IMG/VR virus record: IMGVR_UViG_3300006751_000043
Location: 1 to 37,543 of that record
Reading direction: 5' to 3' (one strand)
Source of the DNA: a virus
DNA length: 37,543 bases
Positions 1 to 37,543 of the stretch are shown here, piece by piece (the first letter of the stretch is position 1; each line of letters begins with the position of its first letter). Below the pieces are notes generated by a model that worked only from the letters and a program-made list of their open reading frames with translations, made no database searches and was not told where the DNA came from. The position numbers and the translations under genes were made by a program.

Positions 1-3000
1 GTACTAAAATTATTTTTACTGTTGATGAAGATTATGATGGAGAAGTGTATGATCCTACTTCTAGTACAAAACAAACGATTTCTTGGCAAGCTCGTTTAAA
101 AGAACTTAAAGAAAAATATGGTGATAATTATAAAGAAAGTCCTGCTTATATTAGTGAAGTACCTATCGTAGCTAAAGATAGTTCAGGAAGAACATTATTT
201 TATCTTCACGATGCTAATTGGATGACTGAAGAAAATTTAGCAGGAACAGAAGAAGAAATTATTGCTGATAAAAAAGAATTACTTAATACTCGTTTACATA
301 TAGTAAAAGAAGGAGAATTAAAGAGTGAGATTACGTATAAAGGAGACGGACATCTTTTAAGAACTAAAGATAATGAAAATATTCCAGTATCAGAAGCTAT
401 GGAAGATCCTGAATTAGTTCTTGGTATAGGAAAAAATGGTGTTTTAACAACAAATAATAAAAAAATTGAAGGACAAAGTGTAAACACAACAAACCCTTCA
501 GATGGTGCAGTATATGCAGTTATTCCTATGAGTAAAGGAAAAACTATGAGAGTGCCTTTAAGTAGACAAAATTTGTCTGAAGAAGTTTCTGATTCTATAT
601 ATAATGCTATTGTTGGGCATCTTTCTGGGGAGGAGACTAATCCAATAGTAAAAGCAATATATAATGAAACAGGCTTAGATATTACTAATACTGCGGGATT
701 AAGAGAATATATATCTCAATTTATCTATTTATTTCCAACAGAAGGCCAAGAAGGTCTTGCCACTATTTTAGCAGGAAATACTAAAGAATTTACTTCTAAT
801 AATGGTATTATTACTATTACAGGTAACGGTGTAGAATTTGGAAGACCAGGAATAGGGCAACCAGGAAATAGAGTTAAAGTTTTAAGTCAAAATTTTACGG
901 AAAATAATGCTTCAAATCTATTAGCACTAAAAAAATTCTTATCTAAATATGTTAAAACTAATGCAGATGCAAAAAGTCTTAATGCAAATAAACCAGTAGT
1001 ATTAGTAAATAATAAAGGAGAAACAAATACTGTAGCTTCTTATACTGAGTTTGTAAAAACACAATTTCAAACTAATGTTTTTTCTGTTAATATAGGTACT
1101 GAAAGTAATCCTAATTGGATATATACTATACAACCTAGAATTATGTTTAGTACTGAAAATGTTGATAAATCTAAAATAATACCTGTAATAAAATCTGATG
1201 TAGAATATGAAGTATCAGAAGAAGCTATTAAAAAAGATAAAGATAAAAAAACTACAGCTAAAAAAGAAAAACAAAGATTTGATGATTGGCAGGTTCCAAT
1301 TAAAAAAGAAGAGTTTATAGTAACTGATAAAGATGGAGATTCTCAAATATTTACAGCTACAACAAAATTAGATGGAACGATTACATGGACAAGAAAAGGA
1401 ATTAAAGAAGGAGATGTACATCAACCTGCTGATATAGGCATGATTGGAATAAATAGTGCAAGAGAAGCCTTAAATACTTTTGAAGAAAGTGGACAAACAG
1501 TTGAAGTAGGAAAAGTTGAAGGTTATCAAACAATTATGAATCCTAAAAAGTGGAATGGATTAACCCAAGAACAAAAAGAAAGAGTAGATCCTAAAAGAGC
1601 AGCAAAAGAAAAACCAACACAACAAACTAGTGAGGTTGAAGTTTTAAGTAAGAGAGAATTGTCAGATAAAGAATTACAAGATATTCTTACTCCTGATAGT
1701 TATGTAAGAAGTATAGGGCAAGAAGGATTAGAGGATGCTTTAAAGTCAGGTGTAATTAGACCTTCTGGCACTAAAACAGGTAAAGCTAAGTATAAAGGCA
1801 CTTTTTATGGTGTAGGACAAAAAGGACTAGCACGTGCATTAGATTACGCAGGTAAAACTAAAAATGGAGTTCTTGTAGTGCTTAAAAAAAGTGACTTTAA
1901 AGAAAAGTTTGGAGACACTCCTGGCACAATGGACGCTAAAACAAGAGAACAAGTTGCTATAACTAAAGCAAAAGTTTTAATGTTTGATGATACTACTCAA
2001 AAAGTGTATTTATTAGAGCTATATCAACCAACACAACAAAGTAGTAAAAAAGGTCCTGAAATTCAAAATTTAGAAGATATAGTAAATGAACTTACAGAGG
2101 ACCCTTTATCAAAAAAAGCAGAAAACTTAATAGAAGAAGGAGCTACTCTTGAACAATTAAAAAATATATTAAAGAATATAGAAGATAGTGGGGAAGAGGT
2201 AAGTGAAGAAGATCTTAATGCTGTTAAACAAGCTATAAAAGCTATAGAATCTAAACAACCAACAATAACTGTTAGAGACCAAGAAATTACAGGTGATATA
2301 GAAGATAGTTCAGATAATGAAGATATGTTTGTGCCTAATTTAGAAGAATTAGGAATTAGTACTATACAAGATTCTGAAGTTATTGTATTAGATGGAGTAT
2401 CTCCTCAAGAAACTGAAGATCTTATTCAATTTATTTCTAAAAATATTTTCGAAGCATTAGAAAAAAATAGAATAGAAGGTAAAGAAGGAAAAATTGATAC
2501 TTTAAAAATATTTAAAGAACTTGAAGAAGAGTTTAAAAGATTACGTAAAGAGACTAAAGAGGCTAATATGCCTAATAGAACGGCACGAATAGATAATCTT
2601 TTAACACAATTTGATAAAATAAAAATACTAACTAACGAGTATATTTCTTTATTAAAAACTGGAAGAGTATCTGAAGCTAATGCTGATGAAGTTGCTGGAG
2701 AATTAGAAAAAACAAATTTCTCTGATGAAGCTACTATTAGTTTAGATTCTAAATCAACTGCTTCCGCACAATTAAGAGCATTTTTTGGATTTACTCCAAT
2801 AGTAGACTCAAAAGGAGTAGAAATATTAAACGCATTTTTAATTCCTAAAACAGCAAGTTTTGATGTTGTATATAATACTCTTCATGAATTATTAGCAAAT
2901 CAACCTGCTGATTTTGATATATTAATTCAAACAATGGAAAAAGCACAAGATACTTTTCCTTGGATGAAACCTATTATTGAAAAACTTAAGAATGCTGATA

Positions 3001-6000
3001 AGAGTATTCAGAATGAGTTTGTTTCTGATATGACAAAACATGCTATTACTATGCAATTGTTACTTTGGAAAAGAACTAAAAACGGTGGATACAGACTAAT
3101 GAATATAGATGCCAATGCCGCTTCTATACAAGCAAGGTTATTAGGAATGTGGCAATCTAATTTTAAAGGAAATACTTCACAAATATATACAGAAGGATTA
3201 AGTTCTAATTTAGTAACTATAGACCCTGATTCAGGTAATTATATTTTTAATGAAGAAATAGCGACTGACCTTAAAAAAATGGCTCTGAAATGGGAAAAAA
3301 TGTCTGAAACAGATCGTAAAAATATACCTGTAGAAGATTTAGCAGTATGGTTAGGAAATTTTGGTATAGTCCTTTCTGATAATACTTATAAAGCATTAAA
3401 AGATGGAAAATATTACAATAATAGAAAAATCTCTTACTCCAATTTATTTACTAATAATAATGGTTTAGTAAAAGTTCTTGCCAAAAAATTAAAATCTGTA
3501 GGAAGTAATACTGACATAAGTACTTTAAATTTATTTAGAGATAATGTTATTAAAGCATTAGCAAAATTAGATAGTAGATATCAAGAGAATTCTTATAGTA
3601 ATTCTTTTAATGCTGGTGGAAAAACTTTATATACTTATACTAATAATAAATATCTTGTTAATAGAATGAGAGATTTATTATCTGTTGATAATATTTTAGC
3701 AAATAAATTAAAAGAAATTAGTTTTACAAAAGATAGTTTATGGTTAAATGAATTATTAGCAGATGATGCTTTTAGTGAATCTTTACGAAGTCGTTTAGGA
3801 GTTAATTATTTATCTTTAGAAGCCCTTAAAGAATTATTCACTCCTTCACAAGATAATAGAAAATTAAATAATCTTACTCCTGCAGAACAAGAAGTTATTA
3901 AACTGGGACTTTTTCAAAGTCAAAGTCATGAAGATATTGGAAACAAACGAAAAGTAAGTTATTTTTATCCTACTATGTCTGATAAAAGTACTATGATGAC
4001 TATTGATGGATTTGCTTATAAAATAGGTTGGAAAGATGGTGTCATAGATGAAGACTCTTTAGAATTATTATATACGGCTATAATACTTCCTGAAATTAAT
4101 AGAATAGCAACTAGTAAGACTAATTCTGGTTTATCAAACTATGAACCTAATTATTTTTATTTTCTCCCTTCTTTAAATAATTTAAAAATTGGAGGAGAGT
4201 TTGTTAGAGACTTAGCTATTGATAATAAAATAATAGGTGGTGATAAAAATATAAAAATTCAAATAGTAAAACATCTTAAAGAAACTTTTGAAGGACTTGT
4301 ATCAGAAAAATTAGAAGATTGGAATAATTTAGGATTAGGCAAATATGATCCAAAAACTAAAAAGTTTAGTTTTATGGATGAAAAATATATTGATAAAAAT
4401 ACAGTAGGATTAGGAGAAGATAAAAGAACTTATGCAGCTGCAGATTTTGTATTTAATAGCTTAATAGCTAATGCTGAAATGTTTAAATTATTTATAGGAG
4501 ATCCTGCTCAATATGCTAAAAACATAACAATCAATGAAGATGGTATTGTAAACTTAGAAGAAACTTTTATAAATATTGGTAAACGTCTTGCAGGAGATAT
4601 AGCTCCAGGTCTTGAATTAGCTAATAGTTCTAAAAACCATTATTATCAAGTATTTTTAAAGGACTTTGTAACTAGTAGTAAAAATATAGAATATTTAAAG
4701 AAATTATCTGAAGAAGGTTTACTTACTGAAGAAGAATTAGGTGAATATGAAAATATTAAAACTACAGATGCTCAAGAATATACTACTTGGCAAGAACATT
4801 TATATGTTTTAAAACAATTAGGAAGATTAACAACTAAAGAATATAAAGATTTATATACTACACTTAATAAAGGTCTTAAATTAGGAAAAGAAGATTTAGG
4901 TAAAATAATGCAACCTATGAAACCTGTATATGTAGGTAATCAAATAGATGCAGAAAATAATCTTGATAGACGTATTTATATTAAATCTTCTAGTTTTCCT
5001 TTATTACCACAATTAACTGCAGGTTTAGAAATTGATAAACTTAGAGTAGCATTAGAAAATTTCCAAGAGTCTGTAAAAGATAATAAGTCTTTAGATAATA
5101 CCTCACCATTTGTACGAGCTTCTTTTGCTACAGCTAATAAAGTAGGAGGAATTAAAAATGGTATAGAAGTATTTGATAAAGATGGAAATGTTAATGATAA
5201 TATAGAAATAACAGAAAAAGAGGCTTTATTATTATCAAGAGCTAATTTTAGAATACAACAAGATGTTCCTTATAAAGAAAGTAAAAAAGAAATTAATAGG
5301 GCAACACAACCAAGTAAATTATTATTTTTAAATATTTTAGATACGCAAGGATTTACTTTACCTAATTCTGATAAAGAATATTCAGGTAAACAATTGCAAG
5401 AAATATATGAGAATCTTCATATAGAAATATTTCATCATAAATATAATGAATTTACAAAACAATTTAATATTGAAAATGGAAGAATACCAGTTAAAGAGAT
5501 TCAAAAACTTTTAATAAGAGAAATTAATAACCGAGAAGGATATCCTTTAAATATGATTGCTGCTCTTACTCTTAATGAAGAAGGTACTGATTTTAAAATT
5601 CCATTATGGGCTTCTCCATATTCTGCAAAATTTGAAAGTTTATTAAATGCAACTATTACTAATAAAATAGTTAAACAAGAAACATCAGGATTTTCTAGTG
5701 TTTTAGGAGCAGAGGAAGGTTTTAGATTGAAAGAAGGGCCAAAAGCCATTGAAGAACTAAGAAAAGGAGGAGTTATATTTACTGAAAATTTTAATCCTAA
5801 AGAAGGACTATTACCAATGCGACCTGATGGAAAAGGAGGAATGTTACCTGCACAAATTATAGTTCCTTTTAAATTTAGAGATCAAGATGGTGATTTATTA
5901 CCTATAGAAACTTTTTTAACTTTAGACAGAAGTGCAGATAAACAAACAGCAAATGAATTAAAGATATTAAGAAAAAAATTATCTGATTTACAACAGAAGC

Positions 6001-9000
6001 GACAAGCAGATAGAGAATATACTACTACTAAAGAAGAAAAAGAACTTATAGATAAAATTGATACACTTGCTAGAAAATTAGTATCAGGTGCTGTTATAAA
6101 CACTAAAAGATTACCTACAGAATTATTACAATTATTTGGTTTTCGTATTCCTACTCAAGGTCCTAATTCTACTGCGGCTATAGAAATAGTAGGATTTTTG
6201 CCTAAAGAATCAGGAGATTTAGTATTAGCACCTAGAGATTTTATAGCACAAATGGGTTCTGATTTTGATGTTGATAAACTTTATTCTTATATGTATAATA
6301 CATATTATGAAAATGGTTATTTAAAGAAAGATTTTCTAAAAAGTGAATTAGCAATTAATAAAAGATTAGAAGAAACTACAGCAGAAATTGAATCTTTGTT
6401 AGAAGAATTAGGATTAGATAAAGAAGCTAAAAAAGAGTCTTTAGAATTTTTTAAAGATAAAGAAGCATATTTAGAAGCTAATAAACATTTACTATCAGAT
6501 GATGATAAGGTAAAAGCTAGTAAAATATTAAAAAAATTACAACAAAAAGGAAAAAAGAAACAAGATACTATTACAGAAAAAATTACAGAAATTTATGAAA
6601 AATTAGATAAATTAAATACTGAACAAGATATTTTAAAACGCTCTTATTTAGCATCTCGACAAAATGAACTTTTAGATATTCATAGAGCTGTATTAATGAA
6701 TGATACTCCTACTGTTGTTAAAGGTATATTTAAACCTGATTCTTTTGGGGATCTTCCAAAATTAGCAAAACGATTATCTAATATAACCACAGATACTACT
6801 GCATCTATATTATCAGATATTTATCAAAGAAATAGATATTTAAATGGTGTAGCTGGTACTATTGGAACAGGTGCATTTTCTATTGATTCTACTTTTAATG
6901 CAGTAGCACAAGGAAAAGAATTAGTATTTTTTCAACATCCTGATATAAGTGCTGAAGGCCTTTCTTATACTGAAATATTAGCAGAGAATAAATTTGTTAT
7001 GCGTTTTGGTACTAATATTTCTAGAGGTGATTTATCTAATCCAGAAACTCTTTCAGGAGAAGAATTAAAATCTAATATAATAACAGCTTTTCAATCAGCA
7101 TCTGTAGATAATGCAAATGCAGGATTATTATCACAATTGAATACTAATGCAGAAACTTTTGAAGCAATAAAAGCATTAGCATTATTAGGATTTGATTCGA
7201 AAGATATAATAGGATTAATTAATCAACCAATAATAGTTGAGTATATAAATTCTCTTAAAGAGGCCTCTTCTTCTTTACAAGAATTTACTGCTAATGTTGA
7301 GTATGAAGTAAAAGAGGGATTAAGAAATAAATATGATCCTGAAGGACGTTATATTTCTTTAAATGAAAAAGAAACTAAAGTATTTAAAGATAGAGCAGAT
7401 ATGTCTGGTGAAGAACTATTAAAATTAATAGAATCAAAACCATTAAAAGAAATTATTCCTACAGAATCTATTAATAAAGAAGGACAAAAAATATTAAATA
7501 TTCCTGCAACTTCTGATAATAATTTAGTTCAATTAGTATTATTAGATAAATTTTTAGAAACAGTAAGAATAGGAGGAGAAATTAGATTACTTCAAAGTAC
7601 AATTAATGTTGACTCTAAAGGTGTTCCTTCTTCTATGATAGAAAATGCTGATAAAGTAAAACAAATAGATAAATTAGGAACTAGTCCTATTGCCAATGCT
7701 ATTAATCTTTTAGGAGAATATGATAAAGGGTCTTGGAATAAATCTTTAACAACTCCAACTACATTATTAGGAGCTGCTTCTTTTTATGGTGCAATGGCCG
7801 CTAATAACTTATTTAGTTCTTATTTCCCTTTTAATAAAAAAGGATTTGATCAACAAATTGAGGCTATTATTAATCATAAAGCAGAAAATAGAGCAAACTT
7901 AACTCCTGCTAAAGTAGTAATTATTAAAAAAAGAGTATTTGAAAATATGAAAGCATATTTTTATAGTAATGAAGCTACTAATTTATTTACTGAAAATGTA
8001 CAAAAAGAACGCTCTAGGTTATTTATAGATACAAAAACTAATAAATCACTTGCTACTATACTTAATAATTTTTCAACTAAAAAATGGTTTAGAGAAAATC
8101 AATTTTTGAATAAATTAAATTTTGATATAAATTCTAATGGAGAATTATCAAGAATAGAATTTGAATCTTCTACAGGAGAAAATCTTAATGAAAGATTAAT
8201 ATATACTCATTTCCAAAAAATGTTAAACTCTACTAAAAGTATAGGTAATATTAATGGTTTCGAATATACATTCCAAAAACTTGCTCAAGATATAATTTTA
8301 GCAGCATTCTTAGATGGAGGAATACAAAAAGCAAAACAATATGTAAAATATATACCTACTTCTTATTTACAGTCTTTGAATTTTGGTGAAGTATTAAATG
8401 AAACTTCTTTTGATCCTGTTAAAACTTTTAATTCTAATGTTACGGCTAATGGAAAAGAAATATTCTCACAACCTTCAAGATTTGTTCGTCAATATTTTCA
8501 AAATAATCCACAAGAAGTTGTTAATGCATCTATAGAAGATATTAAATTAAACAGTAAAAATATTAATACAGTTACTGAATTTAGTATTAAAAAAGGTGAA
8601 CATGCTAAATATTCAACTATAATAGGAGGAGAAATGACTCCTTTCCATTTTTTATCTGTATATGATAAAGATTTAGCTAGTAAAGGTAGTAATTTTGCAC
8701 TTTTCGAATATGATTATTCTTCTAATTCTTATAAAAGAATTGTAGTTTTAAAAGGTAATTTTGATTTCAAACAGTATAATAATTTAGCTCCTATAAATGA
8801 TGCAATACAAAGAAGAAATAATTTTGGAAATAAAGAAACAATAGATACACTTGATCCTACGAACACTAATCCTAATCAAACAGAAGATATAAATCAAGAA
8901 GATAAACTTACAGAATTTACTTATGAAGCTGTAAATAATCCTAAAGAAAATCGTACTGAATTATTAGGAAAATTAAAAATTAATAATAAATTAAAAGGAG

Positions 9001-10556
9001 AAGAATTACTACGAGATATTCTAGAAGGATTAACTTTATCAAATAATGTTTCTAAATACAATAAAGAATTAATTAGACTATTTAGTAAAATTGAATTGCC
9101 TTCAGAATTCACTCTTAATATAATTGATGATATTAAATTAGGTAAAGGGAGTTATAATAGTAAAACTAAAAAATTATTTTTAAATAAAGCAAAACTTAAA
9201 GAAGTAAGTAATGATGAATTAGCTACAACTATTTTACATGAACTTACTCATACTTTCACTTCTCCTATAATTAAAAAATGGGCAGCAAAAGATTATTCTT
9301 CTTTAACAAAAGAACAAAAAGCTACTATCGCTCGTCTAAATGGTAATAGACTTAAATATATTAAAGCATTAAAAAATACAGAAGGTGTTGAAGGATTAGC
9401 TAATTTTTGGGAATCATATCTTAATTGGAGATTAGCAAATAAAAGTCTTACTGTAGCAGAACATGCTAAAATGTTAAAAGAAGGAGTTCCAGGAATTGGA
9501 AAAATTGATAATTTTATTAGTACAGGAAAAAACCTTACTCAAGAAATGGTTAATAAATTCTATGGAGCTATTAATGTTCAAGAATTTGTAGCAATGGCTC
9601 TTACAGAACCTGACTTTCAAAAGAAATTAAATGAAATAACTGATACAGATGGAAAACCATTTTTAAGTAAAATTATAGATCTTTTAATGGATTTATTAAA
9701 AAGTATAGGAATAACTGTAGACCCTAATTCTTTATTAGCAAATACTTTAGAAGATACGATGGCTCTTATTAATATAAGTAATAATACTATAAAAGGACAA
9801 GAAGCCACACCAACCACTCAACCAGCACAACAAACTAGTGGGGTTAAAGAAGGTTTGTCAGAACTATTTGAAGCTAAACCTGAACTAGCCAATATTGGTG
9901 ATCAAAAACAATATTCTAAATATTTAGATACTATATTTCCTGATAGTCCAAATAAAAAAATACTATATCATATTGGAGGAAAAAACATTCAAAAGTTTGA
10001 TAAAGAAAAATTTGGAAAAGGAGAAGGAACAAACGCTTCTGGATTAGGAATTTATTTTCAGGAATCTGTTTATGAAATAATGGCAGGAGGAATAGGTCAA
10101 GATTATTTTTACGAATCCCCCACTCCAGTAAAATCTATACTCAAAGACGGACTTTTAACTTTAGCTATTGCTAATATTAAACCTGAAGATAAGTTTAACC
10201 CTAATTCAAAAGTTCCACAAGAAGTTATTATTAGAGATGTAGATAGAATACACGTATTAGGCTCTAAACAAGATATACAAGGATTTAAAGATTTTGTAGG
10301 TAAATCAACACAACAAAGTAAAGATACTTCTACTAGTTTATTAACTTCTTTAGGAGAAACTAATAAAGATAATGTAAGTCCTGACTTTTTAATAGATGCA
10401 GATGCTTTAACAGATTACTTAAATCAATTACCTTCTACTAAAGGAATTTCAGATAGAGTTAGTAGTGGTAAAACAATTTCTGACTTAGGAATTACGAAAG
10501 ATGAGTGGAATAGTCTATCTTTGTCTGAGCAAGAAACTATAAAAAAATGTAATTAA
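1..10556 (+). CDS. Giant virion RNA polymerase polyprotein with zincin and ART-like modules (5' end outside window)
   Basis: The frame is open from base 3, so the GTG at 45 is probably not the start and the gene enters from the left. Numbering from codon 45 (3503 residues): an ART-like module at about 533-660; a KPVY motif (K1626) that may mark the first double-psi barrel; D2073-F-D2075-V-D2077-K, the metal-binding DxDxD signature of the second barrel in crAss-like and QDE-1-type RNA polymerases; a conserved-looking helical part after it (about 2350-2410); HELTH at 3065-3069 with possible third ligand E3180, a zincin metallopeptidase signature; and a C-terminal ART-like module with candidate triad H3309, Y3337, E3393. 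By analogy with phage phi14:2 it would be packaged, injected and transcribe early genes; the protease may process the polyprotein (inference). Long Lys/Glu-rich helices link the domains. RNA polymerase identity is firm, module functions are inferred. Confidence 0.9.
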   Translation, partial: TKIIFTVDEDYDGEVYDPTSSTKQTISWQARLKELKEKYGDNYKESPAYISEVPIVAKDSSGRTLFYLHDANWMTEENLAGTEEEIIADKKELLNTRLHIVKEGELKSEITYKGDGHLLRTKDNENIPVSEAMEDPELVLGIGKNGVLTTNNKKIEGQSVNTTNPSDGAVYAVIPMSKGKTMRVPLSRQNLSEEVSDSIYNAIVGHLSGEETNPIVKAIYNETGLDITNTAGLREYISQFIYLFPTEGQEGLATILAGNTKEFTSNNGIITITGNGVEFGRPGIGQPGNRVKVLSQNFTENNASNLLALKKFLSKYVKTNADAKSLNANKPVVLVNNKGETNTVASYTEFVKTQFQTNVFSVNIGTESNPNWIYTIQPRIMFSTENVDKSKIIPVIKSDVEYEVSEEAIKKDKDKKTTAKKEKQRFDDWQVPIKKEEFIVTDKDGDSQIFTATTKLDGTITWTRKGIKEGDVHQPADIGMIGINSAREALNTFEESGQTVEVGKVEGYQTIMNPKKWNGLTQEQKERVDPKRAAKEKPTQQTSEVEVLSKRELSDKELQDILTPDSYVRSIGQEGLEDALKSGVIRPSGTKTGKAKYKGTFYGVGQKGLARALDYAGKTKNGVLVVLKKSDFKEKFGDTPGTMDAKTREQVAITKAKVLMFDDTTQKVYLLELYQPTQQSSKKGPEIQNLEDIVNELTEDPLSKKAENLIEEGATLEQLKNILKNIEDSGEEVSEEDLNAVKQAIKAIESKQPTITVRDQEITGDIEDSSDNEDMFVPNLEELGISTIQDSEVIVLDGVSPQETEDLIQFISKNIFEALEKNRIEGKEGKIDTLKIFKELEEEFKRLRKETKEANMPNRTARIDNLLTQFDKIKILTNEYISLLKTGRVSEANADEVAGELEKTNFSDEATISLDSKSTASAQLRAFFGFTPIVDSKGVEILNAFLIPKTASFDVVYNTLHELLANQPADFDILIQTMEKAQDTFPWMKPIIEKLKNADKSIQNEFVSDMTKHAITMQLLLWKRTKNGGYRLMNIDANAASIQARLLGMWQSNFKGNTSQIYTEGLSSNLVTIDPDSGNYIFNEEIATDLKKMALKWEKMSETDRKNIPVEDLAVWLGNFGIVLSDNTYKALKDGKYYNNRKISYSNLFTNNNGLVKVLAKKLKSVGSNTDISTLNLFRDNVIKALAKLDSRYQENSYSNSFNAGGKTLYTYTNNKYLVNRMRDLLSVDNILANKLKEISFTKDSLWLNELLADDAFSESLRSRLGVNYLSLEALKELFTPSQDNRKLNNLTPAEQEVIKLGLFQSQSHEDIGNKRKVSYFYPTMSDKSTMMTIDGFAYKIGWKDGVIDEDSLELLYTAIILPEINRIATSKTNSGLSNYEPNYFYFLPSLNNLKIGGEFVRDLAIDNKIIGGDKNIKIQIVKHLKETFEGLVSEKLEDWNNLGLGKYDPKTKKFSFMDEKYIDKNTVGLGEDKRTYAAADFVFNSLIANAEMFKLFIGDPAQYAKNITINEDGIVNLEETFINIGKRLAGDIAPGLELANSSKNHYYQVFLKDFVTSSKNIEYLKKLSEEGLLTEEELGEYENIKTTDAQEYTTWQEHLYVLKQLGRLTTKEYKDLYTTLNKGLKLGKEDLGKIMQPMKPVYVGNQIDAENNLDRRIYIKSSSFPLLPQLTAGLEIDKLRVALENFQESVKDNKSLDNTSPFVRASFATANKVGGIKNGIEVFDKDGNVNDNIEITEKEALLLSRANFRIQQDVPYKESKKEINRATQPSKLLFLNILDTQGFTLPNSDKEYSGKQLQEIYENLHIEIFHHKYNEFTKQFNIENGRIPVKEIQKLLIREINNREGYPLNMIAALTLNEEGTDFKIPLWASPYSAKFESLLNATITNKIVKQETSGFSSVLGAEEGFRLKEGPKAIEELRKGGVIFTENFNPKEGLLPMRPDGKGGMLPAQIIVPFKFRDQDGDLLPIETFLTLDRSADKQTANELKILRKKLSDLQQKRQADREYTTTKEEKELIDKIDTLARKLVSGAVINTKRLPTELLQLFGFRIPTQGPNSTAAIEIVGFLPKESGDLVLAPRDFIAQMGSDFDVDKLYSYMYNTYYENGYLKKDFLKSELAINKRLEETTAEIESLLEELGLDKEAKKESLEFFKDKEAYLEANKHLLSDDDKVKASKILKKLQQKGKKKQDTITEKITEIYEKLDKLNTEQDILKRSYLASRQNELLDIHRAVLMNDTPTVVKGIFKPDSFGDLPKLAKRLSNITTDTTASILSDIYQRNRYLNGVAGTIGTGAFSIDSTFNAVAQGKELVFFQHPDISAEGLSYTEILAENKFVMRFGTNISRGDLSNPETLSGEELKSNIITAFQSASVDNANAGLLSQLNTNAETFEAIKALALLGFDSKDIIGLINQPIIVEYINSLKEASSSLQEFTANVEYEVKEGLRNKYDPEGRYISLNEKETKVFKDRADMSGEELLKLIESKPLKEIIPTESINKEGQKILNIPATSDNNLVQLVLLDKFLETVRIGGEIRLLQSTINVDSKGVPSSMIENADKVKQIDKLGTSPIANAINLLGEYDKGSWNKSLTTPTTLLGAASFYGAMAANNLFSSYFPFNKKGFDQQIEAIINHKAENRANLTPAKVVIIKKRVFENMKAYFYSNEATNLFTENVQKERSRLFIDTKTNKSLATILNNFSTKKWFRENQFLNKLNFDINSNGELSRIEFESSTGENLNERLIYTHFQKMLNSTKSIGNINGFEYTFQKLAQDIILAAFLDGGIQKAKQYVKYIPTSYLQSLNFGEVLNETSFDPVKTFNSNVTANGKEIFSQPSRFVRQYFQNNPQEVVNASIEDIKLNSKNINTVTEFSIKKGEHAKYSTIIGGEMTPFHFLSVYDKDLASKGSNFALFEYDYSSNSYKRIVVLKGNFDFKQYNNLAPINDAIQRRNNFGNKETIDTLDPTNTNPNQTEDINQEDKLTEFTYEAVNNPKENRTELLGKLKINNKLKGEELLRDILEGLTLSNNVSKYNKELIRLFSKIELPSEFTLNIIDDIKLGKGSYNSKTKKLFLNKAKLKEVSNDELATTILHELTHTFTSPIIKKWAAKDYSSLTKEQKATIARLNGNRLKYIKALKNTEGVEGLANFWESYLNWRLANKSLTVAEHAKMLKEGVPGIGKIDNFISTGKNLTQEMVNKFYGAINVQEFVAMALTEPDFQKKLNEITDTDGKPFLSKIIDLLMDLLKSIGITVDPNSLLANTLEDTMALINISNNTIKGQEATPTTQPAQQTSGVKEGLSELFEAKPELANIGDQKQYSKYLDTIFPDSPNKKILYHIGGKNIQKFDKEKFGKGEGTNASGLGIYFQESVYEIMAGGIGQDYFYESPTPVKSILKDGLLTLAIANIKPEDKFNPNSKVPQEVIIRDVDRIHVLGSKQDIQGFKDFVGKSTQQSKDTSTSLLTSLGETNKDNVSPDFLIDADALTDYLNQLPSTKGISDRVSSGKTISDLGITKDEWNSLSLSEQETIKKCN
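1613..1641 (+). repeat. Linker repeat copy 1 (left edge of first ART-like module)
   Basis: This DNA encodes a PTQQTSEVE linker inside the giant polymerase gene. It shares the core ACACAACAAACTAGTG and the following (A/G)GGTT(G/A)AAG with the copy at 9821, which is the left edge of the second ART-like module. The match is at DNA as well as protein level. Confidence 0.7.
2024..2045 (+). repeat. Linker repeat copy 2 (right edge of first ART-like module)
   Basis: It encodes a QPTQQSSKK linker and shares TCAACACAACAAAGTA-type sequence (here TCAACCAACACAACAAAGTA) with the copy at 10305. The AAAGTA variant marks right edges, while the AAACTAGTG variant marks left edges. Confidence 0.65.
9821..9848 (+). 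repeat. Linker repeat copy 3 (left edge of C-terminal ART-like module)
   Basis: It encodes a PAQQTSGVK linker and nearly repeats the copy at 1613: ACCAGCACAACAAACTAGTG followed by GGGTTAAAG. It lies between the HExxH region and the C-terminal ART-like module. Confidence 0.7.
10305..10320 (+). repeat. Linker repeat copy 4 (right edge of C-terminal ART-like module)
   Basis: TCAACACAACAAAGTA encodes the STQQS linker just after the C-terminal ART-like module. It matches the right-edge copy at 2024-2045 over the ACACAACAAAGTA core. Confidence 0.6.
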
Positions 10557-10557
10557 T

Positions 10558-13500
10558 ATGGCACAATGTTTAAATAAATCACTTCCAGAATTTCAGAAAT
10601 TAACAAAAGAAACAGGTTGGAATCCTTTTATTCTTGAAGCAAAGATTGTTTCTTGGCAAACAGAGAATAATAATTTACAAGATTTTCCTACCATAGAGGA
10701 ATTACTATCTAGTAAAGCTCAAATTCAGTATAGATTAAAAGCTGTTAATATATTATTATCAGATAAAGCTAAACAAGTATTTACTAAAGGAGAAAAGAAT
10801 GGTTGGAATTTAAATAAGATTCTTACAGAACTACAAGTATCAAAAGGTCAAAAGAAAATTATATTAGATAAAGATATAACTAATAGAGAAGAAATTATAA
10901 CATCTTTATTAGCTGATAATAGTTTTGTTGTTGAAGTTAATACTGCTACTAAAGAAAATTATATTAATTATGGAGGGGATTTGGTTCTTGGAAAAAATGA
11001 TATCGTAACTGTTGATGGATATTCTGATAAATATAAAGTCATAGATGAAGAGGGTAAAAACTTATATACCTTGCAGCCATTAGAAAACGAATATGACCCA
11101 GAAACTAATCCCAATGGAGTAAAACCATTATTTAATATACATACTGATTTAATAAATATTAATGATAAAACACCTACTCAACATTATGCCAATCTAACAG
11201 TACCAGGAGGTACTAACTACACAGAAAATGAGATATCTACACCTGCAATTAAACCTAATATTAAAGGACATGCACAATTTAGCACTGATGAAGGTATAGG
11301 TTGGTTTAGGAGTGATGATAAATATGGTAGTAAAACTCGTAGAGTATTAGAAGTACAATCTGATTTATTTCAGAAAGGTAGAGATAAGAAAGGTTTAATC
11401 AAACCTAAATTAGATTTATCTAAAGAAGACCAGCAAAGGTTTTTTATAGGTGATGTTAAATATGAAGCTAAAATATCTATAAATGAAGATACAGGTGAAA
11501 CAAATGAATATTATGTAAAATCTAAAGTAGATAATACTCAAGAGATAGATTTTTGGGGTACTAATCCTAAAACTGTAAAAGAAGAAACCATTAGTAAACA
11601 AGAATATGAAAAACAATATCAATCTTTAGCTAAGGATGAAGAGTTAAACAAACAAAACCAATTTCTACAATTACTAAACAAAAAAGGTAATTGGGTTAAT
11701 TTCTTCATACAATCTATAGTACAAGATAGTATTAAAAAAGGTTATGAGAAAGTATTATTCCCTACAGGTGAAACTGCTGCTAAAGTAGAAGGGCATGAAA
11801 CTATTGCTGATGAGATTAGAGGTATTAATAATCAATTAGCTAATTTAGAAAAAATATTAGCGCAAAAAGATTATAAAAATTTTACTATAAATTCTTATAA
11901 TTATCAAATACAAAAAAATAAATATTATAAAGGTGAAAATGATGATCCTTTTGGAGCTTTATCACCTATAAATAAAGCTGAATATGATAAAGCTTTTGCG
12001 AGAGATCATTTTAAAAATGAAAAAGTAAAATTAGAAGCTGAAAAACAAGAAATGAAATCTCAAGGTATTGAGAAACTTAAACCTATAGAAGCTTTTTATA
12101 CTAATAAAGTTACTAATATTCTTAATAAATTATATGATGTAAAAAAAGTTACTGATGAACAGGGTAATACTTGGAATGAAGTAGATTTATCTTCTTCAAA
12201 AACTTTTTCAAAGGCTTTTCAAATAGATTTTTCTATAGATGCAGATGATCTAAATGCTCATCTTAAAACTAAAGAATGGAAAAAATTCTCTAAACAAGTA
12301 GGTGAAAAATTAGCTCACATAACATATACTATGGAAGGCGGTAAAATTCCTAATATTAAAACAGCTACTGAAATAAAAAAAGGAATAGGTTTTCAGAAAC
12401 ATGTTGAAAATTTTGGACCATTAAGTGGGAGAATTGCTAAATATAATAGTATTAATAATACTTCACATTCTTTTACTAAGAAACTTGCTTGGGGAAATAC
12501 TTGGGAAATAACTATGCGATATAATTATTTACCTGTTAATCAAGAAAAGAAAAGACAAAGAAATGCGAAACTTTCTGAAATTTTTAGAGTAGAGGAATTA
12601 GATGGGCCTATTGTTAGAGAAACACCTCTTAAAGATATTCAACAATCTTTATTCGAAGATACTGATTTTTTAATTGATGCTGCTTCTTCAGAAGTAGAAG
12701 CTGTTACTACTCAAAAATTAAAAGCATTAAAGACTAGGTATAATGAGATAAAAGATAAACTAGCTAAAGTTACTACTATTAGTGAGTCAAAAATATTACA
12801 AACACAAAAAAATACTATAGAAAGGCTTATAGAAAAAACTAAAGTTAGTAAAGTAAAAGCATCTACTATAGAAAATTTTGAAGGGGTATTAGAAATGGCT
12901 GATGAACAATTAGCAGAATTAGAAAAAGTATTAGAACAACCTATAATTAGTTACTCTGATATTTTATATGGATTACGAGCAGCTGATTTATGGATAGTAG
13001 CAGGAGATAATACTAAAGAGCCTGGACGACATATTTTATTAGATGAAGAAGAGCGAGATACTCCTGAGATTATTAATGCTTTTTCTTTACGTAGAATTAA
13101 AGCTGAAGAAATTCAAAGAAGATTATTAATACTTGCTAGGGAGCAAATGACAACTTTTGTTAGAAAATATACTAATGAAAATTTAACGAAAGAAGAAATT
13201 TTTAAAAATCTTAAAGATATTAATAAAGTACATTCTCTTACTTTAAATTTAAGTAGAACAGAAGATGCTTTACTACAAAGTATTATGGGAGCAGTAGAAA
13301 CTGCTAATATATTAGCAAAAAAAGAAGCAGATAAAATTTGGAAAGGTTTAGATTCTTTAGGAGATAAAGTAATTAAAAAATTAAACAATTATAATAAATT
13401 TAAACAATTAACTAAAGACGGTAAAGAAACTGGAAAATTAGTTAATAGATTTTCTGATGAGTTTTTTAAAGTGCGTGCTAATCTTATTAATAAAGCATTT

Positions 13501-16272
13501 CATCAAAGAGATGCATCAGGAGCACAAGTATATAAAAAACAAAATATAGATGAGTATTACAATTGGATAGATAATAATACTATCAATATGGATGTTAGAT
13601 TATTATTTGAAGATAGTTTTTTAGAAGATTCTCAAGTTCCTAATGAATTTTTATATAAAAGAGTTATTAAAAGTGAAAAACAAAAAGAAGCTCATATAAC
13701 AACATTAAAATCACATTTAGGAGAAAAAGGTTTTGAGAAGTATATGGATATGCTTGAAAAGAAACTTAAGAAATGGAAATTACAAAGAGATGTAATGTGG
13801 TCAAAGATTACGACTTCTGAACTTTCTTTAGAAGAACAAAAAACATTATTTGAAGAATGGAATAAAGAACATTCTCCTTATTGGGGATTAGATATGGCAG
13901 AAAATCCTGCTATGAGAAAAAAATCTGATGGGATATCCTACTATATACCTAAAGGTATTTATGAATATACTTATCAAATACCTAAAAAATTCGGTAAAAA
14001 CGGTAGTGAAACTGCATGGTATGATAAGAATTTTGAAGAAATAGAAGCCAATGAAGATTTATTAGCCTTTCATGAATTAATTACTAATACTTTATATGAA
14101 TTAAAATATATTTTTCCTGAAAGTAAACAAAATTTACTTGGAATTAATATTCTTCCTACTATTCAGAAAAGCCTAATGGATCAGTTTAGTGAAAAAGGTA
14201 TGATGATGGGAGTAATTCCTTTTTGGGATAAAATGAAATCTTTAGTTACTACTTCAGATTTAGCAGAAATAGATCATAGTGATCAAAATCCTAGAACAGG
14301 TCTTAGAGAAAAACAAATAGCAACACAATTTATAGCTGATACTAATGCTCAAGTTTTAGATATTGTTAAAACAAAAATTATTGAATTTGAACAAAATAAT
14401 GGAAAAAAACCTACTATTGAGCAAATAAATGCTTTTAAAGAAGATGCAAAAGATTATTTATCTAAACAAAAATCTTGGGATTTAGTAAAAATAATGAAAG
14501 CATATTCTATGATGGGATTAGCTTTTAAACATAAAAGTTTTATAGAACCTCAAATTAAATTAGCAGAACAATTATTTAATAATAAAAAACAAATAGTAGA
14601 AAATAAAGGGGGAATAGCAAAAAGAAGAAATAATGAAACTGAAGAGATAATTACTGAAGATGGTTTAGCAAACTATAAAGGAATGTTAAGGTTTTATTTA
14701 GATTCAGAATATTATGGTATAGGAGCACGTAAAGTAGAAGGAGTCTCTAAAAAGAAATTATACTCTTCGGAAGAAAATAAAAGAAAACTTGAATTAGAAC
14801 AATTATTACAAGGAGCTGTTACTGAAGAACAAAAAGAATTTTTACAAAAAGAAATAGATGGTTTAGGAAGTGTAGTAACAGGAAGTGGCGTAGGAGATGC
14901 TGCTCTTAAATTTATGACTTATAAAGGATTAGGGTGGAATGTTTTTTCAGCATTTTCTAATATAGGTTTTGGAGTAATTTCTAATATTATAGAAAGTGCT
15001 GATGGTAGAAATTATACTGGAGAACAGATGAGAAAGGCGTATTTACTTACTCTAAATTCAGTAGGAAAAAATCTTTCAGAATATATTCCAGGAATGAAAT
15101 CTTGGAAAGGTGTTGATGGAGCTGCTTTAAAAATAAGAACTTTAATGGATCAATGGGATTTATTAAAAACTTCTAATCAAGAACTCTATGACTTAAGTAG
15201 TAAATCTTCTTTTAGTAAAGGTATTGCTAAATTTGGTCCTATGACTCTTCAAGAGCGTTCTGAGTATTTAAATTATGCTCCTACTATGATAGCAGTAATG
15301 ATGAATTTAAAAGCAAAAGATGCTGACGGCAATGAAGTAAATGTTTGGGAAGCATATGATGTTGAGGGTAATCTAAAAGAAGAATATACTTTACCAGGTC
15401 CTGAAACAGATTTAGTAAGAAAGATTAGAAGAGTGATAGAAATGAATCATGGTGATTATAATAATCCTTTAAAAGCTAAGGAAACTTTTATGGGAAGAGC
15501 GCTTTCTCAATTTCGTACTTGGATGTTCGAAGGATTTGCCAATAGATTTGAAGAATATAAACCTGATTATGCTCTTAGTTATGGAAGTGATGAAGTATAT
15601 GAAAGAAAAGGAAGATATAGAAGTTATAGTCAAGGACAACTAGCAACTACAGGAGCAGTAGTAGGTTCAACAATATTACCAGGAATTGGTACTTTAATAG
15701 GAGGAGGTGTAGGATATCTTGCAGGAATGGCTTTTGGAATAAAATCAGAACAAAGTGGTATTTCTGATGTTTTATTTACTCTTAAACAATTAGTTAGAAA
15801 ATTAGCATTTAAAGATACTCAATTTGGTGATCGTTTTACTAAATTAGATGCTGCTAATATGCGTAAAAACATGACAGAATTATATATGTATGTTGCATTA
15901 TATGGAATTGCTTTATTATTAAGAGCAGTATTAATAGATGATGATGATGAAGAAGGTAAAAAATCATTTATAGCTAATTTTTTATTAAATCAAACTACTA
16001 GATTGCAAACAGATATAGGCTTTTATACTAATCCTTTAGAATTTAAGAAACTTACTAAAACTGCTGTGCCTTTAGCACAATTAATAGAAGATGTTGCAGT
16101 TTTTGCTGGAGATGTAGGTAGTTTCTTTGATGATGATGACAAAAATGATGTCTTCCGTGGGGGACCTTTTAAAGGAGAGAGTAAAGGTTTAGTACATTTT
16201 GGACAAATATTACCTGGAACTTCTCAAGCAATTAGGCTATATAGAACAGGAAGTACTGTATTCGATAAATAA
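10558..16272 (+). CDS. Giant virion polyprotein with polyvalent-protein domain and glycine-rich membrane segment
   Basis: This 1904-residue protein starts 1 base after the stop of the polymerase gene, so the two are very likely co-transcribed. Residues about 215-420 hold a pattern I know from phage large polyvalent proteins: a PGGTNY segment, then VLEVQSDLFQKGR (263-275), then a stretch around VLFPTGETAAKVEG. Long coiled-coil-like Lys/Glu-rich regions fill the middle. Near the C terminus there is a glycine-zipper hydrophobic segment (TILPGIGTLIGGGVGYLAG) and a second hydrophobic helix (LYMYVALYGIALLLRAVLI) followed by an acidic DDDDEEG. In crAss-like phages such giant proteins next to the polymerase are virion cargo. 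Membrane insertion during DNA ejection would fit the hydrophobic segments but is inference. No catalytic motif for RNA polymerase is seen here. Confidence 0.8.
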   Translation: MAQCLNKSLPEFQKLTKETGWNPFILEAKIVSWQTENNNLQDFPTIEELLSSKAQIQYRLKAVNILLSDKAKQVFTKGEKNGWNLNKILTELQVSKGQKKIILDKDITNREEIITSLLADNSFVVEVNTATKENYINYGGDLVLGKNDIVTVDGYSDKYKVIDEEGKNLYTLQPLENEYDPETNPNGVKPLFNIHTDLININDKTPTQHYANLTVPGGTNYTENEISTPAIKPNIKGHAQFSTDEGIGWFRSDDKYGSKTRRVLEVQSDLFQKGRDKKGLIKPKLDLSKEDQQRFFIGDVKYEAKISINEDTGETNEYYVKSKVDNTQEIDFWGTNPKTVKEETISKQEYEKQYQSLAKDEELNKQNQFLQLLNKKGNWVNFFIQSIVQDSIKKGYEKVLFPTGETAAKVEGHETIADEIRGINNQLANLEKILAQKDYKNFTINSYNYQIQKNKYYKGENDDPFGALSPINKAEYDKAFARDHFKNEKVKLEAEKQEMKSQGIEKLKPIEAFYTNKVTNILNKLYDVKKVTDEQGNTWNEVDLSSSKTFSKAFQIDFSIDADDLNAHLKTKEWKKFSKQVGEKLAHITYTMEGGKIPNIKTATEIKKGIGFQKHVENFGPLSGRIAKYNSINNTSHSFTKKLAWGNTWEITMRYNYLPVNQEKKRQRNAKLSEIFRVEELDGPIVRETPLKDIQQSLFEDTDFLIDAASSEVEAVTTQKLKALKTRYNEIKDKLAKVTTISESKILQTQKNTIERLIEKTKVSKVKASTIENFEGVLEMADEQLAELEKVLEQPIISYSDILYGLRAADLWIVAGDNTKEPGRHILLDEEERDTPEIINAFSLRRIKAEEIQRRLLILAREQMTTFVRKYTNENLTKEEIFKNLKDINKVHSLTLNLSRTEDALLQSIMGAVETANILAKKEADKIWKGLDSLGDKVIKKLNNYNKFKQLTKDGKETGKLVNRFSDEFFKVRANLINKAFHQRDASGAQVYKKQNIDEYYNWIDNNTINMDVRLLFEDSFLEDSQVPNEFLYKRVIKSEKQKEAHITTLKSHLGEKGFEKYMDMLEKKLKKWKLQRDVMWSKITTSELSLEEQKTLFEEWNKEHSPYWGLDMAENPAMRKKSDGISYYIPKGIYEYTYQIPKKFGKNGSETAWYDKNFEEIEANEDLLAFHELITNTLYELKYIFPESKQNLLGINILPTIQKSLMDQFSEKGMMMGVIPFWDKMKSLVTTSDLAEIDHSDQNPRTGLREKQIATQFIADTNAQVLDIVKTKIIEFEQNNGKKPTIEQINAFKEDAKDYLSKQKSWDLVKIMKAYSMMGLAFKHKSFIEPQIKLAEQLFNNKKQIVENKGGIAKRRNNETEEIITEDGLANYKGMLRFYLDSEYYGIGARKVEGVSKKKLYSSEENKRKLELEQLLQGAVTEEQKEFLQKEIDGLGSVVTGSGVGDAALKFMTYKGLGWNVFSAFSNIGFGVISNIIESADGRNYTGEQMRKAYLLTLNSVGKNLSEYIPGMKSWKGVDGAALKIRTLMDQWDLLKTSNQELYDLSSKSSFSKGIAKFGPMTLQERSEYLNYAPTMIAVMMNLKAKDADGNEVNVWEAYDVEGNLKEEYTLPGPETDLVRKIRRVIEMNHGDYNNPLKAKETFMGRALSQFRTWMFEGFANRFEEYKPDYALSYGSDEVYERKGRYRSYSQGQLATTGAVVGSTILPGIGTLIGGGVGYLAGMAFGIKSEQSGISDVLFTLKQLVRKLAFKDTQFGDRFTKLDAANMRKNMTELYMYVALYGIALLLRAVLIDDDDEEGKKSFIANFLLNQTTRLQTDIGFYTNPLEFKKLTKTAVPLAQLIEDVAVFAGDVGSFFDDDDKNDVFRGGPFKGESKGLVHFGQILPGTSQAIRLYRTGSTVFDK

Positions 16273-16294
16273 TTCTAAAAAAATAAAATATACA

Positions 16295-16510
16295 ATGTGG
16301 AATAAAATAAAAAAGTGGTTTGTAATATTATCTTTCCTATTAATATCGGCAGGATGTTCTAAATATCAAGTTGTTTCTGAACTTGACTTACATATGTATC
16401 ATATGCATAATCCAAAAAATAATAAAGTTGAAGTAATCCTTACTAAAGAAAAATTAGAAGTAGGTAAATTTTATAGACTCAAATTAATTAAACAAGTAAA
16501 AGTAGAATAA
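16295..16510 (+). CDS. Small lipoprotein of unknown function
   Basis: This 71-residue protein has a basic start (MWNKIKKW), a hydrophobic helix and a lipobox LISAGC with Cys21 as lipidation site, so it should be an outer- or inner-membrane lipoprotein. The frame is open further upstream to a TTG at 16199, but that would overlap the preceding gene by 74 bases and bury the signal peptide, so the ATG at 16295 (22 bases after the previous stop) is preferred. The mature part is short, mostly beta-like, with no domain I recognise. As the last plus-strand gene it is probably expressed late; a spanin-like or superinfection-exclusion role is possible but unsupported. Confidence 0.8.
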   Translation: MWNKIKKWFVILSFLLISAGCSKYQVVSELDLHMYHMHNPKNNKVEVILTKEKLEVGKFYRLKLIKQVKVE

Positions 16511-16582
16511 TAGAAAGTCGACTACTAAAAAAAACTAAAAGCAGAGGAGGCAGAACACACAGAACTACCTCTTACTTCTTAT

Positions 16583-16615
16583 TTGATTAGGTTAACCTTA
16601 AAAAAACCTAATCAA
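16583..16615 (+). terminator. Intrinsic terminator between convergent gene blocks
   Basis: A perfect 11-bp inverted repeat, TTGATTAGGTT (16583-16593) and AACCTAATCAA (16605-16615), encloses an 11-base loop. The plus-strand tail is TTTCTTTAATT, so it suits the late plus-strand transcript. The minus-strand side has no U tract, so termination there would be weaker. It sits 10 bases from the stop of the minus-strand UNG-like gene, between the two converging operons. Confidence 0.75.
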
Positions 16616-16624
16616 TTTCTTTAA

Positions 16625-17296
16625 TTAAAATATAATAGTTTCATTATTATTTTCAGCTAATATACGATTTATTTCAGTAAATGTATTAGTTTTCCAATCA
16701 ACTATATTTCTCCTTTCTGTATAAGAAGGATGTTCTTCAACTATCAAATGATGATGTTCACTAAAATAAGGTGCTAGTTTTTGTAACTTAGTTCCCCACA
16801 ATACTATTATAAGTCCTGGAATAGCATTTATTTCATTTATAACAACTTTAATAAATCTTTTCCATTGTTTATAATGAGGGCCATTTTTTCTTGCTGTAAG
16901 AGCAAGATTTAAAAGTAATATTCCTTCTTTTGCCCATTCATTAAGTGAAAAATCAAAATTCATATTAAGTCCTTCATAATACTCTCTTTCTATAAAAGAA
17001 TGTATATTACCAATAGCATCATTATAATAATAATTACCACTGTTATCCCCATAAGCAAGACCATTGGCCCCTTCTTCTGGGAAATTTCCTAATATCACTA
17101 TTTTTACTTTATTTCTAGGACATGCAGTAAAACAATGAAAAATTTCTTTTTTGCTTGGATATACAGTATTCATAGCATATTCTATATCTAAAAAATCCAT
17201 TAACTTACTCATATAAGGACTTCGTAATGTATCTTTTAAACTGAGAGCCCAACTTTTACCAAGTTGAGCTACCCAATATTCTTTATTTCTTAACAT
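16625..17296 (-). CDS. Uracil-DNA glycosylase family protein with altered catalytic motif
   Basis: The fold signatures of family 1 UNG are in order (223-residue form): a YPSKKEIF segment, KIVILG then motif A, LLLN (Asn130) with LTAR, IIVLWG, and motif B EEHPS (His189). But motif A, GQDPYHG in active UNG, reads G70-N-F-P-E-E-G, so the Asp that activates water and the Tyr that shapes the uracil pocket are both absent. It may be inactive, use another residue (N71 or E74/E75), or bind rather than cut. The start chosen is the ATG at 17296, which overlaps the stop of the upstream gene in ATGTTAA; an in-frame ATG at 17320 would add 8 residues. It is the last gene of the early block. Family certain, activity doubtful. 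Confidence 0.85.
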   Translation of the reverse strand: MLRNKEYWVAQLGKSWALSLKDTLRSPYMSKLMDFLDIEYAMNTVYPSKKEIFHCFTACPRNKVKIVILGNFPEEGANGLAYGDNSGNYYYNDAIGNIHSFIEREYYEGLNMNFDFSLNEWAKEGILLLNLALTARKNGPHYKQWKRFIKVVINEINAIPGLIIVLWGTKLQKLAPYFSEHHHLIVEEHPSYTERRNIVDWKTNTFTEINRILAENNNETIIF

Positions 17297-17841
17297 GCAC
17301 AATATCCTATAAATCCCCAACGTCCTAATCGTTCGGTTTTAGAGGGTTTATATTCAATTTTTGCACATAGTGTTTTATTATTTATAAGTTTTTTCCTTAT
17401 TTCTATTTTTATAGTAACATCAGGATTCTTTTCTACATATAATCTAGCTTTAGCAATAGCATCAGCCTGTTTAGCTTCTATTATTTCTATATGATGATAT
17501 TTATCAAAGTAACTAGATACTACTCCTACGTATACAGTTTCCCATTTACGAGTTTCTTTATTAGGAAATCTTGTTACTGTAGTTTTTATAGTATTTTTAT
17601 TAACTATAGGTTTTTGTATTTCATATGCAAAAGAAGTTCCTTTACAGTAATTATGATCTTCCATAAAACGTAATACTTCTGATTCATTTTTAAATATTTT
17701 ATCAGTATTTAAAGCATTAGTGCCTTGATGTCCTTGATAATATTCTGTACCGTAATCTATATTTAATGCTTCTTGTAGTCCTTTAAAGGCAGCTTCTACT
17801 GTTCTGCCTGTGGCTACATTTCTTTCTAATGTTGCTCCCAT
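17290..17841 (-). CDS. Conserved phage protein of unknown function
   Basis: This 183-residue protein begins MGATLERNVATGRTVEAAF and continues with a GTEYYQGHQGTNAL segment. Many small phage proteins share this layout (Met-Gly-Ala-Ser/Thr start, a 'G+T.EEAF' helix, then 'Y-G-x-x-x-Y-x-G'), but no function is known to me. The C terminus ends in an aromatic, Cys-containing WGFIGYCAC. Its stop overlaps the start of the UNG-like gene, so the two are translated from one message. No membrane segment or nucleotide-binding motif is visible. Confidence 0.75.
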   Translation of the reverse strand: MGATLERNVATGRTVEAAFKGLQEALNIDYGTEYYQGHQGTNALNTDKIFKNESEVLRFMEDHNYCKGTSFAYEIQKPIVNKNTIKTTVTRFPNKETRKWETVYVGVVSSYFDKYHHIEIIEAKQADAIAKARLYVEKNPDVTIKIEIRKKLINNKTLCAKIEYKPSKTERLGRWGFIGYCAC

Positions 17842-17856
17842 ATTTTTTTTATTTTT

Positions 17857-18462
17857 TTATTCATTATTAATTATTGTTTTAATATCTATTTGCTCTTCCT
17901 TTACTAAATCTTCAAGGTCGCGCCCACAAAACTTTTCTTTTTCTATATCTATAATAGGCCATACATCAAGACTACCTATACTTTCTCCTATTCTTTTTTC
18001 CCAACTCTCTTTAAGAGAAGTGGATTTATTAAAGATTAAGGGAATAGTATAAGGTTTTCCTGAGAAAAAATGATTTTGAAGTATTACTTTCTTAGCTTCT
18101 GAAGAAATTTTAGAATACTTTCCTTCTAAAATTAATTGATAATCAGGTAGAAATTTTTCAGTAACTGTATAAATAAATACCGAATATTTTCCCTTTTCAT
18201 AATCATCAACATAGTTCTCAAAAGCTATCATTGTATCGTAGAAACTAACATAATCAATATCTTGATGTGCTTTAGTTACTACAAATATAAATCCTTCTAT
18301 ATAATTGTTTATTTCATTATCTCCTATATAACTGTTATAAAATCTAGTAGTCATCATTGTTTTACCAAATACATTTTTAACATCACAAGTAAAAAGTTGT
18401 TTAGGTATTTCCAATAATGGAAAAAGAAAAGTAGCTGTTTTTGTGTATTTAACGTAATTCAC
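17857..18462 (-). CDS. Conserved protein of unknown function
   Basis: This 201-residue soluble protein has two blocks that look constrained: FLFPLLEIPKQLFTCDVKNV near the N terminus and HFFSGKPYTIPLIF with SLDVWPIIDIEKE near the C terminus. I do not recognise a fold. It starts 3 bases after the stop of the PD-(D/E)XK nuclease gene, so it may be made together with the nuclease and act in the same DNA-processing step (inference from position only). Confidence 0.75.
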   Translation of the reverse strand: MNYVKYTKTATFLFPLLEIPKQLFTCDVKNVFGKTMMTTRFYNSYIGDNEINNYIEGFIFVVTKAHQDIDYVSFYDTMIAFENYVDDYEKGKYSVFIYTVTEKFLPDYQLILEGKYSKISSEAKKVILQNHFFSGKPYTIPLIFNKSTSLKESWEKRIGESIGSLDVWPIIDIEKEKFCGRDLEDLVKEEQIDIKTIINNE

Positions 18463-18465
18463 TCT

Positions 18466-19458
18466 CTACAAATCAATAGTAATTTCGCCTTGTTTATAAT
18501 ATTCCATAGGATATGACCAATCATTTTTTTCAATATGAAATAAATACTTATTAATAGCCTGTTCGAAACCTTCATAAGATCTTCCAGAAGGTAAAGAGCC
18601 GCCATTCATACCTATTTCTAATACATCATTGTCTATACTATATATTAAAGGAGTATTTTGAGATTCTTTTTCTACTACTAAGAATTTAAAATTATCTATT
18701 ACATATCCTTGATTTATTAATTTATTCATAGTGCATTCTATACCATAAGTATATACTGCTGCTTGAAAATCATATCTAAATTTCCAAAAATTAAAAGGAA
18801 ATTGATAAACACTTGTTCCAATAGTTTTTACATCTATAGGAGTTATTGTTTTATTATTATGATCTATAAAAACTAAATCTAACTCTCCTTTAAGTTCTAT
18901 ACTTTTATAAGTAAACTCTACAATTTGTTTTTTAATTAATTGTTGATTATTATTAGGTTTTAGATATTTACTTGTATAAGGATCCGATAATAAACTAGCA
19001 TGTGAAATAAGTGCTTTATTATACTCTTCTCCAAAAACTATTGTTTTTCCTGCAGATTCTATTAACATATTAAAATATTCAGAACCTTGTTCTATTACTT
19101 TTTTTACTCGAGTTTCTTCTTTCCAAGATTGCCCATATGCTTCATATCCACATCCTCTTACTATTGATTCATAATGATCTTCTAGTTTTCCCGTAGGATT
19201 TTCTTCGAAACAATGTGTAACTACTTTTATAATAGTATCACTACAAGAACTTTCTGAAGTGAGATAAAAGATATCTTCAAAAGTATTATGATCTTCTGTA
19301 ATAAGATGATCTACTAAACTACCAAATACAAAATGCGGGGCTATTACTCCCTCATCAGATTGATACCTTTCTTTTGCTCTCAAAAATGCTTGAGGACTTT
19401 TTAATATTTCCTTAAGCAAACTTTGATTTAATTTATTTATTGTTTTATAATTATTCAT
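18466..19458 (-). CDS. PD-(D/E)XK exonuclease, RecE/RecB-like
   Basis: This 330-residue protein starts like phage and RecE-type nucleases (KLNQSLLKEILKSPQAFLRA, then HFVFGSLVDHLI). Catalytic residues are visible: G-E-L-D194, I-D209-V-K211-T and the following motif D-F-Q232-A-A-V-Y236, the 'QxxxY' element of this superfamily. It would cut or resect phage DNA, giving ends for a single-strand annealing ATPase (27 kb position) or for packaging. It ends in TAG right before the next start, which shows TAG is a true stop. It is adjacent, without gap, to the RusA-like gene. Confidence 0.88.
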   Translation of the reverse strand: MNNYKTINKLNQSLLKEILKSPQAFLRAKERYQSDEGVIAPHFVFGSLVDHLITEDHNTFEDIFYLTSESSCSDTIIKVVTHCFEENPTGKLEDHYESIVRGCGYEAYGQSWKEETRVKKVIEQGSEYFNMLIESAGKTIVFGEEYNKALISHASLLSDPYTSKYLKPNNNQQLIKKQIVEFTYKSIELKGELDLVFIDHNNKTITPIDVKTIGTSVYQFPFNFWKFRYDFQAAVYTYGIECTMNKLINQGYVIDNFKFLVVEKESQNTPLIYSIDNDVLEIGMNGGSLPSGRSYEGFEQAINKYLFHIEKNDWSYPMEYYKQGEITIDL

Positions 19459-19953
19459 TTATTTAATTGTTTTAATAATATATATTAATTTTCTTTCATT
19501 TAAGAATTCTGTAGGAATAAACTCATATGTACTCTTTGTTAAATATTCTATAGTATCATCAGGAATCACTCCTTTTTTAACTAACATATCATCTAAAGAT
19601 TTTAACCATACTAATGCTAAATTACCAATATCCCAATTAGGTTTATGATCTTTAGCTGGTTTTTTCCAATTAATTCTTCTTTTTCCTGTTTTTTTATCAC
19701 GCAATGATTTAACATTTCCATAATTAATAGGGACGTGTACCTCAAGATGTGTTGCTATAGGCGTATTTACTGCTAAATTTTTTGGTATATGTTTTTCTAT
19801 ATACTTATGAAGAGCCGCTACAAAAGCAGCTCTTACTGTATAATGTGAAGAACTATATATTTTATTATAACCTATTTTAATCCACTTGTTTTTACTTTGA
19901 GGTATATGAGTAATAAATTCAGGAAATTCTAATCTTACTCCACTAATACTCAT
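19459..19953 (-). CDS. RusA-like Holliday junction resolvase
   Basis: This 164-residue protein carries the RusA pattern in its second half: KPNWD108-I-G-N-L-A, a helix with WLKSLDD122, then the loop KKGVIPDD133TIEYL. In RusA three or four acidic residues in these places bind metal at the junction. A basic stretch (KKTGKRRINWKKP) precedes them. Overall length is a little above RusA itself (120). Sequence is divergent, so the call rests on the motif spacing. The start overlaps the stop of the rIIB-like gene by one base (TAATG), giving coupling to it, and the nuclease follows directly. Confidence 0.65.
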   Translation of the reverse strand: MSISGVRLEFPEFITHIPQSKNKWIKIGYNKIYSSSHYTVRAAFVAALHKYIEKHIPKNLAVNTPIATHLEVHVPINYGNVKSLRDKKTGKRRINWKKPAKDHKPNWDIGNLALVWLKSLDDMLVKKGVIPDDTIEYLTKSTYEFIPTEFLNERKLIYIIKTIK

Positions 19954-21341
19954 TATACATCTTTTATACGATTATTAACCACAGCAGTCATTTCTGATAA
20001 AGCTTTATCTAAATTTTCTACTATATCAATAAATTCGTCAAAATTAATATCTGCACTTATTATTTCTTGTTTTTCAAAAGAACTAAAAGTACTTTCAGTA
20101 ATTAAATTATCAAGTTGTTCTTGAGTATATTCAGCATATTCTATATCTATAGTAGTAGCGTCAAAAGGTATAACATCTCCTTCTTCATTAAAATCTATAA
20201 TTGCTACAGGCATATATTCACAACATCTAAGTTTTCCTGAATCACTATAAGGACAAGCAACAACATTCATAGGATTTATAAGTATTGCTAAACCAGTATC
20301 TCCAAAATAACCTGATTTTAACCAATCGGAATTAGCCGCATGAAGTCCTCTCGAACAAGTATGCTTTCTATTTCTATCTGTTTGTTCTCTAGGCATACTC
20401 ACAGGTGTTCCTATATTAATTCTCATTTGTCCTGAATGTCCATCAGTATAAATAGTTTGATTAGTATTTGGATCACTTAATCCAGTATATGCATCATGAA
20501 GATTTGCTACAAATATTTCTCCTCTATGAGGATCTGCATCTGAAGGAGCAGCATTATATATAGTGTATTTTAATTCTTCTCCATCATCTGATATATAAGT
20601 AATTTGTTGTTCATCACTTCCTACAGAATTTTTAAATTTAGAAGAATTAGGAACAGTATAATATTTTGTACTAACAGTTCCTTCAACATCTACTGATTCT
20701 CTTTTTTGATAAATACTATAATCTTTAGGACTTAATTGCCAACTAAGTACTTTAGCCCATTCTTTAGAAATAAATTCATTTAACTCTTTATTACCTTTTT
20801 GTTTAGTTTTAACATTTCTATATGCTAAAAAACAACCTGAAGGAGTTATACTTAATTTATTCTTTTGTAAAAAACCATATAAATCTTCCCTACAATGTGT
20901 ATCAGGATTTAATGCTAATAATCTCCAAAAATTCTTTAAATTTAATAAAGAATCTTTATTTCTTTCTTTAGCAAATTCCATAGCTAAAAATTGAGGAATA
21001 GGAATATTAATTCCTTTCATATATAATTCTAAACCATCTACTCTAAATTCCTCATCATACCCTTCTTCACGAATTTCTTTCATCCAATTATCTAATTTTT
21101 CTTGATTTTTAAATAGATTTTGTTTTTTCTCAAATTCAAATTCTAATTTAATTTCACTATCAGTTTTAGGAGGAATAAGTGCTGTTTTTAATATTTCTAT
21201 TTCATCATCATCATATTCATTAGTTTTCATAATAAGTTCATAAAGAGATATTAATTCTTTCTCATTTTCAAATGTTCTTTGATACATTGTACCATTCAGG
21301 AAACATACTACTGTATTTCCCACTCTTGTTGTTTTAATCAT
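19953..21341 (-). CDS. rIIB-like protein
   Basis: This 462-residue protein matches the rIIB family of T4-like and crAss-like phages: an alpha-helical N-terminal half, the block KLSITPSGCFLAYRNV (about 163-178), and the C-terminal block HTCSRGLHAAN (Cys329), followed by NPMNVVACPYSDSGKLRCCEY. In T4, rIIA and rIIB act together at the membrane against host defence and prophage exclusion; the biochemistry remains unclear. It shares the operon with an rIIA-like gene, but a 75-residue gene lies between them. Its stop overlaps the RusA-like start. Confidence 0.85.
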   Translation of the reverse strand: MIKTTRVGNTVVCFLNGTMYQRTFENEKELISLYELIMKTNEYDDDEIEILKTALIPPKTDSEIKLEFEFEKKQNLFKNQEKLDNWMKEIREEGYDEEFRVDGLELYMKGINIPIPQFLAMEFAKERNKDSLLNLKNFWRLLALNPDTHCREDLYGFLQKNKLSITPSGCFLAYRNVKTKQKGNKELNEFISKEWAKVLSWQLSPKDYSIYQKRESVDVEGTVSTKYYTVPNSSKFKNSVGSDEQQITYISDDGEELKYTIYNAAPSDADPHRGEIFVANLHDAYTGLSDPNTNQTIYTDGHSGQMRINIGTPVSMPREQTDRNRKHTCSRGLHAANSDWLKSGYFGDTGLAILINPMNVVACPYSDSGKLRCCEYMPVAIIDFNEEGDVIPFDATTIDIEYAEYTQEQLDNLITESTFSSFEKQEIISADINFDEFIDIVENLDKALSEMTAVVNNRIKDV

Positions 21342-21561
21342 TGCTGTTGTTTTTTAATTTAATTAAATTTTTAGTTGTCCACCATTTATTTATAGATAAT
21401 CTTAAATCTGTTTTAGTCCATTTAGTTTTTGGCCTATATATATAAACAGATTTTGGTGTCATCTTTGTTATTGTTTCTTCATTAAATTTAGAAGAATAAG
21501 GGCGTAATACTCTATCCCCTACTTCTATTGTTTTTCCGAAATAATCTTCATGTTCTATCAT
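21334..21561 (-). CDS. Small protein between rIIA-like and rIIB-like genes
   Basis: This 75-residue protein has a short-beta-strand, SH3-like look (EVGDRVLRPYSSKF, then strands around SVYIYRP) and a lysine- and tryptophan-rich C-terminal half, which would suit nucleic acid or protein binding. I cannot assign it to a family. It overlaps the rIIB-like start by 8 bases and lies 1 base after the rIIA-like stop, so all three are coupled. Confidence 0.7.
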   Translation of the reverse strand: MIEHEDYFGKTIEVGDRVLRPYSSKFNEETITKMTPKSVYIYRPKTKWTKTDLRLSINKWWTTKNLIKLKNNSND

Positions 21562-21562
21562 T

Positions 21563-23989
21563 TTAACTTACTTTTTTTAAATTATTAATTTGTTTTTGTT
21601 TCTCTTGAATAAATTTATATTCTTCTTTATTATCTTTTAACCATTCTTGTTCTTGATTATTAAACATTACATAATAATAAGAATTTATTTTTTTAAATTC
21701 TTTAATATTACGATTGGCTTTATTATAATCACGAATATATTTTGCTATCATTAATGTAGGAAAATTTCCATTTTTATAATCTATATGATAAAGTAAATCT
21801 AATCCATTAAAATAATTAATTATTTCATTAACTATATCTAATATACTTTCATCAAACCAATTATTTTCTACTGCAATATTATAACAAGTTTCAGTAAAAA
21901 AACTACTATTAAACTCACCATACCTTTGCGATTTATATTGAAATAAAAATTTTTCAATTATCTTTATATTATCTGCCAATTTAGAATAAATATTTTCCCA
22001 GTTTTTTCCTTCACTTTGAGCTATTAAAATTGAAAGTTTTTGGAATTTTTCATCTTGTTGTATTTTTAAACAAGTCATTGCTTTTCTAAATATTTTATTA
22101 TCTTCACTGATAAATTTTTTCATTGTAATTGTATTTTTTATATTTTTAAAATATTTCATATTAGTAGGTGCCACAGTATAAACTTTCATCTTATTACTTC
22201 CAATTGTTAAAGAAGTAACTTTTTCATATAATAAAGCTATTTTTCTAATTTGATATCGGTCATCATGAGTTCCTACAATTTTTAATCTTTTTTGATTTTC
22301 TTCTATCTCTTTTTTATATATTTCCGCTCTTATATAATTATAAGCTCTACCTTGTGAATAATAATTTGTTAATTCTTTAGCAATTATTTTTGTATTATCA
22401 TAAACTCTAGTAGATTTATCATAAGTAGTTTTTAACCATATTTTATCAACTTCTACTCTATCGTAAGACTTAGTAAATTTAAGAAAAGTTTTCATTACAG
22501 TATCTTGATAAAGAATAATATTCTTTCTCCAAAATGCCCTATCTTCCCATTTAAGGCCTAAATATGTAATATAATTAGAAAGACGATTATATGCTTTATG
22601 TTTTTTTCTAATAAGATATACATCTTTATTTTCTACTTTATGATAAATATATTTACTTTTTTTAGAATTGTGTTTATCTTTAATTCTATAAACACAACAA
22701 TTAGAAAATATATGTTTTACTCCATATGAATGTTGTCGTAATCCTGAACTACGAATTACTTTTTTACTTTCATAATCAAAAAAAGGTTGAGAAGGTATAT
22801 TTATTAAAGAATCTTTGAAAGGCATAAATTCAAACCATTTTAATTCTTCTTTTGATTCAAATAAATCAAGAAGATTAAAAGAAATTTCTTCATATTTAAC
22901 AATAGGAGTGTTATTTATATTTTTTAAATAATATAAAAAATCATCAGTTTCCAAATCATTCTCTTTTTCCCATCTTTGTGTCCATTCTTTTTTTAACATT
23001 TCTATTTTATCAAAAATAACTTGTTTAGTTTTAGGGGTATATTTAACATCTTCACGAGTTTGAATAATATCTAATTCTCCTATTTTAAACTTAAGTGCTA
23101 CTGGAAAATTTACAGCTTTTATTCCTAAAGTATCCCAATCAATAGGATAAGCTACTTTTCCCACACACATATGAAGCCCACTAAAAGGAGCTATCATATT
23201 ATTTTTTTTCCAAACATCTCCTTGTATTAGTTTATAATCATTCCTTACACCACAACCAGAAAAATAAACATTATCAAAATATGCTAATTGTTTCTCACAT
23301 TCCTCTTTAAAACGTTTATCATCTAATTCAGTATATCCCCACCTTCCTTTAGTTTCTTTAAGATATATTTTAATTTGAGTTCCATTTCTTTCTTCTGTAG
23401 TTTCCTCTAGTATTTTATCTAATCTAGGAGATTTCTCTCCTTTACGAAGAAGATATTGATATTCTATTCCATTATATCTTGTTCTTATATATACTACATC
23501 AGTATATGATAATCCTGATTTACTTCCTATTCCAAAAGCCCCAATAACATTATTAGTATCTTCCTTAGTAGATTTTAAATAGCTACAAAATACATCTTTT
23601 ACTCTTTCCATAGAAAGACCTACTCCAAAATCTTCAGTGCTCCAATACCAACCACTTTGATCTTTTGCTATACTAACATGAACAGCATCATTATCATAAA
23701 TGTTTAAATTTTCTTTTAATTTTAATATCTCTGTGTCTTCTATATCTTGATATATAGAATATTCATTACGAATATCTTCAATATTATTATTTTTAATAAA
23801 ATTAGCTTCTTCATGAGCATCAAAAGAATTACTTACATATTCTCTAACTATTGCCCCTATAGGGTTTTTATAAGGATTTTGTAATAAATCCCATAATTTA
23901 TGCATATCAGTAGAACTGATTTTTGCATCGTATCCTTCAAAAACAGTATTAGTTTGAAAAGGTATTTGTTTATCTTTATTTAATTTCAT
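21563..23989 (-). CDS. rIIA-like GHKL ATPase
   Basis: This 808-residue protein begins with a GHKL ATPase domain (gyrase/Hsp90/histidine kinase/MutL fold): N-box R-E50-Y-V-S-N54-S-F-D57-A, G1 box D120-F-G-V-G124-L, and G2 box G150-A-F-G-I-G155-S-K. A ribosomal S5-like middle part and a long C-terminal region follow, as in rIIA. T4 rIIA partners with rIIB against exclusion systems. Here the gene starts 14 bases inside the primase gene and ends 1 base before the small gene that separates it from the rIIB-like gene. Catalytic residues all look intact, so ATP binding is likely. Confidence 0.88.
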   Translation of the reverse strand: MKLNKDKQIPFQTNTVFEGYDAKISSTDMHKLWDLLQNPYKNPIGAIVREYVSNSFDAHEEANFIKNNNIEDIRNEYSIYQDIEDTEILKLKENLNIYDNDAVHVSIAKDQSGWYWSTEDFGVGLSMERVKDVFCSYLKSTKEDTNNVIGAFGIGSKSGLSYTDVVYIRTRYNGIEYQYLLRKGEKSPRLDKILEETTEERNGTQIKIYLKETKGRWGYTELDDKRFKEECEKQLAYFDNVYFSGCGVRNDYKLIQGDVWKKNNMIAPFSGLHMCVGKVAYPIDWDTLGIKAVNFPVALKFKIGELDIIQTREDVKYTPKTKQVIFDKIEMLKKEWTQRWEKENDLETDDFLYYLKNINNTPIVKYEEISFNLLDLFESKEELKWFEFMPFKDSLINIPSQPFFDYESKKVIRSSGLRQHSYGVKHIFSNCCVYRIKDKHNSKKSKYIYHKVENKDVYLIRKKHKAYNRLSNYITYLGLKWEDRAFWRKNIILYQDTVMKTFLKFTKSYDRVEVDKIWLKTTYDKSTRVYDNTKIIAKELTNYYSQGRAYNYIRAEIYKKEIEENQKRLKIVGTHDDRYQIRKIALLYEKVTSLTIGSNKMKVYTVAPTNMKYFKNIKNTITMKKFISEDNKIFRKAMTCLKIQQDEKFQKLSILIAQSEGKNWENIYSKLADNIKIIEKFLFQYKSQRYGEFNSSFFTETCYNIAVENNWFDESILDIVNEIINYFNGLDLLYHIDYKNGNFPTLMIAKYIRDYNKANRNIKEFKKINSYYYVMFNNQEQEWLKDNKEEYKFIQEKQKQINNLKKVS

Positions 23990-24989
23990 TTTCTATTATT
24001 TTTTTAAATATTTTTTTTGCTTCTTCTACGCCTACAATTTTTACCAAATCTGAAAAGTCAGTAACTCCTTCAATATTTGGCATAAAAAAATAAGGTAATT
24101 TATGATCTTTGTGAAAATCTTCAGAAAATCTTATACCTGGTTTATCATTATCAAATAGACATAACACTTTATCAAATCGTGTTTTATATTCTTCTATTAC
24201 ACTAGATTTAACATTAACGGATTCTGATTGTAATCCAATAGCATTAATTCCTACCACATCTTTAAGACTCATTACGTCTTTTAGTGATTTAGTAATTATA
24301 AGTAATTCTCCTTTTTCAGGAAGTTGTCTATATCCTTGATGAACCGTATAATTAGCATTATTCATCCACTTATACTTTTTACTATAAGGTTGATATATTT
24401 TATAAGTTATAATATCATCTTTATATTCTTGATAGCTATAAGTAAGTTTATCTACTTTTTTAGGATTATTATTAAAAAATACATATTCAATAGGAGCTAC
24501 CCTATATTTTTCAAGAGTGGCTTTACATATACCAAATATTTTCCAATATTTAGCATCTTGCATTTGCCATCTTCTACGTTTAATTCCTATTTTTACAGAA
24601 TTATTCTGAATAATTTTTGTATTCTTTTTTAATTTTTTTTGTTTATCTGCTGATATATAAATATCAGAAAGCTTAAAATCATAAGCTATTTTTAATAAAG
24701 CATTTCCATAAGTAAGTCCAAATAATTTAGTAATAAATACTATACAATCTCCACACTCTTTTGTTCCAAAATCATAAAACATCAATATACCTGAATTATC
24801 TCTTCGATAATAAAAACTAAAAGAAGGAACATCATCATTTCTAAGAGGACTATTATAAGTCTCTTTTATTGATATTTTCTCTCCTATGTAATAAGTAAAT
24901 ATATCTTCTTGAGATATTAATTCTAATATATCGTCTCTTGTTAATTTTTCATTGTATATTATAGAATTTAAGTTAATATTTTTCTTCAT
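23976..24989 (-). CDS. DnaG-type primase without zinc finger (TOPRIM protein)
   Basis: This 337-residue protein would make RNA primers next to the DnaB-like helicase. The N-terminal part (about 45-95) follows the CHC2 zinc-binding layout (SPLRNDDVPSFSFY, YDFGTKECGDCIVFI) but the Cys/His ligands are missing. The TOPRIM part has D280-N-D282-K-P-G, the metal-binding DxD; the first TOPRIM motif, usually V-E-G, reads I-T-K-S-L-K-D-V, a variant I know from other phage primases. A short basic stretch (IGIKRRRW) sits between. It is the first gene after an intrinsic terminator, so read-through or a nearby promoter must supply its message. Confidence 0.82.
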   Translation of the reverse strand: MKKNINLNSIIYNEKLTRDDILELISQEDIFTYYIGEKISIKETYNSPLRNDDVPSFSFYYRRDNSGILMFYDFGTKECGDCIVFITKLFGLTYGNALLKIAYDFKLSDIYISADKQKKLKKNTKIIQNNSVKIGIKRRRWQMQDAKYWKIFGICKATLEKYRVAPIEYVFFNNNPKKVDKLTYSYQEYKDDIITYKIYQPYSKKYKWMNNANYTVHQGYRQLPEKGELLIITKSLKDVMSLKDVVGINAIGLQSESVNVKSSVIEEYKTRFDKVLCLFDNDKPGIRFSEDFHKDHKLPYFFMPNIEGVTDFSDLVKIVGVEEAKKIFKKIIENEIK

Positions 24990-25001
24990 ATTCTATTTAA
25001 T

Positions 25002-25029
25002 AAAAAAGGGAGACATTTCTGCCTCCCTT
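25002..25029 (-). terminator. Intrinsic terminator after the SSB gene
   Basis: On the minus strand AAGGGAGGC pairs with GTCTCCCTT (9 bp with one G-U) around a 6-base loop, followed by TTTTATT. It lies 17 bases after the SSB stop and 12 bases before the primase start, so it divides the early block and would favour SSB and its two upstream genes over the genes beyond. Confidence 0.8.
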
Positions 25030-25045
25030 AAATGGATGAAAATTT

Positions 25046-25627
25046 TTACCAGTCGTCTCCTGCATCTGCAGTAGCAACACTATTACTAGTAACTGTATCT
25101 TCTACTAATCTTTCCATAGCATCGATATTTCCTCTAGTTAATCTTGTGTCTTCTGTAGTTACACTTGTCGGTTCCATAAAAGGTACCCAAGAGCGAACTT
25201 GAATATATGCTTTTACTCCCATAGTAGAACCATAGTTAGCAAATACTCTATATGAATTTTGTCCTGTTCCTTCTTTAACAAGTTTCATAACTCCACTTAA
25301 CATTGCTTTTGGATTAGGATATTGAGGGAACTCATAATCCGCACCATATACAGCATGAATAACATGTTTAAGCATTTTACCTTGTTTCTTTATTTGCTGT
25401 TCTATTGTAGCATATTCAGTATCTTCCGTTACTGTCCAAAATGCTGTATTTACCGATGCTCCTGTAGTGTCAGTAAACACTAATTTATAATCAGGTGCAT
25501 TTTCTTTATCATCATTACCTTTCTTATATACAGAAAGTTTTACATTTTCTACTACACCAGCTTCGCCATTATTAAAAATAGCTACATTTGCATTTCCATC
25601 AAATGTATTGTCATTTAAATTAATCAT
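25046..25627 (-). CDS. Single-stranded DNA-binding protein
   Basis: This 193-residue protein has the size and layout of phage SSBs: an OB-fold-like beta-rich core (about 10-150) with aromatic residues (FWTVTEDTEYATI, YRVFANYG), a low-complexity Ser/Thr linker and an acidic tip ending A-G-D-D-W. Such tips recruit polymerase, helicase or recombinase. It is the last gene before a terminator in a three-gene segment with the RecA-like ATPase, a usual pairing for Sak4-type annealing systems. Primary sequence is divergent, so the assignment rests on tail, length and context. Confidence 0.75.
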   Translation of the reverse strand: MINLNDNTFDGNANVAIFNNGEAGVVENVKLSVYKKGNDDKENAPDYKLVFTDTTGASVNTAFWTVTEDTEYATIEQQIKKQGKMLKHVIHAVYGADYEFPQYPNPKAMLSGVMKLVKEGTGQNSYRVFANYGSTMGVKAYIQVRSWVPFMEPTSVTTEDTRLTRGNIDAMERLVEDTVTSNSVATADAGDDW

Positions 25628-25652
25628 ATTTATTTATTTATTTGTTTTATTT

Positions 25653-26162
25653 TTACCATTGTTCATCTAAATCCAAAGATGCGTCTTTTACAGAATTTTC
25701 AGAAGTACTTGTTACTTCTTTTACTAATTCATTAGCTTTTTCAACCATTTCTACAGCAACTTCTACATTACTATTAGTATTAGTAGTTCTGTTAAAAACT
25801 AAATTTTCATTATCAAATACAAAATGTAATTCATTTTCTACATCTGTATTAAGATTTAATCTTTTCACAATATAATCAAAAGTCTTTTTATCACTCATTC
25901 CATAACTTTTATTTATCATAAAAGTATGAGCTTCTGGACTTTCAAAAGTAGCTATTACTATATGATTAGTAGTTTCTCCAAAACCAAAAGCAAGATTAGT
26001 TACTCCTCCTTCTAGATTCAAAGCTTTTTGTGCCGCTTTATTAAAAGTGAATTTTCTTCCAGCACCTTTTTTAGTTAATGCTGTCATTGTTACTACAGGT
26101 GTAGTATACTTTTCTACCTTTTTTGTTCTCAGGGAAGGCGTTCCCCACGTTAGTGTTTCCAT
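25653..26162 (-). CDS. Unknown protein with acidic, Trp-ending tail
   Basis: This 169-residue protein has a beta-rich core (about 5-115), a Ser/Thr/Asn-rich linker, then an acidic tail ending D-L-D-L-D-E-Q-W. The tail resembles that of the SSB encoded just downstream (ending G-D-D-W), although the cores are not obviously alike. It may be a second DNA-binding protein or a protein that docks on the same partner through the tail. It lies between the RecA-like ATPase and SSB genes and shares their promoter and terminator. Confidence 0.75.
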   Translation of the reverse strand: METLTWGTPSLRTKKVEKYTTPVVTMTALTKKGAGRKFTFNKAAQKALNLEGGVTNLAFGFGETTNHIVIATFESPEAHTFMINKSYGMSDKKTFDYIVKRLNLNTDVENELHFVFDNENLVFNRTTNTNSNVEVAVEMVEKANELVKEVTSTSENSVKDASLDLDEQW

Positions 26163-26186
26163 ATTTTTTATTTTTTTTATGGGTTA

Positions 26187-26861
26187 TTAAATGTCGTAGT
26201 AATCTACGATTGAATTATTTACTTTAACTAGATCATTATCTATTGTTTCTTCTTTAAACATTTCCATAGGAGTTTTACAAGTATTAGTTCCTGTATTAAC
26301 TGTCCTAAAGATATGACGATTTGGTTTGCCTGGTATTTTTTCTATATCAGCATATAATACCATTGTAGCAAAACTTTCAGGACAATATTTTTCAAGTTGT
26401 TTTCCTTGAACTACAATCCTTTCTAAAGGAAAACCATCTTCATCATAGTGAGTTTCAGGATGACATAGTAAATATACTATAATATCATCTCTTAATTTCT
26501 CATTAATAGTATTCAATAAGTCATATTGACTTCCTGAAAGTTTTCCCCATTTTTCAAAACCTTTAGTAGCTCTGAATTGAGGACTCATTACATAATCTGT
26601 CATAACTCTTGTCCAAGTATCTAAAATAATAGTTTTTATCTTGGAATTTTTATGTGCTTCTTTTAAAGCATTCATAACTGAAGGCATATCTGAACTTTTC
26701 AGATAATTCTTTTTAGTCTCATTGTATTTCTCACCAAACTTCTTAAAAGGTAAGGATTTTTGATCAGTGTTGATCCATAGTGTTGTTTCGGGATTTAAGT
26801 TTCTACCTGACGTAGATTTCCCCATACCTGATTTTCCAACCAGGAAGCATAATTGTGCCAT
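26187..26861 (-). CDS. RecA/Sak4-like P-loop ATPase
   Basis: This 224-residue protein has Walker A G9-K-S-G-M-G-K15-S-T, Walker B KTIILD81-TWTR, and a further 'YLLCHPETHYDED' strand that corresponds to the sensor region of AAA_24/RecA-core phage ATPases. Such short RecA-core proteins include Sak4, which anneals single strands together with phage SSB; the SSB gene two positions downstream supports this. A plain packaging or replication clamp-loader role is less likely given size. It is the first gene after a candidate Bacteroidota-type promoter. Confidence 0.82.
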   Translation of the reverse strand: MAQLCFLVGKSGMGKSTSGRNLNPETTLWINTDQKSLPFKKFGEKYNETKKNYLKSSDMPSVMNALKEAHKNSKIKTIILDTWTRVMTDYVMSPQFRATKGFEKWGKLSGSQYDLLNTINEKLRDDIIVYLLCHPETHYDEDGFPLERIVVQGKQLEKYCPESFATMVLYADIEKIPGKPNRHIFRTVNTGTNTCKTPMEMFKEETIDNDLVKVNNSIVDYYDI

Positions 26862-26894
26862 AAATATTTGTTTTTTAATTGTTTAACCTCGATA

Positions 26895-26926
26895 TAAATA
26901 TACAAAAACTTTATGTAATAAGCAAA
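26895..26926 (-). promoter_or_regulatory. Candidate Bacteroidota-type promoter for the ATPase-SSB segment
   Basis: On the minus strand TTTG (26923-26926) and TATATTTA (26895-26902) are separated by 20 bases. This fits the Bacteroidota primary sigma consensus TTTG-N19-21-TAnnTTTG, with one mismatch at the last base. A start near 26888 would give a leader of about 27 bases before the ATPase ATG. It lies in the only gap of this part of the block. Confidence 0.5.
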
Positions 26927-26928
26927 TA

Positions 26929-27219
26929 TTACATAGTCTTTATTTCTTGTTTTACATCTTTCATTTTCTTTTTTCTTTTGCCCCATAATTTACCTCTAAG
27001 ATGAGGATGTTCCTCTTGGACTTTTCTACTTGCTCTGCCAAAAGAATCTATATATGGAATATTTCTACATTCCATATCTTTAAGAAACTTTTTAATAGAA
27101 GTATCCATATTATAACCTAAATCACTTAAGTAATTATAATATAAACGTTCATTGGAGTCTCGTAGTTCAGGATACATTGTTAATTTTAATTTTACCCAAT
27201 CATGTAATTCTTTTACCAT
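26929..27219 (-). CDS. Small conserved phage protein of unknown function
   Basis: This 96-residue basic protein has the block DSFGRASRKVQEEHPHLRG followed by a Lys/Arg-rich tail (WGKRKKKMKD). A similar 'R-x-(R/S)-x-K-x-Q-E-x-x-P-x-L-R-G' motif is common in short phage proteins of replication regions, often predicted to bind DNA, but I know no proven function. Its start overlaps the end of the DnaB-like helicase gene by 20 bases, which suggests coupling with it. Confidence 0.75.
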   Translation of the reverse strand: MVKELHDWVKLKLTMYPELRDSNERLYYNYLSDLGYNMDTSIKKFLKDMECRNIPYIDSFGRASRKVQEEHPHLRGKLWGKRKKKMKDVKQEIKTM

Positions 27220-28267
27220 AATTTATTATTTTATTTAATAATGCAGAATTTTCTGTTAATTCACTAGCAGGAGGTAGTTCTTTAAATTTTCCTACTTCTC
27301 CTATAAAGTGAAGTCCTACAACTAAATCTGCCATACCATCTCTATTTTTTAATATATGGGCAGACCTATAATTTCTTTGTAATTTTATTATAGGATATCC
27401 TCTATGTTTTTCCATACCATATTTAAAAGGATGAAAAAGAGCAATAACAGTATTTGCATCTTCTTGTGTAGAACCAGAATCTTTTAAATCAGATAATTGT
27501 GGTTCTTGACTATTATTTTCTTTTCTATCCATTCCTTCTATTCCTCTATTGAATTGTGATACTACTACAGGACTATATTTACATATATTTCGGAAAAACA
27601 CTAATATTTTAGATGCTCTATCAATAGCTTCTTTTTTTGTTTTATCTTCCTTATTTTTGTCAATTAATCCTATATGATCTACTACTATTAAAGTTATTAA
27701 ATTAGGATTATTAGGAATATACTCTTGTATTATTCCATTTTTATCCTTAATAAATTTTCCCCGTGATTCTGCATAGCCCATCATATCTTTATATAAATAA
27801 TTAGGACTCATACTACTTCTAAAAAATAATGTTTTTTCTTGTAGTATAGCAAAATATTCTTCATAAGAATCTATAATATCTGCTATTTTTGGTGGTATTT
27901 TTAATTTACCTCTACTATATATTTCATTAACATTAGTAAGCATACCGTGATCTTCCCATATTTTTCTAGCAACAAATTTTGCTAATTTTACTACGGGCTC
28001 AATCTCTAAAGAATAATAAACTATCTCAAGTTCATAAAAAGATCCATTAGTTTGAATATAATCATAAGGATGAAATACAAATGCCGAATCTACAAAAGCA
28101 GTTTTACCTGTTCCTGTAGCACCCGAGACAGTAGTATATCTTCCTTGTTGAATATTACTAATATGATTATCTAATCTTTCAAATCCCATTGTAAGACCTT
28201 TATTAAAGCCTTGTTTTCCTCTGTTTATTTCTCTTTTAAGATTGTCCCAAACCTTAATTTTCGTCAT
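27200..28267 (-). CDS. DnaB-like replicative helicase (SF4)
   Basis: This 355-residue protein is a RecA-fold SF4 helicase: Walker A G49-A-T-G-T-G-K-T56, catalytic Glu in YYSLE88IEP, Walker B LIVVD197HIG, then VVSQFNRG with the DLKDSGSTQEDAN sensor block and an arginine-rich RNYRSAH near the end. The N-terminal interaction domain of DnaB is missing, so it resembles the helicase half of T7 gp4; the primase is separate in this phage. It would unwind the fork for the family A polymerase. It overlaps a 49-residue upstream gene by 14 bases. Confidence 0.9.
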   Translation of the reverse strand: MTKIKVWDNLKREINRGKQGFNKGLTMGFERLDNHISNIQQGRYTTVSGATGTGKTAFVDSAFVFHPYDYIQTNGSFYELEIVYYSLEIEPVVKLAKFVARKIWEDHGMLTNVNEIYSRGKLKIPPKIADIIDSYEEYFAILQEKTLFFRSSMSPNYLYKDMMGYAESRGKFIKDKNGIIQEYIPNNPNLITLIVVDHIGLIDKNKEDKTKKEAIDRASKILVFFRNICKYSPVVVSQFNRGIEGMDRKENNSQEPQLSDLKDSGSTQEDANTVIALFHPFKYGMEKHRGYPIIKLQRNYRSAHILKNRDGMADLVVGLHFIGEVGKFKELPPASELTENSALLNKIINYGKRIT

Positions 28268-28403
28268 ATTTTGTTTCTTTTTTATTACTTTTTTTTACTT
28301 CATAAGTATTTTCTAATGTTTTCTCAATCATTCTACCTGCTATAACTCCTCCATAAAACATTATCAAATAGCCTATTATTATTGATACTATTATTTGTGT
28401 CAT
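28254..28403 (-). CDS. One-helix membrane micropeptide (49 residues)
   Basis: The peptide starts MTQIIVSIIIGYLIMFYGG, a single membrane helix, and continues with a charged C-terminal half (EVKKSNKKETKYDEN). Its ATG overlaps the TGA of the upstream gene in ATGA, and its TAA lies inside the first codons of the helicase gene. This tight fit, with no other gene to fill the space between 28268 and 28399, is the main support. Function unknown. Confidence 0.65.
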   Translation of the reverse strand: MTQIIVSIIIGYLIMFYGGVIAGRMIEKTLENTYEVKKSNKKETKYDEN

Positions 28404-28609
28404 TGTTTTAATAATTTTTCTTTCGTTAATTTAGCAATTACTTGTTCGTCATTTAGTATAGTTCTTGAACCATCATATTCTTCAGGATTATATAAAAGTT
28501 TAACTTCTTTAATTTTGTCTTTATGATCATATTTAATAATCCAACCTCTATCTTCTTTTTTACCATTTAAAAGAGTTTGTTGTTTTAATACAGTTAAAAA
28601 ATTACTCAT
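28400..28609 (-). CDS. Small unknown protein (69 residues)
   Basis: The start at 28609 (MSNFLTVLKQQTLLNGKKED) is preferred over one 36 bases further upstream because it overlaps the previous stop by only 8 bases, as other genes here do, and because the added residues would be a low-complexity Met/Ile stretch. The rest is charged, with GWIIKYDHKDKIKEVKLLY as a possible beta hairpin. No family recognised. Confidence 0.65.
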   Translation of the reverse strand: MSNFLTVLKQQTLLNGKKEDRGWIIKYDHKDKIKEVKLLYNPEEYDGSRTILNDEQVIAKLTKEKLLKQ

Positions 28610-28796
28610 TTTTATTGTTTTTATTATCATTATAAAATTCATCATATTTAACTTTAATTTCTATAATATTTTTTGATTTACAAATAGAAGTATAAAAATC
28701 TATTGCCACTTTCTTCGCATAGGCTTCTATTTCATCTTCATGAGTCTTAAATGTTCCACCATTTATTTTAAAATGTTCTTTAAATCTTTTATTCAT
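28602..28796 (-). CDS. Small unknown protein (64 residues)
   Basis: It is a charged, probably helical protein, beginning MNKRFKEHFKINGG and ending in an Asn/Lys-rich tail. It lies 12 bases after the HTH-like gene and overlaps the next start by 8 bases. No motif recognised. Confidence 0.6.
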   Translation of the reverse strand: MNKRFKEHFKINGGTFKTHEDEIEAYAKKVAIDFYTSICKSKNIIEIKVKYDEFYNDNKNNKNE

Positions 28797-28808
28797 CTTT
28801 TTTTAATT

Positions 28809-29369
28809 TTAAATTGTTGTTGTATTCCAAGATGCCCCTTCTTTACCTGTAGATTCAATAAATCCTTCCCATTGTTCCCATAAATTATTATTAAGAACAG
28901 TTTCCATAGCTGGCAAATATTGCAATTTATTTACTAATCTTTGACGACTAATATATGCATTTACTGCTTTAATTGCAAGTTTATGTTCTTTAATATTTTT
29001 TATTTTTGTTAAATATTTCTTCTCATGTTTTAATGCTAATTGACTATCAGGACTAGCTGCTCGTAATACTCTACTTCCTACTTTAATAGGATATTCTATA
29101 TAAAAAGTCCAAAAATTAATTTTATCACTTTTTATTCTTAAGAGTTTTTTCACTGCATTTTGACTAAGGGTTGTTTCTTTAAATTTCGTATGAGCACTTA
29201 ATAAATACTTAGTATAAATAAGACTATTCCTAACTGTCATAGCCTTATTTCTACCAAATACCTTTTCTATATCTTCATATTCTTTATGATATAAAAGAGT
29301 TAAAAGTATATATTGATCAGGAGTAATTTTATTATTTGCTAAATGTTTAGTATTAATTTCTATTACCAT
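28809..29369 (-). CDS. Winged-helix-like protein, possible DNA-binding replication factor
   Basis: The N-terminal part (KHLANNKITPDQYILLTLLY then a charged helix EDIEKVF) has the layout of a winged helix as found in phage replication or regulatory proteins. The C-terminal half is basic, with a stretch around KHEKKYLTKIKN. I chose the ATG at 29369 (186 residues); an in-frame ATG at 29399 would add 10 residues and is not excluded. The shorter form starts just before the stop of a possible micropeptide, matching the overlap style of this block. It follows the SF2 helicase gene. Function uncertain. Confidence 0.65.
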   Translation of the reverse strand: MVIEINTKHLANNKITPDQYILLTLLYHKEYEDIEKVFGRNKAMTVRNSLIYTKYLLSAHTKFKETTLSQNAVKKLLRIKSDKINFWTFYIEYPIKVGSRVLRAASPDSQLALKHEKKYLTKIKNIKEHKLAIKAVNAYISRQRLVNKLQYLPAMETVLNNNLWEQWEGFIESTGKEGASWNTTTI

Positions 29370-29455
29370 TTTGATAATGTTAAAATTAATATTAGCCATA
29401 GAGCAAATATATAAAGTCCATACTCACTTATCCAATTTATTATATTATCTCGCAT
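29363..29455 (-). CDS. Possible one-helix micropeptide (30 residues)
   Basis: It reads MRDNIINWISEYGLYIF followed by a hydrophobic ALWLILILTL and a short end. It begins inside the last codons of the SF2 helicase gene and ends inside the start of the next gene, filling the only gap there. A single membrane helix with charged ends resembles other micropeptides in this block, but at 30 codons chance cannot be ruled out. Confidence 0.4.
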   Translation of the reverse strand: MRDNIINWISEYGLYIFALWLILILTLSKW

Positions 29456-30648
29456 AATTCTTGTGTTATTATATGTTTATTAATAAATTCATCTAAACTA
29501 CAATTAGTAATTAAATCTGGATTTATATCTTCCATTCTTTTATTTACCCATACTTGTTCTTGAGTAAATGGAGTATATAAATTAATTACAGTAGCGTGTT
29601 TATCAGGTTGTAATCTGATTAACCTGCCTAATTGTTGTGTCATTGTTCTTTTAGTAGAATTACTACCTGCAATAATACCAATAGAACATTCAGGCACATT
29701 AAATCCTTCATTTAATGCTTGTACGGAGCTAAGAAAACGGACTTTCGTCCGCTTATCTTTAAAACGCTTTAATACATAAAGTTGTTGTTTCTTTGTAAGC
29801 TTGCTATGGAAAGTCATAGCAATTCCTCCAAGTTTTTCTTGAAGACTGTCTGCAAATTCAGTAGTAGCACTGAAAATAAGGCCATTACTGTTAGGAAACA
29901 AATCTATAATGCTATTTACAGCATTTATTTTGTTTTTATTACTTAAACAAATCTTTTTTCTAGTTCTCATAGAATTATAATAAGCACCAGCAATTCCTTG
30001 CTTTTGTTTATCACCAGATTTTATCCATTCCTGTGCAGTTTGAAAAGCTCTCGCTCCTCGACCTAATTGTGCAGCAAAATGCTTAAAAGAATTATCAGCT
30101 TTATTATATACCAATCGTTCTTCAGGTGTGAAATTAACAGCTACATTATACACCTTATAAGGGCTTACCCATCCGTTTTCTAACGCTTCGTTTATAGTTA
30201 TTTTATCTATTACTGGGAGATATTTAAGAATTTCTTGATGTAATCCATCCTCTCTTTCAAGAGTTGCTGTAAGTCCTAATATTCCTTTATAAGAAGCTTT
30301 TTGAAAAATTTCTTTAAAAGTATTAGCACCATATCTATGAATTTCATCAAGTATAAGTAAATCTACTTTATGAGTAGTTTTAATACCAGTATTTATTACT
30401 AATACCTCTGCTACATTAATTATTTTATGAGTTTTTAATTCTTTTTCCCATTGTTCTTTTAATGTAATAGTAGGCACAATTATTAATACCTTTTTAATTC
30501 TTTTTTTACGTATTAGACCTCTAATACCCATAATCGCAGTATAGGTTTTTCCAGTTCCTGTAGGATAATTTAATATCCCTTTAAATTTATTATTTCGCCA
30601 TTTACGTAATCCCTCAATTTGTCTTTGTGTTCTATCCAACACCTTCAT
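29440..30648 (-). CDS. SF2 (SNF2/type III-like) DNA helicase
   Basis: This 402-residue protein has all core SF2 motifs: Q-like DRTQRQ, motif I P29-T-G-T-G-K34-T, motif II (DEAH-like) L-D101-E-I-H104, motif III GLTATLE, motif V around LNEGFNVPE, and motif VI QQLGRLIRLQ with two arginines. The crAss-like phages carry such a 'SNF2-like' helicase in the replication block. Length is just the two RecA lobes, so no extra nuclease or HNH domain is present. It is the gene after the 68-residue basic protein and before the winged-helix gene. Confidence 0.88.
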   Translation of the reverse strand: MKVLDRTQRQIEGLRKWRNNKFKGILNYPTGTGKTYTAIMGIRGLIRKKRIKKVLIIVPTITLKEQWEKELKTHKIINVAEVLVINTGIKTTHKVDLLILDEIHRYGANTFKEIFQKASYKGILGLTATLEREDGLHQEILKYLPVIDKITINEALENGWVSPYKVYNVAVNFTPEERLVYNKADNSFKHFAAQLGRGARAFQTAQEWIKSGDKQKQGIAGAYYNSMRTRKKICLSNKNKINAVNSIIDLFPNSNGLIFSATTEFADSLQEKLGGIAMTFHSKLTKKQQLYVLKRFKDKRTKVRFLSSVQALNEGFNVPECSIGIIAGSNSTKRTMTQQLGRLIRLQPDKHATVINLYTPFTQEQVWVNKRMEDINPDLITNCSLDEFINKHIITQELCEII

Positions 30649-30838
30649 TGTCCACTCTTTCTGTTATAGTGAACTGCCTGCGCACAGCTTTTCCTAATTC
30701 TGAGTTATTAGGAAATTTTTTTATTAAAGTTATAATTCTAGTTTCTATAGAATTTCTTTTTACTGTAGTAGGATTAGTATATCCATACTCTTTTGATTGT
30801 CTATATTCATTTAGACTTCTTTTTTTTGTTGTTTTCAT
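30632..30838 (-). CDS. Small basic protein, unknown
   Basis: This 68-residue protein starts MKTTKKRSLNEYRQSKEYGY, a Lys/Arg/Tyr-rich opening I have seen in other crAss-like small genes, and is basic throughout. It overlaps the helicase start by 17 bases and the previous gene by 32 bases. The net positive charge would fit nucleic acid binding but there is no recognisable domain. Confidence 0.6.
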   Translation of the reverse strand: MKTTKKRSLNEYRQSKEYGYTNPTTVKRNSIETRIITLIKKFPNNSELGKAVRRQFTITERVDNEGVG

Positions 30839-31109
30839 TGTGTGTTTTTTTAGTAGGATTAATATGTTTTTCTTTTATTTTTTGCAATTCTGCACATTCT
30901 TCAAATTTATCAATAGACGCTAGATAATCAATAACATATTGAATATCTTCTTTAGTATAAGAAAAAGGATTCAGGGAAAAATATAAGGAATCTTCCCCTG
31001 CCTTTGTAATATCTTCAAGAGTAAACTCTCCTATTATTATACTATAAGAATTCCATATTGATACTCTTTCTATAAAATTATCTTTATCCATAACATTAAT
31101 TATTGTCAA
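30807..31109 (-). CDS. Small unknown protein (100 residues)
   Basis: It has an acidic, probably helical middle (EDIQYVIDYLASIDKFEECA) and a strongly basic Lys/Asn tail. It starts 1 base after the polymerase stop, so it is read from the same message. No family recognised. Confidence 0.65.
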   Translation of the reverse strand: MTIINVMDKDNFIERVSIWNSYSIIIGEFTLEDITKAGEDSLYFSLNPFSYTKEDIQYVIDYLASIDKFEECAELQKIKEKHINPTKKTHNENNKKKKSK

Positions 31110-31110
31110 T

Positions 31111-33117
31111 TTAATGAGCCCAAATTTTAGTTATACATGGTTCTGCTTTTAAAGGTATTGTTTTACAAAATTTATCTCCTGCTCTTTCCATACAATTTTG
31201 TAATATCTTTGCTAAACTTTCTGCTTTATCAGTAGAACATTCTATAATTAATTCATCATGGACTACATTAGGCATTAATACTTTAAATAATAAATCATTA
31301 TCTTTTAAATATCTAAACATATATATACCTGCTAATTTTGTTATATCTGCAGAAGTTCCTTGTATCGTGTAATTTAAACTCATTCTTTCTATATTTCCCC
31401 TTTTCATAAAATATTCTCTTACTAAAGGCTTAAGAACATTAACAAAGATACTCGAATTTTGTGATTTTTCCAATTTATATTTAGTCCAAAATCCTTTAAC
31501 ATTTATTTTTTTAGCTAATTCTTTAAATTCATCATAATAATCTATATAACATTTTCTACCACTTATATTATTAAATAATATATAACCATTCTCTACTGCT
31601 TTCTTTTTTTCATTAGTAAAATATTTAGCAAGACCAGGAAAAGCATTAAAATAAGACTTATATACTTCTTCTCCTTTTTCTAAAGGTAAATTTAAATTTT
31701 GTGCAATTGTTATACCAGCACCTCCATAATTAATAGAGAATCCTGCTCCTTTAGCAATCTGTCTTAAATTTTTATGTTTCTTTTTAATATCAGATAAAGG
31801 CAAATCTTTTAATTCAGGAAATATTTTAGATGCAACAAAAGAATGCATATCAGAATGTTGACCACGATAAAATGCTAAAAGATCTTTATCTAAACATTTA
31901 TTCACTAATACTACATTTTCTTGTCCAGAATAATCTGAAACAATTAAAGTATTATCCTTTTGTGCTTGAAAACAATTTCTTGTTCTATCTTCAGAAGGAA
32001 TATTTTGCATATTAGGTTTTTGATTTATATTCTTTTTTTGACTTCCTTTTTGCCCAGAAGATAATCTACCTGTATTCATAATTTGAGTATAGTTAGTATG
32101 TATTCTTCCTGTTTTAGGTTCTATGTAGTCAAAAAAGTTCTCTCCATAAGTGCTAACTTCTTTTTGATATTCCTTATATTTAAGATAATCTTCTACAATA
32201 TGATGAGTTTTCTTTTGAGAAATAAGAACTTTTTTATCTATAGAGTCTTTATATTTACCTGTTTTCTTATCTTTTATTTTAGTATCTATACCTAATTCTT
32301 TCATTAAAGGTATAACTTGTTTTTCGCTATTCCAATTAATATTACATTGCACGCCTTCTTCAAATAAAGATAATTGAGGATTAATATACCTATAATAAGT
32401 TTTAGAATCATTTAATATAAAATCATTTAATACTCCTCTCATCTTTAGCATACTTGTTTTATCTTCGTCACATTTAGTTTGCCACATATCTTTATTAAGA
32501 TACATTCCTGAATGTTCTATATATGTTAACACTTTAACATAATGATTATCTAAAAATATTGCTTGTAATAATCCTTCTTCTTTTGCTTTCTCTATTTGTT
32601 TATCTTTAATTATCTCAAGATATTTTACATCATCAGCAGAATATTGTATTACTCTTGTAGTTAATCCCTCTTTTGCTATCTCTAATCTAATAGATTTATC
32701 AAGATTAACATCACAATATTTTAGAGCGCAATAATTCAATCCTCTACGAGCTCTTGATAGGCCTGTAGTAAGTATTTTCTCTGCTAAAAAAGTATCGAAA
32801 AGTTTAGTAGGCACTATTTTATATTGATATAAAAAACCAAGATCAAACTTAGCATTATGTATTATCAATTCTTTAGTTTCTAATAATTCTTTATATTCTA
32901 ATATATCTATAGTATTACAATCTATTATAAATTGATTTTCATTATTTCCCAATTGTATACATATAAGTTTATGTTTATAAGGTTCTAAGCCATTTGTTTC
33001 AGTATCAAAACTGATACTTTCTAATTTATTAAGACACTTTAAAGAATATTCTATATCACAATGTTTATATTCTGTAGTCTCAAAAAGTTCTTTTTGTTTT
33101 GTTATTAAATAAATCAT
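31111..33117 (-). CDS. Family A DNA polymerase with 3'-5' exonuclease
   Basis: This 668-residue replicative polymerase carries exonuclease motifs FD38TE40, HN88-A-K-F-D92 and Y159-S-A-D-D163, and polymerase motifs A (VSD395-Y-S-G-Q-E), B (R452-Q-I-A-K456-G-A-G-F-S-I-N-Y464-G) and C (H620-D-E). All catalytic residues look intact, so it should be a proofreading enzyme; the 5' nuclease domain of bacterial Pol I is absent. Motif A in the DYSGQE form is usual in phage family A enzymes. It would copy the genome with the helicase, primase and SSB encoded downstream. Confidence 0.95.
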   Translation of the reverse strand: MIYLITKQKELFETTEYKHCDIEYSLKCLNKLESISFDTETNGLEPYKHKLICIQLGNNENQFIIDCNTIDILEYKELLETKELIIHNAKFDLGFLYQYKIVPTKLFDTFLAEKILTTGLSRARRGLNYCALKYCDVNLDKSIRLEIAKEGLTTRVIQYSADDVKYLEIIKDKQIEKAKEEGLLQAIFLDNHYVKVLTYIEHSGMYLNKDMWQTKCDEDKTSMLKMRGVLNDFILNDSKTYYRYINPQLSLFEEGVQCNINWNSEKQVIPLMKELGIDTKIKDKKTGKYKDSIDKKVLISQKKTHHIVEDYLKYKEYQKEVSTYGENFFDYIEPKTGRIHTNYTQIMNTGRLSSGQKGSQKKNINQKPNMQNIPSEDRTRNCFQAQKDNTLIVSDYSGQENVVLVNKCLDKDLLAFYRGQHSDMHSFVASKIFPELKDLPLSDIKKKHKNLRQIAKGAGFSINYGGAGITIAQNLNLPLEKGEEVYKSYFNAFPGLAKYFTNEKKKAVENGYILFNNISGRKCYIDYYDEFKELAKKINVKGFWTKYKLEKSQNSSIFVNVLKPLVREYFMKRGNIERMSLNYTIQGTSADITKLAGIYMFRYLKDNDLLFKVLMPNVVHDELIIECSTDKAESLAKILQNCMERAGDKFCKTIPLKAEPCITKIWAH

Positions 33118-33129
33118 TCTTCTAATTTT

Positions 33130-33432
33130 TTAATTTTTTTTATATTTAAGTTTTCTATATATTATTTTTTCTTCTTTACTAAGTTGATTATAATTATCAT
33201 CACTAAAATCTTTACCATAATAATCATTTTCATCTTCAAAATAAGATTCATTTTTATGTCCAAAGGTAACTCCTAATAAATCTTTATCAATAAGAGGCAT
33301 TCGTTTATAGACAGAGCCTTCAGAGCATTTCACTAACATTGCTACATATTTCACAGGAACTCTTCTCATTAAATAAAAATCTATCTTTTCTTTTTGTTCA
33401 TCTGTTATTAATAAATATTTTAATTTTTTCAT
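33130..33432 (-). CDS. Small protein with possible helix-turn-helix
   Basis: In this 100-residue protein residues about 25-48 (VPVKYVAMLVKCSEGSVYKR) look like a helix-turn-helix, with the turn at K-C-S-E-G-S. An acidic, Tyr/Asp-rich stretch and a basic tail follow. It could be an early regulator, but the assignment rests on one short motif. It starts within the last codons of the upstream gene and lies 12 bases before the polymerase gene. Confidence 0.6.
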   Translation of the reverse strand: MKKLKYLLITDEQKEKIDFYLMRRVPVKYVAMLVKCSEGSVYKRMPLIDKDLLGVTFGHKNESYFEDENDYYGKDFSDDNYNQLSKEEKIIYRKLKYKKN

Positions 33433-33812
33433 ATTTCTGCTTCAAAATTACACTCTCCATTTTCTTTTACACAATCTAAAATCTCTTGTCCTAATCCTAA
33501 ATCTGCATAATTCTCTAAATGTGAGCCTATATTTTTAGTTTCTATTTCTTTTTCTTTAAAAAATTCTTCTAACATTTCATCATTATAAAAATCATTCTTC
33601 TCAAAAAATTTATCAAAGTTTTCTTTATATTTTCCTAATGACTTTTTTATTTTCTTTATTTCTTCTTCTATTTCTTCTAAATGTTCTTCTCCAAAATGAT
33701 ATTGTATGTATGATGGTTCATATTCTTCACCACCAAATCTACTTGGTGCTACACTACTTTGTACTGCAAACCAAAATTTACCATTTATATCTCCGTTATA
33801 ATATCGTCCCAT
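33429..33812 (-). CDS. Small conserved phage protein (127 residues), unknown
   Basis: The opening MGRYYNGDINGKFWFAVQSS is very like that of small proteins found in many large phages and viruses, followed by a coiled-coil segment (HLEEIEEEIKKIKKSLG) and an acidic C-terminal half. The role is unknown to me. It overlaps the next start by 4 bases. Confidence 0.75.
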   Translation of the reverse strand: MGRYYNGDINGKFWFAVQSSVAPSRFGGEEYEPSYIQYHFGEEHLEEIEEEIKKIKKSLGKYKENFDKFFEKNDFYNDEMLEEFFKEKEIETKNIGSHLENYADLGLGQEILDCVKENGECNFEAEI

Positions 33813-33835
33813 AATTTCTATTTATTTATTTATTT

Positions 33836-34042
33836 TTAATCAGATGTGCAAAATATTTCATATCCAAATTGTTTCATACTATTAACAGGAAAACCATCAA
33901 ACTCAGTATCGGTTTCTATATTTTGTATTAACATAAGTATAAAATCTTCCACACTATCATAGTTTATACCATAATTATGATATAATGTGGATATTTTTTC
34001 TTCATCTACTCTAATTTTAATTGTAATTTCTTTTTCTGTCAT
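33836..34042 (-). CDS. Small unknown protein (68 residues)
   Basis: It is an acidic protein starting MTEKEITIKIRVDEEKI, with a beta strand and then helices; no motif is recognised. It starts 3 bases after the stop of the 33-residue gene, so it is likely in the same message. Confidence 0.6.
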   Translation of the reverse strand: MTEKEITIKIRVDEEKISTLYHNYGINYDSVEDFILMLIQNIETDTEFDGFPVNSMKQFGYEIFCTSD

Positions 34043-34045
34043 TTT

Positions 34046-34147
34046 TTATATTCTTTTTATTATTTTTAAATGTTCTTGGGCTTCTTCTTTTGAATATGCC
34101 CATATCCTGTAACCTTCTATTATAAATAGTTGTTTTTCTTTTTCCAT
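34046..34147 (-). CDS. Small unknown protein (33 residues)
   Basis: It begins MEKEKQLFIIEGYRIWAYSK and continues EEAQEHLKIIKRI. The pattern 'strand, W-A-x-S/D-x-E-E-A, helix' is frequent in short phage proteins, which supports it being real despite 33 codons. It fills the gap 34043-34181 and ends 3 bases before the next start. Confidence 0.6.
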   Translation of the reverse strand: MEKEKQLFIIEGYRIWAYSKEEAQEHLKIIKRI

Positions 34148-34181
34148 AATTTCTATTTTTTTATTACTTCTATTGCTTATT

Positions 34182-34427
34182 TCATACTCCTTCTGTATTG
34201 TCAGCATCTGAACAATCCTTAGAACAATATTTACCTTCAGTCATTTCTTCCCCACAATATCCACATCTAAAATATTCTTCTATTTCAAAATCATCTATTT
34301 GATATTTCTCATCTTCTTCAAGATATACATTTACTCTTGAAAGATATTCATCTATATAAACTGCTGCTTGGTATTCAGAATCAAAAAAGGCTTGATCGTG
34401 GTTTAAATCATTTGTTACTTTATACAT
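34182..34427 (-). CDS. Small zinc-ribbon protein
   Basis: This 81-residue protein has an acidic, helical N-terminal part and a C-terminal C-G-Y-C ... Y-C-S-K-D-C motif (FRCGYCGEEMTEGKYCSKDC), which would bind one zinc ion. Possible adaptor or inhibitor; no target can be inferred. The A of its ATG is shared with the stop of the upstream gene. Confidence 0.7.
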   Translation of the reverse strand: MYKVTNDLNHDQAFFDSEYQAAVYIDEYLSRVNVYLEEDEKYQIDDFEIEEYFRCGYCGEEMTEGKYCSKDCSDADNTEGV

Positions 34428-34606
34428 TATTCTATTATTATTAATTTTAATTGTTCTGCAACATACCTTATATGTTGCTTACCTTTTGCTGTTAGGTTTT
34501 TTTCAGGATATATTAATTTATTCTCAATAACAGCTATTACATAACCATAAGAATATACTTCATTTCCTCTAACCCATAATTCTCTTTGATATTCTCTAAA
34601 TCTCAT
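34427..34606 (-). CDS. Small unknown protein (59 residues)
   Basis: It reads MRFREYQRELWVRGNEVYSY, then a hydrophobic strand and a basic helix (TAKGKQHIRYVAEQLK). The ATG overlaps the upstream TGA as ATGA and the stop shares one base with the next ATG, a double coupling that is strong evidence for a real gene. Function unknown. Confidence 0.7.
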   Translation of the reverse strand: MRFREYQRELWVRGNEVYSYGYVIAVIENKLIYPEKNLTAKGKQHIRYVAEQLKLIIIE

Positions 34607-34998
34607 ATTACAGATGTTAATTGTTTATATAATCTCTCTGTTTCTTGTTTAACAAACTCTTCATTTTTATTCACTTTATTATCTCCAGCGTGAAAAGTAT
34701 CAAAACCTATCAACCAATATTTATCAGTTTGAAATTTAGGAAGTATCCCTCGTAAAGAAGTACCATATTTAGTATAAGAAATTCCTCCGTGAATATCTAT
34801 ATCCATTTCCTCAGCAAATTTCTCAAAATAAGGATGTTCTTTAGGCACTGCTACATATCCACTTCCCCATCCTGATGCCAGAAATCCATCTTTATATGCA
34901 ATAGGTTTTTCTTTTATTATAAATTTCCTCATTTTAATTGTTATGAGTATTTTCTTTTTTATTTTTTTTAAATGTTCTTCATTTTCTTTTTCTTTCAT
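34603..34998 (-). CDS. Small conserved phage protein (131 residues), unknown
   Basis: The core has a GWGSGYVAVPKEHPYFEKF segment and a DIDIHGGISYTKYG segment, a pairing ('GYV-V-P-HP ... VHGG-T') seen in small proteins of many phages, with unknown role. I chose the ATG at 34998, which overlaps the TGA of the preceding micropeptide as ATGA; an in-frame ATG at 35034 lies inside that micropeptide. The first 22 residues are almost pure Lys/Glu/Ile and may be a leader or a sign that translation starts at a later Met (MRKFIIKE). Confidence 0.7.
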   Translation of the reverse strand: MKEKENEEHLKKIKKKILITIKMRKFIIKEKPIAYKDGFLASGWGSGYVAVPKEHPYFEKFAEEMDIDIHGGISYTKYGTSLRGILPKFQTDKYWLIGFDTFHAGDNKVNKNEEFVKQETERLYKQLTSVI

Positions 34999-35105
34999 TG
35001 TAATAAGATTATTATTGTTAATACTATATTCCAAATTAAAGATAGTAAGGCAATTTTATATGCCTTACTACTTTTTCTACTATGTCTTTCCATACTATAT
35101 TTCAT
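34995..35105 (-). CDS. One-helix membrane micropeptide (36 residues)
   Basis: A basic start (MKYSMERHSRKSSKAYK) precedes a hydrophobic helix (IALLSLIWNIVLTIIILL). Its ATG shares a base with the stop of the upstream gene, and its TGA overlaps the next ATG as ATGA. This couples three genes and supports reality. Positive-inside rule predicts the N terminus in the cytoplasm. Confidence 0.6.
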   Translation of the reverse strand: MKYSMERHSRKSSKAYKIALLSLIWNIVLTIIILLQ

Positions 35106-35356
35106 TACTTTATAAATTTACATTCCTCAGCATTTATCCATTTGTCTGACTCCTTAAAACCTTTAACAAGGCTTTTAGGAAGTTCATCACAAAAACTTAA
35201 TAAATATTGAGGTGTTATTATTACTTTGTCTTCTAAGTCTACCATATCTTGTATAATTGATAATGCAAAATTGATAATATCTCCTGAATCAGAAAATAAC
35301 CAATCTTTAAAATCATCAAAAGATATTTCATATTGTTCTAATGCATTATTTTTCAT
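35105..35356 (-). CDS. Small unknown protein (83 residues)
   Basis: The start at 35356 (MKNNALEQYEISFDDFKDW) lies 1 base after the previous stop; the longer frame to 35461 would overlap the upstream gene by 104 bases, so it is rejected. The protein is acidic and helical with FALSIIQDMVDLEDKVIITP in the middle. No family recognised. Confidence 0.65.
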   Translation of the reverse strand: MKNNALEQYEISFDDFKDWLFSDSGDIINFALSIIQDMVDLEDKVIITPQYLLSFCDELPKSLVKGFKESDKWINAEECKFIK

Positions 35357-35357
35357 A

Positions 35358-35654
35358 TTATTTATTATTTTGTAAATATATAAGTTCTTGTTCATACATA
35401 TTATACTCGACTTCTCTTGATATTCTCTCATAGTCTTCGTGAATAAAATGTAAAGATTCATATCTAATTATATCTTCTAGAGTGCAAGATACATTAAAAT
35501 TTTCAGTAATCAGCAATGCTAATTGTGTAGGGCTGTCAGGATAGTTATCTAATTGTATAGTTCTTATGTATAATCCTATGTCTTCCATTTGAACTTTAGG
35601 AAGATTAATTGTTTCATTTTTCTCTGGGTTTGTTAGGTTTTTAGTATTTATCAT
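35358..35654 (-). CDS. Small unknown protein (98 residues)
   Basis: The C-terminal half (PTQLALLITENFNVSCTLED followed by a helix with EDYERISREVEY) looks like a helical bundle, possibly HTH-like, but the evidence is thin. It is the first gene after the strong terminator at 35718-35759. Confidence 0.65.
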   Translation of the reverse strand: MINTKNLTNPEKNETINLPKVQMEDIGLYIRTIQLDNYPDSPTQLALLITENFNVSCTLEDIIRYESLHFIHEDYERISREVEYNMYEQELIYLQNNK

Positions 35655-35717
35655 TTTTAAGGTATTAAAGGTTGTTTATTTTTTTTTAAGGTGTCTTTAT
35701 TTAATGTAGCGATGTAT

Positions 35718-35759
35718 AAAAAAAACACAAGAAACAACAATTAAGTGTTCCTTGTGTTT
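35718..35759 (-). terminator. Strong intrinsic terminator after the 181-residue gene
   Basis: On the minus strand AAACACAAGGAACA pairs with TGTTTCTTGTGTTT, 14 bp with one G-U, around a 9-base loop, followed by TTTTTATAC. It begins 22 bases after the stop of the gene at 35782. This is the best terminator in the window. Confidence 0.88.
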
Positions 35760-35781
35760 AATTATATAGATATTAATAGGC

Positions 35782-36327
35782 TTAACCTATTGCATCTTCA
35801 ATTGCAGCATCAGTTCCTACAAAAGAAGAACTTCTTACTGTATCTGCTAAGAAAGCGTGTGAAGGATTACCTGGAACTACAGATGCTCTTACATAAATGT
35901 ATTCGCCACCTTTAGTTAAGATATAATCTCCATCTTTACCAGCTCTTTTAGCCATAGTCTCAAAGTTAGCAACTTCATATTCATTTCCTTGAGTAGTCTC
36001 AGTTATTTGAATATTAAGTGCTTGACCGTTTATAGAAGGACTTAGTTTATTAATCTCCATTTCTTGCCCTTCAGCAGTTAATGAAGAAAAATCTAATCCA
36101 AACAATTTGCTTGCATCTTCAGGTTGAGCAGATACCCAAGCGTGACGAGGTTTCCCTGTTTGCGTGAATCTATCATCTGAAGCATTTAATAATCCTACTA
36201 TAGACTGAGGTCTAACATTAGGGTTATCTATTTTTTGAGCAAAATGTAATTGGATTTTTCCTCCTTTTACTTTTTTAGCCGAAGCTAATAACATTTCTCC
36301 TTGTTCTAAATTTTCAATCGTTTTCAT
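35782..36327 (-). CDS. Unknown protein, insulated and probably highly expressed (181 residues)
   Basis: It is a soluble, beta-rich protein of average composition, with more Ala and Gly than its neighbours (for example GGEYIYVRASVVPGNPSHAF), which suggests selection for high expression or structure. I see no known domain. It stands alone: a non-coding stretch of about 245 bases lies upstream, a very strong terminator follows. This layout suits an abundant early protein, for instance a DNA-binding or host-takeover protein, but this is inference from context. Confidence 0.75.
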   Translation of the reverse strand: MKTIENLEQGEMLLASAKKVKGGKIQLHFAQKIDNPNVRPQSIVGLLNASDDRFTQTGKPRHAWVSAQPEDASKLFGLDFSSLTAEGQEMEINKLSPSINGQALNIQITETTQGNEYEVANFETMAKRAGKDGDYILTKGGEYIYVRASVVPGNPSHAFLADTVRSSSFVGTDAAIEDAIG

Positions 36328-36573
36328 AATTTTTGTTTTATATTTTATATGTGATTTTTTTGTGCTCTTTCAGTTAAAGGAAATAGATTTATTATTCTTA
36401 CGATATCCAAACGAATCGTTATAAAGATATTATTCGATGATATGGTTGAAAAGTAGAAATCTGACTATAGACGAGCAATCTATAGTTCCTATATTTTTAT
36501 TTTAAAGATTAACGAGGGCAATAATATTTCATATTACCCAAGTATAACCTTAAATTAATATGATATATTTTTC
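36328..36573 (-). other. Non-coding leader region with three inverted repeats
   Basis: I find no gene in this 246-base stretch. Hairpins: 36516-36523 with 36532-36539 (GGGTAATA/TATTGCCC on the minus strand, one G-U); 36464-36471 with 36479-36486 (ACTATAGA/TCTATAGT, 7-base loop); and a looser pair 36412-36416 with 36432-36436, extended by ATATC/GATAT. It must hold the promoter of the 181-residue gene. A structured leader, a small RNA or operators are all possible. Confidence 0.45.
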
Positions 36574-36690
36574 TTAATGTGTTAATATATAACAGTATCC
36601 TAATAATACTGCCATAAAAATAGTTGATATTGTCAATGCTTTAAGGAGGAATAACCATTCCTGCTTAATAAATAATTTTATTGCTTTCAT
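36574..36690 (-). CDS. One-helix membrane micropeptide (38 residues)
   Basis: It starts MKAIKLFIKQEWLFLLKAL and continues with a hydrophobic helix (ISTIFMAVLLGYCYIL). The reading frame has no overlap with other genes and lies between the possible structured RNA upstream and the non-coding stretch downstream. A basic N terminus with one helix would place it in the inner membrane. Function unknown. Confidence 0.5.
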   Translation of the reverse strand: MKAIKLFIKQEWLFLLKALTISTIFMAVLLGYCYILTH

Positions 36691-36715
36691 AATATTTTGT
36701 TTTAATTTGTTTATT

Positions 36716-36794
36716 AAATAAGAGAGCCAATAATAATCTAAGTTATTATAGAATTACGCTACTCTACAGTTAGTTAGGTAACACTCTCTTATTT
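36716..36794 (-). other. Inverted-repeat element, possible three-way-junction RNA
   Basis: An 11-bp perfect stem (AAATAAGAGAG at 36716-36726 with CTCTCTTATTT at 36784-36794) closes two internal hairpins: ATAATAA/TTATTAT (36730-36736 with 36743-36749) and TTAC.CTA/TAG.GTAA (36754-36761 with 36775-36781, one bulge). It fills the gap between two genes. It lacks a canonical T-loop, so it is not an ordinary tRNA, and no U tract follows, so it is not a plain terminator. Strand is assumed from the flanking genes. Confidence 0.4.
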
Positions 36795-36797
36795 TAA

Positions 36798-36995
36798 TTA
36801 TATTTTACTGATTCCGTCTATTCTTTCTAAGTTATCTAATTTATCCATAAATTTCAACCTCAAATAAACCACTTTATAAGTAGCAGGATATCGATGTTGA
36901 AATTCTCTTATCATTTGTAAGATTCTGATGTTATGGGAAGGTTCTCCCATACGCTCATCAATTAACATAGAAATTGCTATATATGCTTGTTCCAT
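36798..36995 (-). CDS. Small unknown protein (65 residues)
   Basis: It is a helical protein (MEQAYIAISMLIDERMGEPS, then a second helix with IREFQHRYPATYKVVYLRLK). It starts 2 bases after the stop of the upstream gene. No family recognised. Confidence 0.65.
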   Translation of the reverse strand: MEQAYIAISMLIDERMGEPSHNIRILQMIREFQHRYPATYKVVYLRLKFMDKLDNLERIDGISKI

Positions 36996-36997
36996 AA

Positions 36998-37408
36998 TTA
37001 ATTTATTTTAGATGTTTCTTTATTTAACTTAGCCAATTTAGATTCCAACTTAGAAATCTTTTTTTGTAGAATCTTTCTTTCTTTCTGCATACTAAAGAAG
37101 ACAGTCCATAAGTTATCTTGAATTATACGATAATTGTTTATGTATATTTCTCCATAATTTATTGGAATAACTCCTTCTTGTATATCAGTCTCCATCCATT
37201 CAGCCATTGCATCTAATTGATTTATACTAATTGTAGTATAAGAAGATGCTTGTGTGTTTTCTTTTTTATGTTTATTATAATTTATTTCCCCTGTCATATA
37301 TGGGAAATTGTCTTGTCCGTATACATTTGTAACTAAAATAGTTCCAAACATAACTAACCCCATCGCCATTGCTAATAGGAATAGTTTTTCAATTGTGTGT
37401 GTTCTCAT
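36998..37408 (-). CDS. Exported protein with N-terminal signal or anchor and C-terminal coiled coil
   Basis: In this 136-residue protein a hydrophobic N-terminal segment (LFLLAMAMGLVMFGTILVTN, about 9-28) ends near V-Y-G-Q-D, a plausible signal peptidase site. The C-terminal third is a strong coiled coil (KILQKKISKLESKLAKLNK). The middle is unremarkable. It should be exported or anchored in the inner membrane. It is the first protein gene downstream of the tRNA and its leader is AT-rich without a clear promoter. Confidence 0.7.
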   Translation of the reverse strand: MRTHTIEKLFLLAMAMGLVMFGTILVTNVYGQDNFPYMTGEINYNKHKKENTQASSYTTISINQLDAMAEWMETDIQEGVIPINYGEIYINNYRIIQDNLWTVFFSMQKERKILQKKISKLESKLAKLNKETSKIN

Positions 37409-37470
37409 TGTGTGTGTTTTTTAAGGTTTATTTGTAATTATGCTATAATATATCATTATATTATATTAAT

Positions 37471-37543
37471 TGGAGGCAATGGCAGGATTCGAACCTGCAT
37501 AACCGTCTGTATATCTTTCGTTAGATATCAGCACTGCCTTATA
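37471..37543 (-). tRNA. tRNA, 3' portion (5' end outside window)
   Basis: On the minus strand the T arm is perfect: GCAGG-TTCGAAT-CCTGC, followed by acceptor strand CATTGCC, discriminator T and an encoded CCA. The matching acceptor 5' strand (GGCAATG) is not in the window, so more than 73 bases are needed, pointing to a long-variable-arm tRNA (Leu/Ser/Tyr type) or one with an insertion. I could not place a 7-base anticodon loop with a 5-bp stem; the best hairpin (ATATCT/AGATAT) has a 6- or 8-base loop. Identity is left open. Confidence 0.75.

Follow-up and report, generated by a model that had tools for sequence, protein, structure and literature searches.

Probable in-frame exchange of effector modules at short DNA joints in the giant virion transcription proteins of crAss-like phages

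A giant polymerase gene and its bracketed modules

The window, by which we mean the whole stretch of 37,543 nucleotides analysed here, is a 37.5-kb virus record (IMG/VR IMGVR_UViG_3300006751_000043) which opens inside a giant ORF at 3-10556, on the plus strand like the motifs, linkers, anchors and modules mapped within it. The 5′ end of this ORF is cut by the window, which therefore holds the 3′ part of an RNA polymerase gene (PHROG 16227, E 3.5e-136). The missing 5′ part is supplied by IMGVR_UViG_3300025096_000039, a record that is 99.96% identical to the window and carries the complete ORF of 4439 aa (L003:5597-18916). The catalytic motif DFDVDK (DxDxD) lies at 6261-6278 (L003 nt 14621 corresponds to window 6261), and the Flavobacterium phages FpV4 and Fpv1 cover 65% of a query made of ORF residues 1-2999, at 28% identity. 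Given its giant size and its DxDxD motif, this ORF is a crAss-like phage virion RNA polymerase. The RNA polymerase of phi14:2 is carried in the virion and is active on early genes, according to the passage of PMC7886860 in which this work is cited, and by analogy the protein of the window phage may likewise be carried in the virion and injected. Further along the ORF, upstream of the second of the two modules considered here, there is a putative zincin metallopeptidase motif, HELTH, with a sub-threshold SprT-like match (9126-9260; E 7.6e-4). The next giant ORF (10558-16272, 1904 aa) is without a clear Pfam match. The motif DF[LS]IDAD[AD]L / DFLIDAASS occurs once at the C-terminus of the polymerase ORF (10383-10410) and twice in this neighbour (12226-12253 and 12664-12691), and it may be a further shared element of these giant proteins. 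Parts of the same neighbour, at 11146-12175, are 77-93% identical in DNA to phage L009, whose neighbouring polymerase gene has no match; this is possibly a further mosaic segment.

Four linkers lie within the polymerase ORF. The first, PTQQTSEVEV (1612-1641; DNA CCAACACAACAAACTAGTGAGGTTGAAG), recurs in other crAss-like phages and precedes a module of 128 aa (module 1, 1641-2024), which is followed by PTQQSS (2026-2045; DNA CCAACACAACAAAGTAG), also found in other phages. PAQQTSGVKEG (9820-9849; DNA GCACAACAAACTAGTGGGGTTAAAG) and STQQSK (10305-10322) stand on either side of module 2. A sequence-only reading of the window had described four P(T/A)QQ(T/S)S linkers bracketing two modules and had taken their shared DNA as a sign of exchange. 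All four are indeed in frame (PTQQTS starting at 1614, PTQQSS at 2028, PAQQTS at 9822 and STQQSK at 10305), but the formula is slightly too strict for the last of them. The common DNA is present as described, with AACAAACTAGTGRGGTT in the left-edge pair and AACACAACAAAGTA in the right-edge pair. The exact 10-mer ACACAACAAA has four copies (at 484, 1617, 2031 and 10308) where 0.1 are expected, and the linker at 9822 carries GCACAACAAA in its place. The copy at 484-493 is out of linker register and reads NTTNPS; it is not a linker and is probably there by chance. The match was said to exceed what the amino acids require, and under random redrawing of codons at the frequencies of this gene the left pair attained its actual identity in 0.8% of draws, the right pair in 2.8% and both together in 0.04% (P ~4e-4). 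Repeated 14-18-mers are no more numerous across the gene than in codon-shuffled versions of it, and a repeat content this ordinary was not taken as proof by itself. Judged from the window, the excess of linker DNA identity is therefore modest and suggestive; it becomes decisive across IMG/VR, as set out below.

Module 2 forms the body of a cassette, with a type A head anchor (GLSELFEAKPELANIGDQKQYSKYLDTIFPDS, 9852-9947), an ADP-ribosyltransferase-like body of predicted PARP/ART fold (9948-10250) and a tail anchor (HVLGSKQDIQGFKDFV, 10251-10298) whose core, AAACAAGATATACAAGGATTTAAA, lies at 10266-10289. An AlphaFold (AF2) model made from an alignment of 40 cassettes (pLDDT 79, pTM 0.75) predicts the head and tail as confident helices. 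All of its top 41 Foldseek matches are PARP/ART catalytic domains, the best at E 4.6e-3 and probability 0.96 with a TM of only 0.35, which is supportive, not strong, evidence for an ADP-ribosyltransferase (PARP/ART) fold. The module of the window itself has no match in Pfam, including ART-PolyVal (PF18760); a sibling cassette with the same head and tail (L115) matches ART-PolyVal at 2e-12, and the cassette alignment (A1) contains YH and GIYF as candidate ART active-site residues. For module 1, the single-sequence model is poor (pLDDT 52), and none of the 50 best PDB hits of a Foldseek search with it, uninformative at that pLDDT, is an ART. The claim that both bracketed modules are ART-like is supported for module 2, by its predicted fold and the profile match of its sibling, and is not established for module 1. 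Used as a query, module 1 found its own contig only, plus 32 aligned residues in L133, where a short module 1-like stretch (FYRQIGKEGYEDAIKSGLIR; 5139-5234) sits in a protein on a contig that bears two tail motifs.

In cultured phages, searched by megablast with the gene and by tblastn with each module, there were no hits for the modules, and a cassette of the module 2 type was not found there; a consensus cassette query against cultured phages and plasmids gave weak ART-like matches only. A genome collection yielded 15 stretches, six of which appear genuine from their context (L122, L124, L126, L127, L131 and L133). Their bins are labelled Rickettsiales, Spirochaetales, Bacteroidia, a Nitrososphaeraceae archaeon and Patescibacteria, and these MAG contigs are most likely misbinned phage contigs.

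Joint DNA and module turnover in other phages

Homologues of module 2 are 26-34% identical overall, and their ends share 34-46 nt of DNA at 92-100%, around YSQYLDT in the head and KQDIEGFK (KQDI[EQ]GFK) in the tail. The proposal that linkers are the exchange sites is supported in a broader form: PTQQ is one of several linker types, and the stronger anchors of module 2 are its head and tail. A fully degenerate DNA pattern for KQDI[EQ]GFK found 111 stretches, with 109 coding matches in phage ORFs, and what stands upstream of the tail is an ART module of one of many kinds, a non-ART module or a short module-free unit. With duplicates removed, 96 loci are left; the tail has all eight consensus codons in 57 of them, where the codon usage of the individual ORFs predicts 5.9. 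Codon homozygosity is far above codon usage in the head (YSQYLDTIFPDS), the tail and the TQPSTS linker, and SKVKDIVY and EPEQIHILG have a codon excess too; for the head, SKVKDIVY, EPEQIHILG and TQPSTS the excess was counted in loci not fetched through them. The control polymerase motif G.DFD[IV]DK, taken from the same phages, has a codon homozygosity equal to expectation, with no excess. Anchor and linker DNA is conserved beyond codon usage. Close kinship cannot explain the identity of the anchor DNA, since the polymerase core found in 44 of 49 tail-bearing records is merely 29-55% identical to that of the window (own contig excluded). In seven pairs of loci the same module body has different heads, with identity of 25-41% upstream of YSQYL and 82-93% from YSQYL onward.

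Several modules at these joints can be named by profile, among them NADAR (9e-16), a P-loop kinase of the AAA_33/Zeta_toxin type (2e-17) and a 2OG-Fe(II) oxygenase (1e-7), while the SLOG-like and Macro-like labels used here were given by eye only. In L082, L014 and L043 the kinase match is found where the ART would normally stand, with the same head and tail around it. There are also 'empty' units, about 30 codons long, that run directly from head B into the tail (QQKQQAQQLYSQYL..TG-KQDIEGFK); they occur in unrelated protein contexts in L012, L025, L069, L070, L079, L089 and L109.

The linkers behave in the same manner. Scanning IMG/VR with the left-edge linker DNA CAACAAACTAGTGNNGTTNAAG gave 20 stretches, all in the same reading frame. 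Some 12 other crAss-like phages contain this DNA, with unrelated flanks on both sides; at least eight other contigs are identical to the left-edge linker of the window over about 27 nt with both flanks unrelated, and 10 of 15 checked records bearing the linker have a crAss-like polymerase core. The right-edge linker gave 19 stretches and 20 copies, all in frame as PTQQSS, in about 15 other crAss-like phages with unrelated sequence on either side. It precedes NADAR-like sequence in L238 and SLOG-like sequence in L230 (both domains named by eye), and in L233 a single ORF contains it twice, at a distance of 570 nt. A sister linker, CAACCATCTACTAGTGTTAA (QPSTSV), occurs in 29 stretches, all in frame, and joins NADAR, SLOG-like, AlkB-like, ART and P-loop modules. 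In phage G046, four near-identical copies of it bracket three modules of about 150-160 aa each, an array confirmed in a second assembly. Pattern matches in L208/L210/L212/L215 and L239 sit in unrelated proteins and were discounted. Identical linker DNA thus stands between unrelated modules in different phages, and the proposed search for the linker beside other effector domains has been positive for many unrelated modules in other crAss-like phages. The observation made in the window generalises, with several near-identical copies of its own linker in each genome.

Phages whose polymerase genes show 97-99.9% identity differ in whole modules that have been gained, lost or replaced, in frame, between the anchors. 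G014 and G067 are 99.90% identical over the 12,715 nt before the variable site and 98.6% after it, and G014 has an extra module of 1,137 nt (379 codons) between two tail copies that is absent in G067. G012 and G065 share 12,820 nt at 99.76% identity, then diverge at a TTQPST linker and rejoin at the tail; the replaced block, of about 1.6-1.7 kb, holds NADAR and one ART in the former against a SLOG-like module and another ART in the latter. G014 and G080 differ in their module sets between a TTQP linker, which follows a SLOG-like module, and PTIQEEDMK. Elsewhere one side of a joint is kept and the other is not, as in L039/L112 (left side 99.3% over 291 nt, right side unrelated) and L060/L120 (right side 100% over 300 nt, left side unrelated). 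Modules are therefore swapped, gained and lost at joints, and the check for presence, absence or replacement of whole modules between them is positive in near-identical phages, not at the locus of the window. At the linkers of the window itself no swap could be observed, the near-identical contig being the one close relative found, and a relative with the same linker pair and other content at this locus was not found. All exchange data are metagenomic, and the variant contigs G065, G067 and G080 end about 150-400 nt past the joint, which is expected for strain branches yet is a reason for caution.

Probable exchange at joints and the rival explanations

Taken together, these data make it quite probable, in our view, that in crAss-like phages the giant virion transcription proteins are mosaics whose effector modules are exchanged in frame from phage to phage at a few short DNA joints. 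Near-identical phage pairs and linkers between unrelated modules both support the idea, first suggested for the window, that modules are exchanged by recombination, in so far as sequence comparison can speak to it. The joints would be P/T/Q/S-rich linkers (PTQQ[TS]S, TQPSTSV), to which the ART cassettes would add a head (YSQYLDTIFPDSKVKDIVYH) and a tail (FEPEQIHILGSKQDIEGFKEFV). In a cell infected by two related phages, strand annealing or homologous recombination at a joint, across 12-60 nt of near-identity, would connect the module of one phage to the scaffold of the other, and the fusion would stay open, as the reading frame of the joint is constant. Repeated exchange would hold the joint DNA near-identical while its surroundings diverge, and each genome would build up multiple copies of its own linker. 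It is probable that the modules (ART, NADAR, SLOG-like, AlkB-like, P-loop kinase, peptidases) are co-injected as effectors against NAD/ADP-ribose-based defence or macromolecules of the host. The recombination during co-infection, the injection of the proteins and this anti-defence role are what we infer. The linkers may additionally be hinges or cleavage sites.

At several swap joints the exact match is no longer than 6-12 nt, a length that speaks for annealing or template switching rather than RecA, and no consistent phage recombinase was found: ERF in none of 42 records, RecT above cut-off in none of 26, and RecA in only 2 of 26. These two points, the short exact homology and the want of a consistent recombinase, count against the recombination reading. 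Possible routes are host RecA, a divergent annealing protein and replication template switching. In G042, the record of L073, a RecA homologue at 1135-2739 matches the profile in two separate pieces inside a single frame of 647 aa, which suggests an intein or insertion.

Four other explanations were weighed, and all rank below recombination at the joints. A dedicated recombinase acting on the joints as recognition sites, as in integron or invertase cassettes, would account for short conserved DNA, precise in-frame joints and their reuse by unrelated modules, and although we consider it improbable it is the best placed of the four. Against it, the tyrosine integrase profile PF00589 matches none of 26 large records when all 14 of 14 control genomes score; several unrelated anchor sequences fill the same role; and breakpoints vary inside an anchor whose identity is imperfect. 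A little less probable is a constraint that acts on the protein only, the amino acids being needed as hinges, protease sites or packaging signals and AT-rich codon bias mimicking DNA identity. The predicted helices of the cassette head and tail, the P/T/Q-rich composition of the linkers and the P of just ~4e-4 from the window alone all agree with this, but it does not fit the roughly tenfold excess of anchor codons over the ORFs' own usage or the left/right mosaic structure of the loci, and it is already contradicted by the active-site motif of the polymerase, which lacks such an excess in the same phages.

Some loci might instead record a mobile in-frame element, an 'empty' unit of about 90 nt (QQKQQAQQLYSQYL[DE]xTG-KQDIEGFKEFV) that inserts in phage genes and is entered by ART bodies later. 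The seven empty loci have unrelated upstream sequence, and L069 and L079 match exactly over the 46 nt that precede the tail and are unrelated outside; however, most cassettes use head A, which has no sequence relation to head B, and deletion between head and tail explains the empty units equally well, so that we rate this explanation lower again. Lowest of all we place an assembly artefact, in which short repeats common to co-occurring phages led assemblers to join different genomes. The joints are short repeats, and some variant contigs end just past one, but the 6-12 nt of exact identity at several of them is below the usual k-mer sizes, many swaps lie far inside contigs, every joint keeps the reading frame, and independent assemblies of different data sets contain the same joints (L041/L061/L083/L102; L021/L103; L080/L121).

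Exchange at the joints, our preferred reading, would give a concrete and testable answer to how crAss-like phages diversify virion-delivered proteins, namely by whole-domain swaps at short connectors, and it points to a way in which these viruses could renew their anti-host repertoire. The connectors AAACAAGATATAGAAGGATTTAAA, CAACCATCTACTAGTGTTAA and CCAACACAACAAACTAGTGAGGTT could serve as sequence tags with which to mine metagenomes for new phage effectors, because anything between two connectors is a module by definition, and the rate and minimal homology of protein-domain shuffling would become measurable. A bolder version, which we regard as rather doubtful but worth stating, is that the joints are a maintained exchange system, with selection keeping a shared 'standard' of short in-frame connectors across a large group of crAss-like phages. 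Were it true, any effector module could be plugged into any virion transcription protein, and there would be a common pool of protein domains resembling gene cassettes, possibly served by an unrecognised recombinase.

Relation to known systems

The domains of the modules, the parallel with polymorphic toxins and phage domain shuffling in general are already known; what is new is the exchange joints in crAss-like virion transcription proteins, which are not described in the searched text of the papers considered here. The nearest counterparts in architecture are the polyvalent proteins (Iyer et al., 2017; PMC5512222), giant multidomain phage proteins with ART-PolyVal, peptidase and other effector domains. 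In that paper, such proteins of phages and conjugative elements are thought to enter the host, and recombined cassettes are raised for kinase-bearing loci; its searched text contains no crAss-like phages, linkers or DNA-level joints, whereas joints and swaps are both seen here. Similarly, in the C-terminal cassette exchange of polymorphic toxins (Zhang et al., 2012; PMC3482391) effector domains recombine onto a constant protein at a conserved boundary, and variable effectors on a constant protein at such a boundary are what we find. The modules differ in their position, which is internal to a virion polymerase or at one of its ends, and in being bracketed on both sides and set in arrays. Recent exchange of protein fragments between phages has been described as domain shuffling (Smug et al., 2023; PMC10684548), in a paper whose searched text has no crAss-like phages or linker DNA, in contrast to the defined and reusable DNA joints reported here. 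Viral ART, NADAR, SLOG and Macro domains are known as anti-host factors that are virion-borne or act early (Iyer et al., 2022; PMC9503650). In that survey, phage NADAR, Macro and SLOG are reported as typically standalone, whereas several are fused here in one virion transcription protein. Finally, the relaxed recombination of Rad52-like recombinases (De Paepe et al., 2014; PMC3945230) produces mosaics at short, imperfect identity much like those at our joints, although the Erf/RecT family is not consistently found in the crAss-like phages studied here.
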